Source of the DNA: Streptomyces sp. Act143 | Lineage (GTDB): Bacteria; Actinomycetota; Actinomycetes; Streptomycetales; Streptomycetaceae | DNA length: 64,000 nucleotides | Reading direction: 5' to 3' | Assembly: GCF_003143935.1 (NCBI RefSeq) | Contig: NZ_QFRX01000001.1 | Span: forward strand, 2,267,587 to 2,331,586 | In this document: piece after piece, positions 1-64,000 of the stretch | Position numbering within the stretch: position 1 is the stretch's first letter | Layout: each line of letters begins with the position of its first letter | Position numbers and translations under genes: made by a program | The notes under the pieces: generated by a model | What the model saw: the letters and a program-made list of their open reading frames with translations, nothing else | Told to the model about the DNA's origin: nothing | Database searches by the model: none

Positions 1-943
1 CCCGCCGTTCGTGCCGTCCTCCCCGACGACGATGCTCGGCTACATCGCGGCCCGCACCGAGAACCTGATCCTGTCCACCTCGACGACGCTGATCACGACG
101 AACGACCCCGTGAAGATCGCCGAGGACTTCGCAATGCTCCAGCACGTCGCGGACGGCCGCATGGACGTGATGATGGGCCGCGGCAACACCGGCCCGGTCT
201 ACCCGTGGTTCGGCAAGGACATCCGGGACGGCATCGACCTCGCCATCGAGAACTACGCACTGCTGCGCCGGCTGTGGGACGAGGACGTGGTGACCTGGGA
301 GGGCAAGTTCCGTACGCCGCTGCAGTCGTTCACCTCCACCCCGCGCCCGCTCGACGGTGTCGCGCCGTTCGTCTGGCACGGCTCCATCCGCTCCCCGGAG
401 ATCGCCGAGCAGGCCGCGTACTACGGCGACGGCTTCTTCCACAACAACATCTTCTGGCCCGCCGACCACACCAAGCAGATGGTGAACCTCTACCGCAGGC
501 GCTTCGCCCACTACGGGCACGGCACCCCCGAGGAGGCCGTCGTCGGCCTCGGCGGTCAGGTGTTCATGCGCAGGAACTCCCAGGACGCGGTCCGCGAGTT
601 CCGCCCCTACTTCGACAACGCGCCGGTCTACGGGCACGGCCCGTCGCTGGAGGAGTTCACCCGCGACACCCCCCTGACCGTCGGTTCCCCGCAGCAGGTC
701 ATCGAGCGGACCCTGTCGTTCCGTGACTACGTGGGCGACTACCAGCGCCAGCTGTTCCTCATGGACCACGCCGGACTGCCGCTCAAGACCGTCCTGGAGC
801 AGCTCGACATCCTCGGCGAGGAGGTCGTCCCGGTGCTGCGCAAGGAGTTCGCCGGTCTCAAGCCCGCCACCGTCCCCGACGCGCCCACCCACGCCGGCCG
901 CGTCGCCGCCAAGACGGCCGCCCCCGAGGGGAGTTCCCGGTGA
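1..943 (+). CDS. Luciferase-like (LLM class) flavin-dependent monooxygenase, 5' end outside the window
   Basis: The frame is open from the first bases and ends in TGA at 941-943, so the true start lies upstream and about 313 C-terminal residues are visible. The sequence reads as a bacterial-luciferase TIM barrel: a strand and helix containing LILSTSTTLITTNDPVKIAE, then DGRMDVMMGRGN, then a late segment TPLTVGSPQQVIERTLSFRD that is typical of the family. It should use reduced FMN and O2 on an unknown substrate. The next gene is an FMN reductase overlapping by 4 bp (GTGA), which would supply the reduced flavin. The pairing resembles the CE1758/CE1759 monooxygenase-reductase families. The family is clear and the substrate is not. 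Confidence 0.85.
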   Translation, partial: PPFVPSSPTTMLGYIAARTENLILSTSTTLITTNDPVKIAEDFAMLQHVADGRMDVMMGRGNTGPVYPWFGKDIRDGIDLAIENYALLRRLWDEDVVTWEGKFRTPLQSFTSTPRPLDGVAPFVWHGSIRSPEIAEQAAYYGDGFFHNNIFWPADHTKQMVNLYRRRFAHYGHGTPEEAVVGLGGQVFMRRNSQDAVREFRPYFDNAPVYGHGPSLEEFTRDTPLTVGSPQQVIERTLSFRDYVGDYQRQLFLMDHAGLPLKTVLEQLDILGEEVVPVLRKEFAGLKPATVPDAPTHAGRVAAKTAAPEGSSR

Positions 944-1719
944 AGCTCGTCGTCGTCGCGGCGGGGCTTAGCTCTCCGTCGTCCACCCGGCTTCTGGCCG
1001 ACCGCCTCGCCGCGGCCACGCTGGATCACGTGGACGCCGAGGCAGAAGTGTTCGAACTGCGCGACCTCGCCATCGAGATCGCCCAGCACTTCGTCACCGG
1101 CTTCCCGCCCACCCGGCTCGCCGCCGCGCTCGACGCGGTGGCCGCCGCGGACGGGCTGATCGCCGTCACGCCGGTCTTCTCCGCGTCCTGCAGCGGCCTG
1201 TTCAAGTCGTTCTTCGACCTCATCGACAAGGACGCCCTGACCGGCAAGCCCGTGCTCGCCGGCGCGACCGGCGGCACCGCGCGCCACTCCCTGGTCACCG
1301 AACACGCCCTGCGCCCCCTGTTCACCTACCTGCGCGCGCTCGTCGTGCCGACCGCGGTGTACGCGGCGTCCGAGGACTGGGGCGAGGAGGGCCTCGCCCA
1401 TCGCGTCGCCCGCGCGGGCACCGAACTGGCCCGCTTCATGACCTCCACCGGAACCACCACCGGCGCCACGGACTCCGCCACGACCAGCCCCGGCGCCAGC
1501 TCCAGCCCCGTCCCCGTCCCCGGAACCGCGGCCGCCACCTCCACGGTCCCCGACGTCGACACCACCGCGGCGATCGCCCCCCGCTCCCTGCACGGCGCGA
1601 TCACCTCGGTCGACCCCGCCGACGGCTTCGGCGCCGGCCTGATCCCGTTCGAACAGCGGCTCGCCGCGCTGAGCCGGTCCGCGGACGGTGCGCGGACGCG
1701 CCCGGCGGCAGACTCGTGA
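940..1719 (+). CDS. NAD(P)H-dependent FMN reductase (CE1759-like), partner of the luciferase-like monooxygenase
   Basis: This 259-residue flavodoxin-fold reductase starts MKLVVVAAGLSSPSSTRLLA, the phosphate-binding loop of the NADPH-dependent FMN reductase family, and continues with TPVFSASCSGLFKSFFDL. The GTG at 940 overlaps the previous stop, and GAGGGGAG lies about 6 bases upstream, which decides the start. It should reduce FMN in the cytoplasm for the neighbouring monooxygenase. A Ser/Thr/Pro-rich stretch (about residues 168-215) interrupts the protein before the conserved C-terminal GFGAGLIPFEQRLAAL. It looks like an inserted low-complexity linker, with wobble-rich repetitive codons. The stop overlaps the following whiB-like start by 4 bp. 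Confidence 0.85.
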   Translation: MKLVVVAAGLSSPSSTRLLADRLAAATLDHVDAEAEVFELRDLAIEIAQHFVTGFPPTRLAAALDAVAAADGLIAVTPVFSASCSGLFKSFFDLIDKDALTGKPVLAGATGGTARHSLVTEHALRPLFTYLRALVVPTAVYAASEDWGEEGLAHRVARAGTELARFMTSTGTTTGATDSATTSPGASSSPVPVPGTAAATSTVPDVDTTAAIAPRSLHGAITSVDPADGFGAGLIPFEQRLAALSRSADGARTRPAADS

Positions 1720-2030
1720 GTCCCCGTGGCCGGAACCGGAGCAGCAGCCGGACGGGTCGGATGAGGGCGCTGACGAAGCCCTTGCTGCACGTGTGGGAAT
1801 GGCAGAGTGAGGCCGCGTGCCGAGGCATGGACAGCGCGGTCTTCTTCTCTCCCAGCGGTGAGCGGGGCGAGGCGCGCAGGCGTCGGGAGGAGGCGGCGCG
1901 CGCGATCTGCCGCGCCTGCCCGGTTAGCGGCCCGTGCGCCCGCTTCGCTGCGGCCTCGCGGCAGCAGTACGGCGTCTGGGGCGGGATCACCGAGGCCGAA
2001 CGCCGCTCGGGGGACGCGGTCGCGGGCTGA
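1716..2030 (+). CDS. WhiB-like iron-sulfur transcription factor
   Basis: The protein has up to 104 residues and shows the WhiB signature: a first cysteine in AACRGMDS, then CRACPVSGPC with Cys-x2-Cys-x5-Cys, followed by the turn GVWGG. These four cysteines should bind a [4Fe-4S] cluster, and the basic C-terminus would contact DNA or sigma factor. GTG 1716 overlaps the reductase stop (GTGA). ATG 1761 would give an 89-residue protein closer to the usual Wbl length, and neither start has a strong ribosome-binding site. Its position after two flavoenzymes suggests a redox-linked transcription unit. Which Wbl subclass it belongs to cannot be told from here. Confidence 0.85.
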   Translation: MSPRGRNRSSSRTGRMRALTKPLLHVWEWQSEAACRGMDSAVFFSPSGERGEARRRREEAARAICRACPVSGPCARFAAASRQQYGVWGGITEAERRSGDAVAG

Positions 2031-2261
2031 CGGTGCCCGACCTGCGCACGGCACAGTCACCACGACAGTCGACTGACGCATGTCCGCAGGACAGACGCTC
2101 GGCAGAGTAGAGGACATGAGGCCGCCCTCGGCGGCACGACCTCGCCCCTGGACGCGGCGCGGGAGACACCGGCGCGACACCTGCCACGGTGTGCGTACGT
2201 CGTCCCCGAGCACGGGCCGCGACGCGACAGGGCCGCTATCGCATCGAGCGGAGAACTCCTC

Positions 2262-3056
2262 ATGTCCACACTGCCCGGGCGGACCCATACCCTCTCGCCA
2301 CTGCCGCACGGTGGAGACGGCCAGTTCTTCCGGTTGGGACTGGCCGAGAAGGATTCCGTCGCGACGACCCAGGACGGTGGCCGTACCGTCATGAGACCGG
2401 GCGACCTCATCTTCTGCGATCCGGGACGACAACGCTCGCCGAGGCTTCCGGACGCCGGCGGTATGACGGTCTTCCGGCTGCCCCGCAGCTATCTGCAACT
2501 CTCGGAAGCGGACTGGGACCGGCTCACCGGGACGAAGGTCGCCGGCGATGCGGGACTGGGCGGCCTGGTCTCTAACTTTCTGTCGGCACTGTCCGCCGGG
2601 GCCGACGCGCACACCCCGCAGGTGATTCACCAGCTGACCCGCAACGCCGTCGATCTCCTGGTCGTCCTCGTCATGGAACTCCTGCAAGGGAGCCAGGGGA
2701 ACGTTCCTGCACTGCCGCAGGCCCGGGACGAGATGCTCTCCCAGGTCCGCGCCCACATCGAGCAGCATCTGCCGGACCCCGGTATGACTCCGCAGTCGAT
2801 CGCACGCGCCAACCACATTTCGGTGCGCTACCTGCACAAGCTCTTCCAGGGCGACGGCACCACGGTGGGGCAATGGGTGCGGCAGCGTCGGCTGGAGTGC
2901 TGCCGGCGTGATCTGAGCAGGGCGCCGCACCGCAGGATCACCGTGGCCGCGGTGGCGCACCGCTGGGGGTTCACCAGCGCGGCCCACTTCAGCCGCGTCT
3001 TCCGGGCCGCCTACGGCATGAGTCCGACCGACTGGCAGACGCTGGCCTCCTCATAG
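2262..3056 (+). CDS. AraC-family regulator with shortened sensor domain
   Basis: The protein has 264 residues. The C-terminal AraC HTH is complete (ISVRYLHKLFQGDGTTVGQW to GFTSAAHFSRVFRAAYGMSP). The N-terminal half carries only the later part of an AraC-binding-like cupin (GGRTVMRPGDLIFCDPGR, then FRLPRSYLQL). Compared with the paralogue at 10186-11259, roughly 80 N-terminal residues are missing, and no in-frame or shifted continuation is visible upstream. ATG 2262 has GGAGAA about 8 bases upstream. The DNA-binding domain is close to that of the paralogue (RYLHKLFQ, TTVG, SAAHFSR). It is either a naturally short regulator or a truncated duplicate. The decayed gene just downstream fits local erosion. 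Confidence 0.8.
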   Translation: MSTLPGRTHTLSPLPHGGDGQFFRLGLAEKDSVATTQDGGRTVMRPGDLIFCDPGRQRSPRLPDAGGMTVFRLPRSYLQLSEADWDRLTGTKVAGDAGLGGLVSNFLSALSAGADAHTPQVIHQLTRNAVDLLVVLVMELLQGSQGNVPALPQARDEMLSQVRAHIEQHLPDPGMTPQSIARANHISVRYLHKLFQGDGTTVGQWVRQRRLECCRRDLSRAPHRRITVAAVAHRWGFTSAAHFSRVFRAAYGMSPTDWQTLASS

Positions 3057-3070
3057 GTGCAGTCCGGGGG

Positions 3071-3620
3071 ATCGACCTGTCGGCTGTGGACGAGGAGTGG
3101 GTGCCGGTGCCGGGCGGGCCCACGGGAACCGTCCGGGCGCGTGTCGCCCGGCCCGCCGGGGCCGCGGGCGCGCTGCCGGTGGCCCTCCGCGTCCACGGTG
3201 CGGGCCGGGTCTTCTGCAACGGTCACACGCATGACCACCGGCGGCGGCCGGTGACTCGGCGGCGCGAACACGCGTGCCGCGCAGACGCTGACGGCCTGGG
3301 AACGCGGGGATGTCCGCCTGGTGCAGCCGGTGTTGCTCCACCCGGCCACCGATGCCTTCTTCGACACCGGTTCCCACCATCAGTTGGCCACCGGTGATTG
3401 CCTGCGCCGGGGCGCCGTTCCGGAACGCGCCGCCGGGGCCGCAGCCGGCGACCGTGGCTCAGCCTCAACTGCGCCCGGCGGCATGGCCAGTTGACCAGCC
3501 GCCTGTCATCATCCATGGCCTGCCGGGACAGGTGTGCCGCCGCCTCCGGGATGACGAGCGGGCCCGTACGGACGGCCGCCTCGGGGGCGGTGCGGGGGCG
3601 TGGCGCAGTGGGGTCCTGTC
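3071..3620 (+). pseudogene. Decayed alpha/beta hydrolase (acetyl esterase/lipase, Aes type)
   Basis: Fragments in different frames line up with one esterase. At about 3071-3240, VDEEWVPVPGGPTGTVRARV is followed by ALPVALRVHGAGRVF, which corresponds to the HGGG-type oxyanion strand. At 3300-3410, in another frame, ERGDVRLVQPVLLHPATDAF is followed by DTGSHHQLATG. Near 3497-3560, PPVIIHGLPGQVCRRLRDDE resembles the late 'PPALVI...DVLRDEG' segment. The stretch that should hold the GDSAGG nucleophile elbow is missing, and at least one frameshift separates the parts. No reading frame spans the region, so it should be non-functional. Boundaries are approximate. Confidence 0.7.
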
Positions 3621-3678
3621 ACCACGCCCCCGCATGATCCGGACGACCGACGTGCGACGGTGGCCGATCCGTCGTGGG

Positions 3679-4257
3679 TCAGGAACGGACCAGCGGGGTG
3701 TCCACCAGGTGCTCCGCCAGGAACCAGGACTGGAGTTCACCGGTCCTGATCACCTGGGACACGAAGAGGTCGTTCGTGCCGTCGTCGCCCAGCTCTGCGG
3801 TGCGCTTGGCGGCGTCGTGGGCGTCGACGAGGATCGTCTCGTGGGCCTCCAGCAGGCGGGAGAGCATCGCGGGGACCTCTTCCACCCCGTCCGGGGGACG
3901 CGGGACGGAGGTGATCTCGGCGACGTGCCGGGGGTCGCCCACCGCGACTCCGCCGAGTGACTGGACGCGCTCGGCGAGGGTGTCGATGAGCTCCAGCTGT
4001 TCCCCCGCGTGCTTGTCCAGCACCAGGTGCAGCTGGTAGAAGGTCGCGCCGCGCATCAGCCAGTGGTGCTTCTTGTAGAGGCCGTAGAGGATCTGCGTGT
4101 CGGCCAGGGCCCTGTTCAGACGCTGGCACGAATACATCCGGGCCTCGTACGACAGGCCGAGCGGAAACTGCTTGACCGACCCGAACTCCTGGATGACCTC
4201 GCCCTTCTGGTGCAGCCACGGCTGGCTTCCACTGCCGGGGTGAGAGCTGGTGGTCAT
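3679..4257 (-). CDS. dps: Dps-family DNA-binding ferritin-like protein
   Basis: The protein has 192 residues. All five expected ferroxidase ligands of Dps can be placed at the right spacing: H65 (in KKHHWLMRG), H77, D81, D92 and E96. It should form a dodecameric shell that oxidises Fe(II) with peroxide and stores iron, shielding DNA in the nucleoid. The N-terminal tail of about 40 residues, beginning MTTSSHPGSGSQPWLHQKGE, is longer than in minimal Dps, as in several actinobacterial forms. Streptomyces genomes carry several Dps paralogues and I cannot say which this is. The start ATG at 4257 is preceded on the minus strand by GGAGGCGG. Confidence 0.9.
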   Translation of the reverse strand: MTTSSHPGSGSQPWLHQKGEVIQEFGSVKQFPLGLSYEARMYSCQRLNRALADTQILYGLYKKHHWLMRGATFYQLHLVLDKHAGEQLELIDTLAERVQSLGGVAVGDPRHVAEITSVPRPPDGVEEVPAMLSRLLEAHETILVDAHDAAKRTAELGDDGTNDLFVSQVIRTGELQSWFLAEHLVDTPLVRS

Positions 4258-4604
4258 GATCCGCCTCCTGCGGTCCGTGCGATGTGTACGGCCGTGACGG
4301 TAGGCGGGGGCGACCGCGTGCGATTGCCCCTGAGCGCATGCCCCGGTGCCCGTCAGCGCACGGCATCGAGGGGGCCCGGAACCGTTCGCTGCCGGACAAG
4401 AGCCCGTGCGCCCGCGGACTCCTGTCGCGCTGCTGCCCGCCTAGCGTCGGCGGGCGGCTGCACCTGGCGACGAGGAAGGGGAGTGCGGATGAACGAGCAG
4501 GCGGATGTGGGGGGCTTCGGGGTCGGGGCCGCGCCGGGGAGCCTCCGCTGAGCCGCGTGCGGGCCCTCGGCCGGACGGTGCCCGTACCCCGCCGACGGCA
4601 TGCC
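4258..4604. other. Divergent intergenic region between dps and the LtrA gene, with possible leader ORF
   Basis: No full gene is seen in these 347 bases. Two details stand out. A perfect 7-bp inverted repeat GCCCGCC / GGCGGGC at 4435-4455 has TAGCGT in its loop. A 20-codon ORF at 4489-4551 (MNEQADVGGFGVGAAPGSLR) has a good ribosome-binding site, AAGGGGAG, 5 bases upstream. It ends 53 bases before the LtrA start and could be a leader peptide, or the original start of LtrA lost through a frameshift. Confidence 0.4.
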
Positions 4605-5735
4605 ATGACGGGGCGCGACCCGGGCGAGGCCCACCGGACCGTCACGCCGCTGGAACTCTTCGTCGACCTGTGTTTCGTCGTCGCCGTGGCCCAGGCCTCG
4701 CACTACCTGCGCGACGCCCTGATCCACGGGCACGGCGCCACGGGCGTGCTGCGCTTCGCGCTGGTCTTCTTCACCGTCTGGTGGGCGTGGATGAACTTCA
4801 CCTGGTTCGCCTCCGCCTACGACCCCGACGACACGCTCTACCGTCTGACCGTGCTGGTGCAGATCACGGGCTCTCTCGTGCTGGCCGCCGGCGTGGGGCG
4901 TGCCTTCGAGCACGGGGATCTGCTCGTCATCACGCTCGGGTACGTGGTGCTGCGCACGGCACTGGCCGCGCTGTGGCTGCGCGCCGGTCTCGCCGATCGC
5001 CCGCGGCGGGCGACCACGCTCCGCTTCGCCATCGGCGTGACGGCCTGTCAACTCGGTTGGGTGGGGCTGCTGTTCCTGCCCGCCGCGGGTCGGCTTCCCG
5101 GCATCGCCGTGATGATCCTCGCGGAGGTGCTGGTCCCCGTGTGGGCACAGTCCGCCGGTATGACCCCGTGGCATCCAGGTCATATCGCGGAACGCTACGA
5201 GCTGTTCACGCTCATCGTGCTGGGCGAGTCCGTGGCGGCCGCCACGATCGCCGTACAGGGCGCCTTCGAGCGGCAGCAGAACATCGCCGCCCTGTGTGCC
5301 CTGGCCGGGGGCGGGCTGCTGATGGCGTTCGCGATGTGGTGGCTGTACTTCACCCGGCCCGCGCACACGCTGCTCGCCACGACGCACCAGGCGCACGGCA
5401 GACGGTTCGCCTGGGCCTACGGGCACTACTTCGTGTTCGCGTCGGCCACCGCCGAGGGGGCGGGCCTGGCTGCCTACGCCGACCACCTCACGCGTCCCGA
5501 CGGAACGACCGGGGCCCTGCCCGCCGCGCTGGGGGTCACGGTTCCGGCCGCCGTCTTCGTGTTCGCCGTCTGGGCGGTGCACCTTCGCCCGCACCGGCGC
5601 CGCAAGGCCGATGACGTGCCGTGCGCCGTCACCGTCGTCGCCCTGCTGCTCGCGACGTGGCTCCCGGCGCCCGCGCTGGTCGCCGGCGCGCTGCTGAGCG
5701 GGGTCGTCGTCGCGGTCACCCGGCAGGACCCCTGA
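4605..5735 (+). CDS. Low-temperature-requirement A (LtrA) family membrane protein
   Basis: From ATG 4605 the product has 376 residues. It shows the LtrA N-terminal signature TVTPLELFVDLCFVVAVAQ, then WWAWMNFTWFASAYDPDD, and about ten hydrophobic helices through to the C-terminus. The polar motif HIAERYELFTLIVLGESV, typical of the family, lies near residue 190. It should sit in the cytoplasmic membrane. The biochemical function of LtrA is not established, and the name comes from a Listeria cold-growth phenotype. The frame stays open upstream to 4284, with GTG 4578 as an alternative, but homology-like sequence begins right at MTGRDPGEAHRT. It is followed by a tandem repeat and stands alone. Confidence 0.85.
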   Translation: MTGRDPGEAHRTVTPLELFVDLCFVVAVAQASHYLRDALIHGHGATGVLRFALVFFTVWWAWMNFTWFASAYDPDDTLYRLTVLVQITGSLVLAAGVGRAFEHGDLLVITLGYVVLRTALAALWLRAGLADRPRRATTLRFAIGVTACQLGWVGLLFLPAAGRLPGIAVMILAEVLVPVWAQSAGMTPWHPGHIAERYELFTLIVLGESVAAATIAVQGAFERQQNIAALCALAGGGLLMAFAMWWLYFTRPAHTLLATTHQAHGRRFAWAYGHYFVFASATAEGAGLAAYADHLTRPDGTTGALPAALGVTVPAAVFVFAVWAVHLRPHRRRKADDVPCAVTVVALLLATWLPAPALVAGALLSGVVVAVTRQDP

Positions 5736-6102
5736 GGCGGTGCCGCGCGGCCGGCGACCACCACCGCGCGCGAAGCACCCCGGCACACCCGGACCATCCG
5801 TGCGGCCAAGCGCCCCGGCACCCCCGCACCACCCGCCCGGCCAAACGCCCCGGCACCCCCGCACCACCCACCCGGCCAAACGCCCCGGCACCCCGCACTT
5901 CTCGTGCACTACGGGGCAACCAGCAGTGCACTGACCGGACATCGGGCCCGGCGGTTCCCCCGTAGCGTGCTCGGCGAAGCAGCCGCCGCACGGTCGTCCG
6001 TGCACCTCGCCGACGTGTCGTCGGCTAGAGCGCGCGGCCTGTCGCACATCCCACCCCGTACGCCCCGTACGCCCCGTACGCCCTTCAGGAGGTTGTCGAA
6101 AG
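5736..6102. other. Intergenic region upstream of the amidohydrolase operon
   Basis: These 367 bases hold no gene. They contain a 35-bp tandem repeat array (5769-5905), a run of 9-bp repeats CGCCCCGTA at about 6052-6083, and the ribosome-binding site AGGAGG at 6087-6092 for the GTG at 6103. A less GC-rich stretch at 5900-5960 (TTCTCGTGCACTACGG, then CAGTGCACTGACC) contains the palindromic hexamer GTGCAC twice and may carry the promoter or operator for the operon. Confidence 0.5.
5769..5905. repeat. 35-bp tandem repeat, about 3.9 copies
   Basis: Copies start at 5769, 5804, 5839 and 5874. Each reads approximately GGCCAA(A/G)CGCCCCGGCA followed by CCCCCGCACCACCCGCC. The first copy is degenerate and the last is truncated. 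The pitch is exactly 35 bp. It lies between the LtrA stop and the amidohydrolase promoter, has no coding potential and lacks the spacer variation of CRISPR. Confidence 0.85.
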
Positions 6103-7992
6103 GTGTCCACGATGCCGGTCGGCGGGCTGATTCCCCGCGCCACCGACGACGCGGCGGACCTCGTCGTCCGCAACGCCAAGATCCACACCGGTGATTCCCG
6201 GCTGCCCCGGGCCGAGGCGATCGCCATCCGCGACGGAGTCATCACGACCGTCGGCGGGGACAAGGACGTGGCCGGGCAGGTCGGCCCCGCGACCCGGGTG
6301 GTCGACGCGCTGGGCCGCCGGATGATCCCCGGCCTCAACGACTCTCACCTGCACGTCATCCGCGGCGGACTCAACTACGTGCTGGAGCTGCGCTGGGACG
6401 GCGTACGCTCCCTGCGCCAGGGCCTGGCCATGCTCCGGGAACAGGCCGCCCGCACCCCCAGAGGCCAGTGGGTACGGGTGGTCGGCGGCTGGTCCGCCGA
6501 GCAGTTCGCCGAACGGCGGCTGCCCACGGTCGCGGAACTCAACGCCGCCGCGCCGGACACCCCCGTCTTCGTCCTGCACCTGTACCAGTCCGCGATCCTC
6601 AACCGCGCGGCCGTCAAGGCCGCCGGCTACACCAAGGACACCCCGGACCCGCGGGGCGGGCAGATCATGCGGGGACGCGACGGCGCCCCCACGGGCATGC
6701 TGCTCGCGGCCCCGAGCGCGCTGATCCTCTACTCGACGCTGGCCAAGGCACCGGTGCTGGACGAGGAGCACCGCAAGACGTCCACCCGGCACTTCCTGCG
6801 TGAACTCAACCGGTTCGGTCTCACCTCCGCGATCGACGCGGCGGGCGGCTTCCAGAACTTCCCGGACAACTACGAGACCGTCACGGAGCTGGCCAGGGAA
6901 GGCGCGCTGTCCCTGCGGATCGCCTACCACCTCTTCCCGCAGACCGCGGGGCAGGAGATCGACGACCTCACCCGCTGGATCGGCATGGTCCGCCCCGAGG
7001 ACGGCGACGAGTGGCTGCGCCTCAACGGCGCCGGCGAGAACCTCACCTGGGCGGCGGCGGACTTCGAGAACTTCGCCGAGCCGCGCCCCGAACACGCCCC
7101 CGACTACGAGGTGGAGTTCGAGAGAGCGGTGCGCCTCCTCATGGAGAACGGCTGGGGTTTCCGCCTGCACGCCACCTACGACGAGACCATCCGCCGTGAC
7201 CTGGCCGTCTTCGAGAAGCTGGCCGCCGAGGGGTTGTTCCCCGGCGGCAACCGGTGGCTGTTCGACCACGCGGAGACGGTGTCCGCCGACAGCCTCGACC
7301 GTATCGTCGCGCTCGGCGGCGCCATGTCCGTGCAGAACCGGCTCTCCTTCCAGGGCGAGGCCTTCGTCCGCCGGTACGGGATCGGTGCCGCCGCGGACGC
7401 CCCGCCGGTCCGGGCGATGCTGGGCCGGGGGCTGACCGTGGGCGCCGGTACCGACGCCACGCGCGTCTCCTCGTACAACCCCTGGGTCGCCCTGCACTGG
7501 CTGGTCACCGGCCGGACCGTGGGCGATCTGACCATCCACCCGCCGCACAACCGGGTCGACCGGGAGACGGCGCTGGAGATGTTCACCACGGCCGGTGCCG
7601 CACTGACCGGTGAACAGGACCTCAAGGGCGTACTGCGCCCGGGGTTCCTCGGTGACCTGACCGTGCTGTCGGAGGACTACTTCACGGTGCCGGACCCGGA
7701 GATCGCCCACATCGAAGCCCTCCTGACGGTCGTCGGCGGCCGGATCGTGTACGCGGCCGGCGAGTACGAGGGCATCGACGAGGAGATGCCCGCCGTGACG
7801 CCCGAGTGGAGCCCGGTGGCCCACTTCGGCGGCTACCAGGCGACGTCCGCGCAGGCCCGGCCGGGAGTCCGTCAGGCGGAACTGCTGGGCGAGGCCGCCG
7901 CCGAGTCGGAGCTGCACCGCCAGTGGCGCGCCCGCCGCGGACTGGTCCCCGAGACCGACACCCCGGTCTTCGACCCCTGCTTCTCCCTGTGA
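6103..7992 (+). CDS. YtcJ-like amidohydrolase (amidohydrolase family 3)
   Basis: This 629-residue metal-dependent hydrolase begins with the usual beta-sandwich strand (DLVVRNAKIHTGDSR) and has the metal-binding GLNDSHLHV motif at about residues 78-86. Later metal-site segments are GFRLHATYDE and WLFDHAETV, and VGAGTDATRVSSYNP carries the catalytic aspartate. It ends in a second sandwich strand (GDLTVLSEDYFTV). Members cleave amides, carbamates or ring C-N bonds, and the substrate here is unknown. AGGAGG sits 10 bases before GTG 6103, which decides that start over ATG 6112. It heads a same-strand group with an isochorismatase-fold hydrolase, DoxX and a YoaK protein. Confidence 0.85.
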   Translation: MSTMPVGGLIPRATDDAADLVVRNAKIHTGDSRLPRAEAIAIRDGVITTVGGDKDVAGQVGPATRVVDALGRRMIPGLNDSHLHVIRGGLNYVLELRWDGVRSLRQGLAMLREQAARTPRGQWVRVVGGWSAEQFAERRLPTVAELNAAAPDTPVFVLHLYQSAILNRAAVKAAGYTKDTPDPRGGQIMRGRDGAPTGMLLAAPSALILYSTLAKAPVLDEEHRKTSTRHFLRELNRFGLTSAIDAAGGFQNFPDNYETVTELAREGALSLRIAYHLFPQTAGQEIDDLTRWIGMVRPEDGDEWLRLNGAGENLTWAAADFENFAEPRPEHAPDYEVEFERAVRLLMENGWGFRLHATYDETIRRDLAVFEKLAAEGLFPGGNRWLFDHAETVSADSLDRIVALGGAMSVQNRLSFQGEAFVRRYGIGAAADAPPVRAMLGRGLTVGAGTDATRVSSYNPWVALHWLVTGRTVGDLTIHPPHNRVDRETALEMFTTAGAALTGEQDLKGVLRPGFLGDLTVLSEDYFTVPDPEIAHIEALLTVVGGRIVYAAGEYEGIDEEMPAVTPEWSPVAHFGGYQATSAQARPGVRQAELLGEAAAESELHRQWRARRGLVPETDTPVFDPCFSL

Positions 7993-8093
7993 CCGGAGGT
8001 GCGCCCGCGCGCCTTCCGTCTCCCCACACCTCCCTTCCCGGATCGCGGACGACCGTCCGTGATCGTCATCTCTCGTCACCGAAAGGCACAATC

Positions 8094-8756
8094 ATGGTCG
8101 ACATCGCCGAGGTCACCGCTGCTCCCAGCCCCGACCTGCTGACCCCCGACAACTGCGCGGTCCTGTTCGTGGACCACCAGCCGCAGATGTTCTTCGGCAC
8201 GGGCAGCGGCGACCGCACCGCGATCATCAACGCGACCGTGGGCCTGGCGAAGGCCGCCAAGGTCTTCGACGTGCCCACCGTGCTGAGCACCGTGGCCGCC
8301 GAGTCGTTCTCGGGCCCGCTGATGCCGCAGCTCGCGGACGTCTTCCCCGGTCAGAAGATCGTCGACCGCACCACGATGAACGCCTGGGAGGACGAGGCCT
8401 TCGTCGACGCGGTCAAGGCGACCGGGCGCAAGAAGCTCGTCATCGCGGGCCTGTGGACCGAGGTCTGTGTCGTGCTGCCCGCGCTGTCGGCGCTCGCCCA
8501 GGGCTACGAGGTCTACGTCGTCACCGACGCGTCGGGCGGCGTCAGCCCCCAGGCCCACGAGCACGCCGTGCAGCGGATGGTCCAGGCCGGTGTGGTGCCG
8601 GTGACGTGGGTGCAGGTGCTCCTGGAGCTCCAGCGTGACTGGGCGCGGGCGGAGACGTACCTGCCGGTCATGGACGTCGTGAAGGCGCACGGCGGTACCT
8701 ACGGTCTCGGCGTCGTCTACGCCCAGGCGGTCATCGGCGAGCACGCCGCCGGCTGA
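8094..8756 (+). CDS. Isochorismatase-family cysteine hydrolase (amidase-like)
   Basis: The product has 220 residues from ATG 8094 (GAAAGG upstream). It has the isochorismatase fold: CAVLFVDHQPQMFF with the catalytic-type D27, the conserved AGLWTEVCVV with nucleophile C125, and TDASGGVSPQAHEHAVQRM. The cysteine is present, so it should be an active hydrolase of the nicotinamidase/ureidoacrylate/carbamoyl type, unlike the cysteine-less isochorismatases. It follows the amidohydrolase by 101 bp and probably acts in the same pathway, for example on an amide product of the first enzyme. The isochorismate substrate itself is unlikely from this context. Confidence 0.85.
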   Translation: MVDIAEVTAAPSPDLLTPDNCAVLFVDHQPQMFFGTGSGDRTAIINATVGLAKAAKVFDVPTVLSTVAAESFSGPLMPQLADVFPGQKIVDRTTMNAWEDEAFVDAVKATGRKKLVIAGLWTEVCVVLPALSALAQGYEVYVVTDASGGVSPQAHEHAVQRMVQAGVVPVTWVQVLLELQRDWARAETYLPVMDVVKAHGGTYGLGVVYAQAVIGEHAAG

Positions 8757-8804
8757 CCCTCCCCCACGGTTGCGACGGACGTCAGGAACAGGCAGACACA
8801 CGCG

Positions 8805-9338
8805 ATGGACAGCGGATTGCTGGTGCTCCGGCTGGTGGTGGGACTCCTCATCGCCGGGCACGGAGTGCAGAAGGTCAGTTTCCGGCTGGGCGGCAGCGGG
8901 CTGGCCGGAGGGACCGAGGAGTTCCGCCGGGACGGCTTCCGCGGCGGGCGACTCACCGCCCTCGCCGCGGGCGGCAGCCAGATCGGGGCCGGACTGTTCC
9001 TGGCGGCCGGCCTCCTCACTCCGCTGGCGGCGACGGCCGCCATGGGGGTGATGACGGTGGCCGGCACCGTCAAGTGGCACAACGGGCTGTGGGTCCAGCA
9101 CGACGGCTACGAGTACCCGTCGGTCCTCGTGGCCGTCGCCGCGGCCCTCGCCCTCACCGGCCCGGGAAAGTGGTCGCTCGACCACGCCCTCGGGCCGGTC
9201 ACCTGGCCCTTGTGGGTCTCCCTCGCGGCAATCGTGATCGGCCCTGGAACCGGGCTGGCCACCCGGGCGGTGCTGCGGCGGCCGACGGCCGGCGACCCGA
9301 CGAACGGAAGGACACGGCATGCGCAAGCTGCTGACTGA
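8805..9338 (+). CDS. DoxX-family membrane protein
   Basis: The protein has 177 residues and four hydrophobic segments, beginning LLVLRLVVGLLIAGHGVQKV, the first helix of DoxX/YqjF proteins, and ending near IVIGPGTGLATR. Related proteins sit in the cytoplasmic membrane and have been tied to quinone-linked oxidation and oxidative stress. It is 48 bp from the isochorismatase-fold gene and overlaps the next gene by 20 bp in another frame, so co-expression is very likely. Its role in the operon is unknown. Confidence 0.85.
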   Translation: MDSGLLVLRLVVGLLIAGHGVQKVSFRLGGSGLAGGTEEFRRDGFRGGRLTALAAGGSQIGAGLFLAAGLLTPLAATAAMGVMTVAGTVKWHNGLWVQHDGYEYPSVLVAVAAALALTGPGKWSLDHALGPVTWPLWVSLAAIVIGPGTGLATRAVLRRPTAGDPTNGRTRHAQAAD

Positions 9339-10056
9339 CACCGCGTGGACCCTCGTCCCGCCCCGGGGCGACCGGCACGGGCCGCTGCCGCCCCTGCTGC
9401 TCGTGCTGACGGTGGTGACGGGACTCATCGACGCCGTGAGTTATCTGGCGCTCGGCCGGGTGTTCGTCGCCAACATGACGGGCAACGTGGTCTTCCTGGG
9501 CTTCGCCCTGGCCGGCGCGCCGGGCCTGTCGGTGGCGGCCGCCGTCGTCTCACTGCTGTCGTTCCTCGCCGGCGCCCTGGCGGGCGGGCGGTTCGGCACC
9601 CGGCTCGCGGCCCATCGCGGGCGGCTGCTGAGCGCGACGACCGCTCTGCAGGCCCTGCTCGTCGCCGGGACGGTGATCGCGGTCGCGGTGGCGCACGGCG
9701 AGGTGTCCAGCCCGGTGCGCTACACCCTGATCGTGCTGCTCGGCCTCGCCATGGGGATGCAGAACGCGGTCGCGCGGCGTCTCGGGGTCCCGGATCTGAC
9801 GACCACCGTCCTGACGCTCACCCTGACCGGTCTGGCGGCGGACTCCCCCTTGGCCGGCGGTGCGGCACCGCGGCCGGGTCGGCGGGTGCTCTCCGTGCTC
9901 GCCATGTTCCTGGGCGCGCTCGTCGGTGCGCTGTTGCTGGCACACGCCGAACTCGTGCACATCCTGCTGCTGGCGCTGGTGCTGCTCGTGGTGACGTCGG
10001 TGACCGCGTGGCGGCTGTCGGCCGGCGCACCCGCGTGGACCAGGCCGCCCGCGTGA
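9319..10056 (+). CDS. YoaK/DUF1275-family membrane protein
   Basis: The 245-residue polytopic membrane protein carries the DUF1275 hallmarks: VTGLIDAVSYLALGRVFVANMTGN near the N-terminus and the GMQNAVARRLGVPDLTTTV segment in the middle. About six to seven transmembrane helices are visible. ATG 9319 has GGAAGGACACGGC upstream inside the preceding doxX-like gene, and the two overlap by 20 bp, suggesting translational coupling. The function of the family is not established. As the last gene of the operon it could be a transporter for the substrate or product. Confidence 0.85.
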   Translation: MRKLLTDTAWTLVPPRGDRHGPLPPLLLVLTVVTGLIDAVSYLALGRVFVANMTGNVVFLGFALAGAPGLSVAAAVVSLLSFLAGALAGGRFGTRLAAHRGRLLSATTALQALLVAGTVIAVAVAHGEVSSPVRYTLIVLLGLAMGMQNAVARRLGVPDLTTTVLTLTLTGLAADSPLAGGAAPRPGRRVLSVLAMFLGALVGALLLAHAELVHILLLALVLLVVTSVTAWRLSAGAPAWTRPPA

Positions 10057-10157
10057 GGGCCGCGGACGCACCGGCGTGGGCGCACCCCTCGCGGGGCGGC
10101 TCTTCCGCGACCTGTGGATCGCGCAGCCGGTGTCCGGCACCGCGCCGGCAGGGCCTG

Positions 10158-10180
10158 CCCGGCCCGCGGTGCGGGCCGGG
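10158..10180. terminator. Short-loop hairpin between convergent genes
   Basis: CCCGGCCCGC (10158-10167) and GCGGGCCGGG (10171-10180) form a perfect 10-bp stem with a 3-base loop. It lies between the YoaK stop (10056) and the AraC stop (10186), where a bidirectional terminator is expected. There is no T-run. Confidence 0.6.
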
Positions 10181-10185
10181 CGGCG

Positions 10186-11259
10186 TCACGGCCGGCCCGC
10201 CTCGGCGTCCGCCGATCCCTGCGGCGGACGACCCTGTTCATCCGCGCAGTCACCCCGGCCTGGCCTTGACGACAGGGCCTGGGCCTGCGTGGCGCGCCAT
10301 TCGCTGGGGGACACGCCGTAGAAGGCCCGGAACGACCTGCTGAAGTGCGCGGCGCTGGCGAATCCGTGCAGGTGTGCCACGGCGGCGATCGTCAGCCCCC
10401 GGTTCTGGCGGTGCAGCAGGTCGCGTCGGCAGGCTTCGAGCCGCCGGCGCAGGACCCATCGGCCGACCGTCGTGCCCTCGGCCTGGAAGAGCTTGTGCAG
10501 ATACCGCAGCGAGATGTGGTGGGCGTGGGCGATGCGCGCGGGCGAGAGCTCGGGATCGGATAGTTGTTCGTCGATGAACCCCTGGATGCGCAGCAGGAGG
10601 GCCCGATTGGTGTCGGCCGCCTCGTCCCGGCCACGCCGCAGCCATTCGTCGGCCAGCACCCCCAGCAGGTCCACCGCGTTGCGGGCCATCAACTCGCCGG
10701 TGTACGCCGAGAACAGCTCCGCGTCGTCCACGAGTCGCGTGACCAGAGGGGGCAGCAGGGCACCGATGGACGTCTCGGGCCCGAACGGCACAGCCGTGAT
10801 CCGGCACACGTCGTCCTCGTGCAGGCGCAGCGCCTCACGGGGCAGCACCAGGGACTTCACGCGGAACGGGCGCGTGAGGTCCAGACGGACGGGCCGGAAC
10901 GTGTCGTAGAGGAAGACGTCGTGCGTCTCCAGGGACGCCGTCCGCCCGTCCTGCTCGATCCGGCCGGCCCCGGACTCCAGAAGACTGACGACCAGGCGGT
11001 CCCCGCGGTCGGTGTCCTCGGGCCGGGCGGAGCGCCGGACGGTCATTCCGTCGGCCTCCGCCCGCACCACCCGCAGCACGCCGAGCGCGGCGGTGCTGAC
11101 GGAGCCCGAGGAAGAGGGGCCCTGCGAGGAGATGCCGACTCCCCCCAACGCGTGCGACAACGTGTGGCGCCAGTCCGTTCGCTGTTCGCGGGCGGACACC
11201 AGTGGTCCGGCGTGGATGGTGGTGCGGGAGCTGCCCCGGGCAGTGGTTCCAGTAGTCAT
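10186..11259 (-). CDS. AraC-family regulator facing the amidohydrolase operon
   Basis: From ATG 11259 the product has 357 residues; the frame can extend to a GTG at 11286, but GGAAGGGG about 11 bases upstream fits the ATG. The N-terminal half is an AraC-binding-like sensor domain (GDRLVVSLLESGAGRIEQDG, then LETHDVFLYDTFRPVRL). The C-terminal half is a two-helix AraC HTH (ISLRYLHKLFQAEGTTVGRW, GFASAAHFSRSFRAFYGVSP). It is convergent with the hydrolase operon and is its most likely regulator by position. It lies 104 bp downstream of the LuxR-type ATPase gene on the same strand. Its C-terminus is paralogous to the protein at 2262-3056. Confidence 0.85.
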   Translation of the reverse strand: MTTGTTARGSSRTTIHAGPLVSAREQRTDWRHTLSHALGGVGISSQGPSSSGSVSTAALGVLRVVRAEADGMTVRRSARPEDTDRGDRLVVSLLESGAGRIEQDGRTASLETHDVFLYDTFRPVRLDLTRPFRVKSLVLPREALRLHEDDVCRITAVPFGPETSIGALLPPLVTRLVDDAELFSAYTGELMARNAVDLLGVLADEWLRRGRDEAADTNRALLLRIQGFIDEQLSDPELSPARIAHAHHISLRYLHKLFQAEGTTVGRWVLRRRLEACRRDLLHRQNRGLTIAAVAHLHGFASAAHFSRSFRAFYGVSPSEWRATQAQALSSRPGRGDCADEQGRPPQGSADAEAGRP

Positions 11260-11363
11260 TGAGAATGCGTCCCCTTCCTTCCTCACGAGCCTGTCGCGCT
11301 CCGCGCGCCCGCGCGTCGCACGTCCGCAGTGGATCTTGAGGAAGGGTGTGGGATACGGAGCGA

Positions 11364-14273
11364 CTACTCTCCGTGCCGGCGTGCGGCTGCCAGTTCCGCC
11401 AGCTCGACGCGTGAGGTGATGCCGAGCTTGGTGAAGGCGCGCCGCAGGTGCGAGCTCACCGTGTGCGGCGAGAGCCCCAGGCGCTGAGCGGTCGCCCGGT
11501 TGGTCAGCCCCTGCACGACCAGGCGGATGACCGCCACCTCCGACTCCGTCAGTTCGGGCCAGACCGTGGAGGTCCGCTGCGCGGAGGTGCGGCGCCGCGG
11601 GGCGCCCAGGGCCCGCAGCCGGCGCCGGACACGGGCGGCGTCACGTTCCGCGCCCGCCTGCGTGTAGAGGTCCAGCGCGCGGTCGAGACGGGGCACGGCG
11701 TCGGCGGCGCTGCGCGTGGCCAGCCGGAGGCCGACGTCCTCGTGCGCGGAGGCCCTGGGGAGCAGCCGGGGGATGCCGTCGTACAGCTCGGCCGCCCTCA
11801 GCAGTTGTCCGAGATCGTTGTCGAGCAGGCCCCGGGCGTGCGCGGCGACGGCCGCGAGGACCGGGAAGCCGGGGTTGCGCTCCGCCCGTCGCTCCGCGAT
11901 GGCGACGGCCGCGGCGGCCCGCTCCACCGCTCCCGCCCGCAGCGCCATGCGGACGAAGACGACCGCATCGGCCGGATCGTCCGGGCTGGCGAGGGACGGG
12001 CCGTCCAGGGCGAAGGTGCCGAAGGACTCGTCGAGGAGGGCCATGGCACGGTCCGGTCTGCCTGCGTCGTCCGCGACCAGGGCGAGGAGCCAGGAGCCCA
12101 CGTTGCGGATGAGGATGGCGGGATCGCCGACCATGCGTTCGACCTGGGCGGCGCAGGCCGTGACCGCTTCCCGGTCGTTCGTGTGCAGGGCGACGCGCAG
12201 GAGCGTGTACAGGGCCGTCGCCTCGGCGAAGTTGCCCATGCCCATCTCGTCCGCCAGCGCCGTGGTGGCTTCGGCCTCCGCGCGTGCGTCGCCCAGGAGG
12301 CCGGCGTCGAAGAGCACCCGGGACCGGTTGCTCATCCACAGGCCCATGGCCGCGGCCTGCCCCTGCTTCTGGGTCTCCTGGATGCCCGCCTCGGACTCGG
12401 CGAGCGCTCGGTCGGTCCGGCCCTCGGCGTTGAGCAGAAATGCCTGCCACAGCGCCTCCGGCACCCACAGCGAGTGGATGAAACCGACGTCGGCCGCGAG
12501 GGAAGCCGCCTCGTCGGCCAGCTCGAACGCCTGCTGCCAGTCCATCCGGTAGAAGCGGACGACGGAGTCGACCGCGATCGCGGTGGCCCGGGCGGCGTCG
12601 TCATCGGCCTCGGCAGCCGCCGCGAGAGCTTCGGCGACGGCCCGAGAGGTGGCCTCGAAGTCACCGATCATCGACAGGTTGAGGCAGCGCAGCGCCAGCA
12701 ACTGGGCCCGCACGCCCGCGGAGATGCCGGGGAGCGACGCCCCGAGCCGGGCCTGCTCGGCTGCCTCGGTGAAGTCGAACTGGCTGGAGACGCGGGCCAG
12801 CCCGAGCCGCAGCTGGGCCTCGGCCTCCGGCTGCATGCTCCCCGGCAGGACCGCGGCGGCCAGCGCCCGGGCCTGTGCCGTCTGTCCCGTCTGCCACAGC
12901 AGCAGCATTGTCTCCGCGACGATCGCGGGATGCTCCGGCGCGGTGTCACCGGTCAGCTCCAGCGCGCGCCGGCTGAGCTGTTCGGCCGATGACGGAGCCG
13001 ACGCGGACAGCTCCGCGGCGGCGGCCCTCAGCAGCTCCACGGCTCGCTGGTCCCCGGCCTCGGCGGTGTCCACGAGCAGGGCGGCCGCTTCGGTCACCGG
13101 GGCTCCGCGTTCCAGCAGCGCGTCGGCGGCGTGCCGGCGCAGGGCTCGGTGCACGGCCACGGGGATGCTGCTCTCGACGGCCTCTCGGAACAGGTCGTGG
13201 CGGAACAGCAACCGCTCGTCGCGCTCTACGAACAGATGGGCGTCCAAGGCCTCCTGCACCGGCGCTATCAGCGAGGCCGTGGGCCGTCCCAGCAGTTCGG
13301 CGAGGAGCCCGATGGTGACGGTGCGGCCGACCGCCGACGCCGTCTGCACGACCTCCCGCGTCGCCGGGGCCAGGCGGTCGAGACCGAGCCGCACGGAGGC
13401 CTGGAAACGGGCCGGCACCTCTTCGCCGGCCAGTCGCGCGACATCGCCCTCGACGACCACGGAGTGCTCTTCGCGCATGCTGCGCAGCAGTTCGACCAGC
13501 AACAGCGGCATGCCTTCGGCCCGTCCCACCGCCTTCAGCGTCCCGGCGTCGGGTGTGGCCCCCAGGACGTCCTCGGTGATCGCGGCGACCGCCTCGTCGG
13601 TGAGGGGACCGAGCTGCAGGCGGTGTGCGCCGAGTTGCCCGAGGCGGTCCAGCGTCGCGCGGACGCCCGGCGCGGCGGCGTTGGTGCGGACCGCCAGCAG
13701 CCACAGGATGGCGTGCGACGAGAGTCGTGCGGACAGCGTGCGCAGGGCGAGGAGGGTGACGTCGTCGAGCCACTGGACGTCGTCCAGGACGATGATCAGC
13801 GGGGTGTCGAGCGCCGCCTGCTCCAAGCGGTCCTGCAACTCCTGGAGCAGCCAGAAGCGTTGCTCGGGGGCGCTCGCCAGGTCGCGCAGGCGGTCGACGT
13901 CGAACAGCGTGCCGCTGCCGGTGAGCAGTCCGTCCAGCAGCGGCCCCAGGGGCACGAACTGCCCGTCAGGGTCCGCGCCGCCCTGGAACACCCGCAGCTT
14001 GCGGCGCATCGCTTGGCCCTGCGCTTCCGCGAGCAGGCGGCTCTTGCCACTGCCGGGAGCCCCCTCGAGGCACACGATGCCGCCGCGGCCCCGCTCCAGC
14101 TCGGCAAAGCGCTTGTCCAGCAGGGCCAACTCCGCGTCCCGTCCCCGTACGGGCGGCTGGCTGCCACCGATCCGAGGTGATGTCACGGGCTGCCGAAAAA
14201 CCTTCAACGTATTCCTCTGTGGCGCGATGAGCAATGATCGTGAGTGCACACTTGCACAGCCACAGCATGTCAT
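11364..14273 (-). CDS. Large ATP-binding LuxR-family regulator (LAL/MalT-like)
   Basis: The frame gives 969 residues. A STAND-type ATPase with Walker A GAPGSGKS (about residues 69-76) and Walker B-like LIIVLDDVQW is followed by a long helical, TPR-like region. The C-terminus is a LuxR HTH (LTESEVAVIRLVVQGLTNRA, RLGLSPHTVSSHL). Such proteins activate transcription when ligand and ATP bind. The start is uncertain: ATG 14273 lacks a ribosome-binding site, TTG 14207 has AGAGGA 5 bases upstream, and GTG 14186 is closest to the conserved part. About 100 bp upstream of the AraC gene on the same strand, it may sit at the top of a regulatory cascade for the hydrolase operon. Confidence 0.85.
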   Translation of the reverse strand: MTCCGCASVHSRSLLIAPQRNTLKVFRQPVTSPRIGGSQPPVRGRDAELALLDKRFAELERGRGGIVCLEGAPGSGKSRLLAEAQGQAMRRKLRVFQGGADPDGQFVPLGPLLDGLLTGSGTLFDVDRLRDLASAPEQRFWLLQELQDRLEQAALDTPLIIVLDDVQWLDDVTLLALRTLSARLSSHAILWLLAVRTNAAAPGVRATLDRLGQLGAHRLQLGPLTDEAVAAITEDVLGATPDAGTLKAVGRAEGMPLLLVELLRSMREEHSVVVEGDVARLAGEEVPARFQASVRLGLDRLAPATREVVQTASAVGRTVTIGLLAELLGRPTASLIAPVQEALDAHLFVERDERLLFRHDLFREAVESSIPVAVHRALRRHAADALLERGAPVTEAAALLVDTAEAGDQRAVELLRAAAAELSASAPSSAEQLSRRALELTGDTAPEHPAIVAETMLLLWQTGQTAQARALAAAVLPGSMQPEAEAQLRLGLARVSSQFDFTEAAEQARLGASLPGISAGVRAQLLALRCLNLSMIGDFEATSRAVAEALAAAAEADDDAARATAIAVDSVVRFYRMDWQQAFELADEAASLAADVGFIHSLWVPEALWQAFLLNAEGRTDRALAESEAGIQETQKQGQAAAMGLWMSNRSRVLFDAGLLGDARAEAEATTALADEMGMGNFAEATALYTLLRVALHTNDREAVTACAAQVERMVGDPAILIRNVGSWLLALVADDAGRPDRAMALLDESFGTFALDGPSLASPDDPADAVVFVRMALRAGAVERAAAAVAIAERRAERNPGFPVLAAVAAHARGLLDNDLGQLLRAAELYDGIPRLLPRASAHEDVGLRLATRSAADAVPRLDRALDLYTQAGAERDAARVRRRLRALGAPRRRTSAQRTSTVWPELTESEVAVIRLVVQGLTNRATAQRLGLSPHTVSSHLRRAFTKLGITSRVELAELAAARRHGE

Positions 14274-14419
14274 GTCCAGAAAATCGCGATACAGCGGAAT
14301 CCGCGATCGGGCATCAATCCTCGCGGGAACGAGCGGGCCTGCCCTGGCCTCCCCCTCCCCGCCCGGGGTCCCCGGCCTGCCGCGCTCGCGCCGGAGAAGG
14401 TCAGAACGTCACGGCCGTC

Positions 14420-15445
14420 CTACACCAGCGGCGTGGGGGCGGTGGCGGTGCCGCGAACGCTCACCCCGTAGCGGGTCCGCATGCGCCGCAGTTCCCACAG
14501 CGCGACGGCGGTCACCGAGACCGGGCCACCGAGCAGGGAGCAGAGCTGGACGGCGGGCGGGCCCTGGGCCGGCATACCGCTGTCGATCAGGTTGAAGAGC
14601 GCGAACACCCACACGAACACCATCGTCACCACGGGCGGCAGCATCGGATGGACGTGGCCGGTGTTGAAGGCGCTGCGGGCGGAGTAGAGCGAGGCCAGAA
14701 CGAAGAAGGGAAGACCCCAGGCCAGCGCGACCAGTCCCGCCAGCCCCACGACGAACCCCTGCCAGCCGTGCAGATCGGTCTTGGCCAACTGTGCGATCCC
14801 GAAGAGGGTTCCGCCGAGGACGACCACGGTCGCCACGTACCAGCCGACCGCCTTCAACGGCACCCGGAGCCGGGAGCGGAGGTGGGGCCGCAGGTGCGGG
14901 GGCGCGTAGTAGATGAAGGCGAGGATGATCAGGGGGCCGCCGACGATCAGCAGGACCGGGGCGATGAGCGCCTGGGCGGCGCTGCCGGCCGCCGCGTCCT
15001 GCCAGCCGCCCCTGTCCGTGCCGTAGACGAGGAACAGGACGACGGTGGCGGCGGCGCCGAGGACGGTGCGGGCCACCTGGACGCGGTCCACCGTGCGGTC
15101 CTGGATGCGGTCCTCGCCCGCCTGCACGAAGAGCCGGGTGGCGACCCGGTGCGCGGAGCGGATGACGCCGCCGGTGAGGTAGGGCAGGGAGAAGAACCAC
15201 AGCCGGCTGCGGCGGCGCGGCGCCCGGCCGGGCGTGGGCGCGGGCGGCACATAGGGGTACGGGTTCTGCGGCGGGTACGGGTGTGGCGGCGGCGGTCCGT
15301 AGGGGCCGCCCTGGGGCGGGAGCCCGTAGGGGTTGTTCGCCGGGGGGCCGGGCGGTGGGCCCCAGCCCTGGCCGCCGGTGGTGTTGCCGGGATGACCGGT
15401 CTGCCCGCCCGGGCCCGCGCCAGGGCCCCATCCGCCCGTTGCCAT
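14420..15445 (-). CDS. Integral membrane protein with Gly/Pro-rich N-terminal tail
   Basis: From ATG 15445 (GGGGGA upstream) it has 341 residues. The first 75 or so are a disordered Gly/Pro/Tyr/Asn-rich tail (GPPPGPPANNPYG, then GPPPPHPYPPQNPYPYVPP). After a basic patch there are about six hydrophobic helices. Charged motifs between them include RLFVQAGEDRIQDRTVDRVQ. Proteins of this layout are common in Streptomyces and unassigned. The tail resembles those that mediate polar or divisome interactions in actinobacteria, but that is only analogy. The upstream region holds three direct 21-bp repeats. Confidence 0.75.
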   Translation of the reverse strand: MATGGWGPGAGPGGQTGHPGNTTGGQGWGPPPGPPANNPYGLPPQGGPYGPPPPHPYPPQNPYPYVPPAPTPGRAPRRRSRLWFFSLPYLTGGVIRSAHRVATRLFVQAGEDRIQDRTVDRVQVARTVLGAAATVVLFLVYGTDRGGWQDAAAGSAAQALIAPVLLIVGGPLIILAFIYYAPPHLRPHLRSRLRVPLKAVGWYVATVVVLGGTLFGIAQLAKTDLHGWQGFVVGLAGLVALAWGLPFFVLASLYSARSAFNTGHVHPMLPPVVTMVFVWVFALFNLIDSGMPAQGPPAVQLCSLLGGPVSVTAVALWELRRMRTRYGVSVRGTATAPTPLV

Positions 15446-15570
15446 GTCTGTCCCCCGAGGTGCTGATCTGTCAGTTGGCTGTGCCGCGCGGCGACATCGC
15501 GGCAGTGTAACGACTCGTGGGTCGACGGCCGTCACGTGGTTCGTGGCGACATGGTGCAGAAATGTCTGTG

Positions 15571-15633
15571 GTCACCTCGTGCGGAGAAGTGGTCACCTCG
15601 TGCGGAGAAAGGGGCACCTCGTGCGGAGAAAGG
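15571..15633. repeat. Three direct 21-bp repeats (iteron-like)
   Basis: Near-identical 21-bp units start at 15571, 15592 and 15613, each containing CACCTCGTGCGGAGAA. A weaker copy is visible at about 15545-15565 (GACATGGTGCAGAAAT). They lie upstream of the membrane-protein gene starting at 15445 (minus strand) and just after the SWIM-protein stop. The 21-bp pitch puts all copies on one face of the helix. Confidence 0.85.
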
Positions 15634-15646
15634 GGCGTCGACCCTC

Positions 15647-17647
15647 TCAACTGTCCGGCGAGGCACCCAGACCCGTCAGGGCTCCGACCGGGTCGAGGTC
15701 GGGAGTGCCGCGGGGCCACCAGTCGTCGGCGCCGGGGTCGGACTCGTACGCGTACCACAACCCGTCGCGCCCCAGGCGGAGTTGGACATGGCCGCGGGGA
15801 TGGGTGAGGCGGTTGCGCCAGGGGCGGAACGCCGGGAGGTCGGCGGCGAGAAGGAGCGGGCGGGCCCGGTCGAAGCGGCCGGCCGGCGGATCCCAGGGTT
15901 CCTCCAGTACGGCGAGCCCCTCGTACCCGCCCTGCCGCCAGGCGGCGACCGCGCGCGCCAGATCGGACGGGGTGCGGTCGGCGGCGGAGGCGAGCGAGGC
16001 GTACAGCGAGCGGGTGGCGGCGGTGAGGCCGGAGCCGGGGCGGGCCGCGGCGAGCCGCACCGCGTCCTGCCACAGCGTCAGATCGGCGACCGGGTCGCGG
16101 CCGGTGGTGAGCAGCGCGTGGGCGCGGGCGGCGGCGTCGGTCGCCAACTGGTCCAGCGCGAAGGGGTCCGGGCCGCCCGGCGCCGCCGGGTAGACCGGGG
16201 GCTGCTCGGGATGCGCGGGCGCGGGCAACGGTGCCGGGAGGGGCGGGAGTTGCCGGGGCGCGAGGGCCTCGGTGGCGCGTACGCCGGGCAGGGGCGCCGG
16301 TCCTTTCTCCTGGGCGGCGCGGGCCGCGCGGGCGGCGCTCAGCCGGGAGAGGGTGTCGAGCAGCTCGCGCTCGCCCCGGCCGCGCAGCAGGAGCAGGACG
16401 AAGGGGTCGGCGTCGAGCAGACGGGCGGTCTGGTAGCAGAGCGCGGCGGCGTGCTTGCAGGGGTGACCGCGGTCCGGGCAGCTGCAGTGCGGGGCGAGTT
16501 CACCGGGGCCGGGAAGCAGCCGCACCCCGCCCTCGGCGAGCGAATGCGGCATCTCCTTGTCCAGCAGCGCGGCGATGTGCCCGGGCCGCTCGGCCGCGGC
16601 GTCCAGGAACCACTGCCACTCCGTGTCGTCGAGCGTCCGCAGCCGCACCTGGACCCGGTAGGGGCGGGGGCGGCTCCCCTGCACGTAGGCGAGAACGAGG
16701 CCGGGCGTCACGGTGATGGCGTCGACATTCCCCTGCTCGGCATAACTGCGCCCACGCGCCAGCCGCTTGGCGTCCAGGGCGCCCTCTTCCAACGCCCTGA
16801 CCCACGCGTTGCCCCACCACGTCTCGGCGAAGCCGTGCTCACCGTCCGCGGCACGGGGCGCGAACGCCGGGAAGGTGCGGCGAAGTTCACCGTCCCGGCC
16901 GGGGGCGGCCATGGAGCGGGGGTGGCGGGGGGCGGTGGCGTGAGGGGTGGTGGTGTGCGGGGCAGCGGTGAGCGGGGTGGTGGTGTGCGGGATAGCGGTG
17001 AGCGGGGTGGTGGTGAGCGGGATAGCGGCGTGCGGAGCAGCGGCGTGCGGGGTGGTGGTGAGCGGGGCAGCGGTGAGCGGGTGTGGTGGTGGGGTGGTCG
17101 CGGAGCTCGGGCAGTTGGTGCCGCTGGATGACGGGGGTGGGGTGGTGGATGGCGGCGCGGGGGATGCCGGCACGCCGGGCGGGGTGCCGCGCTCGGAACG
17201 GTCGCCCCCTTCCTCGTCGGGTGCACCCTGGCGGCAGCCCTCCCGTCCCCCGGGCTCCGTACCGCCCCCCGTAGCCGGGCCGTGGGGGGCCGCGCCCCGG
17301 CGCTCCGACATCGCACGCCGCAGCGCCGCCCGCGCGGCGTCACCCGGCCGGGCCCTCGGCCGCTCGTCCTGTTCCGCCGTGGGCTTCTCCGCCGCCCCGG
17401 CACCTTCCGCGGCTCCTCCAACCGCTCCGGACGCCGCTTCGTCGTCCACCGAGACACCCGGCGCGACCGACTCGCCCCGCGGACGAGAGCCTCCCGGAGC
17501 GATCCCGCGCCCCTCAGGTCCCTCGGGTCCGGGTGCCGCCTCCCCCACGGCCTTCCGCTCCTGAGCGCCCTGGGCCGCCTGAGCCTGCCGGGCTTCCCGC
17601 GCTTCCCGCAGCGCCCGCCGTGCCTCGTCCGCCGGGCCGGGGCTCAT
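15647..17647 (-). CDS. SWIM zinc-finger protein, partner of the SNF2 helicase
   Basis: The product has 666 residues from ATG 17647, whose ATGA overlaps the helicase stop. Residues 1 to about 240 are low-complexity Ala/Glu/Pro-rich sequence, and the last 50 of these are a pentapeptide repeat. The conserved part starts near FAETWWGNAWVRALE. The SWIM motif CSCPDRGHPCKHAAALCY (C-x-C...C-x-H) is near residue 392. The C-terminal third is helical with LGRDGLWYAYESD. SWIM domains bind zinc and mediate DNA or protein contact. Gene pairs of SWIM protein and SNF2-type ATPase recur in bacteria and suggest one complex, though the role is unknown. Confidence 0.85.
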   Translation of the reverse strand: MSPGPADEARRALREAREARQAQAAQGAQERKAVGEAAPGPEGPEGRGIAPGGSRPRGESVAPGVSVDDEAASGAVGGAAEGAGAAEKPTAEQDERPRARPGDAARAALRRAMSERRGAAPHGPATGGGTEPGGREGCRQGAPDEEGGDRSERGTPPGVPASPAPPSTTPPPSSSGTNCPSSATTPPPHPLTAAPLTTTPHAAAPHAAIPLTTTPLTAIPHTTTPLTAAPHTTTPHATAPRHPRSMAAPGRDGELRRTFPAFAPRAADGEHGFAETWWGNAWVRALEEGALDAKRLARGRSYAEQGNVDAITVTPGLVLAYVQGSRPRPYRVQVRLRTLDDTEWQWFLDAAAERPGHIAALLDKEMPHSLAEGGVRLLPGPGELAPHCSCPDRGHPCKHAAALCYQTARLLDADPFVLLLLRGRGERELLDTLSRLSAARAARAAQEKGPAPLPGVRATEALAPRQLPPLPAPLPAPAHPEQPPVYPAAPGGPDPFALDQLATDAAARAHALLTTGRDPVADLTLWQDAVRLAAARPGSGLTAATRSLYASLASAADRTPSDLARAVAAWRQGGYEGLAVLEEPWDPPAGRFDRARPLLLAADLPAFRPWRNRLTHPRGHVQLRLGRDGLWYAYESDPGADDWWPRGTPDLDPVGALTGLGASPDS
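16926..17085. repeat. 15-bp coding minisatellite in the SWIM gene linker
   Basis: About ten 15-bp units of the type GCGGTGAGCGGGGTG encode, on the minus strand, pentapeptides P-(L/H)-(T/A)-(T/A)-(T/A/I) at about residues 188-240. All units keep the frame. It separates the acidic N-terminal region from the conserved SWIM module, so copy number could vary without harming the fold. Confidence 0.8.
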
Positions 17648-20469
17648 GACGTCCTCCGCAGCGAGACCAGGTCGGTCAGTTCGCGGTCCGTGAGTTCCGT
17701 CAGGGCCGATTCGCCGGAGCCCAGGATCGCGTCGGCCAGGGCCCGCTTCGCCTCCAGCATCTCGGCGATGCGGTCCTCCACGGTGCCCTCGGTGATGAGG
17801 CGGTGGACCTGGACCGGCTGGGTCTGGCCGATGCGGTAGGCGCGGTCGGTGGCCTGTTCCTCGACGGCCGGGTTCCACCAGCGGTCGAAGTGGACGACAT
17901 GGCCCGCGCGGGTGAGGTTCAGACCGGTGCCCGCCGCCTTCAGGGACAGGACCAGGACCGGGGTCGAGCCGGCCTGGAAGCGGTCCACCATGCGCTCGCG
18001 TTCCGGCACCGGGGTGCCGCCGTGCAACAGGTCCACCGGGACCGCCCGGGCGGCGAGGTGGGCGGTGATCAGACGGGCCATCCCGACGTACTGCGTGAAG
18101 ACGAGCGCCGAGCCGTCCTCCGCGAGGACGGTGTCCAACAGCTCGTCGAGCAGGGCGAGTTTGCCGGAGCGGAGCACCAGCCGCTCGGCGGCACCGGCCT
18201 CCTCCTTCAAGTACAGCGCCGGGTGGTCGCAGATCTGCTTCAGCGCGCCCAGCAGCTTGAGCACCAGGCCCCTGCGGGCGATGCCGTCCGCGGTCTCGAT
18301 GGCGTACAGCGACTCGCGCACCACCGCCTCGTAGAGGGAGGCCTGTTCGCGGGTGAGCGGGACCGGGTGGTCCGTCTCCGTCTTGGGCGGCAGCTCGGGG
18401 ACGATGCCGGGGTCGGACTTCTTGCGGCGCAGGAGGAACGGTCGGACGAGGCGGGCCAGCCGCTCCACCGCCTCGGTGTCCTCGCCGTTCTCCACGGCGC
18501 GCGCGTGGCGGGCGCGGAAGGACTTGAGGGGGCCGAGGAGTCCCGGTGTCGTCCAGTCGAGCAGGGCCCAGAGTTCGGAGAGGTTGTTCTCCACGGGCGT
18601 GCCGGTGAGGGCCACGCGCGCGGGCGACGGGATCGTGCGCAGGGCCTTCGCCGTCGCCGAGTACGGGTTCTTCACGTGCTGGGCCTCGTCCGCGACGACC
18701 ATGCCCCAGTGCTGCTCGGCCAGCGCCGGCGCCGTCGACCGCATGGTGCCGTAGGTGGTCAGGACGAAGCCGCCGGCGAGGCCGTCCAGGGTGCGGTCGG
18801 GGCCGTGGAAGCGGCGGACGGGGACGCCGGGCGCGAAGCGGGCGATCTCCCGCTGCCAGTTGCCGAGGAGCGAGGCCGGGCAGACCACCAGGGTCGGTGC
18901 GGTGCGGGCGCGCTTGAGATGCAGCGCGATCACGGTGATCGTCTTGCCGAGGCCCATGTCGTCGGCGAGGCAGCCGCCGAGGCCGAGAGAGGTCATGAGG
19001 TCCAGCCAGGCCAGGCCCCGGAGTTGGTAGTCGCGCAGGGTGGCGTGCAGGCCCGGGGGCGGCTCCGCGGGCCGGACTCCCGTCGTCAGCCGGTCGCGCA
19101 GTGCGGCCAGCGCGCCGACCGGTACCGCCTCGACCGTCTCGCCGTCGATCTCCGCGCTGCCGGTGAGGGCGACGGAGAGCGCGTCGACCGGGTCGAGCAG
19201 GCCCAGTTCGCGCTTGCGGGCCTTGCGGACGAGCGCCGGGTCGACCAGCACCCACTGATCACGCAGCCGGACGACGGGCCGGTGGGCCTCGGCGAGCGCG
19301 TCCATCTCGGCCTCGGTCAGCGGGTCACCGCCGAGCGCCAACTGCCAGCGGAACTGGAGGAGTTCCTCGCTCTCGAAGAAGCCGGTGCCGTCGGTCGCGG
19401 AGCCCGGGGCGGGGCGTACGACGGCGGCGGCGCTGAGGTCCTGCGCCAGGTCCCGGGGCCAGTGCACGGCGACCCCGGCCGCCGCGAGCCGGGTGGCGCC
19501 GACGCCGAGCAGCTCGCCCAACTCGTGCTTGGACAGGGCCAGTACGTCGGGGACGTCCTGCTCGGTGAGCCGGTCCAGGGGCGGCCAGACCCGGGCCGCG
19601 CGCCGCACGGCGAGGGCCGCGTCCACGCGCGCGCGTGGCCCGAACACCGCGTCCGTCTCGCCCGCCCACAGGGCCGCCGCGTCGGCGACGAGGGTGGGGT
19701 CGGCGAGGCTGTGCACCTGGACGATCGCGGCGCCGGCGCTGCGGACCCGGTCGCCGGCGTCGAACACTTCGTAGGCGGACAGGTCCAGGCGGAGCGAGAT
19801 CCGCACCCCCGCGTCCATGCCCGCGGCGACCTCCGCGGCCCAGTCGTGCGCCCCGGGCAGATGCTGGGGGCGGCGGTCGGCGAAGGGCCTGCCGGAGGCG
19901 TGGGGCGCGGCCGGGGTGCGCGGCAGGGTGTCGGCTACGGCGTCCAGGAAGGAGCGCATGAGTGCTTCCGGCTCGGGCAGCCGCAGCGGGCCGGGGCCCG
20001 GCAGCGGGACGGCATGGCCCTCGTACGGCAGGGCGGCGGCGATCGCGCGCAGGTGTGCGATGTCGTCGGGGTCGAGGGGGCCGGCCCGCCAGGCGTCGTG
20101 GCCCGCGGCGGTCAGGCCGGGCAGGAGCCGGCCGCGGGCGGCGAGCCGCAGCGCGTGCAGGGCGGCGGCGCCCCAGCAGGCGGTGGCGGGATGGGCGGCG
20201 GGGTCGCGGCGGGCGCGCGCGAGGAGGGGCAGGGCCTCGGCCAGGGGCAGGGTGAGCGCGGGGGTCGTACGACGGCGTGCCCCCGCGCCGTGGCGTCGTA
20301 CGACGGTGAGGTCCGTCAGCCCGTCCGCATCCTCGGGCAGGGAGCTGTCCTCGGGGTCCCAGAAGGCCATGCGGCCCTCGCGCGGGAGGGGGGCGGGGAG
20401 GAAGACGGCGGCGAGCCGCGCGGAGGGCACGCCCTTCGCCCGGTCGGCCACCGCGAGCGTGTCACTCAT
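17644..20469 (-). CDS. SNF2/SWI2-family DEAD/DEAH-box ATPase
   Basis: From ATG 20469 the protein has 941 residues. GGAGGT lies 10 bases upstream; GTG 20481 is possible but sits directly on that ribosome-binding site. Helicase motifs are in order: LADDMGLGKTITVIALHL (motif I), GGFVLTTYGTMR, VVADEAQHVKN (motif II, DEAQ), LTGTPVENNLSELWALLDW (III), LVFTQYVGMARL (IV), VLVLSLKAAGTGLNLTRAGH (V) and ATDRAYRIGQTQPVQVHRLI (VI). The N-terminal 450 residues are the domain usual in actinobacterial Snf2 proteins. It should translocate on double-stranded DNA using ATP. It is translationally coupled to the SWIM gene. Confidence 0.93.
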   Translation of the reverse strand: MSDTLAVADRAKGVPSARLAAVFLPAPLPREGRMAFWDPEDSSLPEDADGLTDLTVVRRHGAGARRRTTPALTLPLAEALPLLARARRDPAAHPATACWGAAALHALRLAARGRLLPGLTAAGHDAWRAGPLDPDDIAHLRAIAAALPYEGHAVPLPGPGPLRLPEPEALMRSFLDAVADTLPRTPAAPHASGRPFADRRPQHLPGAHDWAAEVAAGMDAGVRISLRLDLSAYEVFDAGDRVRSAGAAIVQVHSLADPTLVADAAALWAGETDAVFGPRARVDAALAVRRAARVWPPLDRLTEQDVPDVLALSKHELGELLGVGATRLAAAGVAVHWPRDLAQDLSAAAVVRPAPGSATDGTGFFESEELLQFRWQLALGGDPLTEAEMDALAEAHRPVVRLRDQWVLVDPALVRKARKRELGLLDPVDALSVALTGSAEIDGETVEAVPVGALAALRDRLTTGVRPAEPPPGLHATLRDYQLRGLAWLDLMTSLGLGGCLADDMGLGKTITVIALHLKRARTAPTLVVCPASLLGNWQREIARFAPGVPVRRFHGPDRTLDGLAGGFVLTTYGTMRSTAPALAEQHWGMVVADEAQHVKNPYSATAKALRTIPSPARVALTGTPVENNLSELWALLDWTTPGLLGPLKSFRARHARAVENGEDTEAVERLARLVRPFLLRRKKSDPGIVPELPPKTETDHPVPLTREQASLYEAVVRESLYAIETADGIARRGLVLKLLGALKQICDHPALYLKEEAGAAERLVLRSGKLALLDELLDTVLAEDGSALVFTQYVGMARLITAHLAARAVPVDLLHGGTPVPERERMVDRFQAGSTPVLVLSLKAAGTGLNLTRAGHVVHFDRWWNPAVEEQATDRAYRIGQTQPVQVHRLITEGTVEDRIAEMLEAKRALADAILGSGESALTELTDRELTDLVSLRRTS

Positions 20470-20635
20470 ACGTCCTGCCACCTCCCCACCCGCGTGTCGG
20501 ATCAGACGTCTACGACTCTACGGGCGGGGTCTGACAATCGGCTCCGACGACGGGCCGCGCCCCGGTTGCGGGACGGCGGCCACGGCCCCACTGCTGGGGC
20601 TGCCACCGCTGCTGCCGCTGCCGCTGCCGCTGCCG

Positions 20636-21223
20636 CTAGGGGACCGTGCGGGAGACGACGTACACCATCGGGTTGGCCGGGTCTGCGGTGTTCACGACGA
20701 TGTCCTGGGTCGGCGCCGGGTTCTTCTGCCGGTGCACCAGGCCCGACCAGGGGCCGGGGCCCGTGAAGGACCAGCCGGTGATCTTCTGGTCGCGGGCGCC
20801 GATGGTGATGTCGCCCGGTTTCAGGTCGTCGCGGCCGACGCCGACGCCCGCCAGGAAGGTGTCCAGGCCCGCGTTGGACGTGCGGAACTGGACGTAGAGG
20901 CGGCTGGTCTTCCAGTTGTTGGTCTCGTAGTAGGCGATCTGGTCCGCGGGGTGCGGGACCGGGACCTGGTACAGCCGGCGCTGGACCTTCGACGGGTACC
21001 CGGCCGTGAGGCCGGTCGCCGAGTACTTCGCCTCCTTGTCCTTGCCGCTGTTGCGGCTCTGGTTGGCGGAGATCACCAGATAGCCGGCCGGGACGCCGAT
21101 GAGCAGCACGATGATGAGCAGCGTGAGCGCGCGGCGGCGGTTGCGGTGGCGCCGGTCCTCGGGCGGCCGGGGTGCCGGCTCGTCCGGGGACGCGGACGCC
21201 TGGCGTGGCAGCGAGGCCGTCAC
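20636..21223 (-). CDS. Single-pass membrane protein with extracytoplasmic domain, unknown function
   Basis: The 195-residue product starts at GTG 21223, overlapping the ROK kinase stop (GTGA). A basic N-terminus (about 40 residues, RRHRNRRRA) is followed by one transmembrane helix, LTLLIIVLLIGVPAGYLVISA, given here as its 21 visible positions 40-60, and an outside domain of about 130 residues ending in PANPMVYVVSRTVP. The topology is N-in, C-out. No known domain is recognised; segments such as DQIAYYETNNWKTSRLYVQF look like a conserved Streptomyces family. Overlap with the kinase suggests joint expression but says nothing of function. Confidence 0.7.
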   Translation of the reverse strand: MTASLPRQASASPDEPAPRPPEDRRHRNRRRALTLLIIVLLIGVPAGYLVISANQSRNSGKDKEAKYSATGLTAGYPSKVQRRLYQVPVPHPADQIAYYETNNWKTSRLYVQFRTSNAGLDTFLAGVGVGRDDLKPGDITIGARDQKITGWSFTGPGPWSGLVHRQKNPAPTQDIVVNTADPANPMVYVVSRTVP

Positions 21224-22368
21224 AGGGACTCCCGGGTGGTGCGGCGGGCCTCCGTGTACCGCGCGTAGCGCTCGTACCGCTCGACGCGGCGCCGGTTGGC
21301 GCGCCGGAAGCGGCGGGCGACCAGCCGGGCGAGGTCGGCGGCGCCGACCATGCCGGCCTCGGGGCCGAGCTGGGCGCGGACGATGCGGGCCTCGGGGCGG
21401 TAGCCGCGGCCGGTGAGCTGGCGCTTGAAGGCGTCCCGCGCGGGGCCGATCAGCAGTTCGTCGGCGGCCGAGACACCGCCGCCGATCACGAAGCAGGACG
21501 GGTCGAGGGCGGCGGCGAGGTTGGCGATGCCGACGCCGAGCCACTGGCCGATGTCCTGGAGCAGCTCGATGCACATCGCGTCGCCCTCGCGGGCCAGCTC
21601 CGTGATCATCGGGCCGGTGATGTCGCCGATCTGACCCTTGACGTGCTCGATGATCCCGTAGGCCACCGGCGAGTCGGCGGCGGCCAGCTCCTTGGCCTCG
21701 CGGACCAGCGCGTTGCCGGAGCTGTACTGCTCCCAGCAGCCGCGGTTGCCGCACGGGCAGCGGTGTCCGCCGGGGACGACCTGCATGTGTCCGAACTCGC
21801 CCGCGACGCCGAACTTGCCGCGCTTGACCTGGCCGTCCTCCAGGATCGCGCCGCCGATGCCGGTGCCCAGCGTGATCATGACCAGGTGGTCCTCGCCGCG
21901 ACCCGCGCCGAAGCGCCACTCGGCCCACGCGGCGGCGTTGGCGTCGTTGTCGACCAGGACGGGCACCGCGAGGCGGCCCGCGAGGCGGTCGCGCAGCGGC
22001 TCGTTGCGCCAGGACAGGTGCGGGGCGAACAGGATGCGGTTGCGGTCGGCGTCGACCCAGCCGGCCGCGCCGATGCCGACCGCGTGCACGTCGTGCCGGT
22101 CGGAGAGGTCCAGGACCAGCTCGCAGATGGTGTCCTCGACCACCTTCGGGCTCTTGGACTTGTCCGGGGTCTCGGTGCGGACCTTCTCCAGGATGTTGCC
22201 GTCGGCGTCGACGACTCCCGCCATCACCTTGGTGCCGCCGATGTCGATGCCCACGGTGGGCACCCGGGGTGCGGTGAGGTGGGAGCGGCGCTCGCGGGTG
22301 CCGACCGTGCGCAGGGCCGGGGCGCGGCGGGAGCCGATCGGGGCGCTGAAGTTGCCGTAGGTGCTCAT
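21220..22368 (-). CDS. ROK-family sugar kinase
   Basis: The product has 382 residues from ATG 22368. The ATP phosphate-binding motif VGIDIGGTKVMAGVVDADG follows a tail of about 37 residues, then come LVDNDANAAAWAEWRFGAG with the catalytic Asp, LGTGIGGAILEDGQ, and the ROK zinc site HRCPCGNRGCWEQY. It should phosphorylate a hexose or amino-hexose at O6, with glucose a likely substrate. The conserved catalytic residues argue against a pure ROK repressor, and there is no N-terminal HTH. A GntR regulator and a Gfo/Idh/MocA oxidoreductase adjoin it, so the three may handle one sugar. Confidence 0.88.
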   Translation of the reverse strand: MSTYGNFSAPIGSRRAPALRTVGTRERRSHLTAPRVPTVGIDIGGTKVMAGVVDADGNILEKVRTETPDKSKSPKVVEDTICELVLDLSDRHDVHAVGIGAAGWVDADRNRILFAPHLSWRNEPLRDRLAGRLAVPVLVDNDANAAAWAEWRFGAGRGEDHLVMITLGTGIGGAILEDGQVKRGKFGVAGEFGHMQVVPGGHRCPCGNRGCWEQYSSGNALVREAKELAAADSPVAYGIIEHVKGQIGDITGPMITELAREGDAMCIELLQDIGQWLGVGIANLAAALDPSCFVIGGGVSAADELLIGPARDAFKRQLTGRGYRPEARIVRAQLGPEAGMVGAADLARLVARRFRRANRRRVERYERYARYTEARRTTRESL

Positions 22369-22518
22369 CGGCCTCGATTCTGCCTCACCGCCGGTATGGG
22401 TGCCGTACGGGGAAACACCAAGGCGGTTCAGGTCGGCCGCAATGTCCTGACATTGCGACCAAGTCGCCCGTCTTGGAGCGGATCTCCAGCGTCCCGCCGG
22501 GCCCGCTCGGGCGTTTCC

Positions 22519-23283
22519 CTACGGCCGCACGAGCAACTGGAACTCGAAGGAGTAGCGGCTCGGCCGGTACGTGTGCGTGCCGAACTCGACCGCGCGGCCG
22601 GTGTCGTCGAAGGTCACGCGCTGCATGGTGAGCAGCGGGGCGCCCGGCTCCTCGGCGAGCCGCTCGGCCTCGGGGGCGGTGGCGGCGCGGGCCCCGATGG
22701 ACTGGCGGGCGCTGTGCAGGGTGATCCCGGCGGAGCGCATCAGCCGGTACAGGCCGGTGGCCTCCAGCTGGGCGGTGTCCAGGTCGAGCAGGCCCGGCGG
22801 GATGAAGTTGCACAGGTACGCCATCGGCTCGCCGTGCGCGAGGCGCAGCCGCTCGATGCGGTGCACGTCACTGTCCTCGGCCACGCCCAGGGCGGCGGCG
22901 ACCTCGGCGGAGGCCGGGACCACGGTGTTGACGACGACCTTGGTGGCCGGACGCTGACCGGCCGTCTCCAGGTCGTCGTAGAGGCTGCTGAGTTCCAGCG
23001 GGCGCTTGACCTGGCTGTGCACGACCTGGGTGCCGACACCGCGGCGGCGCACCAGCAGGCCCTTGTCGACGAGCGACTGGATGGCCTGGCGGACGGTCGG
23101 CCGGGACAGTCCGAGGCGTGCGGCGAGCTCGATCTCGTTGCCCAGCAGGCTGCCGGGGGTGAGCGTTCCGTGCTCGATCGCGGCCTCCAGCTGCTGGGAC
23201 AGCTGGAAGTACAACGGCACCGGGCTGCTCCGGTCCACGCTGAGGTCGAGTGTCACGGTCGGGTCCACATCTGGTTTCGGCAC
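22519..23283 (-). CDS. GntR/HutC-family transcriptional regulator
   Basis: The product has 254 residues from GTG 23283. The N-terminal winged HTH (SLLGNEIELAARLGLSRPTV, then RQAIQSLVDKGLLVRRRGVG) is followed by a UTRA effector domain (residues about 95-254, IERLRLAHGEPMAYLCNFIP). HutC-type regulators respond to sugars or amino acids, often phosphorylated forms. No ribosome-binding site is obvious upstream. It is divergent from the Gfo/Idh/MocA gene and precedes the ROK kinase, so it probably controls both. The perfect palindrome TGTCCGGACA in the shared intergenic region is a candidate operator. Confidence 0.88.
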   Translation of the reverse strand: MPKPDVDPTVTLDLSVDRSSPVPLYFQLSQQLEAAIEHGTLTPGSLLGNEIELAARLGLSRPTVRQAIQSLVDKGLLVRRRGVGTQVVHSQVKRPLELSSLYDDLETAGQRPATKVVVNTVVPASAEVAAALGVAEDSDVHRIERLRLAHGEPMAYLCNFIPPGLLDLDTAQLEATGLYRLMRSAGITLHSARQSIGARAATAPEAERLAEEPGAPLLTMQRVTFDDTGRAVEFGTHTYRPSRYSFEFQLLVRP

Positions 23284-23333
23284 GGGCCGAGCGTAGCTCC
23301 GTGCCCGGTTGACGGGAAGTTGTGTAGTCCGAT

Positions 23334-23388
23334 TGTCCGGACATATGCATTGACAGCGCGGGGTGTGCGACCACATTTTGTTCACATG
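23334..23388 (+). promoter_or_regulatory. Candidate leaderless promoter and GntR operator for the Gfo/Idh/MocA gene
   Basis: TTGACA at 23350-23355 is an exact -35 match. A weaker -10-like ACATTT lies at about 23373-23378, 17 bases further on. Transcription would then start close to ATG 23386, and no ribosome-binding site precedes that ATG, so the mRNA could be leaderless. The 10-bp palindrome TGTCCGGACA (23334-23343) sits just upstream of the -35. Confidence 0.5.
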
Positions 23389-24387
23389 CGCATCGGGGTC
23401 ATCGGGACGGGCCGGATCGGCACCATTCACGCGAACACACTCAGCCGGCATCGCGATGTCGGATCCCTGATCCTGACGGACGCGGACGGCACGCGGGCGC
23501 AGGAGCTGGCGCTCCGGCTGGGTGAGACGGCCGCGCCCGGAGTGGACGAGATCTTCCGGTGGGGCGTGGACGCGGTGGTGATCACCACGGCCACCTCGGC
23601 GCACGCCGACCTCATCGGCCGGGCGGCGCGCTCCGGGCTCCCGGTGTTCTGCGAGAAGCCGATCGCCCTCGACCTGCCCGGCACCCTGCACGCGATCGGC
23701 GAGGTCGAGACGGCCGGGACGGTCCTTCAGATGGGCTTCCAGCGCCGGTTCGACGCGGGCTACGCGGGCGCGCGGGAGGCGGTGCGCGCGGGGCGGCTCG
23801 GGCGGCTGCACACCGTACGGGCGCTCACCTCCGACCAGGAGCCGCCGCCCGCCGCCTGGCTGCCGCTGTCGGGCGGGCTGTACCGGGACACGCTGATCCA
23901 CGACTTCGACGCGCTGCGCTGGGTGACCGGGCACGAGGTGGTGGACGTGTACGCGGCCGGGTCCGACGCCGGGCCCGCGATGTTCCGCGAGGCGGGCGAC
24001 GTCGACACCGCCGCGGCGGTCCTCACCCTCGACGACGGGACGCTGGCCACGGCGACGGCGACCCGGCTGAACGGGGCGGGCTACGACGTCCGCATGGAGC
24101 TCGCCGGGGAGCTGGACCAGATCGCGGTCGGCCTCGACGACCGCACCCCGATCGCGTCCACGGAGCCGACCGGCCCACCGGCCGCGGACAAGCCGTGGTC
24201 GGGCTTCCTGGAACGCTTCGGACCGGCCTACGAGGCCGAACTGAACGCGTTCGTCGAGGTGGTACGAGGTGAGCGCGCCAACCCCTGCGACGGGCGCGAG
24301 GCGTTGCAGGCGCTGCGGATCGCCGAGGCGTGCGAGGTGTCACGACGGGAGCGGCGTCCGGTGCGGTTGGCGGAGATCCCGGGTTGA
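23386..24387 (+). CDS. Gfo/Idh/MocA-family NAD(P)-dependent oxidoreductase
   Basis: The 333-residue product has the N-terminal Rossmann motif IGVIGTGRIGTIHA and the family motif LPVFCEKPIALDLPGTL, with the catalytic-type EKP lysine near residue 92. The C-terminal alpha/beta domain contains LYRDTLIHDFDALRWVTG, where the Asp/His region of inositol-dehydrogenase-like enzymes lies. It should oxidise or reduce a sugar or cyclitol in the cytoplasm. Similarity to myo-inositol dehydrogenases is visible, but no other iol genes are in the window. It is divergent from the GntR gene. The stop at 24387 runs into a tandem-repeat region. Confidence 0.88.
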   Translation: MRIGVIGTGRIGTIHANTLSRHRDVGSLILTDADGTRAQELALRLGETAAPGVDEIFRWGVDAVVITTATSAHADLIGRAARSGLPVFCEKPIALDLPGTLHAIGEVETAGTVLQMGFQRRFDAGYAGAREAVRAGRLGRLHTVRALTSDQEPPPAAWLPLSGGLYRDTLIHDFDALRWVTGHEVVDVYAAGSDAGPAMFREAGDVDTAAAVLTLDDGTLATATATRLNGAGYDVRMELAGELDQIAVGLDDRTPIASTEPTGPPAADKPWSGFLERFGPAYEAELNAFVEVVRGERANPCDGREALQALRIAEACEVSRRERRPVRLAEIPG

Positions 24388-24640
24388 GAGCCGCGGGGCG
24401 ATCCTGCGCGTGAAAGACGCGCGGCGATCTTGGACTCAGGGGCACGCAGCAGTCCTGCGCCAAGAGACATGCGGCAATCCCGAGCTGGGAAGCGCGTCAA
24501 TCCCGGACCGAGAGACATGCGGCAATGCCGGGCTGGGAACGCGCGTCAATCCCGGGCCGAGGGACGTGCGGCCATCCCAGGCGGCGAAACGCGCGTCGAT
24601 CCCGGGCCGGGGGACGCCTGCCATCCTCGGCGGAGAGGCG
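24375..24640. repeat. Degenerate 23-26-bp tandem repeat, about ten copies
   Basis: Units share the core GCGGC(A/G)ATCCCGGGC with a GGGA(A/C)GCGCGT tail. Aligned ATCC positions fall near 24376, 24400, 24426, 24450, 24476, 24499, 24524, 24548, 24573, 24598 and 24622. The array begins inside the last codons of the oxidoreductase and fills the space to the convergent P450 stop at 24651. No coding sense is apparent. Confidence 0.8.
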
Positions 24641-24650
24641 TGCGGCCGGG

Positions 24651-25835
24651 TCACCACCGCAGCGGCAGGCTCCGCATCCCCCGCATCAGCATCCCCGGCA
24701 GCCACTCCCCGGCGGGGCCGTCGAGGGCCAGCCCGGGGGCTCGCTCCAGCAGCGTCCGGATGGCCGTCCGGCCCTCCAGGCGGGCCAGCGGTGCGCCCAG
24801 GCAGTAATGGATGCCGTGGCCGAAGGCGAGGTGGCCGCGGGCGTCGCGGTGGATGTCGAAGCGGTCGGGGGCCGGGTAGCGCACTCCGTCGCGGTCGGCC
24901 GCGGTGAGGCCGACCATCACCGCCTCGCCCCGCGCTATTCGCGTACCGCCGATCTCCAGAGGCTCGGCGGCGAATCGGAACGTGGCGTTCTCCACTGGAC
25001 CCTCCCAGCGCAGCGTCTCCTCGATCGCCCCGTCGAGCAGGCTCATGTCGGCGCGCAGGGCGGCGAGTTGGTCCGGGTGGGTGAGCAGGGCGTGCACCCC
25101 GCTGGTGATGAGGTTGACGGTGGTCTCGTGGCCCGCGATCAGCAGGACGAAGGCCATGCCGCGCAGTTCCTGCGGCGAGAGGCGGTCGCCGTCCTCGGCG
25201 GTGGTGCGGATGAGATCGCCGAGGAGGTCGCCGCTCGGCCCGGCGGCCCTCTTGTCCTCGATGAGACCGGTGAGGTACTCGGCGAGCCGGACGAAGGCGT
25301 CGTACTCGCTCTCGGCGCTGGTGGGGGCGACGGCCTCGCCGGAGATCTTGCGGAACTCCGTGCGGTCCATCTCGGGGACGCCGAGGAGTTCGCAGATGAC
25401 GGTCAGGGGCAGCGGGTAGGCGAGGGACTCCACCAGGTCGGCGCGGCCCTGCGGGAGCATCGCGTCGAGCAGGTCGTCGGTGATCTGCTGGATTCTGGGC
25501 CGGAGTTCCTCCACTCGGCGCATGGTGAAGGCGCGCGCGACCAGGGAGCGCAGCCGGGTGTGCTGCGGCGGATCGGCGACCAGGAGGTACCTGCCGATCA
25601 GCCCCTCGTCGAGGAACGTCATGCCGATCTTGCGGCCGTCCTTGCACAGGCGCGGGTCGCTGAGGGCCGCGCGCGCCTCCTCGTACCCCACGATCAGCCA
25701 GGTCTCGTGGTGGGCGTCGGGCGTCGGCAGCCGGACCCGGTGCACCGGGCCGCGGGCGCGCAGTCGCGCGTACACCGGATGCGGATCGGTGCGGAACGCG
25801 GCGCCGCACTCGCCCAGGTCGACCACTTCGCTCAT
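24651..25835 (-). CDS. Cytochrome P450 (CYP107-like)
   Basis: The product has 394 residues, a normal bacterial P450 length. The I-helix oxygen-binding motif is LLIAGHETTVNLI (residues about 235-247), the K-helix ExxR is EETLRWEGP, and the haem loop FGHGIHYCLGAPLARLE carries the cysteine ligand near residue 353. All key residues are present. It should be a soluble monooxygenase needing a ferredoxin and reductase. Neither partner nor a biosynthetic cluster adjoins it, so the substrate is unknown. The family resembles CYP107 macrolide/fatty-acid-type enzymes. Repeat arrays flank it on both sides. Confidence 0.92.
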   Translation of the reverse strand: MSEVVDLGECGAAFRTDPHPVYARLRARGPVHRVRLPTPDAHHETWLIVGYEEARAALSDPRLCKDGRKIGMTFLDEGLIGRYLLVADPPQHTRLRSLVARAFTMRRVEELRPRIQQITDDLLDAMLPQGRADLVESLAYPLPLTVICELLGVPEMDRTEFRKISGEAVAPTSAESEYDAFVRLAEYLTGLIEDKRAAGPSGDLLGDLIRTTAEDGDRLSPQELRGMAFVLLIAGHETTVNLITSGVHALLTHPDQLAALRADMSLLDGAIEETLRWEGPVENATFRFAAEPLEIGGTRIARGEAVMVGLTAADRDGVRYPAPDRFDIHRDARGHLAFGHGIHYCLGAPLARLEGRTAIRTLLERAPGLALDGPAGEWLPGMLMRGMRSLPLRW

Positions 25836-25892
25836 CTCGGTCCCCTCCCCCTCGCACCGTCAACGCGCGGGGCCCCTCGACAGTGCCCGCCG

Positions 25893-26004
25893 ACGGCACC
25901 CGAGCCCGAGGTTCCCGTCTCCGGTACCCGAGCCCCAAGCGCCCGTCACCGGTACCCAAGCCCCAAGTGCCCATCCCCGGTAGCCGAGCCCCAAGTGCCC
26001 GCCG
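25893..26004. repeat. 28-bp tandem repeat, four copies
   Basis: Copies start at 25893, 25921, 25949 and 25977, with consensus beginning CCGGTACCCGAGCCCCAAG and ending TGCCCGTC. The pitch is exactly 28 bp and the first copy is the most divergent. The array sits between the P450 start (25835) and the response-regulator stop (26018), where it must be transcribed with one of them. Confidence 0.85.
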
Positions 26005-26017
26005 CCGATGGACCTCG

Positions 26018-26698
26018 CTAGTGCCCGTCCTCCCCCGCTTCCTCCAGAAGCCCCGCGTCGTACGCCAGGAGGGCGATCTGCACACGGTTGTTGAGGTCGA
26101 GCTTGGCGAGGACGCGGGAGACATGCGTCTTGACCGTGGCGACGCTCATGTACAGCTCCGCGGCGATCTCGGCGTTGGACAGGCCGCGGCCGACGGCCAC
26201 CGCCACCTCGCGCTCACGGTCGTTGAGGGCGGCGATGCGCGCACGCGCGCGTGCACGGCGTGTGTCGGCGGCCGCGCCGGCCGCGTGCTCCATCAACTGC
26301 CGGGTGACGCTGGGCGACAGGACGGGGTCGCCGGCCGCGACGCGGCGCACCGCGTCGACGATCTCGGCGGGCGGGGTGTCCTTGAGGACGAACCCGGCGG
26401 CGCCCGCGCGCAGGGCGCGCAGCACCTGGTCGTCGGCGTGGAAGGTGGTGAGGAGCACGACCTGCGGGGCGTCGGGCCGGGCGCGCAACCGCTCGGTGGC
26501 GGTGAGCCCGTCCACGGCCGGCATCCGGATGTCCATGAGGACCACGTCCGGGCGGGTGCGGTCGACGAGCGCCTCGACATCGCTTCCGTCGGCGGCCTCC
26601 CCGACGATCTCGATGCCGTCGGCACCACCGATCATCAGGGACAGGCCGGCCCGCACCAGCGGATCGTCGTCGACGAGGAGCAGTCTGATCGCGGTCAT
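26018..26698 (-). CDS. NarL/FixJ-type response regulator
   Basis: The product has 226 residues. The receiver domain shows LLLVDDDPLVRAGL at the acidic pocket, phosphoacceptor D56 in VVLMDIRMP, the conserved LTTFHADDQV threonine region and the lysine in GFVLKDTPP. The C-terminal LuxR-type HTH is ALNDREREVAVAVGRGLSNA with TVKTHVSRVLAKLDL. It is downstream of, and surely paired with, the histidine kinase at 26869-28119, although a 170-bp gap separates them. The target genes are unknown. Confidence 0.92.
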   Translation of the reverse strand: MTAIRLLLVDDDPLVRAGLSLMIGGADGIEIVGEAADGSDVEALVDRTRPDVVLMDIRMPAVDGLTATERLRARPDAPQVVLLTTFHADDQVLRALRAGAAGFVLKDTPPAEIVDAVRRVAAGDPVLSPSVTRQLMEHAAGAAADTRRARARARIAALNDREREVAVAVGRGLSNAEIAAELYMSVATVKTHVSRVLAKLDLNNRVQIALLAYDAGLLEEAGEDGH

Positions 26699-26868
26699 GT
26701 GGCTTACGTAATCACGGTTTCGGAGGATGCAGGGGCCATGCCGTCAGCCTCGCAGCACGGCTTCGTGCCGACCCGCAGCGGCCCGCTCTCCCGGCACGCG
26801 ACGGGCGGCGCCGCTGTGGTCTCAAGTGCCGCGCCTCCCCGGAGGGAACCGGCTCCGGTCACCCATGC

Positions 26869-28119
26869 TCACCCCCACGGCAGCCACGCCCGCACCCCGA
26901 AGCCCCCGTCCGCCTCCGGCCCGTGCTCGAGGCGGCCGCCGGCCAGGGCCGCGCGCTCGGTGAGGCCGATCAGCCCCTGTCCGGACCCGGGTACGGGCGT
27001 CACCTCGCCGTCGGGTGCCGGGTTGCGGACGCTGATGGTGAGGCCCTCTCCGAGGGCGCCCTCGACCGAGACGGTGACCTCTGCGCCGGGGGCGTGTTTG
27101 CGGGCGTTGGTGAGGCCCTCCTGGGCGATGCGGTAGGCGGTGCGGCCGACGGAGGCGGGAACGGCGGCGGGGTCGGTGACGCGGGTGTCGAGGGCGACCT
27201 TCATGCCGGCCTCGCGGGACTCGGCGACCAGCGCGTCGAGGGCGGCGAGGGTGGGCTGCGGGCGGCCCGTGTCGTCCTGGTCGCCCGTCCGCAGGACGCC
27301 GATGATCTCCCGCAGGTCCTGCAACGCCTCGTGGGCGCTCTCCCGGATGACGCCAGCCGCTCGGGCGACCTCCTCCTGCGGGGCGTCGGGCCGGAACTCC
27401 AGCGCTCCCGCGTGGACGCTGAGCAGGGTCAGCCGGTGGGCGAGGACGTCGTGCATCTCGCGGGCGATGGCCTCGCGGGCCAGCCGCTGCGCCTGTTCCG
27501 CGCGGAGCCGGGCCTCGGTCTCGGCGCGCCGCGCGCGGTCCCTGAGGCTCAGCATGAGCTGCCGCTTGGAGCGCACGACCATGCCGCAGGCGACGACCAC
27601 GGCGGTCAGCAGCACGACGATGATCACCACGGCGAGGTAGGGCAGATCCGGGTCGGGGCGCATCCAGAAGTAGAGCGGTACGAGCGCGAGATTGGCTCCG
27701 CCCACCCAGGCGACGTACCGGAAGGGCCGGTGCACGGCGAGGGTGAACAGGGCGATCAGACAGGCGCCGCCCGCGGTGTCGGAGACCAGCCCCACGGGGA
27801 CCGTCGCGACGGCCAGCCCCAGCGGCCAGCGGCGGCGCAGCCAGACCGCGCCGCAGGCGACCGCGCCGATCAGCTGGTCGAGGTGGGCGAGGTTGTCCGG
27901 GACATCGGGGTTGTCGGCGAGGGACTCCGCGGCGAGCAGGCCGACGATCACGGCCAGCGCGAAGCAGCTGAAGTCGACGAGCCAATCGCGCGCGGTGCGC
28001 CGGGGCCGCCGGCCGGGGCGCCCGGCGTCCGGGTCGAGCTCGTTCAGGACGGCCGAGGGCAGCAGCCAGCGCCGCCCCGCGAAGAACCGGGGTACCGCCG
28101 GCTGTTTGTCACCGCTCAC
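26869..28119 (-). CDS. NarL-type sensor histidine kinase
   Basis: The product has 416 residues from GTG 28119. About five hydrophobic helices occupy residues 40-180, followed by a coiled region and the HisKA_3 dimerisation motif AIAREMHDVLAHRLTLLSVH with the phosphoacceptor His. The HATPase_c domain runs from about residue 290 with RTAYRIAQEGLTNARKHAPG (N box) and GSGQGLIGLTERAALAGG (G box). It should sense an envelope or membrane signal and phosphorylate the response regulator encoded next. No extracellular loop of any size is visible, so sensing is probably intramembrane. Confidence 0.92.
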   Translation of the reverse strand: MSGDKQPAVPRFFAGRRWLLPSAVLNELDPDAGRPGRRPRRTARDWLVDFSCFALAVIVGLLAAESLADNPDVPDNLAHLDQLIGAVACGAVWLRRRWPLGLAVATVPVGLVSDTAGGACLIALFTLAVHRPFRYVAWVGGANLALVPLYFWMRPDPDLPYLAVVIIVVLLTAVVVACGMVVRSKRQLMLSLRDRARRAETEARLRAEQAQRLAREAIAREMHDVLAHRLTLLSVHAGALEFRPDAPQEEVARAAGVIRESAHEALQDLREIIGVLRTGDQDDTGRPQPTLAALDALVAESREAGMKVALDTRVTDPAAVPASVGRTAYRIAQEGLTNARKHAPGAEVTVSVEGALGEGLTISVRNPAPDGEVTPVPGSGQGLIGLTERAALAGGRLEHGPEADGGFGVRAWLPWG

Positions 28120-28298
28120 GGTCGACCAATCTACGCACGGAGGCCCGGCGTCACCTCCGCGCGGACGGGATCGCCTACCAAAGTCGCGGCAGGGGCGACT
28201 TTCGGCGCGGCGGGACCGAGCGGACCCGCTACTTCCGTCGGATGTGCCCCGCCCCGCGGCCGATGACTGTGGGGGGACCGCGGGGCGAGGGTCGTGCC

Positions 28299-28499
28299 AT
28301 GAAGCAATTGCTGGAGCTGATCGGTTTTCTCGCCCTGGTGCAGGGCGTCGCCGGCCTCGTGAACGAGTTCACCGACTGGCACTGGGGTCTCGTGCAGAAG
28401 CTCGGCTTCCTCGACGGCTACGAGCTCTACGCGAGCATCGCGCTGGTCGTGCTGGCGATCGCGCTGTTCGCCGCCGCGGAGAGCCGCAAGGCCGGCTGA
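28299..28499 (+). CDS. Small membrane protein (66 aa), unknown function
   Basis: The start ATG 28299 has GAGGG 8 bases upstream. Residues 1-20 (MKQLLELIGFLALVQGVAGL) and about 43-60 (ASIALVVLAIALFAAA) are hydrophobic, giving two membrane segments joined by a polar loop rich in Trp and aromatic residues (FTDWHWGLVQ). It converges on the ribonuclease gene with only 6 bp between the stops. Similar small proteins occur across Streptomyces, but I know of no function. Confidence 0.65.
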   Translation: MKQLLELIGFLALVQGVAGLVNEFTDWHWGLVQKLGFLDGYELYASIALVVLAIALFAAAESRKAG

Positions 28500-28505
28500 A
28501 CGGGC

Positions 28506-28895
28506 TCAGCAGCCGTAGTTGATCAGGTCGAACGTGGCGTAGTGGTCCGCGGTGTAGTAGTCCTCCCGGTACTCCTCACCCGTCACGATGCGGCGCGCGC
28601 CGCGCGTGGAGGAGCCGGGCGTGATGACCGTGTACTCGTGGTAGTAGCCGGTCGACTGGCTGGGCAGGACGCCTTCCCGGTTCTGGAAGACGGTGCCGTC
28701 CTGGGAGTACGGGTAGGGGCCGCCCTGCTCGATCAGCTTCAGGGTGTCGTACGCCTGGGACGGCAGGTCGCTGTAACAGATGCTGCCGACGGCGGCGGCC
28801 GCCGGGGAGGCGGTGGCGACGGTGCCGCCGACGAGGAGGGCGGACAGGACGGCGGCTGCGGCGCCGATGCGGGTGATGCGTGGGGGGAATCTCAT
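28506..28895 (-). CDS. Secreted guanyl-specific ribonuclease, RNase Sa family
   Basis: The 129-residue precursor has a signal peptide (basic start, hydrophobic core, ATASPAAAA cleavage region near residue 35). The mature part matches RNase Sa: ICYSDLPSQAYDTLKLIE, DGTVFQNREGVLPSQ, YYHEYTVITPG and DHYATF. Catalytic residues E87, R102 and H118, and the disulfide pair C40/C129, fall at exactly the RNase Sa spacing. It should be exported and cleave single-stranded RNA 3' of guanine. No barstar-like inhibitor gene is seen in the neighbouring kilobases, so the inhibitor, if any, is encoded elsewhere. Confidence 0.93.
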   Translation of the reverse strand: MRFPPRITRIGAAAAVLSALLVGGTVATASPAAAAVGSICYSDLPSQAYDTLKLIEQGGPYPYSQDGTVFQNREGVLPSQSTGYYHEYTVITPGSSTRGARRIVTGEEYREDYYTADHYATFDLINYGC

Positions 28896-28980
28896 GCCCT
28901 CATGATGACGCGCGTAGACAGTGGCATGTCAATGACAACTCCGGAGATTTTCCCGTCAAGTCCGATGAGTTTTCCCGGAG

Positions 28981-29886
28981 TTAACCTGCCGACCGGCGCC
29001 CCCACGCGGTCCCCGCAAGCACCAGCGCCCCGCCCGCGAGACCGAGCGCGCCGAGGCGTTCGCCGCCGAGCGCGATGCCCGCCAGGGCGGCCCACAGCGG
29101 CTCGGTGCCGAGCAGCAGGCTGACCCGGGACGGGGAGGTCCGGCGCACCGCCCACATCTGCACGAAGAACGCGAAGAGCGTGCAGAACGCGGACAGGAAC
29201 AGCAGCCCGGCCCACTCCCGCGCCCCGAAGTCCGCGGCCGTCCCCCACGGCGTGGCCTCGGCGCCGGTCGACAGCAGCGCGAACACCGCGACGGAGGCGC
29301 CGAGTTGGACGGTGGTCAGGGACAGCGCGTCGGCGCCTCGCACCGACTTGAGCCGGGACATGGCGAGGACGTGGACGGTACGGGCCAGGGCGGCGAGCAG
29401 CATCAGCAGGTCGCCGAGGGAGGGCCGGGTGAAGCCGCCGCCCTGGGTGAGCAGGACGACGCCGAGCACGGAGAGGGCGGCGGCGCCGAGGAAGGACCGC
29501 GAGGGGCGGGTGCGGGTGACGGCGGCCTCGGCGAGCGGCGTGAAGATCATGGTGAGGCTGATGATGAGGCCCGCGTTGGTGGCCGAGGTGTGGACGACGC
29601 CGTACGTCTCCAGGAGGAAGATCCCGCTGAGGATCAGGCCGAGCAGTCCGGCCCCGCGCCACTGGGCGGCGCTCAGGGTGCGCAGTGCGCGCCGTCCGGC
29701 GGTGACCAGGACCGGCAGGACGATCGCGAAGCGCAGCACCAGGACCGCGAGCACGGTCCGCGCGGTGGTGATGTCCTTGGCGGCGAGATAGCTCGCCCCC
29801 CACACGACCGCCACCAGCAGGACGGGCAGATCGGTCAGCCAGGTGCGGCGGGGCGCGAGGGCGCCCGGTACGGCGATCGAGGACAT
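28981..29886 (-). CDS. EamA-family (DMT superfamily) transporter
   Basis: From ATG 29886, with GGAGAG 8 bases upstream, the product has 301 residues; GTG 29940 is an in-frame alternative. Two EamA repeats of five helices each are visible: the first starts LPVLLVAVVWGASYLAAKD and the second near SLGDLLMLLAALARTVHVLA. The conserved WGASY motif and the end-of-repeat EPLWAALAG are present. It should be a membrane exporter or importer of small metabolites. The substrate cannot be inferred and the neighbours give no hint. Confidence 0.88.
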   Translation of the reverse strand: MSSIAVPGALAPRRTWLTDLPVLLVAVVWGASYLAAKDITTARTVLAVLVLRFAIVLPVLVTAGRRALRTLSAAQWRGAGLLGLILSGIFLLETYGVVHTSATNAGLIISLTMIFTPLAEAAVTRTRPSRSFLGAAALSVLGVVLLTQGGGFTRPSLGDLLMLLAALARTVHVLAMSRLKSVRGADALSLTTVQLGASVAVFALLSTGAEATPWGTAADFGAREWAGLLFLSAFCTLFAFFVQMWAVRRTSPSRVSLLLGTEPLWAALAGIALGGERLGALGLAGGALVLAGTAWGRRSAG

Positions 29887-30055
29887 CGGTGCGGCTCTCC
29901 CGGTCTCCATCAACGGTGTGGAGACGTCGGTGGCTCGCACGTGGAGCGATCACCGTACCCGTGCGGCCGACCTGTGACCAGGCGTTTCCCGGGGGGTGAA
30001 CTGGCCGTGCCCGGGGCGTGCCGGAGGTGCTGAGCCCGCTCCGGTGCCGGGAGGC

Positions 30056-30075
30056 GGCCGGCCTGCAGGCCGGCC
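30056..30075. terminator. 20-bp perfect palindrome, likely terminator
   Basis: GGCCGGCCTGCAGGCCGGCC at 30056-30075 is perfectly self-complementary. It lies 10 bases beyond the AIM24-gene stop (30085, minus strand), in the position of a transcription terminator. It lacks a T-run, as is usual in Streptomyces. Confidence 0.55.
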
Positions 30076-30084
30076 TCGGCGGAC

Positions 30085-30903
30085 TCAGCCCGCGTGTGTG
30101 GAGAACAGGCCTCCCGTCGGGCCCTGCTTGTCGCCGCCCTGGGCCTTCTTCAGGGCGTTGGCGAGGCTCTCGATGGTGAGGGACTGGAGGATGACGCGGC
30201 CGTTGCCCTCCAGGGTGGCCAGGGAGAGGCCCTCGCCGCCGAAGACCGCGTTCATCAGGCCCTGCCGGTTGAGGCCGCCGACGCGCTGGACGCCGTACTG
30301 GATGCCCTCCTCGAAGGCGACCACGCAGCCGGTGTCGACCTCGATGCGGCCGCCGAAGTCGGCGGGGTTGAGGTCGATGAAGTTTCCGGCGCCGGCGATG
30401 ATCACGGTGCCGCGGCCGGTGAACTTCTCCAGGATGAAGCCCTCGCCGCCGCTGCGGCCGGTGCGACCGCCCTGGAAGGCGATGCCGAAGTCGACGGTGG
30501 ACTCGGCGGCGACGAACGCGTCCTTCTCCGCGAACCACGCGCGCGTGCCGTCCAGCTCCAGGGCGCGCATCTCGCCCGGCAGGACGCCCGCGAAGCCGAC
30601 GGTGCCCTCGCCGCCGGTGGACGTGAAGTACTGGAACGCCAGCGACTCGCCCGCGAGGGCGCGCTGGCCGACCTGCATGGCGGTGCCCATGGCCTGGCGG
30701 AGCATGCCGCCCATGCCGCCCGCGCCGCCTTGGGGCTGCTGGGCACCGCCGCTGCCGGACGGGCCGCTGAGCCGGGTCTCCATGGTCACGTTCGTGGTCT
30801 TGAACAGGAACTTTCCGGCCTCGCAGTACACGGTCTGGCCGGGCTGGAGGTTGACGACCGCCATCTGCATGGCGTTGCCGACGATTTCTTGCTGAAGGGT
30901 CAC
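30085..30903 (-). CDS. AIM24-family protein
   Basis: From GTG 30903 it has 272 residues. The frame also has an ATG at 31005, but that overlaps the divergent SDR start, and conserved sequence begins at TLQQEIVGNAMQMAVVNL. AIM24/TIGR00266 features follow: GQTVYCEAGKFLFKTTNVTM, a Gly-rich loop (SGSGGAQQPQGGAGGMGG), then beta-rich segments with GEGFILEKFTGRGTVII and NPADFGGRIEVDTG. The family is a double beta-helix named for a yeast mitochondrial protein, and bacterial roles are unclear. No ribosome-binding site precedes GTG 30903, so the start carries real doubt. Confidence 0.8.
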   Translation of the reverse strand: MTLQQEIVGNAMQMAVVNLQPGQTVYCEAGKFLFKTTNVTMETRLSGPSGSGGAQQPQGGAGGMGGMLRQAMGTAMQVGQRALAGESLAFQYFTSTGGEGTVGFAGVLPGEMRALELDGTRAWFAEKDAFVAAESTVDFGIAFQGGRTGRSGGEGFILEKFTGRGTVIIAGAGNFIDLNPADFGGRIEVDTGCVVAFEEGIQYGVQRVGGLNRQGLMNAVFGGEGLSLATLEGNGRVILQSLTIESLANALKKAQGGDKQGPTGGLFSTHAG

Positions 30904-31003
30904 GTGGGGAGAACGCGGGAAACGGAGGAAAGAGTTCCAGGCCTGCGATCGTGATGTCCGTTCGCCGCCAGCACGCGCGTGTGCGGGCCGCTGGGATTGA
31001 CCC

Positions 31004-31750
31004 ATGACAACGACTCAGACAACTCTGCACGGCAAGATCGCTCTGGTCACCGGCGGCAGCCGCGGCATCGGTGCGGCGACCGTCCTGAAGCTCGCCCGGG
31101 AGGGCGCGGACGTGGCGCTGACGTATGTGAACGGCAAGGAGGCGGCCGAGGACGTCGTACGGCGCGTCGAGGCACTGGGGCGCCGTGCGGTGGCGCTGCG
31201 CGCGGACTCCGCGGACGCCGAGGAGGCGGCGGGGGCGGTGACCCGCACGGCGGAGGCGCTCGGCGGGCTCGACGTGCTGGTGAACAACGCGGGCGTGGGG
31301 GTGCTGGGTCCGATCGAGGGGCTGCCGGTCGCGGAGGTGGACCGGGTGCTGGCGGTGAACGTGCGCGGGGTGTTCCTGGCCTCGCAGGCGGCGGCAGCGC
31401 GGATGGGGGCGGGCGGGCGCATCATCACGATCGGCACCTGTATGACCCAGCGGGTCCCCGGGCCCGGCGGCACTCTCTACGCGATGAGCAAGGCGGCGCT
31501 GGTGGGGCTGACGAAGGCGCTGGCCAGGGAGCTGGGTGGGCGGGGGATCACGGCGAACATCGTGCATCCCGGCCCGACGGACACCGACATGAACCCGGCC
31601 GACGGGCCGTATGCGGCGGGGCAGGCCGCGATGACGGCGCTGGGGCGGTTCGGGACGGCCGAGGAGGTGGCGGGGACGGTCGCGTATCTGGCGGGGGCGG
31701 AGTATGTGACGGGGGCGGAGTTCTCGGTGGACGGGGGGCATGCGGCGTGA
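31004..31750 (+). CDS. Short-chain dehydrogenase/reductase with altered catalytic serine
   Basis: The 248-residue classical SDR has the cofactor motif VTGGSRGIGAAT, the structural NNAG (LVNNAGVGVLG), and the YxxxK pair in LYAMSKAALVGLT. The segment that normally holds the catalytic serine reads IITIGTCMTQRVPGPGG, with Thr in place of Ser. Thr can replace Ser in some SDRs, so activity is not excluded. It should reduce or oxidise a small carbonyl compound with NAD(P)H in the cytosol. It is divergent from the AIM24 gene and ends at a strong hairpin shared with allantoicase. Confidence 0.88.
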   Translation: MTTTQTTLHGKIALVTGGSRGIGAATVLKLAREGADVALTYVNGKEAAEDVVRRVEALGRRAVALRADSADAEEAAGAVTRTAEALGGLDVLVNNAGVGVLGPIEGLPVAEVDRVLAVNVRGVFLASQAAAARMGAGGRIITIGTCMTQRVPGPGGTLYAMSKAALVGLTKALARELGGRGITANIVHPGPTDTDMNPADGPYAAGQAAMTALGRFGTAEEVAGTVAYLAGAEYVTGAEFSVDGGHAA

Positions 31751-31839
31751 GGCAGGGCTTTTCCCGCCCCCGCCGCCCCCACCCGTCCCCTCACTGGAGG
31801 CCGCCGCCCCCCAGACCCCTGCTTCGGCCCTGAACGGGC

Positions 31840-31902
31840 CTCGTCCTCGAACGCCGGACGGGCTGAGTGCGTCAGACCGTCCGGCGTTCGCACAGGGACG
31901 AG
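31840..31902. terminator. Long bidirectional hairpin between SDR and allantoicase genes
   Basis: CGAACGCCGGACGG (31848-31861) pairs perfectly with CCGTCCGGCGTTCG (31877-31890), and the outer arms CTCGTC (31840-31845) and GACGAG (31897-31902) also pair. It lies between two convergent genes. Sequences of this kind (CTCGTCCTCGAACGCCGG) recur in Streptomyces intergenic regions, as I recall, and act as terminators or REP-like elements. Confidence 0.75.
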
Positions 31903-31909
31903 CAGTGGG

Positions 31910-33025
31910 TCAGCCGCCCAGCTCCTGGTGCCTCGCCCTCAGCGTCGCCGCGCCCGTCTCCGTCAGCGAACCGAACAGTCGCAGCCGCGAGATGCCGCCG
32001 TCCGGGTAGATGTCCACGCGCGCGTGCGTCCCGATCGCCGGGGCCGGGAGGACGAAGCGGTGGTTGGTGTCGGGCTGGAGGCGGGTGCGCGGGAGGATCT
32101 CCTGCCAGTCGCCGGTCTCGCCGTCCTGGACCGACACCGACGCCCAGCCCGCGCTGTTGCCCTTCAGATACGCCGTGTCGATCTCGATCGCGCGGATCCG
32201 GGACTGGGACACCAGGCGGTAGCGGATCCAGTCGTTGCCCTGGTCGCGGCGGCGCCGGGTCTCCCAGCCGTCGTCCATCTTGCGGGAGCGGCCCGGCTGG
32301 ATGGTGTTGGTGGCCGGGGAGTAGAAGAGGTTGGAGGCGTCCTCGGCCCGGCCGCCGTTCTCCAGGGCGACCACGTCGAAGGTGCCCAGGACCGACAGCC
32401 ACTCGGGGTCGGGTACGACCTCGCCGTACACGCGCAGGCGGGCGATGCCGCCGTCGGGGTGCTGGTTGACCCGGAGGTGGGTGAAGCGCTGCTCCACCGA
32501 GACCTCGAAGCCGTTGGCCGCATGGCCGCCCACCGGGGTGCGCGGGACCAGCGTCGTCCACTTCACGTCGTCGCCGAGGAGTTCCTCGGGGGACGGGGCG
32601 CCCGCCACCGACGTGCCCTCGACCGACACCGCCTGCGGGTAGTTGCCGCGGAAGTGGGCCGTGTCGACGACGATCCCGCGGATCACGCCGGGCGCGCCGA
32701 GGCGGACCAGCGCCCAGTCGTGGTCCTCGGCCGTCGGCCACGGGTGCTCGGCGGAGACACCGCGGCGGCGGCGCGTCTCCCAGCCGTCCATGATCTTGCC
32801 CTTGTGCCCGAAGTGCTCGGGGTCGAACTCGGCGCGCTCGGGCAGCAGGAGGTTCTCGCGCTGGGCGAAGAACTCGTCGTTGGCGGCGATGACTCCGGCA
32901 CCGAGCTGCCTCGCGGCGAGGTCGGCGTAGTGGGTGAAGGGGAAGTCGGCGGTGCGGTAGTCGGCGTACGGGTCACCGCCGCCGTACGGGTTCGCGTCGC
33001 CGGTGAAGCTCGAAATCGCCGTCAA
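31910..33025 (-). CDS. alc: Allantoicase
   Basis: The 371-residue enzyme hydrolyses allantoate to ureidoglycolate and urea. Two internal repeats characterise the family: KIMDGWETRRRRGVS with FRGNYPQAVSVEG in the first half and KMDDGWETRRRRDQG with LKGNSAGWASVSV in the second, each ending in HPDGGIARLRVYGE or YPDGGISRLRLFGS. The start is a TTG at 33025, with AAAGGC about 7 bases upstream; no in-frame ATG or GTG nearby fits the conserved MTAISSFTGDANPYGGG. It lies 45 bp after allantoinase on the same strand, so both are probably made from the operator-bearing promoter upstream of allB. Confidence 0.93.
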   Translation of the reverse strand: MTAISSFTGDANPYGGGDPYADYRTADFPFTHYADLAARQLGAGVIAANDEFFAQRENLLLPERAEFDPEHFGHKGKIMDGWETRRRRGVSAEHPWPTAEDHDWALVRLGAPGVIRGIVVDTAHFRGNYPQAVSVEGTSVAGAPSPEELLGDDVKWTTLVPRTPVGGHAANGFEVSVEQRFTHLRVNQHPDGGIARLRVYGEVVPDPEWLSVLGTFDVVALENGGRAEDASNLFYSPATNTIQPGRSRKMDDGWETRRRRDQGNDWIRYRLVSQSRIRAIEIDTAYLKGNSAGWASVSVQDGETGDWQEILPRTRLQPDTNHRFVLPAPAIGTHARVDIYPDGGISRLRLFGSLTETGAATLRARHQELGG

Positions 33026-33070
33026 AGGTCTGCCTTTCAGGAGTCGGCCGATGCGGGTGCGGTGGTGGGA

Positions 33071-34408
33071 TCAGGGGGTGCGGGTGAGGAGACGGCCCTT
33101 CGGCTCGGTGAACTCGCCGTCCGCGACGATGCGTTCGCCGCGCAGCCAGGTCGACTTCACCACGCCGTACAGGGTCTTGCCCGCGTAGGCCGTCACGCGG
33201 TTGCGGTGCTGGAGCTCGGCCGGGTCGACGGTGAAGGTCTCGTCGGGGGCGAGGACCGCGAAGTCGGCGTCGCGGCCGGCCTCGACGGCGCCCTTCTGGC
33301 CGAGGCCGACCAACTCCGAGGTGCGCGTGGACATCCAGCGGACGACGTCCTCGAGCGAGTGGCCCCGCTTCCGCGCCTCCGTCCACACCGCCGCCAGGCT
33401 CAGCTGGAGGCCGGAGATGCCGCCCCATGCCGTGGCGAAGTCGTCGGTCTTCAGGTCGGCCGTGGACGGCGAGTGGTCGGTGACCACGCAGTCGATGGTG
33501 CCGTCGGCCAGCGCCTGCCAGAGCAGGTCCTGGTTGGCGGACTCGCGGATGGGCGGGCAGCACTTGAACTCGCTGGCGCCGTCCGGGACTTCCTCGGCGG
33601 TGAGCGTCAGGTAGTGGGGGCAGGTCTCGACCGTGATGCGGACGCCCTCGGCCCGGGCGGCGGCGATGAGCGGCAGGGCGTCGCTCGACGACAGGTGCAG
33701 GACGTGCACGCGCGCGTCCAGCCGCTTCGCCTGGGCGATGAGCTGGGCGATCGCGGTGTCCTCGGCGTCGCGCGGCCGGGAGGCCAGGAAGTCGGCGTAC
33801 CTGGGGCCGCCCTGCTGGGGGGCCGCCGCCAGGTGGTGCGGGTCCTCGGCGTGCACGATCAGCAGGCCGCCGAAGGAGGCGATCTCGGCCAGGGACTGGG
33901 CGAGCCGGTCCTGGTCCAGGTGCGGGAACTCGTCGACGCCGGAGGGCGACAGGAAGGCCTTGAAGCCGAAGACGCCGGCCTCGTGCAGCGGGCGCAGGTC
34001 CTTGACGTTGTCGGGCAGGGCGCCGCCCCAGAAGCCGACGTCGATGTGGGCCTTGTCGGCGGCGACGTCCTTCTTGACGCGGAGGTTGTCGACGGTGGTG
34101 GTCGGCGGGAGGGAGTTGAGGGGCATGTCGACGAGGGTCGTGATGCCGCCGGCCGCCGCCGCGCGCGTGGCGGTCCAGAAGCCCTCCCACTCGGTGCGGC
34201 CGGGGTCGTTGACGTGCACGTGGGTGTCGACCAGGCCGGGCAGGACGACGTGGTCGCCGACGTCCTCCAGGCGGGCGCCGGAGGGGACTTCGGCGTCGTA
34301 CGGCAGTACGGCCGTGATCTTTCCGGCGGCGACCGCGACCGAGGCGGCGCGCGTCCCTTCCGGAGTGATGACGCGCGTCGAGCGCAGCACCAGTTCAGCG
34401 TCGGACAC
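33071..34408 (-). CDS. allB: Allantoinase
   Basis: The 445-residue dihydroorotase-like amidohydrolase opens allantoin to allantoate. The motif [20 protein letters not shown] holds the first metal-binding His pair. The carbamylated-lysine region is [17 protein letters not shown], further metal histidines are in [12 protein letters not shown] and [13 protein letters not shown], and the catalytic Asp is in [12 protein letters not shown] 34408 has AGAGGGG 5 bases upstream. It is divergent from allR, and the intergenic region holds both palindromic motifs described separately. Allantoicase follows in the same operon. This is the first committed ureide step, so control by AllR is expected from known Streptomyces biology. 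Confidence 0.94.
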
Positions 34409-34435
34409 CCGGACCCCTCTCTGTCACCGGTTTAC

Positions 34436-34579
34436 TTCCACGTAACGGAATTCAACTTTCTGTTGAAGGAGTCTTCACTCCCGTTCTCACGCCGTCAAGG
34501 GCACACTGCCCTACGAGGGCGGTCGCGCCCACACTCTGGACGTTTCCATAAAGCGGAATTAGAATTCCGACAGGCAGAA
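34436..34579. promoter_or_regulatory. allB/allR divergent promoter region with three TTCC-N7-(G/A)GAA sites and one TCAA-N7-TTGA site
   Basis: Site 1 is TTCCACGTAACGGAA (34436-34450) and abuts TCAA-N7-TTGA (34452-34466, extended TTCAAC...GTTGAA). Sites 2 and 3 are TTCCATAAAGCGGAA (34544-34558) and TTCCGACAGGCAGAA (34565-34579), 21 bp apart. For allR, TGGACG (34537-34542), a 17-bp spacer and TAGAAT (34560-34565) form a promoter. Site 2 lies inside the spacer and site 3 begins at the end of the -10, so binding should block allR (autorepression). On the allB side the -35-like TTGAAT is the half-site of the second motif, but its -10 is unclear. Confidence 0.7.
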
Positions 34580-34660
34580 CGTAGCTACGCACAACAAGGG
34601 AGTCAACCGACTGCCGGGTAGGCTTCTGCCCTTCCTGCCAGGTCCCGAAAGGAACGCGCC

Positions 34661-35455
34661 GTGCCGACGTCCAGCGCCAGCACCACCGACTCCGCCAAGT
34701 CCGCCGGTGGCGGGGTCCAGTCCCTCGAGCGCGCCTTCGATCTGCTGGAGCGGATGGCGGACGCGGGCGGCGAGGTCGGCCTCAGCGAGCTCTCCGCGAC
34801 CAGCGGGCTGCCGCTGCCCACCATCCACCGCCTCATGCGGACGCTGGTGGCCTGCGGTTACGTCCGCCAGCAGCCCAACCGCCGCTATGCGCTGGGCCCC
34901 CGCCTGATCCGCCTCGGCGAGTCCGCCTCCCGCCTGCTCGGCACCTGGGCCCGCCCCTACCTCGCCCGCCTGGTCGAGGAGACCGGCGAGACGGCGAACA
35001 TGGCGCTGCTCGACGGCGACGAGATCGTCTACGTCGCCCAGGTGCCCTCCAAGCACTCGATGCGCATGTTCACCGAGGTCGGCCGTCGCGTCCTGCCGCA
35101 CTCCACCGGTGTCGGCAAGGCCCTCCTCGCCGATGTCCCGGACGCCGAGGTGCGCGCGCTGCTCTCCCGTACCGGCATGCCGGCCGCCACGGAGAAGACG
35201 ATCACCACGCCGGACGGCTTCCTCGCGGCCCTGGCCGACGTACGGCAGCTCGGGTACGCCGTCGACGACAACGAGCAGGAGATCGGCGTCCGGTGCCTCG
35301 CGGTGTCGGTGCCCAACTCCCCCACCGCCGCCGCCATTTCCATCTCCGGCCCGGCGGGACGGGTCACCGAGGCGGCGACGGACAAGATCGTGCCGGTGCT
35401 GCAGCAGGTGGCGACGGAACTCTCGGAGGCACTGGCCAGCCAGAGCCCCGCGTGA
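34661..35455 (+). CDS. allR: IclR-family repressor of the allantoin/glyoxylate genes
   Basis: The 264-residue protein starts at GTG 34661 (GAAAGGA upstream). The N-terminal winged HTH covers about residues 20-80 (VQSLERAFDLLERMADAGGE, LSELSATSGLPLPTIHRLMR). The IclR effector domain follows (DEIVYVAQVPSKHSMRMF, RRVLPHSTGVGKALLAD, VSVPNSPTAAAISISGPAGR). AllR regulators respond to ureides or glyoxylate. In Streptomyces coelicolor an AllR is reported to control the allantoin genes. Divergent placement against allB and a likely autoregulated promoter support the name. Confidence 0.88.
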   Translation: MPTSSASTTDSAKSAGGGVQSLERAFDLLERMADAGGEVGLSELSATSGLPLPTIHRLMRTLVACGYVRQQPNRRYALGPRLIRLGESASRLLGTWARPYLARLVEETGETANMALLDGDEIVYVAQVPSKHSMRMFTEVGRRVLPHSTGVGKALLADVPDAEVRALLSRTGMPAATEKTITTPDGFLAALADVRQLGYAVDDNEQEIGVRCLAVSVPNSPTAAAISISGPAGRVTEAATDKIVPVLQQVATELSEALASQSPA

Positions 35456-35459
35456 GAAC

Positions 35460-35819
35460 CGTCCGACGGCCCTGAAGACGGCGCCGCCGGAGAGCCTGGC
35501 CGACCCCGGCCATCAGGTGCAGCCGGGGGCGGGACGGGGGTGGCGGCTGCCGGAGCCGTACTTGTTCGCGCTCGCCGAGTACGGGCTCCCGGAGGACATC
35601 CTCACAACGCCGTCGCTCCGGACCGCGGCCGAGCCGACGTGCGTACCCCGCCTGACGGGGCCGCGCGAGCGCGAACCGGCCACCGCGGACGACCGGTTCC
35701 ACGACCTGGGGCTGTGGGGCAGCGACGGACTGACGCCGAGGATCGAGTCGGTACGGGACGACGGCGACGCCCCACTCGGCCGGTGCGACGGCTGTGAACG
35801 GATCGTGCTGCGGGGGGGG
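35460..35819 (+). pseudogene. Possible remnant of an unidentified gene
   Basis: In the frame starting near 35460 the translation includes GWRLPEPYLFALAEYGLPED, then ILTTPSLRTAAEPTCVPRL and FHDLGLWGSDGLTPRIESV, which look like folded-protein sequence rather than chance. It reads somewhat like SUKH/SMI1-type immunity proteins (LPEPYL..L..YGLP), but I do not recognise it with confidence. There is no start codon with a ribosome-binding site, and the frame dissolves around a run of eight G at 35812-35819. The remaining bases up to 35895 show nothing. Confidence 0.35.
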
Positions 35820-35895
35820 CGAGCGCATCAGCCTCCGCGGCGGCGGCCCGCGGAGTCCGTGGGGCGGGTCGGTCACGGACCGCGGGTGCCGACGC

Positions 35896-36213
35896 TCAGC
35901 CGCGTCCCGGCTCCCCGAACAGGTCCACCGCGTCCCGCACGTCCGACAACCCCCGCGACAGGGCGCTGACCGACCCGATCGCGCCCGCGATCAGCAGCAG
36001 CGAGCGGCGCAGCCGCGGGATCTCCGGAGCCCCGTCGCTCGTCATCGCGGCCAGCGCGGCGAGTTCGTCCTCGGCGATCACGCGGTCGGGGAACTCGGCC
36101 GGGTGCGCGGCGAGTTCGCGGCGCAGCCGGGACACCGCGGTCCGCAGTTCCGCCACCCTCGGATCGTCCTCGTCGCTGCCGGTCACTGGCCTCTGTCCCA
36201 AGCTCCGCAACAC
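35896..36213 (-). CDS. Small conserved hypothetical protein (DUF5955-like)
   Basis: From GTG 36213, with GGGGGAGAG directly upstream, it has 105 residues. The middle is helical and charged (RVAELRTAVSRLRRELAAHP, FPDRVIAEDELAALAAM), and the end is more hydrophobic (RSLLLIAGAIGSVSALSRGL). It resembles small Streptomyces proteins grouped as DUF5955, though this is from memory. No function is known. The helical pattern could suit a membrane-associated or oligomeric protein. Confidence 0.6.
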   Translation of the reverse strand: MLRSLGQRPVTGSDEDDPRVAELRTAVSRLRRELAAHPAEFPDRVIAEDELAALAAMTSDGAPEIPRLRRSLLLIAGAIGSVSALSRGLSDVRDAVDLFGEPGRG

Positions 36214-36404
36214 AGCTCTCCCCCCGCCGCACTCCGTCGTGCGCCGCACCTCGTGATCCCGCCCGAAACAGCCCCGTGGCGCTGGTCGGGCGCCGGGGGA
36301 CGCGGGTCAGTAAACGCCACCCCGGGCGCGCCGCGCCACTCCACGGACCGAAATTCAGCCCCTCGAAACCGGCCACTTGCCCGGACGTCAGGTATGCAGG
36401 ACGC

Positions 36405-37004
36405 ATGACGGACAACGAGGACCAGGTGGCCGGGCTGCTGCTGGCCGCCGGCGGCGGACGGCGGCTCGGCGGGCGGCCCAAGGCGCTGCTGGATCATCGC
36501 GGCAGGCCACTGGTGGAGCACGCGGTGGGCGTCCTGCGCGCGGCGGGCTGCACGCGCGTGCACGTGGTGCTGGGGGCGGCCGCCGACGGCGTACGGCAGC
36601 GGGCCGCTCTCGACGGCTGTGTGGTCGTCGAGAACCCGGAGTGGGCCGACGGCATGGGCTCCTCGCTTCGAGCCGGTCTCGAGTCGCTCTCCGGGACGGG
36701 CGCGCGGGCGGCGCTGGTGTCACTCGTCGACCAGCCCGGCATCGGGGCGGAGGCGGTCGCGCGCGTGCGCGGTGCGTACGCGTCCCCGGACTCCCTGGCC
36801 GCCGCCGCCTATGACGGCGTGCGCGGGCATCCCGTGCTGTTCGGGTCGGCGCACTGGGCGGGGATCGCTGCCGCCGCCACCGGGGACCAGGGGGCCCGCG
36901 CCTACCTGAAGGAGCACGCCGCGCAGGTCGCGCTCATCGAGTGCGGCGACATCGCCCGGCCCTACGACATCGACACCGTCGCCGACCTGCACCACCTTGA
37001 GTGA
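36405..37004 (+). CDS. MobA-like nucleotidyltransferase (possible molybdenum cofactor cytidylyl/guanylyltransferase)
   Basis: The 199-residue protein has the NTP-transferase signature VAGLLLAAGGGRRLGGRPKA at about residues 8-27, then LVSLVDQPGIGAEAV with the metal-binding DQP, and GHPVLFGSAHW near residue 145. These match MocA/MobA-type enzymes that attach CMP or GMP to molybdopterin. Xanthine dehydrogenase, which would feed the urate branch here, needs that cofactor, which makes its place next to aceB and allR sensible. The xdh genes are not in this window. A hairpin follows directly. Confidence 0.82.
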   Translation: MTDNEDQVAGLLLAAGGGRRLGGRPKALLDHRGRPLVEHAVGVLRAAGCTRVHVVLGAAADGVRQRAALDGCVVVENPEWADGMGSSLRAGLESLSGTGARAALVSLVDQPGIGAEAVARVRGAYASPDSLAAAAYDGVRGHPVLFGSAHWAGIAAAATGDQGARAYLKEHAAQVALIECGDIARPYDIDTVADLHHLE

Positions 37005-37007
37005 ACG

Positions 37008-37030
37008 AGGTGGCACCGAGCGCCACCTTT
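37008..37030 (+). terminator. Rho-independent-like terminator after the nucleotidyltransferase
   Basis: AGGTGGC (37008-37014) and GCCACCT (37022-37028) form a perfect 7-bp stem with a 7-base loop, followed by TTT. It starts 4 bases after the stop codon. Confidence 0.65.
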
Positions 37031-37053
37031 CCTCGACCCGGAGAATCTCGACA

Positions 37054-37106
37054 TCAACAAACCATTGAACTTCCACGATGAGGAAACTAGTATCCACTGA
37101 TCAGAA
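37054..37106 (+). promoter_or_regulatory. aceB promoter with overlapping operators
   Basis: TTGAAC (37065-37070), a 17-bp spacer and TAGTAT (37088-37093) form the promoter. TTCCACGATGAGGAA (37071-37085) fills the spacer, and the weaker ATCCACTGATCAGAA (37092-37106) lies 21 bp further, over the -10 and start point. TCAA-N7-TTGA (37054-37068) includes the -35. The layout is the same as at allR. Confidence 0.72.
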
Positions 37107-37191
37107 GCGCCCTACCGCTCCGGGGGCGTTGCCCGCCGTACCCGGTTCGACTGGCACCCGGTGCCACGCTCGCTGAAGGAAGTGACAGCTC

Positions 37192-38817
37192 ATGTCCGCA
37201 CCAGCGCCGTCCCCGCTGGCCATCGTCGACGCCGAGCCCCTGCCCCGGCAGGAAGAGGTCCTCACCGACGCGGCCCTCGCCTTCGTGGCCGAGCTGCACC
37301 GCCGGTTCACGCCCCGTCGTGACGAGCTCCTCGCCCGCCGTGCCGAGCGCCGCGCCGAGATCGCCCGCACCTCCACCCTCGACTTCCTCCCGGAGACCGC
37401 CGCGATCCGCGCGGACGACTCCTGGAAGGTCGCCCCCTCCCCCGCCGCCCTGAACGACCGCCGGGTCGAGATCACCGGCCCCACCGACCGCAAGATGACC
37501 ATCAACGCCCTCAACTCGGGCGCCAAGGTCTGGCTCGCGGACTTCGAGGACGCCTCCGCACCCACCTGGGAGAACGTCGTCCTCGGCCAGGTCAACCTCG
37601 CCGACGCCTACACCCGGAACATCGACTTCACCGACGAGAAGTCCGGCAAGTCGTACGCCCTGCGCCCGAACGACGAGCTCGCGACGGTCGTCATGCGCCC
37701 GCGCGGCTGGCACCTCGACGAGCGCCACCTCGTCGACGCCGACGGCAAGCAGGTCCCCGGCGCCTTCGTCGACTTCGGCCTCTACTTCTTCCACAACGCC
37801 CAGCGCCTGCTCGACCTCGGCAAGGGCCCTTACTTCTACCTCCCGAAGACCGAGTCGCACCTCGAAGCCCGCCTGTGGAACGACGTGTTCGTCTTCGCGC
37901 AGGACTACGTCGGCATCCCGCAGGGCACCATCCGCGCCACCGTCCTGATCGAGACGATCACGGCGGCGTACGAGATGGAGGAGATCCTCTACGAACTCCG
38001 CGATCACGCCTCCGGGTTGAACGCCGGCCGCTGGGACTACCTGTTCTCCATCGTGAAGAACTTCCGTGACGGCGGCGCCAAGTTCGTCCTCCCGGACCGC
38101 AACGCGGTCACGATGACGGCCCCGTTCATGCGGGCGTACACCGAACTCCTCGTCCGCACCTGCCACAAGCGCGGCGCGCACGCGATCGGCGGCATGGCGG
38201 CGTTCATCCCGTCCCGCCGGGACGCCGAGGTCAACAAGGTGGCCTTCGAGAAGGTCCGCGCCGACAAGGACCGCGAGGCCGGCGACGGTTTCGACGGCTC
38301 CTGGGTCGCCCACCCCGACCTGGTCCCGATCGCCATGGAGTCCTTCGACAAGGTCCTCGGCGACAGGCCCAACCAGAAGGACCGCCTCCGCGAGGACGTC
38401 CACGTCGAGGCCGCCGACCTCATCGCGATCGACTCGCTGGAGGCCAGGCCGACGTACAACGGCCTCGTCAACGCCGTCCAGGTGGGCATCCGTTACATCG
38501 AGGCGTGGCTGCGCGGGCTCGGTGCGGTCGCCATCTTCAACCTCATGGAGGACGCGGCCACCGCCGAGATCTCCCGCTCGCAGATCTGGCAGTGGATCAA
38601 CGCGGGCGTCGAGTTCGAGAACGGTGAGAAGGCCACCCCGGAGCTGGCCCGCAAGGTCGCCGCCGAGGAACTCGCCAGCATCCGCGCCGAGTCGGGCGAG
38701 GAGGCGTTCGCCGCCGGGCACTGGCAGCAGGCTCACGACCTGCTGCTGGAGGTGTCCCTCGACGACGACTACGCGGACTTCCTCACCCTGCCCGCGTATC
38801 AGCAGCTCAAGGGCTGA
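37192..38817 (+). CDS. aceB: Malate synthase A
   Basis: The 541-residue enzyme condenses glyoxylate and acetyl-CoA to malate. Its length and motifs match the A isoform: [18 protein letters not shown], the [12 protein letters not shown] segment, [20 protein letters not shown] with the metal-binding Glu, [28 protein letters not shown], and [19 protein letters not shown] with the catalytic-base region. ATG 37192 has GAAGGAA about 11 bases upstream. No isocitrate lyase is nearby. With the allantoin genes next door and shared operator motifs, its job here is to use glyoxylate from ureides rather than to run the glyoxylate shunt. Confidence 0.95.
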
Positions 38818-38818
38818 C

Positions 38819-39100
38819 CTACTCCCGCACGGCCTTGTCCGAGTGGCCCAGGGACTTTCCCGGGGCCACTCGGTCGCGTACGGCCTGCTTCACGGCCGTC
38901 GGCTCCGGGAAGCCCTGTTCGCGCCGGTCCCAGACGACCTCGCCGTCGACCCGGACGACGAAGACGCCGCCGGTGCCGGGCTTGAGGGAGAGTTCGCCCA
39001 GCTCCTGCTCGAAGGTGGTGAGCAGCTCCTGGGCCAGCCAGGCCGCGCGGGGCAGCCAGCGGCACTGGGTGCAGTACTCGATCTGCACGACGGGACTCAT
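38819..39100 (-). CDS. Rdx (SelT/SelW/SelH-like) thioredoxin-fold protein
   Basis: The product has 93 residues. The N-terminal motif VQIEYCTQCRWLPRAAWLAQ carries the redox CxxC of the Rdx family, followed by ELLTTFEQELGELSLKPGTG and GGVFVVRVDGEVVWDRREQG, which are typical strands. In animals this fold includes selenoprotein W; here both positions are Cys. It probably acts as a small thiol-redox protein in the cytoplasm. Its ATG at 39100 overlaps the stop of the HipA-like gene (ATGA), so the two are translated together. Confidence 0.87.
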   Translation of the reverse strand: MSPVVQIEYCTQCRWLPRAAWLAQELLTTFEQELGELSLKPGTGGVFVVRVDGEVVWDRREQGFPEPTAVKQAVRDRVAPGKSLGHSDKAVRE

Positions 39101-40002
39101 CCGAGGTGTACCGACCAATCCTGTTCCGCGGCCGGCTTGCCGTGCAGGTCGGGCACCCGCTTCAGCCAGTCCGGCCTGCCCTGCTGTGTCCTGGCCGCCC
39201 GGAGGGCCTCCTCCGCGGCGAGTTCCTCCAGGGAGGGGAAGTCGGTGGGGAGCCAGGCCCCGGAGGCCCGCACGCGCGCGTACAGGTACTCGACGTAGGC
39301 CTCGCGTGCCTCGTCCGGCGTCGTGAAGTCGGTCAGCCAGGCGTCGGGGACCTCGGCGACGATCCGGCGCAGCAGTTCCTCGGTCACCTTCGGCGCCAGC
39401 TCCGCGTCGGCGGCCCGGACGTCGGGGGCGTAGTGGCCGAGGGCGTGGTGCCGGAAGTCGTAGCGCTTGGCGGGGTCCGAGCCGTCCCAGCGGTGGTGGA
39501 AGACGAGCGCCGCCCCGTGGTCGATCAGCCACAGGCGCGGCGGCGCGACGCCGAGCGTGGGCCACACCATGAGGTTGGAGCTGTGGACGGTGCGGTCCAC
39601 GTTGACGGTCAGCGCGTCCAGCCAGACGATCCGGCCCGCCTCCAGCGGGTCGACCGGGAAGACCTTGGCGACCTCCGGGGTGAAGTCCCGGGCACCCGGC
39701 AGATGGTCCATGCCGAGGTTGAGACCCGCGCTGGCGCTGTGCAGCTCCCGCACCTCCTGGTGGGGCTCGCTGTCCGCGATCGCCGGGTCGAAGTGAACCA
39801 GGACCAGCTCCGGGAAGCGCAGCCCGAGGGCCCGTGCCAGCTCGCCGACGATCACCTCGGCGACCAGCGCCTTGCGGCCCTGCGCGGAACCGGTGAACTT
39901 CACGACGTACGTCCCCAGGTCGTCGGCCTCGACGACTCCGGGAACGGAGCCGCCGGACCGCAGCGGGGTCACGTATCGAACAGCAGTCACATCGCGCAGC
40001 AC
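39097..40002 (-). CDS. HipA-like kinase-fold protein
   Basis: The 301-residue protein reads as a small HipA-family member: GTYVVKFTGSAQGRKALVAE (ATP-binding strand with Lys), LGLRFPELVLVHFD, then a catalytic-loop-like IVWLDALTVNVDRTVHSSNL with Asp and Asn, and LWLIDHGAALVFHH holding the DxG-type metal Asp. There is no HipB-like antitoxin next to it, and the N-terminal HipA subdomain is short, so it is probably not a classical persistence toxin. It overlaps the Rdx gene by 4 bp. Its substrate is unknown. Confidence 0.78.
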   Translation of the reverse strand: MLRDVTAVRYVTPLRSGGSVPGVVEADDLGTYVVKFTGSAQGRKALVAEVIVGELARALGLRFPELVLVHFDPAIADSEPHQEVRELHSASAGLNLGMDHLPGARDFTPEVAKVFPVDPLEAGRIVWLDALTVNVDRTVHSSNLMVWPTLGVAPPRLWLIDHGAALVFHHRWDGSDPAKRYDFRHHALGHYAPDVRAADAELAPKVTEELLRRIVAEVPDAWLTDFTTPDEAREAYVEYLYARVRASGAWLPTDFPSLEELAAEEALRAARTQQGRPDWLKRVPDLHGKPAAEQDWSVHLG

Positions 40003-40024
40003 ACCCGCCAGGGTATGTCAGCGC

Positions 40025-41668
40025 TCACCGGGACAGCGGGTTGGGCAGCGGCAGGTAGCGGGCGTCGGCGCCGTCCGCCTCGGTCCACCGCAGCAGCAGG
40101 TTCGTCTTGCCGGGGAGGGTGGGCGAGGCGAGCAGGGTCGCGATCTCCGGGAGGTCGTGACGGGCCAGCTCGCGGCGCAGTGCGGGCCAGGGGTCCAGGC
40201 CGGGGTGGCGTTCGGCGAGGACGGCGGCGACCTCGCACAGGTGGTTCACGACGAGGGTGTACACCAGCCGCTCCCACCCGGCCGCCCGTTCCACGTCCGC
40301 CAGCAGCTTCACGCCCTCGGCGTCCCGGAACAGCGCCTGCACGGGCAGCCCGTCGGCGTCCACGGCGACCAGCGTGTTCTGCAGGTGCGCCTCGAGTACG
40401 ACGCCGTGGTCGGCGAAGGCCGTGAGGGCGGGCGGCACGACGGTGCGCAGGTACGCCTCCCACCAGGCCGCACCACCGGAAGGGCAGCCGGACGGGCTGC
40501 TGGACGGGCCTCCGGGCAGGCCGCCGGACGGACTGCCGGACGGGCAGCCCGCGAAGCCCTCCACCAGGCCCGCGGCGAGCAGCGGGGTGGTGCCGGGCCG
40601 GAGGTGGCCGTGGAAGCCGTCGCGGACCAGGACCGCCAGCTCCTCGAAGGCGAAGCCGGCGGTGCGGTAGCCGCGGTCGGAGAGCCAGGCCGCCGGGCCG
40701 CCGGCGAACGCCACTGCCGCCGCCCGGTCGGTCCTGCGGAGCTTGCGCAGGTCGTGGCGCCACAGGCGGCGGATGTCGTTGGTGATGCGCACGTCCAGAC
40801 TGAACTTCAGGAACAGGTCGCGCTCGGGGGCGTACAGCGTGCGGATCGCGGCCGTGGGCCAGGCGTCGAAACCGGTGGTGCCCAGGCGGATCAGCCGGCC
40901 GTCGGCGAAGGCGTCCGTGAGGTCGACGAGGCCGAGCTGCCAGGGGTGGGCGGGCAGCAGCCGGTAGCCGGGCGGGGCCTCGCCGAGTGCGTCCAGCGCG
41001 GCGGTGTCGCCCTCTTCGACGACCGCGTCCTCGCGCACGCCGAGCAGGGTCAGCGGGAAGCGGGCGTACGCCTCGGGCGCGTAGGGCAGCCAGCCGGCGG
41101 CCGGACCGCCGCCGCGCGCCTTCGGGGCGGGGTGGTACGGATGGCCGGTGAGCAGGGATTGTTCGGAGAGCAGGTACGGGTCCGTGGGTGGCGTCGCACG
41201 CGCGCGTGCCGCCAGCAGGGCGGCCACCGCGTCCCGGCTGTCGATCATCTCGGCGGGCAGTTCGTGGTTGGACCGGCCGGTGTGGAGGGTCAGTTCCTCG
41301 GCGACGAGCTTGACGAGCTCGGTGTGGCCGATGTGGCGCCAATGGCCGTCGACCTCCACCTCGGGTTCCGCGGGCCGCCGCTCGCCCCGCACCCGCAGCA
41401 ACCGGCCACTGGGCAGCCGGTGCACACGCGCCTCACCGGGGCCCGAAAGCCCCGCGCCGGAGCCCTGCAGCCCCGGGCCGGAGCCCTCAAGCCCCGCGCC
41501 GGAGTCCGGAAGCGCCCCGCCCGAGCCCGGAGACATCGCATCGGCGCCAGGAGGCGTCGCGCCGGCGCCCGGGAGTGCCTCGGCGACCTCGCGCAGCAGG
41601 CAGTTGAGCAGCGGCGCGGCAGCATAGGTGTCGGCGGCGGCCGGGGGGATGAGGTCCACGCGTTTCAC
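40025..41668 (-). CDS. IucA/IucC-family (NIS) siderophore synthetase with inserted repeats
   Basis: The 547-residue protein shows the NIS synthetase motifs: TGHPYHPAPKARGG (ATP site), LPAHPWQLGLVD, LKFSLDVRITNDIRRLWR and VVLEAHLQNTLVAVD, plus the FhuF-like C-terminus. It should join a carboxylate such as citrate or succinate to an amine or alcohol using ATP. Two low-complexity insertions are odd: heptapeptide repeats (SGAGLEG type) at about residues 46-74 and a Gly/Ser/Pro/Cys stretch at about 373-398, both from tandem DNA repeats. It is divergent from a second NIS gene 88 bp away. No iron-box sequence is obvious between them. Confidence 0.9.
   Translation of the reverse strand: MKRVDLIPPAAADTYAAAPLLNCLLREVAEALPGAGATPPGADAMSPGSGGALPDSGAGLEGSGPGLQGSGAGLSGPGEARVHRLPSGRLLRVRGERRPAEPEVEVDGHWRHIGHTELVKLVAEELTLHTGRSNHELPAEMIDSRDAVAALLAARARATPPTDPYLLSEQSLLTGHPYHPAPKARGGGPAAGWLPYAPEAYARFPLTLLGVREDAVVEEGDTAALDALGEAPPGYRLLPAHPWQLGLVDLTDAFADGRLIRLGTTGFDAWPTAAIRTLYAPERDLFLKFSLDVRITNDIRRLWRHDLRKLRRTDRAAAVAFAGGPAAWLSDRGYRTAGFAFEELAVLVRDGFHGHLRPGTTPLLAAGLVEGFAGCPSGSPSGGLPGGPSSSPSGCPSGGAAWWEAYLRTVVPPALTAFADHGVVLEAHLQNTLVAVDADGLPVQALFRDAEGVKLLADVERAAGWERLVYTLVVNHLCEVAAVLAERHPGLDPWPALRRELARHDLPEIATLLASPTLPGKTNLLLRWTEADGADARYLPLPNPLSR
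40476..40552. repeat. Short coding tandem repeat inside the NIS synthetase gene
   Basis: Irregular 12-15-bp units (GGACGGGCTGCT, GGACGGGCCTCC, GGACGGACTGCC and similar) encode the CPSG/SPSG/LPGG-type tetrapeptides at about residues 373-398 of the synthetase. The insert is in frame and lies ahead of the conserved AWWEAYLRTVVPPAL segment. Confidence 0.7.
41448..41531. repeat. Four 21-bp tandem repeats in the N-terminal coding region of the NIS synthetase gene
   Basis: Units start at 41448, 41469, 41490 and 41511 with consensus AGCCCCGCGCCGGAGCCCTG plus one base. On the minus strand they encode heptapeptides SGAGLEG/SGPGLQG/SGAGLSG. The reading frame is kept. Confidence 0.82.
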
Positions 41669-41756
41669 TCGTTCTCTACGTGCGGGCGGAGACGATCAGT
41701 ATCGCTGTCGCCGACGCCCCGCCGTGCCCCCGATCCGTACCCCGAGGAGCTCCTCC

Positions 41757-43256
41757 GTGCACCGTTCCCCCGCCGCCGAGGCCGAGGTCGCCCAGGACCT
41801 GGCCGCAGTGCGCCCCGACCTGGTGTCGCGGTACGCCGCCGAGCTGCCGGGCGCCCGGGCCGCCGTGCTGACCCGGCTGTGGCGGGCGCTGGCGTCCGAG
41901 CCGCTGCCCTGGATCGCCGGTCGCGGCAGCGGCGGCGACGGCCTCGCCCTGCGTCTTCGGGACGGGCGCCGCCTCGACGGCCCGGCGGCCGACCCGTACG
42001 CCACCGCCGCGTACGTCACCGTCGTACGGCTCGACGGCACGGCGTACGACGATCCGGCCCGGCTCGTGACCGACCTCGGCGTACCGCACGGCGACGGACT
42101 GGCGGCCGAACTCGGCCACAGTGTCGCCTCGTTGGCGCTGTCGCGGGCCGGGCAGCCGGCGGTCCCCCCGAAGGAGTGGCCCGCCACCGACTGGGAGTGG
42201 GAGCAGCGGGTCGTGGACGGGCATCCGTTCCACCCCAACTGCCGTTCCCGGCCCGGCTTCTCGGTGGCGGAGCAACTGGCGTACGGGCCCGAGCACCGGC
42301 CGCTGGTCGGGTTGCGGCTGCTGCCGGTACGGGCGGACGAGTGCCTGGTGAGCGGTGCGTGGCCGGACGGACTGCGGGACGGGGCGCGGCTGTTGATCCC
42401 GGTGCATCCGTGGCAGGCGGCCCATGTGCTGAAGCGGGCGGGCGAGCAGGGCCCCGACGCGCATCCGCTGATGTCGCTGCGCACCCTGGCCCTGGCCGGC
42501 GATGGCCCGCATGTGAAGACCGCGTTGAGCGCCCGGCTGACGTCGTCGGTGCGGGACATCTCGGTGTACTCGATCGGCATGTCGGCGACCCTCTCCGCCT
42601 TCGCGGAGTCGCTCGCCGCCCGCACGGACGGCCTCCTGCACTTCACCCGCACCCTGGGCGCGGCCACCGCCGGCTCGCCCGACCTGGCCGCGGTGGTGCG
42701 TGAGTCGCCGCAGGGGTACGCGGGGAGCGGCGAGCGGGTCGTGCCGGTGGCCGCGCTCGCCACCACCGGCCTGCCGTCGAACCCGGCCTGGCTCGCGGAC
42801 TTCACGCGGCTGGCGCTCACCGTCGGGCTGAAGCTGCTGGATTTCGGGGTGGCGTTGGAGGCACACGGCCAGAACCTCCTCGTCGTGCTGTCGGCGACGG
42901 GAGCGCCGCTGCGGCTCGTCTACCGCGACCTCGCCGACATCCGGGTCAGCCCGGCACGGCTGGCCCGGCACGGCATCCCGGTACCGGAGTTGACCGGGCG
43001 GGTGGTCACCGACGACCCAACCGCCCTGCGGCGCAAGCTGTTCGGGGCGCTGGTGGCGGGTGCGCTGGCGGGAACGGCGGGTTCGGGGGCGGCGTTGGGC
43101 GCGGCGCTGGACACCGTCGTACGAGATCTTCCGCGCACGCCGGATCTCGTGGCGCTCCGTGAGGACCCGCTGCCCACGAAGGCGTTGACGTCGATGCGGC
43201 TGTCGCCGGGGGTGCCGGGGGACCAGTGGGCCGAGCTGCCCAACCCCCTGTCGTGA
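41757..43256 (+). CDS. Second IucA/IucC-family (NIS) siderophore synthetase
   Basis: From GTG 41757, with GAGGAG 8 bases upstream, it has 499 residues; the frame is open further upstream but overlaps the divergent gene. NIS motifs: VVDGHPFHPNCRSRPGF, LIPVHPWQAAHVLKRAG, VKTALSARLTSSVRDISVYS, FGVALEAHGQNLLVVLS and the C-terminal WAELPNPLS. Together with the divergent homologue it suggests a two-synthetase siderophore in which each enzyme adds one arm. No decarboxylase, monooxygenase, acyltransferase or transporter for a siderophore lies beside them, so the rest of the pathway must be elsewhere or the pair has another product. Confidence 0.9.
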   Translation: MHRSPAAEAEVAQDLAAVRPDLVSRYAAELPGARAAVLTRLWRALASEPLPWIAGRGSGGDGLALRLRDGRRLDGPAADPYATAAYVTVVRLDGTAYDDPARLVTDLGVPHGDGLAAELGHSVASLALSRAGQPAVPPKEWPATDWEWEQRVVDGHPFHPNCRSRPGFSVAEQLAYGPEHRPLVGLRLLPVRADECLVSGAWPDGLRDGARLLIPVHPWQAAHVLKRAGEQGPDAHPLMSLRTLALAGDGPHVKTALSARLTSSVRDISVYSIGMSATLSAFAESLAARTDGLLHFTRTLGAATAGSPDLAAVVRESPQGYAGSGERVVPVAALATTGLPSNPAWLADFTRLALTVGLKLLDFGVALEAHGQNLLVVLSATGAPLRLVYRDLADIRVSPARLARHGIPVPELTGRVVTDDPTALRRKLFGALVAGALAGTAGSGAALGAALDTVVRDLPRTPDLVALREDPLPTKALTSMRLSPGVPGDQWAELPNPLS

Positions 43257-43301
43257 CGCCTCGTTTTGGAGCGCGGCACCCCTGGTCAATAAGATCCGCC
43301 G

Positions 43302-44567
43302 ATGATCACACGTAAACGGCTGGCGGTGGGAGTGTGCGCCCTGCTCGCCGCCCTCACGGCCGGGATCGCCCTCCCGACCGGGGCGGCCGCCGGCGAACCC
43401 ACGGGCGAGGCCACGCCCCAGGTCGACCTCGTCCTCGACGTGAGCGGCTCCATGCGGACGGCGGACATCGACGGCGGCTCCCGCATGGCGGCGGCGAAGC
43501 GGGCCTTCAACGAGGTGCTGGACGCGACGCCGGAGGAGGTCCAGCTCGGCATCCGGACCCTCGGCGCCAACTACGCGGGCGACGACCAGAAGACGGGCTG
43601 CAAGGACACCGCGCAGCTCTACCCGGTCAGTACGCTGGACCGCACCGAGGCCAAGACGCAGGTGGCGACCCTCTCGCCCACCGGCTGGACGCCGATCGGC
43701 CCGGCGCTGCTGAAGGCCGCCGACGACTTCACCGACAGCGCCTCCTCCAAGCGGATCGTGCTGATCAGTGACGGCGAGGACACCTGCGCCCCGCTCGACC
43801 CGTGCGAGGTGGCCCGGGAGATCGCGGCCAAGGGCATCGGTCTGACCATCGACACCCTGGGCCTGGTCCCGAACACCAAGATGCGGCAGCAGCTGAGCTG
43901 CATCGCGGAGGCGACCGGCGGTACCTACACCTCGGTCGAGCACAGCGACGAACTCTCCGACAAGGTCAACCAGTTGGTGGACCGCGCGGCCGATCCGGTG
44001 GTGACGCCGGTGGCCACGGAGGGCGCCGCGCAGTGCGCGAAGGCGCCCACGCTGAAGTCCGGGCTGTTCACCGACCGCGAGGAGTTCGGGCAGCAGCGCT
44101 GGTACCGGGTGGACGTCGAGCCCGGCCAGGAGCTGCGCGCCTCGGTGAGCGTGGCGGCCGACCGGGCCGTGAACCCCTCCTACGGGGTGCTGCTGCGGGC
44201 GGTGACCGTGCACGGCCGCGAGATCGTGCGCGGTGAGGCGTCGGGCGACGGCCGTACGGATGTGATCTCGACGGGGCTGCGCTATCCGAAGGCGGACAGC
44301 GACGAGGACGACGCGGCAGCCGAGGCCGTGTGCCTCCAGGTGACCAACTCCTTCTCGGCCGCCTCCGGGGTGAAGACCACGCCGGGTCTGCCGCTGGAGC
44401 TGACCGTGGACGTCGTGGACGCGCCGTCCTCGTCCAGTGACGTGGCCTCGTTCGGTCTCGGGCGCGGCTGGTGGCTGCTGGGCGCGCTGATCCTCGCCGG
44501 CTTCCTCGCCGGTCTCGTCTGGGGCTGGCTGTCGCGCTGGCGGGTCGCGGTCTGGAGGACCAACTGA
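43302..44567 (+). CDS. Secreted, membrane-anchored von Willebrand factor A (vWA) protein
   Basis: The 421-residue protein has a signal peptide (residues 1 to about 31), then a vWA domain with the MIDAS motif DLVLDVSGSM, the later metal threonine in SPTGWTPIGPALLKA, and the aspartate in IVLISDGEDTC. A beta-rich domain follows, and one transmembrane helix near the C-terminus (GWWLLGALILAGFLAGLVWG) leaves a short cytoplasmic tail. It should display a divalent-metal-dependent binding domain outside the cell. The stop overlaps the next start (TGATG), so the two products are probably partners. Confidence 0.87.
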   Translation: MITRKRLAVGVCALLAALTAGIALPTGAAAGEPTGEATPQVDLVLDVSGSMRTADIDGGSRMAAAKRAFNEVLDATPEEVQLGIRTLGANYAGDDQKTGCKDTAQLYPVSTLDRTEAKTQVATLSPTGWTPIGPALLKAADDFTDSASSKRIVLISDGEDTCAPLDPCEVAREIAAKGIGLTIDTLGLVPNTKMRQQLSCIAEATGGTYTSVEHSDELSDKVNQLVDRAADPVVTPVATEGAAQCAKAPTLKSGLFTDREEFGQQRWYRVDVEPGQELRASVSVAADRAVNPSYGVLLRAVTVHGREIVRGEASGDGRTDVISTGLRYPKADSDEDDAAAEAVCLQVTNSFSAASGVKTTPGLPLELTVDVVDAPSSSSDVASFGLGRGWWLLGALILAGFLAGLVWGWLSRWRVAVWRTN

Positions 44568-45376
44568 TGCGGATCACACGAGTGCTGGGTGCGGCGCTGC
44601 TGATGCTGGGGCTCGCCGCGACACCCGCGGCGGCCGACGCGTCGCCTTCCCCGTCGGCCTCTTCCGACGGGGACGCCCCCACGACGGCCGGTACGTCGTT
44701 CCGTACCGCGACCGAGTTCGAGCAGGGGCAGCAGGCCACCGCGAGCGGCTCCACCGGTGACTACCTGTACTGGTCGTTCCCGGCGGACGCCGGGCAGCGC
44801 CCCACCGTCGAGGCGACGGTGAAGCTGCCCGAGACGCATGCCGGGCAGACCTGGCAGGTCGACGTGTACGACGGGCTGCGGCGCCGCCAGGCCTGCCAGT
44901 ACGGGGCGCAGACGCGCACGGCCGCGGCCGACGCGACGACCGTGGAGCTGGCGTGCGTGCTGCGCACGGTCCGCGCCTGGTCGGAGCCGTGGGCGAACGA
45001 CCCGCTGCCGGGCACGTACTACGTCCGCCTGACGGCGGTCGGCCTCACGACCGCCGACCTCGGTCAGCCGGTCCAGGCCTCGGTCGAGGTGCACTCCAAG
45101 GACATCGGCGGCGCGGCGGCGGTGGACGGCTCGCTGGCGAAGCCGCTGGTGCCGGGCATCGCGATGACGGCGCAGGACGAGTCCGCCGAGGACGACTCGT
45201 CGGCGTCCGCCGTGCTCTCCAGCATCGAGCCGGAGGACGGCTGGTCGGGCGGCTGGTGGTCCGACCGCTGGGTGTGGACCGCGGTGGGCGGCGTGCTGGC
45301 CGCGCTCGCGGGCGTCGGCGGGTACTCGCTGACGCGCGGGGCCGGGCGGCCTTCGCGGGTGCCGCCGAGCGCCTGA
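44567..45376 (+). CDS. Secreted membrane-anchored partner of the vWA protein
   Basis: The 269-residue product of ATG 44567 (GGAGG upstream) overlaps the vWA stop. It has a signal peptide (LGAALLMLGLAATPAAADA), a Ser/Ala-rich linker, a beta-rich outside domain containing two Cys (RRRQACQYGAQ, VELACVLRTVRA), an acidic stalk (QDESAEDDSSASAV) and a C-terminal helix (WVWTAVGGVLAALAGVGGYS). The topology mirrors that of the vWA protein, and FEQGQQATASGSTGDYLYWS resembles its partner's QRWYRVDVEPGQ region, so the pair may derive from one fold. No named family is recognised. A rho-independent terminator follows. Confidence 0.75.
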   Translation: MRITRVLGAALLMLGLAATPAAADASPSPSASSDGDAPTTAGTSFRTATEFEQGQQATASGSTGDYLYWSFPADAGQRPTVEATVKLPETHAGQTWQVDVYDGLRRRQACQYGAQTRTAAADATTVELACVLRTVRAWSEPWANDPLPGTYYVRLTAVGLTTADLGQPVQASVEVHSKDIGGAAAVDGSLAKPLVPGIAMTAQDESAEDDSSASAVLSSIEPEDGWSGGWWSDRWVWTAVGGVLAALAGVGGYSLTRGAGRPSRVPPSA

Positions 45377-45388
45377 CGTCCAGTCGAG

Positions 45389-45421
45389 GGGCCCGCTGCG
45401 CAACGGCAGCGGGCCCTTTTT
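45389..45421 (+). terminator. Rho-independent terminator after the vWA pair
   Basis: GGGCCCGCTGC (45389-45399) and GCAGCGGGCCC (45406-45416) form a perfect 11-bp stem with a 6-base loop, followed by TTTTT (45417-45421). This is the only textbook T-tract terminator in the window. The convergent HxlR gene ends within the T-tract. Confidence 0.9.
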
Positions 45422-46065
45422 CATGCGCTTCTGAGCCCCTTGGCCAGCGTCCCGTCGCCGTCCACCTCGATGCGGCCGGCCCGTACCGCGTCGGTGACGC
45501 TCACCTCCCCGCGTCCGATGGCCGTACAGGTGTCGCCGTCCATGGTGAGGCGGGCGTCCGGCTCGCCGGGGGTGCGGCCGTGGCCGTAGACCGGGCCGTC
45601 CTCGGCGCCGACGTACAGATGGAAGTCCCCTTCCTCCAGGCGGACTTCGACGATCCCTTCGCCCTCCAGGGCGCGCAGCAGCGGCAGCGCGAACCAGTGC
45701 GCCCGTACCGCGTCGGTGGGCCGCCGCTCCCGCAGTTCCGCCTCGCCCCACGCACCCAGCGCCTGGATGACGGGCAGCAACTCCCGCCCTCTGACGGTGA
45801 GTTCGTAGACGTAGGCGGCGCCGGGCGGGGGCAGCCTGCGCCGGGTGGCGAGCCCGTCCCGCTCCATGTCCTTGAGCCGGGAGGCGAGTACGTCGGTGCT
45901 GACTCCCGGCAGGTCGGCGTGCAGGTCCGTGTAGCGGCGCGGACCGCTGAGCAGCTCGCGGACGATCAGCAGGGTCCAGCGGTCACCGACGGTGTCCAGC
46001 GCACGGGCGGCGGAGCAGTACTGGTCGTAGCTTCGGCGAGGTGACATGCGACGCAGTCTAGACAT
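45421..46065 (-). CDS. HxlR-family regulator with C-terminal sterol-carrier-like domain
   Basis: From ATG 46065 (GGAAAG about 9 bases upstream) it has 214 residues. The HxlR winged HTH occupies residues about 7-105 (YDQYCSAARALDTVGDRWTL, LLIVRELLSGPRRYTDLHAD, LASRLKDMERDGLATRRRLP). The C-terminal 100 residues, ending IGRGEVSVTDAVRAGRIEVD, resemble an SCP2-like domain found fused to such regulators. It is divergent from the aminotransferase gene. The palindrome CTTGGTAAAACCAAG in the shared 69-bp region is a candidate operator. Confidence 0.87.
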   Translation of the reverse strand: MSRLRRMSPRRSYDQYCSAARALDTVGDRWTLLIVRELLSGPRRYTDLHADLPGVSTDVLASRLKDMERDGLATRRRLPPPGAAYVYELTVRGRELLPVIQALGAWGEAELRERRPTDAVRAHWFALPLLRALEGEGIVEVRLEEGDFHLYVGAEDGPVYGHGRTPGEPDARLTMDGDTCTAIGRGEVSVTDAVRAGRIEVDGDGTLAKGLRSA

Positions 46066-46089
46066 GTCGTTGGACTTTCCAAGCCGCCA

Positions 46090-46104
46090 CTTGGTAAAAC
46101 CAAG
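46090..46104. promoter_or_regulatory. Palindromic candidate operator between hxlR-like and aminotransferase genes
   Basis: CTTGGTAAAACCAAG (CTTGGT-AAA-ACCAAG) is perfectly palindromic around a 3-base centre, and a related half CTTGGAAAGTCC (minus strand) lies 10-15 bases away near 46071-46083. Its AT-rich centre stands out in this GC-rich DNA. It is placed to control both divergent genes. Confidence 0.55.
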
Positions 46105-46134
46105 CAACACACGAAACCGGAGAGGCAGCAGCGC

Positions 46135-47343
46135 ATGGAGTTCCGGCAGTCCAGCAAGCTCAGCGACGTCTGTTACGAGATCCGCGGCCCGGTGATCGAG
46201 CACGCCAACGCGCTGGAGGAGGCGGGCCACAGCGTGCTGCGCCTGAACACCGGCAACCCGGCACTCTTCGGCTTCGAGGCGCCCGAGGAGATCGTCCAGG
46301 ACATGATCCGGATGCTCCCGCAGGCCCACGGCTACACGGACTCCAAGGGCATCCTCTCCGCCCGCCGAGCCGTCGCCCAGCGCTACCAGACCCTCGGCCT
46401 GGAGGTCGGCGTCGACGACGTCTTCCTTGGCAACGGCGTCTCCGAACTGATCTCGATGGCCGTGCAGGCACTGATCGAGGACGGCGACGAGATCCTCATC
46501 CCCGCCCCCGACTTCCCGCTGTGGACGGCGGTGACAACCCTCGCGGGCGGCAAGGCCGTTCACTACGTCTGCGACGAACAGGCCGACTGGAACCCGGACC
46601 TGGCCGACATGGAGTCGAAGATCACGGACCGCACGAAGGCCGTCGTGATCATCAACCCCAACAACCCCACCGGCGCGGTCTACCCGAAGGAGATCGTCGA
46701 GGGCATCCTCGACCTCGCCCGCCGGCACGGCCTGATGGTCCTCGCCGACGAGATCTACGACCAGATCCTCTACGACGACGCCGTGCACCACTCGGCCGCC
46801 GCGCTCGGCCAGGACCTGGTCGTGCTGACCTTCTGCGGGCTGTCGAAGACGTACCGCGTGGCCGGCTTCCGCTCGGGCTGGATGGTGGTCACGGGTCCGA
46901 AGCAGCACGCCAAGGACTACCTGGAGGGCCTGACCATGCTGGCCTCCATGCGGCTGTGCGCCAACGCCCCCGCCCAGTACGCCATCCAGGCCGCGCTCGG
47001 CGGCCGCCAGTCCATCCGCGAACTGACCCTGCCGGGCGGCAGGCTGCACGAGCAGCGCAACGTGGCCTGGGAGAAGCTCAACGAGATCCCCGGCGTGTCG
47101 TGCGTGAAGCCCAAGGGCTCGCTGTACGCGTTCCCGCGCCTGGACCCGAAGGTCTACAAGATCCACGACGACGAGAAGTTCGTGCTGGACCTGCTGCTGC
47201 GGGAGAAGATCCAGGTCGTCCAGGGCACCGGCTTCAACTGGCCGACCCCCGACCACTTCCGCATCCTCACCCTCCCCCACGCCGACGACCTGGAGGCGGC
47301 GATCGGGCGCATCGGGCGGTTCCTGAGCGGATACCGGCAGTAG
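46135..47343 (+). CDS. alaA: Alanine aminotransferase-like PLP enzyme (AlaA/YfbQ type)
   Basis: The 402-residue fold-type I aminotransferase has AlaA-type sequence from the start (MEFRQSSKLSDVCYEIRGPV, LRLNTGNPALFGFEAPEEI, LPQAHGYTDSKGILSARRAV). The PLP-binding lysine is in FCGLSKTYRVAGFRSGW, the NPNNPTGAVY loop contains the conserved Asn, and the substrate-carboxylate Arg lies near the C-terminus (HFRILTLPHADD). It should transfer the amino group between glutamate and pyruvate. The divergent HxlR protein may regulate it. A MITE is inserted 51 bp after its stop. Confidence 0.9.
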   Translation: MEFRQSSKLSDVCYEIRGPVIEHANALEEAGHSVLRLNTGNPALFGFEAPEEIVQDMIRMLPQAHGYTDSKGILSARRAVAQRYQTLGLEVGVDDVFLGNGVSELISMAVQALIEDGDEILIPAPDFPLWTAVTTLAGGKAVHYVCDEQADWNPDLADMESKITDRTKAVVIINPNNPTGAVYPKEIVEGILDLARRHGLMVLADEIYDQILYDDAVHHSAAALGQDLVVLTFCGLSKTYRVAGFRSGWMVVTGPKQHAKDYLEGLTMLASMRLCANAPAQYAIQAALGGRQSIRELTLPGGRLHEQRNVAWEKLNEIPGVSCVKPKGSLYAFPRLDPKVYKIHDDEKFVLDLLLREKIQVVQGTGFNWPTPDHFRILTLPHADDLEAAIGRIGRFLSGYRQ

Positions 47344-47393
47344 CGCGGCACCGCGTCGGCAGCCCGAGGGCGCGCGCCGGGAGCGCCGGGCTC

Positions 47394-47516
47394 TTAGACG
47401 CCGTTTCTTTTGGTACCTGCGGGTCGTTGAATGCTTCGTGGGAGACCTGGTCACTGCGGGATGGGCCGACGCATAGCCCCGGTAGCCCCAATCACACCAA
47501 AAGAAACGGCGTCTTA
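47394..47516. mobile_element. MITE with 18-bp terminal inverted repeats and TTA target duplication
   Basis: GACGCCGTTTCTTTTGGT (47397-47414) and ACCAAAAGAAACGGCGTC (47496-47513) are perfect inverted repeats, flanked on both sides by TTA (47394-47396 and 47514-47516). The 117-bp element is non-coding. The T/A-rich ends stand out against the local composition. A 3-bp TNA duplication is typical of IS5-family transposition, so an IS5-type transposase elsewhere in the genome could mobilise it. It sits 12 bp before the next start codon. Confidence 0.88.
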
Positions 47517-47527
47517 GCCTGTGAGCC

Positions 47528-48127
47528 ATGGGTGATCTCTTCCTCGTCCGGCACGGTGAGACCGAGTGGTCCCGTTCCGGGCGGCACACCGGGCGGACCG
47601 ACGTACCGCTGACCGAGCACGGGCGGGAGGAGGCGCGGCGGCTGGTGCCGCTGATCCGCTCGCACCGGATCGGCGCCGCCTTCGTCAGTCCGCTGCAACG
47701 CGCACGGGAGACCGCCGAGCTGATCGGGGTCCCGGACGCCCGGGTCGACATGGATCTGATGGAGTGGGACTACGGCGGCTACGAGGGGATCACCACCGTC
47801 GAGATCCAGCGCACCCGGCCCGGCTGGTTCCTGTTCACGGACGGCGTCGCGCCGGGGCCGCCGGACCGTCCCGGGGAGACCGCGGACGAGGTCGGCGAGC
47901 GGGCCGACCGGGTCCTCGCCAAGGTCGACGCGGCGCTCTGCAACACCGAAGGGGTCGTGCTGCTCGTCGCCCACGGCCACTTCCTGCGGGTGCTCACGGC
48001 ACGGCGCCTGGGACTGCCCGCCGCGCGGGGCGCCCTGTTCCAACTGGCGACGGGGACGGTGTGCCGGCTGGGGACGGAGCACGGTCGGCCGGTGATCGCC
48101 GGGTGGAATGTCAGACCTCCGGCTTAG
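47528..48127 (+). CDS. Histidine phosphatase-superfamily protein (phosphoglycerate-mutase-like)
   Basis: The 199-residue protein has the phosphohistidine motif LFLVRHGETEW at residues 4-14, the second Arg in SPLQRARETAELIG, the catalytic Glu in LMEWDYGGYEG and the second His in LLVAHGHFLRVL. All four catalytic elements are present, so it should be a cytoplasmic phosphatase acting on small phosphoesters. The closest functional classes (broad phosphatases, acid phosphatases) cannot be separated by eye. Its start ATG 47528 is only 12 bp from the MITE, which may have displaced its original promoter. Confidence 0.88.
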   Translation: MGDLFLVRHGETEWSRSGRHTGRTDVPLTEHGREEARRLVPLIRSHRIGAAFVSPLQRARETAELIGVPDARVDMDLMEWDYGGYEGITTVEIQRTRPGWFLFTDGVAPGPPDRPGETADEVGERADRVLAKVDAALCNTEGVVLLVAHGHFLRVLTARRLGLPAARGALFQLATGTVCRLGTEHGRPVIAGWNVRPPA

Positions 48128-48176
48128 TCTTCGAATGAGCCGGAGCGGAGTGCCGTGAGCCGAAGGGGGGAACGCC

Positions 48177-48803
48177 GTGACTCGTCCGCCCACCGCCGCG
48201 CAGCGCCGCGTCATCGACGCCGCCGATCCCGTCACCGGGCGGCTGAAAGGCACGGAGGCCCAGCTCGCGTCCCTGGTCAGGCATGGTCTGGCGTTCCGGC
48301 ACGCGCGCCCGCCGCACGACCACTTCCTCACCCCGGCCGGGCATCGGCTGCGGGAGGCCACGCCGGTGGCGCCCGCGCCGGAGACCCCCCGGGCGTCCGG
48401 CGTCTTCGCCGCGCGCATCGGTGGTGAGGAGAACCCGCCGACCGCGGATGCGACCCGGGTGCGCGAGGTGCACAGTGCCTGGCAGGGGCTGCTGGAGCTG
48501 CGCCGGATGACGAATCCGGACGGGGCCACGGACCGCCCGTGCGGCTGGGAGCGGGCGCATCTGGTGCAGGCCGCCGCGCTCGCCCTGGAGGCGGCCGGGC
48601 ACCGGCCGGCGGAGGCCGGCGCGGAGGGCGGCTACCGGGTGCGTGCGACCCCGCAGCCCGAGGCGGTCGCCGTGCGCGAACCGGACGCCGCCGCACTCAC
48701 GGCCTGCGCGGTCACGCTCCAGGCGGCGGGCTGGCAGGTCGGCGAGTACACCGAGCCGCGGACCAGAGCCCGCTACCTGCTGGCCTCACCGAGACGGGTG
48801 TAG
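48177..48803 (+). CDS. Hypothetical protein, 208 aa
   Basis: It starts at GTG 48177 (AGGGGGGA upstream). The first 65 residues look like a winged-helix or restriction-like DNA-binding shape (AAQRRVIDAADPVTGRLKGT, ASLVRHGLAFRHARPPHDHF, TPAGHRLREA). The second half carries two similar segments, AALALEAAGHRPAEAG and CAVTLQAAGWQVGEYT, suggesting an internal repeat. Soluble and without cysteine clusters, it is a Streptomyces-type orphan; I do not recognise a family. Confidence 0.6.
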   Translation: MTRPPTAAQRRVIDAADPVTGRLKGTEAQLASLVRHGLAFRHARPPHDHFLTPAGHRLREATPVAPAPETPRASGVFAARIGGEENPPTADATRVREVHSAWQGLLELRRMTNPDGATDRPCGWERAHLVQAAALALEAAGHRPAEAGAEGGYRVRATPQPEAVAVREPDAAALTACAVTLQAAGWQVGEYTEPRTRARYLLASPRRV

Positions 48804-48858
48804 GGCGCACGTGTCAGGATCTGGACCAGCAACTGCCGTGACACGAGAGGTGATTGAC

Positions 48859-49281
48859 GTGACCGAGCCGTTCTCCGTTCCGGTGACCGTCCGCGGGTAC
48901 GAGACGGACGTCCAGGGCCACCTGAACCAGAGCGTCTACATCAACTACGCGGAGCACGCCCGCTGGTCGCTGCTGCGGGCGGCCGGGATCACCCAGGCCG
49001 GTCTCATCGGCAGCGGCGTGGGCCCGGTGGCCCTGGAGACCACCATCCGGTACCGGCGGGAGCTGCTGGCCGGTGACGAGGTCGAGGTGAGCTGCGGCTT
49101 CGAGTGGGGTGAGGGGAAGACCTTCCGCATCCAGCAGACCATCCGCAAGAAGGACGGCACGGTCGCGGCGGAGGTCACGGCCGTCGGCGGCCTGATGGAC
49201 CTCAAGGAGCGCCGACTGGTCCCGGAGCCGCAGAAGTACTTCAAGGAACTGGCCACCGACCCCGGCCTGTTCGGGTTCTGA
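48859..49281 (+). CDS. Acyl-CoA thioesterase, 4-hydroxybenzoyl-CoA thioesterase-like hot-dog fold
   Basis: From GTG 48859, with AGAGG 8 bases upstream, it has 140 residues. The hot-dog signature VRGYETDVQGHLNQSVYINY carries the catalytic-type Asp and the conserved HxNxxxY. ETTIRYRRELLAGDEVEVSC and KKDGTVAAEVTAVGGLMDL are the later strands. It should hydrolyse an acyl-CoA in the cytoplasm. An in-frame GTG at 48838 is a weaker start. No pathway partner adjoins it. Confidence 0.87.
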   Translation: MTEPFSVPVTVRGYETDVQGHLNQSVYINYAEHARWSLLRAAGITQAGLIGSGVGPVALETTIRYRRELLAGDEVEVSCGFEWGEGKTFRIQQTIRKKDGTVAAEVTAVGGLMDLKERRLVPEPQKYFKELATDPGLFGF

Positions 49282-49330
49282 GGCGCCCGCGAGCCAGGGG
49301 CCGGGCGTCGACCGGCTCCGGCCGGTGGTC

Positions 49331-49543
49331 GGTGTCGTAGGCCGCGCGTGACGCGGTGATGTGGACCCTGTTGCGCTCGGCCCAGTCGGTCCGGCGTCGC
49401 GGGGTCGCGTGCAACTCCATGGCGGGCGGGGTGAGTTCGTACTCGACCTTCGGCGGGACCGTCGGGTGGACCGTGCAGGTGACCGGACCGTCACGCTCCA
49501 GGTTGCGCAGGGTCAGGGTGAGCATGCGGCGGCTGAGCTGACC
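49331..49543 (-). pseudogene. C-terminal remnant of an HxlR-family regulator
   Basis: On the minus strand the translation contains LSRRMLTLTLRNLERDGPV, then TVHPTVPPKVEYELTP and TDWAERNRVHITASRAAYD, the wing and C-terminal helix of an HxlR regulator. The N-terminal HTH is missing; upstream sequence in this frame is Arg/Pro-rich with no family likeness. HxlR genes often sit beside NmrA-like oxidoreductases such as the one that starts nearby, so this is probably the decayed former regulator. The rest of 49282-49708 shows nothing else. Confidence 0.7.
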
Positions 49544-49708
49544 GGGCTGGCCATGTCGGGGGGCGCGGGGCTGTCGACTGGCGTTCCGGGCGGGCACCGG
49601 GACCGCGCTCGCGGCGCCGGCCCGGGCGGCGGCGGTCCTGCGGCCCCGCGGCAGGTGAGACGGCGGCACGGCGGCGGGACCCCGGTACCCGCCGCCGCGG
49701 CCGTGTGT

Positions 49709-50563
49709 TCACGCCCCGCCGAACACCCCCTTGTGGTCCTCGGCCCACTGCCGATAGGACCGCGCCGGACGTCCCAGCGCCTCCCGTACGTCGTCCGTGA
49801 CGGTGGTGTTGCCGTCCCCTCGGGCGATCTCCAGGCCGCCCAGGACCCCTTCCACGGCCTGTTCGCTCAGTCCGGACGCGGACAACTGCTCCCGTAGCCG
49901 ATCCCGGGACGGAGTGACCGTCCGCACCGGCCGGCCGAGCACCTCGGCGAGGACCGCGGCCTGGTCGGGGACGCTGATCGCCTCCGGTCCGGTCAGGGTG
50001 TACGTCCGTCCCGCGTGCCGGGTGCCGGTGAGGGCCGCCACCGCCACCTCGGCCACGTCACGCGGGTCGACCACCCCTTGCCGTCCGTCCCCCGTCATGT
50101 TCGGCACGGGCTCCCCCGCCGCCAACGCGTGCGCCCAGCCGAGGGTGTTGGAGGCGAACGACGAGGGCCGCAGGATCGTCCACTCCGGCCCGCCCGCCCG
50201 CAGGGCCTGTTCACCGGGCAGGTGCCAGGTGCCGAACGGGCCGAACCGGGGCTCACCGGTGCCGATGGCGGAGAGCTTCACGAGCCGCCGCACCCCCGTG
50301 GCCCGCGCCAGCTCGATCAGCCGCACGTCCCGCCCGCCGTCCTCCGGCCCGAGCACGCCCACGAGGAACGCGGCGTCGACGCCCGCCAACGCCGCCTCCA
50401 GGGACGGCTGGTCGAGGAAGTCCCCGCGCACCGCCTCCACGCCGCCGGGCAGCACCGCCCGCTCGGGGGCGCGGGTCAGGGCGCGGACCTTCTCGCCGCG
50501 CGCCGCGAGCTGTCGTACGACTTCGCTTCCGATGGTGCCGGTGGCACCCGTCACTAGGATCAT
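49709..50563 (-). CDS. NmrA-like NAD(P)-binding oxidoreductase
   Basis: From ATG 50563 it has 284 residues. The Rossmann motif MILVTGATGTIGSEVVRQLA is followed by VRGDFLDQPSLEAALAGVDA, LVKLSAIGTGEPRFGPFGTW, WTILRPSSFASNTLGWAHAL and VVDPRDVAEVAVAALTG, all typical of the NmrA/quinone-reductase-2 group. Such proteins bind NADP(H) and act as quinone reductases or redox sensors. The divergent AraC regulator 97 bp away is the likely controller, perhaps replacing the decayed HxlR gene on the other side. Confidence 0.88.
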   Translation of the reverse strand: MILVTGATGTIGSEVVRQLAARGEKVRALTRAPERAVLPGGVEAVRGDFLDQPSLEAALAGVDAAFLVGVLGPEDGGRDVRLIELARATGVRRLVKLSAIGTGEPRFGPFGTWHLPGEQALRAGGPEWTILRPSSFASNTLGWAHALAAGEPVPNMTGDGRQGVVDPRDVAEVAVAALTGTRHAGRTYTLTGPEAISVPDQAAVLAEVLGRPVRTVTPSRDRLREQLSASGLSEQAVEGVLGGLEIARGDGNTTVTDDVREALGRPARSYRQWAEDHKGVFGGA

Positions 50564-50660
50564 GACCGCAACGCTGGCGTACCCACCGGCGGCGGCTCTT
50601 GGAAATTCCGGCACGGTTGGCGCCCCCCGCTAGGCCGTGCCGCCCGTTTACGGTGGACAG

Positions 50661-51461
50661 GTGACGACCACGACCGCAGCACCCGTCCCTCTTCCCGCCG
50701 TGTCCGTGCCCGATGACCTGCGCCCGTGGGTCGCCGAGATCGGCACGGTGACCGGGGGCGAGTCGGTGGCGCACGCTCCCGACACCGCGACGAAGCTGGT
50801 CGTGCGGGTGGAGGCGGGCGGCCGGCGCGACGCCCTGGTCGTCGGCCCGCGGACCCGTGCCTCGTACCACCGGGCGGACGGCGGGCAACTGGCGTCCTGT
50901 GTGCAACTGCACCTGAAGCCGGGAACGGCACGTCCGTTGCTCGGGGTGGCCGCGGCCGACCTGGTCGGCCGGGTCGTGCCGCTGCGGGAGCTTCCGGCCC
51001 GCTCGGCCCGGCAACTGGCGAACTCGATGGCGGACTTGGAGCTCGACGACCTGATCGCCCGGCTGGCACGGCTGTTTCCTCAGCTGCCGCCCCCGGAGTC
51101 CCGGAGCGAGCTGCTGCGGGCCGCCGTGGCCGCCCTGTCGCTCCGCGACGGACAGGTACCGGGGCAGGTGAAGGACGTGGCGCGGGAACTCGCCGTCAGC
51201 GAGCGGCAGTTGCGGAACCTCTTCGCGGAGGGGGTCGGCCTCTCCCCCAAGCACTACGCGCGCATCGACCGCGTCCGCGCGGTGCTGGCGCAGGCGCCGA
51301 CCGCGAAGTGGGCCGACCTCGCCGCCAGGTCCGGCTACTACGACCAGGCGCACATGACGTCCGACTTCCGCAGCCTGATGGGCGTGCCGCCCCGCTCCTT
51401 CTTCACCGGCCGCCTCCCCGAGGCCCGGCCGTGCCAGGCCTTCGCGCGCACAGCGGCGTGA
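50661..51461 (+). CDS. AraC-family regulator divergent from the NmrA-like gene
   Basis: From GTG 50661 it has 266 residues. The N-terminal 140 residues resemble the DUF6597-type sensor domain (LRPWVAEIGTVTGGESVAHA, CVQLHLKPGTARPLLGVAAA, LVGRVVPLRELPARSARQLA). The C-terminal AraC HTH is VARELAVSERQLRNLFAEGV with GLSPKHYARIDRVRAVLAQA and the second helix pair near SGYYDQAHMTSDFRSLMGV. Divergent placement suggests control of the NmrA-like oxidoreductase. The effector is unknown. Confidence 0.87.
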   Translation: MTTTTAAPVPLPAVSVPDDLRPWVAEIGTVTGGESVAHAPDTATKLVVRVEAGGRRDALVVGPRTRASYHRADGGQLASCVQLHLKPGTARPLLGVAAADLVGRVVPLRELPARSARQLANSMADLELDDLIARLARLFPQLPPPESRSELLRAAVAALSLRDGQVPGQVKDVARELAVSERQLRNLFAEGVGLSPKHYARIDRVRAVLAQAPTAKWADLAARSGYYDQAHMTSDFRSLMGVPPRSFFTGRLPEARPCQAFARTAA

Positions 51462-51539
51462 GCCGGGCCGGGACCGGCAGTCCCGACCTGGTGCACGCCG
51501 CTCAAGCGGGAGGCGTACGGGGGCCGGTCACCCCCGCGG

Positions 51540-52940
51540 TCAGTGCACGGCCGCGATCTCCTCGCCCGCCTCCATCGGGTGCGTCACGTCGTGGGCGTCG
51601 CGCTGCCTGCCGAGGTGGTTGAAGACCAGGTTCAGCACGACGGCCGCCACGCAGCCCGTCGAGATCCCGGAGTCGAGCACGATCTTCGCGGTCTCGGGGA
51701 AGGCGTGGTAGAACTCCGGTGCCGTGATGGGGATGATCCCGACGGCCAGTGACACGGCCACGATCAGGACGTTGTTGTCCTTGTCCAGGCCGGCCCGGAC
51801 CAGGGTCTGGATGCCGCTCGCCGCGACCGAGCCGAAGAGGACGACTCCGGCGCCGCCGAGTACCGGGCGCGGTACGACGGCGATGAGCGAGGCGGCCATC
51901 GGGCACAGGCCCATCAGCACCAGGAAGGCGCCGCCGGTGGCGACGACGTACCGGCTGCGGATCTTCGTCATCGCGACCAGGCCGATGTTCTGGGCGAAGG
52001 CGCTGCACATGAAGCCGTTGAAGAGGGGGCTGATCGCGGAGCCGAGGGTGTCGGCGCGCAGTCCCGCCGCGATGGTCCTCTCGTCCGCCGGGCGTTCCAC
52101 GATCTCGCCCAACGCCAGCATGTCCGCGGTCGATTCGGTCATCGAGACCACCATCACCACGACCATCGACACGATCGCGGCGACCTGGAACTGCGGGGCA
52201 CCGAAGTGGAACGGCGTCGGGAAGCCCACCACGTCCGCGTCCGCGACCGGCCCGAAGTCGGTGACGCCGAAGGGGATCGCGACGAGCGTGCCGATGACCA
52301 GGCCGAGGAGGACGGCGATCTGCTTGACGAAGCCGCGGGTGAACCGGCGCAGCAGGAGCACGATCACGAGCGTCGTGCCCGCCAGGCCGAGATAGGTCGT
52401 CGAACCGTAGTCGTCCGCCGCGGGGTTGGGCCCTTGCGCCCAGCCGAAGGCGACCGGCAGCAGGGAGACGCCGATGAGGGTGATCACCGTGCCGGTGACG
52501 ACCGGCGGGAAGAAGCGGACCGCCTTGCTGAAGAAGGGGGCGGCGAGGAAGCCGAGCAGGCCCGCGACGATGACCGCGCCGAAGATGATCGGCAGCGCGT
52601 CGGACTTGTCGTCGGTGGAGGCGACGATGGCGGTCATCGGGGCCACGCCCGCGAAGGTGACGCCGTTGACGAAGGGGAGCCGGGCGCCGATCTTCCAGAC
52701 GCCGAGGGTCTGGAGGAAGGTGGCGAGGCCCGCGGTGAACAGGCAGGCGCCGGTCAGGAAGGTCAGTTCGGTGCCGGAGAGGCCGACGGCCGCCCCGACT
52801 ATCAGGGGCGGGGCGACGACTCCCGCGTACATGGCGGCCACGTGTTGGAGGCCCGTGGTGGCCATTTTCAGTGCGGGGAGTTTTTCGTCGACGGGGTGGG
52901 GGTCGACGCGGTGTATGTCGTCGGCTGGTTGGGCGGTCAC
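51540..52940 (-). CDS. NCS2-family purine (xanthine/urate) permease
   Basis: From GTG 52940, with GGAGG 7-8 bases upstream, it has 466 residues. It is a polytopic membrane protein with about 12-14 helices and NCS2 motifs: TTGLQHVAAMYAGVVAPPLI, VNGVTFAGVAPM, VVTGTVITLIGVSLLPV, VSMTESTADMLALGEIVERP and SAFAQNIGLVAMTKIRSRYV. Substrates in this family are xanthine, urate or uracil with H+ or Na+ symport. Its position downstream of the deaminase and urate-oxidase genes points to urate or xanthine uptake. A 246-bp gap without visible gene separates it from the deaminase gene. Confidence 0.92.
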   Translation of the reverse strand: MTAQPADDIHRVDPHPVDEKLPALKMATTGLQHVAAMYAGVVAPPLIVGAAVGLSGTELTFLTGACLFTAGLATFLQTLGVWKIGARLPFVNGVTFAGVAPMTAIVASTDDKSDALPIIFGAVIVAGLLGFLAAPFFSKAVRFFPPVVTGTVITLIGVSLLPVAFGWAQGPNPAADDYGSTTYLGLAGTTLVIVLLLRRFTRGFVKQIAVLLGLVIGTLVAIPFGVTDFGPVADADVVGFPTPFHFGAPQFQVAAIVSMVVVMVVSMTESTADMLALGEIVERPADERTIAAGLRADTLGSAISPLFNGFMCSAFAQNIGLVAMTKIRSRYVVATGGAFLVLMGLCPMAASLIAVVPRPVLGGAGVVLFGSVAASGIQTLVRAGLDKDNNVLIVAVSLAVGIIPITAPEFYHAFPETAKIVLDSGISTGCVAAVVLNLVFNHLGRQRDAHDVTHPMEAGEEIAAVH

Positions 52941-53186
52941 GGCGGTTTCCTCCGGGTCAGCTAACACGTCGGCTCTGACGTGGGTTTCTTGGAGGTGGTG
53001 CGCGGTCGTGCGGGACCGGAGGACGGGTGGGGTGCATGTGGGGGGCATGCACGGTGACCGTTCCGGGGCGCACGCGTGTGACGTACGCCCCGGAGACGGC
53101 CGCCATGGACCCCGCTCGGGTCCACGGCTGCCGGCCGGGAGCCGTCCCTCTCGGCCGGAGATCAGGTGCCGTGCAGGGACGACGAG
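52941..53186. other. Intergenic region between the deaminase and permease genes
   Basis: No gene, palindromic ureide motif or strong hairpin was seen. Only the permease ribosome-binding site near 52948-52953 and GC-rich sequence are recognisable. Confidence 0.4.
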
Positions 53187-54563
53187 TTACTGCGCGGCGA
53201 TCTGGGCCAGCCGCTGCGCCTGTTCCCGCGTCGAGCGCGCGATCGCGTCCTCGTCCACGTGCAGCAGGCGGTTGTCCTCGACGATCTGACGGCCGTTCAC
53301 GAAGGAGGCCGTGACCGGGGCCGCCGCGCCGAAGACCAGGGCGGTGACCGGGTCGGCGATGGAGGCGTGGGCGAGCGTGTCCAGCTTCCACAACACCAGG
53401 TCAGCGAGCTTGCCGGCCTCCAAGGAGCCGATCTCGGCGGCGCGGCCGAGGACTTGGGCGCCGCCGTAGGTGCCGAGGCGCAGCGCCTGGCGGGCGTTGA
53501 GCGCCGCTTCCCGGTGCGCGCCGAGGCGGTTGATGAGGAGCGCGTTGCGCAGTTCGGTGTGCAGTTCGCCGGACTCGTTGGAGGCGGTGCCGTCGACACC
53601 GAGGCCGACCGGGACGCCGGCGGCGAGCATGTCGGGGACGCGGGCGATGCCGGCGGCGAGGCGGGCGTTCGACGAGGGGCAGTGGGCGACACCGGTCTTC
53701 GTGCGGGCGAAGGCGGCGATGTCGGAGTCGTTCATGTGGACGCAGTGCGCCATCCAGACGTCCTCGCCCAGCCAGCCGGTGGACTCGAAGTAGTCGGTCG
53801 GGCCCATGCCGAACAGTTCCTTGCAGAACTGCTCCTCCTCGACGGTCTCCGAGCCGTGGGTGTGCAGCCGTACGCCCAGGCTGCGGGCCAACTCGGCTCC
53901 CTGTCGCAGGAGTTCGGTGGAGACGGAGAAGGGCGAGCAGGGGGCGACGGCCACCTGGGTCATGGCGTCGAAGGAGGCGTCGTGGTGCTCCTTGACGGTC
54001 GCCTCGGTCGCGGCGAGGGCGCCGTCGAGGGTCTCGACGGCGAAGTCCGGGGGCAGGCCGCCGTCCTTCTCGCTGCGGTCCATGGAGCCGCGGGCGAGGG
54101 TGAAGCGGACGCCCGTCTCGCGGGCCGCGCGGATGATCGAGCCGGACAGGTCGCCGGAGTTCCGCGGGAAGACGTAGTGGTGGTCCATGGCGGTGGTGAC
54201 ACCGCCGCGGGCCATCATGGCCAGCGAGCCCTGCGCGGCCGAGTAGGTCATCTGCTCGTCGATGCGCGCCCAGGTCGGGTACAGCGCGACGAGCCAGTTG
54301 AAGAGGTTGTGGTCGGTGGCCAGGCCCCGGGTGATCCACTGGTAGAAGTGGTGATGGGTGTTGACCAGGCCGGGGGTCACGAGGTGGCCGCCGGCGTCGA
54401 TCCGGCGTACGACGTTCTCCAGGCCCTCGGGGGCCTTGCCCGGGCCGAGCGACTCGATGCGGTTGCCGGCGATGACGACGTGGCCGCTCGCGTACTCGGT
54501 GTCGTTGGCGTCGACGGTCGCGATCGCACAGTTCTCGATGACGATGCGCTGGGCTGCTGCCAT
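53187..54563 (-). CDS. 8-oxoguanine/guanine deaminase-like amidohydrolase
   Basis: The 458-residue metal-dependent deaminase has the metal motif HLVTPGLVNTHHHFYQWITR (about residues 59-78), VRLHTHGSETVEEEQFC, WMAHCVHMNDSDIAAFART, and the late Asp in VGLGVDGTASNESG. Between them, ARGGVTTAMDHHYVFPR and ARGSMDRSEKDGGLPPD are segments I associate with 8-oxoguanine deaminases of the ATZ/TRZ family. It should deaminate a guanine-type base to a xanthine-type base. The setting beside purine permease and urate oxidase fits purine salvage or degradation. A guanine deaminase activity cannot be excluded by eye. Confidence 0.85.
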   Translation of the reverse strand: MAAAQRIVIENCAIATVDANDTEYASGHVVIAGNRIESLGPGKAPEGLENVVRRIDAGGHLVTPGLVNTHHHFYQWITRGLATDHNLFNWLVALYPTWARIDEQMTYSAAQGSLAMMARGGVTTAMDHHYVFPRNSGDLSGSIIRAARETGVRFTLARGSMDRSEKDGGLPPDFAVETLDGALAATEATVKEHHDASFDAMTQVAVAPCSPFSVSTELLRQGAELARSLGVRLHTHGSETVEEEQFCKELFGMGPTDYFESTGWLGEDVWMAHCVHMNDSDIAAFARTKTGVAHCPSSNARLAAGIARVPDMLAAGVPVGLGVDGTASNESGELHTELRNALLINRLGAHREAALNARQALRLGTYGGAQVLGRAAEIGSLEAGKLADLVLWKLDTLAHASIADPVTALVFGAAAPVTASFVNGRQIVEDNRLLHVDEDAIARSTREQAQRLAQIAAQ

Positions 54564-54622
54564 GGTTTCGTCCTTTGCGCTTCGGTGGAGAGGGCACGGC
54601 AGGACCCCGGGGGATTTGAGTG

Positions 54623-54655
54623 CCGCGGCCGGTTCGGAGACCTCACCGGCCGCGG
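54623..54655. terminator. Hairpin after the urate oxidase gene
   Basis: CCGCGGCCGGT (54623-54633) and ACCGGCCGCGG (54645-54655) form a perfect 11-bp stem. It lies 22 bases beyond the urate-oxidase stop (minus strand), marking the end of the uraD-hiuH-uao unit. Confidence 0.65.
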
Positions 54656-54676
54656 GTGCCGCAGAAGATGCAGTTG

Positions 54677-55609
54677 TCAGAGGTTGGTGAGGTCCACCGG
54701 GATCTTCGGCTCGCAGCCGTCCCGCAGGATGGTCGCCTCGATCAGGCCGTAGGGCCGGTCGGCGGCGAAGTACACCGCGCCTTCTTCGGTGGCGTTCTTC
54801 AGACCGAAGGGCTCCAGGTCCACCAGGAAGTGGTGCTTGTTCGGGAGGGAGAAGCGGACCTCGTCGATCTCACTGCGGTTGTTGATGATCCGCGAACCCA
54901 TCTGGTAGAGGGTCTGCTGGAGCGAGAGCGAGTAGGTCTCGGCGAAGGCCTGGAGCATGTGCTTCCGGGTCTGCTCGTAGGACTTCTCCCAGTTGGGCAT
55001 CCGCTGCTCGTCGTCGGTCCAGTTGAACCGCCAGCGGCCGGAGACCTGGGTGGCCAGGATGCGGTCGTACGCCTCCTGGAGCGTCGTGTACTTGTCCTTG
55101 ACGTAGCCCCAGAACTCGGAGTTGGTCGAGTTCATCACGACGAGGTCCTTGAGACCGGAGATGACCTCCCACTTCTCTCCGTCGTAGGTGATCTGGGTGA
55201 CCCGGGTCTCCTGGCCCTTGCGGACGAAGGAGTGCTTGACCTCGTCGGCGCCGATGAACTGGGAGTTGGCGTCGGAGGCGGCTATGCGCTCCCACGCGTA
55301 CTCCTCGATCCGGATGCGGGCCGTCGTGATCGGCTCCTGCGAGGTCACGAAGTGCCGGGCGAGGTGGATGCCGAACTGCTCGGCCGACTCGATGCCGTGT
55401 TCCTTGGCGAACGCGTACACCGTGTTCTTGGTGGTGTCGGTCGGCAGGACGTTGGCGTTGGAGCCGGAGTAGTGGACCTCGTCCATGTCGCCGCTCAGCG
55501 CCACGGACACGTTCAGGTCCTTGATGTGGTGGGTGGCGCCGTCCCGCGTGATCTTTACGACTCGGTTCTCGGCCTTGCCGTACTGGTTCTGTCCCAGGAT
55601 CGTGGGCAT
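54677..55609 (-). CDS. uao: Urate oxidase (factor-independent uricase)
   Basis: The 310-residue T-fold enzyme starts at ATG 55609 (MPTILGQNQYGKAENRVVKI). Family motifs include VLPTDTTKNTVYAFAKEHGI with the catalytic Thr, EYAWERI, SFVRKGQETR, NSTNSEFWGYVKDKYTTLQE, RWRFNWTDDEQRMPNW and the C-terminal NKHHFLVDLEPFGLKN. It oxidises urate with O2 to 5-hydroxyisourate and releases H2O2, with no cofactor. It is the third gene of the uraD-hiuH-uao operon (7-bp gaps), so the follow-on enzymes are made with it. The H2O2 explains the co-regulated catalase. Confidence 0.95.
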   Translation of the reverse strand: MPTILGQNQYGKAENRVVKITRDGATHHIKDLNVSVALSGDMDEVHYSGSNANVLPTDTTKNTVYAFAKEHGIESAEQFGIHLARHFVTSQEPITTARIRIEEYAWERIAASDANSQFIGADEVKHSFVRKGQETRVTQITYDGEKWEVISGLKDLVVMNSTNSEFWGYVKDKYTTLQEAYDRILATQVSGRWRFNWTDDEQRMPNWEKSYEQTRKHMLQAFAETYSLSLQQTLYQMGSRIINNRSEIDEVRFSLPNKHHFLVDLEPFGLKNATEEGAVYFAADRPYGLIEATILRDGCEPKIPVDLTNL

Positions 55610-55616
55610 GTGTCTG

Positions 55617-56012
55617 CTAGCTCCCTCGGTAAACGGAGTAGCCGAACGGGTTGAGCAGCAACGGCACGTGGTAGTGCTCGCCCGGCACGACGGCGAACGT
55701 GATCGCCACCTCCGGGAAGAACACACCGGTACCGCTGTCCCGATTCGCGGGGGCGTCCTGCTGCGCATCGGCTTGCTTCTTCTCGAAGTACGGCTCGACG
55801 GCGAAGTCGAGCCGTACGTGTGTGGTGCCCTCCGGCAGCGCCGGCAGGTCCTTGCACCGCCCGTCCGCGTCGGTCGCGCTGCCGCCGAGCGCCTGCCAGT
55901 CCGCGTCCGCGCCGGCGCGGGCGGACAGGTGGACGGCGACTGCCTCGGCGGGACGGCCGACGCTGGTGTCCAGGATGTGGGTGGACACCGAGGCGGTGGT
56001 GCTGGTGCTCAT
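55617..56012 (-). CDS. hiuH: 5-Hydroxyisourate hydrolase
   Basis: From ATG 56012 it has 131 residues. It is a transthyretin-like fold with the N-terminal signature VSTHILDTSVGRPAEAV holding the catalytic His, the central HVRLDFAVEPYFEK, FFPEVAITFAVV and EHYHVPLLLNPFGYSVYRGS ending in the diagnostic YRGS. It hydrolyses 5-hydroxyisourate to OHCU as a cytoplasmic tetramer. A loop rich in Gln/Ala/Asp (KKQADAQQDAPANRDSGTG) is longer than in minimal family members. It lies 7 bp from both uraD and uao. Confidence 0.94.
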   Translation of the reverse strand: MSTSTTASVSTHILDTSVGRPAEAVAVHLSARAGADADWQALGGSATDADGRCKDLPALPEGTTHVRLDFAVEPYFEKKQADAQQDAPANRDSGTGVFFPEVAITFAVVPGEHYHVPLLLNPFGYSVYRGS

Positions 56013-56019
56013 GCTGGTC

Positions 56020-56529
56020 TCAGTCCTCTTCGACGAGTCGGGCGAGCCGGATACGGTTGATCTTGCCCAGCTCGGTGCGGACGATCTCCCGCTCCTGCTC
56101 CGGCGCGTTCCCGATCCGCTCCTTGACCGCGTCGCGCATCTGCTCGCCGGTCCGGCCGGTGGCGCAGATGAGGAAGACATGGCCGAACTTCTCCTGGTAA
56201 GCGAGGTTCAGCTCGAGCATCTCCGCCTTGAGCTCCTCCGTCGCGCCGGCCATGCCGCGCTGCTCGCGGGCGGAGGTCGGGTCGCCGGGCTTGGGGCGGC
56301 CGATGGGCGGGTGTCCTGCCATGGCCTCGGCGAGGTCCTCGGCGGTCAGCCCGGCCATGGCGGCGTCGCTCTCGGCGTAGAGGGCCTCGGCGTCCGGGTA
56401 GGGCCGGGCGGCGAGCAGTCGCTTCGCCCAGGCCGTGGAGGCGCACGCCTCGTGGAGCGCGGCGAAGGCCGCGTGCTCCTCCAAGGCGTTGAACCGGGCC
56501 AGGCCCGGGGACGTGGAAGTCGAAGTCAC
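56020..56529 (-). CDS. uraD: 2-Oxo-4-hydroxy-4-carboxy-5-ureidoimidazoline (OHCU) decarboxylase
   Basis: The 169-residue helical protein matches the OHCU decarboxylase family: FNALEEHAAFAALHEACAST, then GHPPIGRPKPGDPTSAREQ with the active-site His region and LELNLAYQEKFGHVFLICAT with conserved Glu and His, ending VRTELGKINRIRLARLVEED. It yields S-allantoin stereospecifically. GTG 56529 has GGAGG 5 bases upstream. It is the first gene of the urate operon, driven by the promoter at 56580-56620. Confidence 0.94.
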   Translation of the reverse strand: MTSTSTSPGLARFNALEEHAAFAALHEACASTAWAKRLLAARPYPDAEALYAESDAAMAGLTAEDLAEAMAGHPPIGRPKPGDPTSAREQRGMAGATEELKAEMLELNLAYQEKFGHVFLICATGRTGEQMRDAVKERIGNAPEQEREIVRTELGKINRIRLARLVEED

Positions 56530-56579
56530 GGGAGCCTCCGTGGCCGCGAACGGCCGTCGTACGTGAGCGGGCTGCCGCT

Positions 56580-56637
56580 AGCTAACGCCCTCCGAAACAC
56601 AACGTCAACACTTTGTTGAAAATTCGGGGTTACGAAA
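56580..56637 (-). promoter_or_regulatory. Promoter of the uraD-hiuH-uao operon with TCAA-N7-TTGA motif
   Basis: On the minus strand TTGACG (56608-56603), a 17-bp spacer and TTAGCT (56585-56580) form the promoter. The -35 is the right half of TCAA-N7-TTGA (56605-56619). The 18-base block TTCAACAAAGTGTTGACG is identical to that at katA. A weak TTCC-like site, TTCGGGGTTACGAAA (56623-56637), lies just upstream. Confidence 0.68.
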
Positions 56638-56728
56638 CCGGGTGACGAAATCCGGCGCCGGAACCGGGTGGGGCGACCCCGGCGAACCCGTCCCGGTCAG
56701 GCCTTGTCCCGGTCGGGCCTTGCCCCGG

Positions 56729-57094
56729 TCAGGCCTTGTCCCGGTTGAGGTAGTTGTAGACCGTGAAGCGGCTGACGCCGAGCGCGCTCGCCACGGTCTC
56801 CACGCCGTGCCGCACGGAGAAGGCGCCGCGCGCCTCCAGTATGCGCACGACCTCCTGCTTGGCCTTGCGGTCCAGGTCGGCCAGCGGCTTGCCCTGCTTG
56901 CGCTCCATGGCGGCCAGGATGTGATCGAGGGAGTCCGCGAGCTGCGGCAGCCGTACGGCGACGACGTCGGCGCCCGCCCAGGCCAGCACGACGTCGTCGG
57001 GCCCGGCCTCGTCCGGCGGGACCATCTCCCCGCCCATGGCGTCGACCAGCGGCTTCACCGCCGTGATGAAGGGCTCGTCCCCGGTTCCGGTCAC
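56729..57094 (-). CDS. Small helix-turn-helix protein (HTH_22/YheO-like C-terminus)
   Basis: The 121-residue protein starts at GTG 57094, overlapping the previous stop (GTGA). The N-terminal 55 residues contain short hydrophobic strands (DDVVLAWAGADVVAVRLPQL). The rest is a DNA-binding region: DLDRKAKQEVVRILEARGAF and VETVASALGVSRFTVYNYLN, as in the YheO/DauR and Fis-like HTH_22 group. The PAS-like YheO sensor is missing. It lies directly upstream of the urate operon on the same strand and may regulate it. It is the only other regulator inside the purine region. Confidence 0.8.
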   Translation of the reverse strand: MTGTGDEPFITAVKPLVDAMGGEMVPPDEAGPDDVVLAWAGADVVAVRLPQLADSLDHILAAMERKQGKPLADLDRKAKQEVVRILEARGAFSVRHGVETVASALGVSRFTVYNYLNRDKA

Positions 57095-57342
57095 TTCTCG
57101 CCCTCCCCGATCACGTTGACCTGGAGCGAGATGCGGGTGGCACCGGCCTTGAGCGACTCGCGCAGCAGCGCGTTCACGGCGGTGAGCACGGCGTCGGCGC
57201 CCCCCTCGGCGGTGTTGCCGAACGGGCCGACGTCCACCGCGTCCAGCGCCGCCGCCTCGACCACCTCACGGGCCGCGACCGCGTGCGCGGGCGCCTCGTC
57301 GAGGTCGAAGGGTTCGGTGGTGAACTCCACTCTCAAACGCAT
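57091..57342 (-). CDS. Conserved small hypothetical protein, 83 aa
   Basis: ATG 57342 has GGGAGG 9 bases upstream; ATG 57351 is too close to that site. The sequence MRLRVEFTTEPFDLDEAPAH is followed by GNTAEGGADAVLTAVNALLR and ATRISLQVNVIGEGEK, giving a beta-alpha-alpha-beta pattern of a small ferredoxin-like fold. It resembles the YqgV/thiamine-binding shape but this is a guess. It overlaps the HTH gene by 4 bp, so the pair should be a two-gene unit, possibly sensor and regulator. Confidence 0.7.
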   Translation of the reverse strand: MRLRVEFTTEPFDLDEAPAHAVAAREVVEAAALDAVDVGPFGNTAEGGADAVLTAVNALLRESLKAGATRISLQVNVIGEGEK

Positions 57343-57690
57343 CGCGCCCATGCCTCCCTGACCTGCGCGTTCCTGGGCCACCCTCCGCCGGGGAGGGCTC
57401 GTCCGGGGCACATCATGCCGTCGCGGACGGACCCGGACCCCGACCTTAACGGACCGTGAGGGGTTTCAGCGGGGCTCCGGCGTTCCCGCTTCCACCGGCA
57501 GCAGCAGCTCGCGCGGCGGTTCCTCTCCGCGGGAGAGGTGGGCTACCGGCACCGGAGCACCACCTGCCGGGCGGGGGTGGTCCCGGCGCGGGTGGGATCA
57601 GCCGCCGCTCCCGTCGGGAGACAGGACACCGTACGGCCCGGTGCACCGGCTCCCACCAGCGCGGCGTCCGGCTCTCGCGTTTCGGGCCCC
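57343..57690. other. Non-coding stretch upstream of the hyi promoter
   Basis: These 348 bases contain open frames only by GC bias. No ribosome-binding site with a plausible protein was found on either strand. The minus-strand promoter for the 83-aa/HTH pair should lie near 57360-57430. Confidence 0.4.
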
Positions 57691-57755
57691 TTGACAAGCC
57701 GCACCCGCCGACGGCAATCTTCCATTAAGCAGAAAGCAACTTCCGCAATACGGAA
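57691..57755 (+). promoter_or_regulatory. hyi-glxR promoter with tandem operator pair
   Basis: TTGACA (57691-57696), an 18-bp spacer and CAATCT (57715-57720) form the promoter. TTCCATTAAGCAGAA (57720-57734) begins at the last base of the -10, and TTCCGCAATACGGAA (57741-57755) lies exactly 21 bp further. The layout mirrors that of the gcl promoter. Confidence 0.72.
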
Positions 57756-57786
57756 TCACTCGACACGGAAGGGAGCGCGGCGGCCC

Positions 57787-58626
57787 ATGGGATTCGCAGA
57801 CCAGCGCTTCAACGTCAACCTGTCGATCCTCTTCACGGAACTCCCGCTCCTGGAGCGCCCCGCGGCCGCCGCCGCGGCGGGCTTCACCGCGGTCGAGCTG
57901 TGGTGGCCCTGGGTCGACTCCCCCACCCCCGAGCGGTCCGAGCTCGACGCCCTGAAGAAGGCGATCGAGGACGCGGGCGTCCAGCTCACCGGGCTGAACT
58001 TCTACGCCGGCCGGCTGCCCGGCCCCGACCGCGGCGCCCTGTCGATCCCGGGCGCGGAGTCGGAGAAGTTCCGCGCCAACATCGACGTGGCCGCGGACTT
58101 CGCGCAGTCGCTGGGCTGCAAGGCCCTCAACGCCCTTTACGGCAACCGCGTCGACGGCGTCGACCCGGCCGAGCAGGACGCGCTCGCGCTGGAGAACCTG
58201 GTCCTCGCGGCCCGGGCGGCCGACCGGATCGGCGCGATCCTCCTCGTGGAGACGCTGAACAGGCCCGAGTCGCCGCGGTACCCGCTGGTGACCGCCCCGG
58301 CCGGGGCCGGGATCGTCGACAAGGTCAACGAGGCGACGGGGCTCGGCAACGCGCGCTTCCTCATGGACCTCTACCACCTGTCCATGAACGGCGAGGACCT
58401 GCCGGCGGTGATCGAGGAGTACGCCGCACGGACCGGCCACGTGCAGATCGCCGACAACCCGGGCCGTGGCGCCCCGGGCACCGGTTCGCTGCCCCTCGAA
58501 GACCTCCTCGACCAGCTGAGGAAGGCGGGTTACGACGGCTGGGTCGGCCTCGAGTACAAGCCGGGCGACCGCCCGAGCGCCGAGGCCTTCGACTGGCTCC
58601 CGCGCGAAGCGCGCGCCGCCCGCTGA
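57787..58626 (+). CDS. hyi: Hydroxypyruvate isomerase
   Basis: From ATG 57787 (GAAGGGAG upstream) it has 279 residues. The TIM-barrel sugar-isomerase fold shows FADQRFNVNLSILFTELPLL, the AVELWWPW strand, LTGLNFYAGRLPGPDRGALS, LLVETLNRPESPRYPL with the metal Glu, LMDLYHLSMNGED, HVQIADNPGRGAPGTG and GWVGLEYKPGD with the second Glu. It interconverts hydroxypyruvate and tartronate semialdehyde. It is followed 29 bp later by glxR, giving a glyoxylate-to-glycerate unit with gcl. It is controlled by the operator pair at 57720-57755. Confidence 0.92.
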   Translation: MGFADQRFNVNLSILFTELPLLERPAAAAAAGFTAVELWWPWVDSPTPERSELDALKKAIEDAGVQLTGLNFYAGRLPGPDRGALSIPGAESEKFRANIDVAADFAQSLGCKALNALYGNRVDGVDPAEQDALALENLVLAARAADRIGAILLVETLNRPESPRYPLVTAPAGAGIVDKVNEATGLGNARFLMDLYHLSMNGEDLPAVIEEYAARTGHVQIADNPGRGAPGTGSLPLEDLLDQLRKAGYDGWVGLEYKPGDRPSAEAFDWLPREARAAR

Positions 58627-58655
58627 CCCCTTCTCACGCGAAAGGCACCCCCATC

Positions 58656-59549
58656 ATGAGCAACACGCTTCCGAAGATCGCCTGGATCGGCCTCGGCATC
58701 ATGGGCTCCCCCATGTCCGAGAACCTGATCAAGGCGGGTTACGACGTCACCGGCTTCACGCTGGAGCAGGACAAGCTGGACCGCCTCGCCGCCGCCGGCG
58801 GCAAGGCCGCCGCCTCGATCGCCGAGGCCGTCGGGGACGCCGACGTGGTCATCACGATGGTGCCCGCCTCCCCGCAGGTCGAGGCCATCTCGTACGGCCC
58901 CGACGGCATCCTGGAGAACGCCAGGCCCGGCGCCCTGCTGATCGACATGTCCTCGATCACCCCGCAGACCTCCGTCGACCTCGCGAAGGCCGCCGCGGAC
59001 AAGGGCATCCGCGTCCTGGACGCCCCGGTGTCCGGCGGCGAGGCCGGCGCGATCGAGGCCGTGCTGTCCATCATGGTCGGCGGCGAGCAGGCCGACTTCG
59101 ACGCCGCCAAGCCGATCCTGGAGGCGCTCGGCAAGACCATCGTGCTGTGCGGTCCGCACGGCTCGGGCCAGACCGTGAAGGCCGCCAACCAGCTGATCGT
59201 CGCCGTGAACATCCAGGCGTGCGCCGAGGCCGTGGTCTTCCTGGAGAAGTCCGGCGTGGACCTGAAGGCCGCGCTCGACGTCCTCAACGGCGGCCTCGCG
59301 GGCTCCACCGTGCTGACCCGGAAGAAGGACAACTTCCTCCAGCGCGACTTCAAGCCGGGCTTCCGCATCGACCTCCACCACAAGGACATGGGCATCGTCA
59401 CCGACGCCGCCCGCAACGTCGGCGCGGCCCTGCCCGTCGGTGCCGTGGTGGCCCAGCTGGTCGCGTCGCTGCGCGCCCAGGGCGACGGCGGCCTCGACCA
59501 CTCCGCGCTGCTGCGGGCCGTGGAGCGCCTCTCCGGCGCCCAGGTCTGA
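58656..59549 (+). CDS. glxR: Tartronate semialdehyde reductase (2-hydroxy-3-oxopropionate reductase)
   Basis: The 297-residue beta-hydroxyacid dehydrogenase has the NAD motif IAWIGLGIMGSPMSENLIKA (residues 8-27), the substrate loop LDAPVSGGEAGAIEAVLSIM and the catalytic lysine K175 in GQTVKAANQL. The C-terminal helical domain follows, with FKPGFRIDLHHKDMGIVTDA. It reduces tartronate semialdehyde, made by gcl, to D-glycerate. It is preceded by hyi in one operon, and a 16-bp stem hairpin ends the unit. Confidence 0.94.
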   Translation: MSNTLPKIAWIGLGIMGSPMSENLIKAGYDVTGFTLEQDKLDRLAAAGGKAAASIAEAVGDADVVITMVPASPQVEAISYGPDGILENARPGALLIDMSSITPQTSVDLAKAAADKGIRVLDAPVSGGEAGAIEAVLSIMVGGEQADFDAAKPILEALGKTIVLCGPHGSGQTVKAANQLIVAVNIQACAEAVVFLEKSGVDLKAALDVLNGGLAGSTVLTRKKDNFLQRDFKPGFRIDLHHKDMGIVTDAARNVGAALPVGAVVAQLVASLRAQGDGGLDHSALLRAVERLSGAQV

Positions 59550-59566
59550 CGCCTCGCCCCCAGACT

Positions 59567-59624
59567 CCGGGCGGTGCCGCCGCTGACACCTGTCCTGTCG
59601 CGCCCAGGCGGCGGCACCGCCCGG
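59567..59624 (+). terminator. Hairpin after hyi-glxR
   Basis: CCGGGCGGTGCCGCCG (59567-59582) pairs perfectly with CGGCGGCACCGCCCGG (59609-59624) across a 26-base loop. It begins 17 bases after the glxR stop and just precedes the katA promoter. Confidence 0.7.
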
Positions 59625-59632
59625 AATCCACT

Positions 59633-59685
59633 TCAACAAAGTGTTGACGCCCAGATGGCCCACTTCTAGGCTCCACAAAGCGGAA
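59633..59685 (+). promoter_or_regulatory. katA promoter with both ureide-gene motifs
   Basis: TTGACG (59644-59649), a 17-bp spacer and TAGGCT (59667-59672) form the promoter. TCAA-N7-TTGA (59633-59647) contains the -35, within an 18-base block identical to the uraD promoter. CTCCACAAAGCGGAA (59671-59685) covers the start point, and a second half TTTCCGC follows at 59691-59697. Confidence 0.7.
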
Positions 59686-59721
59686 ACAGGTTTCCGCTGT
59701 CACCCGCACGGAAGGTCCCCG

Positions 59722-61179
59722 ATGTCGAAGCGCGTGCTCACGACCGAGTCCGGCGCCCCGGTCGCCGACAACCAGAATTCCGCCTCCGCCGGTGTCGGCG
59801 GCCCGCTCCTCCTCCAGGACCAGCACCTGCTGGAGAAGCTCGCCCGCTTCAACCGCGAGCGCATCCCGGAGCGCGTGGTGCACGCCCGCGGCAGCGGCGC
59901 CTACGGCTACTTCGAGGTGACCGACGACGTCACCGGGTTCACGCACGCCGACTTCCTGGACTCGGTCGGCAAGCGCACCGAGGTCTTCCTGCGCTTCTCC
60001 ACCGTGGCGGACTCGCTCGGCGGCGCCGACGCGGTGCGCGACCCGCGCGGCTTCGCCGTGAAGTTCTACACCGAGGAGGGCAACTACGACCTCGTCGGCA
60101 ACAACACCCCGGTGTTCTTCATCAAGGACCCGATCAAGTTCCCCGACTTCATCCACTCGCAGAAGCGCGACCCCTTCACGGGCCGTCAGGAGCCGGACAA
60201 CGTCTGGGACTTCTGGGCGCACGCCCCCGAGGCCACGCACCAGGTGACCTGGCTGATGGGCGACCGCGGCATCCCGGCGTCGTACCGCCACATGAACGGC
60301 TACGGCTCGCACACCTACCAGTGGACGAACGCCGAGGGCGAGGCCTTCTTCGTCAAGTACCACTTCAAGACCAACCAGGGCATCCGCTGCCTGTCCGCCG
60401 AGCAGGGCGCCGAGCTCGCGGGCAAGGACCCCAACTCGCACCAGACGGACCTGCTCCAGGCCATCGAGCGAGGGGTGAACCCCTCCTGGACCCTCTACGT
60501 CCAGGTCATGCCGGCGGGCGAGGCCGCGGACTACCGCTTCAACCCGTTCGACCTCACCAAGGTGTGGCCGCACAAGGACTACCCGCTGCGGCGCGTCGGC
60601 CGGCTGGTCCTCGACCGCAACCCGGACAACGTCTTCGCCGAGGTCGAGCAGGCCGCGTTCTCCCCGAACAACTTCGTGCCGGGCATCGGTCCCTCGCCGG
60701 ACAAGATGCTCCAGGGCCGCCTGTTCGCCTACGCGGACGCGCACCGCTACCGCCTGGGCGTCAACCACACCCAGCTCGCGGTGAACGCCCCGAAGGCCAC
60801 GGTCGCGAACAACTACGGGCGGGACGGCCTGATGGCCACCAACTCCCAGGGCCGCGGCGCGAAGAACTACGAGCCGAACTCCTACGACGGCCCGGTGGAG
60901 ACCGGCCGCCCGCTCTCCGCCCCGCTGGCGGTCAGCGGCTGGACCGGCACCCACGAGGCCGCGCAGCACACCAAGGACGACGACTTCTTCCAGGCCGGCG
61001 AGCTGTACCGGCTGATGTCCGAGGACGAGAAGGCGCGGCTGGTCGCGAACATCGCCGGCGGCCTGTCCCAGGTCTCCCGCGACGACGTGATCGAGAAGAA
61101 CCTCGCCCACTTCCACGCCGCCGACCCGGAGTACGGCAAGCGCGTGGAGGAGGCGGTCCGCGCCCTGCGCGAGGACTGA
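59722..61179 (+). CDS. katA: Monofunctional haem catalase (clade 3, small subunit)
   Basis: From ATG 59722 (GGAAGG upstream) it has 485 residues. It shows [20 protein letters not shown] with the distal His, [39 protein letters not shown] with the conserved Asn, and [15 protein letters not shown] with the haem-ligand Tyr. It breaks down H2O2 in the cytoplasm. The gene stands among purine and glyoxylate genes and shares promoter motifs with the urate-oxidase operon, so it probably serves to remove peroxide from urate oxidation. Streptomyces has other catalases for general stress. Confidence 0.95.
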
Positions 61180-61491
61180 GCCGAGCAGCCGGCTTCCGGC
61201 GAAGACTCCCTGTTCGCGCCCGGACACTGAGCGACCCGGATGAGGGGTGGTCCCTCGGTACGGGGCACGGGCAGGGTGATGGACCGCGGCGGCGTGCGAG
61301 CCAGTGCGGTGGTGAAGGACCGGAGACCCCCTTCTCGACCTGAGGGAAGGCGTCTCGGGCTCCGTCGCCGCCGCCGCGGTCCCAGCAGGACGGCAAGAAC
61401 ACGAAGAGCACCGGATACGGACGGTCCCGTATCCGGTGCTCTTCGCCGTGCCCGGGGTGCGCGGACGGCTGCCGCGCAGGACGCTGAAGGC
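61180..61491. other. Intergenic region after katA
   Basis: These 312 bases hold no gene that can be supported. A 19-bp-stem hairpin at 61402-61445 is the main landmark, and the small gene at 61492 begins soon after it. Confidence 0.5.
61402..61445. terminator. Very stable 19-bp-stem hairpin
   Basis: CGAAGAGCACCGGATACGG (61402-61420) and CCGTATCCGGTGCTCTTCG (61427-61445) are perfect complements around a 6-base loop. It lies about 220 bases after katA and 46 bases before the small ORF at 61492, so it could end katA transcription or sit in the leader of the small gene. Confidence 0.75.
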
Positions 61492-61731
61492 ATGGCACAC
61501 GCACCGCATCACCACCCGCATGTCGTGGTCCACTCGCCCGGCCTGGACGGTTCTCGGCGGGTCACCGCGGACGACCACGCACTCGGCGTCGCCTCCCACC
61601 TGGACGACGTCGTGGAACTGCTGCGCCTCGCCGACCTCGACCGGATCGAGGTGGAGGACGAGGACATCGTCGAATGGCAGGGCGGCGGCCCGGACGACTG
61701 GCCGGGCCTGTCCGAGCACCATCAGGGCTGA
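61492..61731 (+). CDS. Small acidic, His-rich hypothetical protein (79 aa)
   Basis: ATG 61492 has AGGA about 9 bases upstream. The N-terminus is His-rich (MAHAPHHHPHVVVHSPGLDG) and could bind metal. The rest is acidic (LDDVVELLRLADLDRIEVED, EDIVEWQGGGPDDWPGLSEH) and helical. It has no cysteine and no membrane segment. I know similar small orphan proteins next to catalase/gcl in Streptomyces only vaguely, so existence is likely but not certain. Confidence 0.55.
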   Translation: MAHAPHHHPHVVVHSPGLDGSRRVTADDHALGVASHLDDVVELLRLADLDRIEVEDEDIVEWQGGGPDDWPGLSEHHQG

Positions 61732-61832
61732 GCCGCCTACACCGGGTGACGTAGACGGACTACGGAACCCTCAAATCAACCTCTGAACCCGCCCCCAAAG
61801 GCTTCAACCGCCCCCGTAGGCGGGCACATTGT

Positions 61833-61930
61833 CGTCACGCGGTGCCCGCCGACACGGGGGCGGCGGGCACCGCGTGACGGGGGGCATGCCGAAGGGGCGG
61901 CCCATCCACCCGGATGGACCGCCCCTCGGC
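61833..61930. terminator. Two consecutive hairpins downstream of gcl
   Basis: CGTCACGCGGTGCCCGCCG (61833-61851) pairs perfectly with CGGCGGGCACCGCGTGACG (61861-61879). Next to it GCCGAAGGGGCGGCCCATCC (61888-61907) pairs with GGATGGACCGCCCCTCGGC (61912-61930), with one bulge and one mismatch. Both follow the gcl stop (minus strand) and face the small + strand gene, so they should terminate in both directions. Confidence 0.75.
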
Positions 61931-61942
61931 AGTGCGGCCGCG

Positions 61943-63730
61943 TCAGACCTTCAGCGTCCTGATCGCCGTCGGGGCGTGGCCCGGCTCGGTCGCGAGTTCC
62001 TCGAACTCGGTGACGTCGCTGATGTCGGCGGTCTTGCTCATCGCGATGTTGGTGACCCGCTCCAGGATCGCCTCGACCACGACCGGCACCCGGTACTCGG
62101 CGGCCAGCTTCTTGGCCTCCTCGAAGGCGGGCAGCAGCTGGTCGGGCTCGGTGACCCGGATGGCCTTGCAGCCGAGGCCCTCGACGACCTTGACGTGGTC
62201 GACGCCGTAGACACCCAGCTCCGGCGAGTTGATGTTCTCGAACTCCAGGTTGACCTGGAAGTTGATGTCGAGACCGATCTGCGCCTGCCGGATCAGGCCC
62301 AGGTAGGCGTTGTTGACGAGGACATGGACGTACGGGATCTTGTGCTGCGCGCCGACGGCCAGCTCCTCCAGCATGAACTGGAAGTCGTAGTCGCCGGAGA
62401 GCGCGACGACCTGGGCCTCCGGGTCGGCCTTGGAGACGCCGAGCGCGGCCGGGATGGTCCAGCCGAGGGGGCCGGCCTGACCGCAGTTGATCCAGTGCCG
62501 CGGCTTGTAGACGTGCAGCATCTGGGCGCCCGCGATCTGCGAGAGGCCGATCGTGGTGACGTACCGGGTCTCGGGGCCGAAGGCCTTGTTCATCTCCTCG
62601 TAGACGCGCTGCGGTTTCATGGGCACGTTGTCGAAGTGCGTACGGCGCAGCAGTGTGGACTTGCGCTCCAGGTGGGAGGCGATCCACGCGGAGCGGTCGG
62701 GCAGCCGGCCCGCGGCCTTCAGCTCCTTCGCCACCTCGACGAACAGCTCCAGGGCGGCCTTGGCGTCGGAGGTGATGCCGTAGTCCGGCGGGAAGATCTT
62801 GCCGATCTGGGTGGGCTCGATGTCGACGTGGACGAACGTGCGGCCCCGGCGGTAGACGTCGAGCTTGTAGCCGGTGTGCCGGTTGGCCCAGCGGTTGCCG
62901 ATACCGAGGACGAAGTCGGACTCCAGGAAGGTCGCGTTGCCGTAGCGGTGCGAGGTCTGGAGGCCGACCATGCCGGCGTTCAGCTCGTGGTCGTCGGGGA
63001 TGGCGCCCCAGCCCATCAGGGTCGGGACGACCGGGGTGCCGGTCAGCTCGGCGAACTCCACGAGGAGGTCGGAGGCGTCGGCGTTGATGATGCCGCCGCC
63101 CGCGACGATCAGCGGACGCTCGGAGGCGAGCAGGAACTCGATCGCCTTCTCGATCTGGGCGCGGGTCGCGGCCGGCTTGTAGACCGGGAGCGGCTCGTAG
63201 GTCTCCGGGTCGAACTCGATCTCGGTGAGCTGGACGTCGATGGGCAGGTCGATGAGGACCGGGCCGGGACGGCCGGAGCGCATCAGGTGGAACGCCTGCT
63301 GGAAGACGCCGGGGACCTGGGCCGCCTCCAGGACGGTGGTCGCCGCCTTGGTGACGGGTTTGGCGATGGACGCGATGTCGACCGCCTGGAAGTCCTCCTT
63401 GTGGATCACGCTGACCGGCGCCTGGCCGGTGATGCACAGGATCGGGATCGAGTCGCCGATCGCCGAGTACAGGCCGGTGATCATGTCGGTGCCGGCCGGG
63501 CCCGAGGTGCCGATGCAGACGCCGATGTTGCCCGGGTGGGCGCGGGTGTAGCCCTCGGCCATGTGGGAGGCGCCCTCGACGTGCCGGGCGAGCGTGTGGT
63601 CGATGCCGCCGCCCTCCTTGAGGGCGCGGTAGAAGGGGTTGATCGCCGCGCCGGGCACCCCGAACGCGTTGGTGACGCCCTCGCGCTTGAGGATCTCAAC
63701 TGCCGCGCGGGCAGCGGTCATACGTGCCAT
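61943..63730 (-). CDS. gcl: Glyoxylate carboligase (tartronate semialdehyde synthase)
   Basis: From ATG 63730 (GGGAG 7 bases upstream) it has 595 residues. It is a ThDP- and FAD-dependent enzyme of the acetolactate-synthase group. The residue that is Glu in most ThDP enzymes is Val at position 51 ([15 protein letters not shown]), the known special feature of Gcl. The PP-domain motif is [18 protein letters not shown] with [15 protein letters not shown]. It joins two glyoxylates to tartronate semialdehyde with loss of CO2. Its product feeds glxR and hyi, encoded convergently 2.4 kb away. The upstream operator pair matches theirs. Confidence 0.96.
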
Positions 63731-63831
63731 CGAGTACTCCCTGCTTCGGCTGCCGGATTCGCACTCCCGTCGCGCCCCGCGGTGAGCACTTCCGTACTGG
63801 CTTCCGTCTGATGTGTTCCGAGCCTGCAATA

Positions 63832-63898
63832 TTCCGCATTACGGAAACTAACTTCTACTATCTGGAATCAATGTAAGTGGAGGGGTGAAGGCCGTCAA
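63832..63898 (-). promoter_or_regulatory. gcl promoter with tandem operator pair
   Basis: On the minus strand TTGACG (63898-63893), a 17-bp spacer and TACATT (63875-63870) form a near-consensus promoter. TTCCAGATAGTAGAA (63867-63853) follows the -10 directly, and TTCCGTAATGCGGAA (63846-63832) lies exactly 21 bp further. The order, weak AGAA site then strong GGAA site, is the same as at hyi. Confidence 0.75.
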
Positions 63899-63931
63899 GA
63901 GACGGACAAGTGGGGGTCGGCTGGAGGACGA

Positions 63932-64000
63932 TGGGAGCGCTGTCCCGACGTGACGTCCTGGGGTGGGCCATGTCCGAGAACGTGTCGGTGCGCTGCCCGG
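63932..64000 (+). CDS. Start of an unidentified gene, cut by the window end
   Basis: ATG 63932 has GGAGG 3 bases upstream and an open frame to the window end, MGALSRRDVLGWAMSENVSV and then RCP. A second ATG at 63971 (MSENVSVRCP) is equally possible. The RCP end could begin a zinc-ribbon cysteine pair. With only 23 codons visible I cannot identify it. It is divergent from gcl. Confidence 0.35.

Follow-up and report, generated by a model that had tools for sequence, protein, structure and literature searches.

An apparent 117-bp MITE before a histidine-phosphatase gene of Streptomyces sp. Act143 is very probably an assembly scar of a full-length IS5-family element

The IS1647-like elements of Streptomyces are recognized by an IS5 transposase, by flanking TTA or TAA triplets, and by an inverted repeat of the same kind that recurs in related elements. 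Two further groups of mobile DNA are relevant here, namely the MITEs, which are short and non-coding and combine both ends of a resident insertion sequence (IS) with a target duplication, and the transporter ISs, which are ISs with passenger genes. A 117-bp string located between an aminotransferase gene and a histidine-phosphatase gene of Streptomyces sp. Act143 resembles the MITEs in all of these respects as it was assembled, while it differs from them in that its internal junction lies at assembly contig ends, that a single copy was found, and that it is probably absent from the organism. The IS to which both halves of the string belong shares the above characters of the IS1647-like elements and displays 77.7% DNA identity, over 57% of the IS, to H49, a copy that carries the annotation IS1647 family. 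Like the transporter ISs, it harbors one gene without a role in transposition within its inverted repeats; unlike in them, this passenger varies between related elements, and it is a DUF4240 gene in the present case. Sequence comparison makes it very probable that the apparent 117-bp MITE consists of two contig ends abutted inside a full-length 1389-bp IS5-family element, which was inserted before the phosphatase gene.

The window, that is, the whole stretch of 64,000 nucleotides that was analysed, corresponds to C1:2267587-2331586 of a 9.62 Mb genome assembled in 24 contigs, and it is free of N throughout. As assembled, 117 bp separate the outer ends of the string (47397-47513), which are formed by 18-bp perfect inverted repeats. 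The 18-mer GACGCCGTTTCTTTTGGT is situated at 47397-47414 on the plus strand and at 47496-47513 on the minus strand with 0 mismatches, and a search of the window that allowed as many as three mismatches, with 0.01 chance matches expected, detected no third site. The stop codon of the aminotransferase gene (47343) precedes the first TTA by 50 bp, and the second TTA precedes the ATG of the phosphatase gene (47528) by 11 bp. The first-pass annotation, which had described a MITE with perfect 18-bp ends, a length of 117 bp and TTA on both sides, was thus accurate as far as the letters of the assembly are concerned, and its naming of the two neighbours agreed with the Pfam matches to Aminotran_1_2 and His_Phos_1. 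The coordinates of the features are collected in Table 1.

Table 1. Features at and around the 117-bp string (positions of the window)
Feature	Coordinates	Strand	Remarks
Upstream aminotransferase gene, 402 aa	46135..47343	+	Aminotran_1_2, PF00155, E 1.1e-54; flanks contiguous in relatives
Left TTA target duplication	47394..47396		Single triplet at empty sites: TTA in G336, CTA in G315
First 55 IS bases, including left inverted repeat 47397-47414	47397..47451	+	100% to IS 1-55; probable end of the left contig; 55 = 66 minus 11 flank bases common with L018
Probable contig-to-contig join	47451..47452		Some 1272 bp of the IS interior absent; junction not found elsewhere
Last 62 IS bases, including right inverted repeat 47496-47513	47452..47513	+	100% to IS 1328-1389; probable start of the right contig; identical 62-base end at contig ends C1, C6 and C10 and at the L019 gap
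Right TTA target duplication	47514..47516		Read from sequence
TAGCCT, restored by the duplicated triplet; probable -10 box of the phosphatase gene	47515..47520	+	TANNNT at -12/-13 in 12 of the 17 relatives readable by pattern (29 tried); putative promoter role
Downstream histidine-phosphatase gene, 199 aa	47528..48127	+	His_Phos_1, PF00300, E 7e-51; flanks contiguous in relatives

A search of the own genome with the terminal inverted repeat, which had been proposed as a check on the origin of the string, indeed retrieved an IS5-type element with identical ends. The 18-mer occurs without mismatch at 12 sites, representing six left and six right ends, and only one pair of them bounds a full element, which is 1389 bp in length, belongs to the IS5 family, and is located at C1:1294854-1296242 (locus L017). 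The 117 bp are composed exactly of bases 1-55 and 1328-1389 of this IS, with 0 mismatches and with 0 bases common to both parts at the join. Besides these two pairs, eight ends stand singly: four left ends (loci L018, L020, L021, and L022) and four right ends, one in L019 and one each at the final bases of contigs C1, C6, and C10. No second copy of the 117-bp form was found in this genome. The full copy is flanked by unequal triplets, ATA and TAA, and can thus not serve as a clean reference. It lies between the C-terminal part of a COX1 gene and a LuxR-type response regulator, and may represent a chimaeric path of the assembly or an IS-mediated rearrangement. As a separate observation, the response regulator and the COX1 fragment (L017:217-855 and L017:2245-2880) are joined across the sole full copy of the IS.

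All ten broken ends of the IS (five left and five right) stop 55, 62, or 63 bases inside the element, and these lengths are described by a simple rule, according to which the assembled IS length equals 66 minus the number of flank bases in common with another copy. If contigs overlap by 66 bases, a contig that enters the IS out of a unique flank will stop 66 bases beyond the point where its flank begins to match that of another copy, and hence the IS portion is shortened by the common flank. The value of 66 was picked after the lengths had been seen, so that the rule was fitted to these data, and it was later found to fit overlaps outside this IS. The window and L018 have 11 flank bases in common, with 55 bases predicted and 55 observed in both; L020 has 3 (63 predicted and observed), and L021 has 4 (62 predicted and observed). 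The five broken right ends have 4 common flank bases each, and 62 bases were both predicted and observed in 5 of 5. The rule is consequently exact for nine of the ten broken ends, and the tenth, L022, which has 4 common flank bases, is one base longer than predicted (63 instead of 62); a one-base chance match would explain this excess. An overlap of 62 bases (k = 63) was considered as well, which fits the right ends but fails at the 55- and 63-base left ends, whereas 66 fits all of them except for the one base in L022.

Overlaps of the same size were also encountered directly. L018 and L021 have exactly 66 bases in common before their joins, and the join consists of 100 N in L021, while nothing stands between the abutted contigs in L018. 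These 66 bases (L018:1968-2033 and L021:1559-1624) run up to the contig join before the two sequences diverge, and they belong to another repeat at which the assembly broke. In L020, the IS end directly adjoins a sequence that is identical, base for base, with positions 1-66 of contig C24. Sixteen of the 24 contigs were present only as N, and the comparison covered 14 readable contig ends, among which overlaps of at least 20 bases were confined to the IS ends of contigs C1, C6, and C10 (63, 63, and 66 bases) and to C4/C22 (66 bases). The stretch abutted in L022 is a 97% copy of C1:6709364-6709433, which proves nothing. Judged from the sequence, the join in the window (47451/47452) belongs to the same class as the abutted joins in L018 and L020.

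The assembly also misplaces pieces at this repeat, as revealed by the right end in L019 and the left end in L020, whose flanks are about 131 kb apart in scaffold C1. When these flanks (300 and 200 bases; L019:736-1035 and L020:2003-2202) were rejoined with a single TTA, a continuous match to LPMO_10 was obtained (residues 1-118, E 3.1e-40). Two frames were open across the join, and the Pfam match was added since an open frame is no proof alone. The unbroken match indicates that both ends interrupt one gene and are the two ends of one IS copy; scaffold C1 is misordered or broken at L019/L020.

These observations suggest the following course of events. A full-length IS1647-like IS with a DUF4240 passenger would have inserted at CTTAG between the aminotransferase and phosphatase genes, duplicating TTA. 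The draft assembly, which was probably of the de Bruijn type with contig-end overlaps of 66 bases, would have been unable to place the repeated interior, so that the left contig would retain the first 55 bases of the IS and the right contig its last 62. Written adjacent to one another without N, the two contigs would give rise to a false 117-bp MITE, and the missing stretch is presumably the full interior of the IS.

The reading proposed by the first-pass annotation, a real 117-bp MITE, would require an internal-deletion derivative of the IS that the IS5 transposase moved in trans to a TTA target, and we regard it as very improbable. It accounts for much of what is seen, since the string as assembled is short and non-coding and shares its terminal inverted repeats with an IS resident in the genome; the perfect ends, the TTA on both sides, the presence in this genome of a parent IS whose ends are identical, and the clean empty sites in relatives, together with the correctly paired flanks and the matching TTA, are likewise expected of a MITE. 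Against it, both breakpoints (55 and 62) coincide with the contig-end positions that the 66-base rule predicts for this repeat, a coincidence estimated at about 1 in 1,700 for independent breakpoints in 41-base ranges, and two other IS ends of this genome are abutted to unrelated contig ends, so that the internal junction is unlikely to be real DNA. Nor was a further copy or the junction itself met with elsewhere. The 117 bp were matched in 5 of 392 genomes of the genus including its own, the other four matches being partial and none of them spanning the junction, which was unseen in the 391 other genomes when the top two candidates per genome were scored. A 26-mer across the junction gave no match in the GTDB contigs or in IMG/VR, collections from which the own or very near records may be missing. 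The IS is seldom met with in the sampled genomes of the genus, and this absence of the junction is accordingly weak evidence.

Far less probable still is an IS that was truly shortened by a later internal deletion, with breakpoints close to the contig rule by chance. Partial relatives do occur, in that L025 and L114 begin only at about base 587; nevertheless, both ends are intact in the window with matching TTA, and the breakpoints obey the assembly rule.

The preferred reading, an insertion of the full IS, is in accordance with the insertion site itself. The joined flanks were searched against the 392 genomes, and among the matches listed, at least 31 genomes match them in one piece, while the other listed matches cover one of the two genes at a time and are uninformative on the site. 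In alignments, the two closest relatives exhibit an empty site with a single triplet, reading CTCTTAGCCTG in G336 (CTTAG) and CTCCTAGCCTG in G315 (CCTAG), and a third genome, G237, carries no insert either at a less similar site. The expectation that related strains would hold one copy of the triplet was accordingly confirmed, albeit as TTA in G336 and as CTA in G315, and an insertion between the two genes is well supported by these sequences. As an alternative, a non-mobile hairpin conserved for the regulation of the phosphatase gene is next to negligible, for although the string lies directly upstream of the gene and is predicted to fold, the joined flanks align unbroken in at least 31 genomes and the site is empty in G315 and G336, so that a conserved structure of these 117 bp at this locus was rejected. 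The predicted fold of the strand is strong (DNA z -4.42) because the inverted ends necessarily pair.

At 12-13 bp upstream of the phosphatase start codon, the insertion overlaps a conserved TANNNT box (here TAGCCT) that resembles the -10 element of a leaderless transcript. The duplicated TTA would rebuild TAGCCT on the side of the gene, so that only sequence upstream of the box would be displaced, and expression of the phosphatase may survive with upstream sequence supplied by the IS end. The earlier suggestion that a promoter had been cut or replaced thus holds in so far as the insertion falls at a conserved box, but the box itself appears to be restored.

The case implies that a draft assembly can create a perfect-looking MITE, target duplication included, and that MITE surveys of short-read genomes could include such scars. 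It also offers a simple test, namely whether the breakpoints of a MITE fall where contigs end in the repeat's other copies.

The transposase of the IS is encoded in two overlapping frames, which match the Pfam domains DUF4096 and DDE_Tnp_1. The C-terminal frame matches the NCBIfam model NF033580 (IS5 family) with an E value of 1.8e-42 and 145.7 bits (cut-off 110), and the N-terminal frame, as a separate piece, reaches 98.0 bits; a single product from both frames would need a frameshift. In addition to this IS5-type DDE transposase, the inverted ends and a short TNA duplication characteristic of the family are present, the latter being TTA at the window and TAA on both sides in L098, while the triplets of L017 are unequal (ATA/TAA). 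The DUF4240 gene (PF14024, E 1.5e-20), which encodes 143 aa, lies downstream of the transposase in the same direction (L017:892-1323, equivalent to IS 921-1352). Its position between the transposase and the right end explains why this IS measures 1389 bp, in contrast with the 860 bp of the IS1647-family copy L143.

A complete relative with a DUF4240 gene was found in Streptomyces sp. CB02058 (L098), which is 1371 bp in length, is flanked by TAA on either side, and has perfect ends of 18 bases. Relatives of the DUF4240 gene were located at 34 loci of the GTDB contigs, of which L098, L105, and L114 carry the transposase of this group, whole or partial, directly upstream. L123 contains transposase pieces about 2.5 kb off, L108 contains a distant transposase, and at the other 29 no transposase was matched within the locus examined, which indicates that the DUF4240 gene mostly resides outside this IS. 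No paper on DUF4240 was found in a literature search whose coverage excluded most subscription journals.

The passenger slot of these elements is the only lead of some novelty, and an IS with a variable slot of this kind could hold a modest interest of its own. Sixteen plasmid elements were compared, comprising the best 15 of 270 matching plasmid records and one annotated IS1647. A small gene stands between the transposase and the right end in 11 of them (L129, L130, L131, L132, L134, L136, L137, L138, L139, L140, and L141), and the remaining five (L128, L133, L135, L142, and L143) have no passenger and measure 857-860 bp. The ends of 8 of the 11 elements with a passenger and of 3 of the 5 without one were delimited by an equal-triplet search, in which 11 to 16 of the 16 terminal bases agreed, and those of L132, L133, L135, L138, and L140 by motif only, with unequal triplets in 5 of 5. 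The plasmid passengers fall into several unrelated groups, namely two families without a name, of five and four members, a DUF1877-like gene, and a singleton, and DUF4240 occurs in the IS of Act143 and in L098. No paper on such a variable slot was found, which says little, as most subscription journals and ISfinder lay outside the search. PADLOC gave no match for ten passenger proteins; the passengers may, at a guess, be genes of benefit to the host, for example for immunity or addiction proteins.

On the transposase tree of 18 elements, a set of little power, the passenger type changes 10 times against a shuffled mean of 10.9, with 1542 of 5000 shuffles as low, and the lack of excess tree signal fits, weakly at this number, a swapping of passengers. 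The chances appear about even that the IS1647-like IS5 group of Streptomyces is a carrier of small cassettes, in which a single small gene (DUF4240, DUF1877-like, or one of at least three families that Pfam does not name) varies between related elements as if swapped. Two further IS5 elements with other passenger genes were noticed nearby, one at L133:2316-3544 with an ankyrin-repeat gene, its ends placed by motif and TAA on both sides, and the other at L144:1178-2460 with a DUF2750 gene and different ends.
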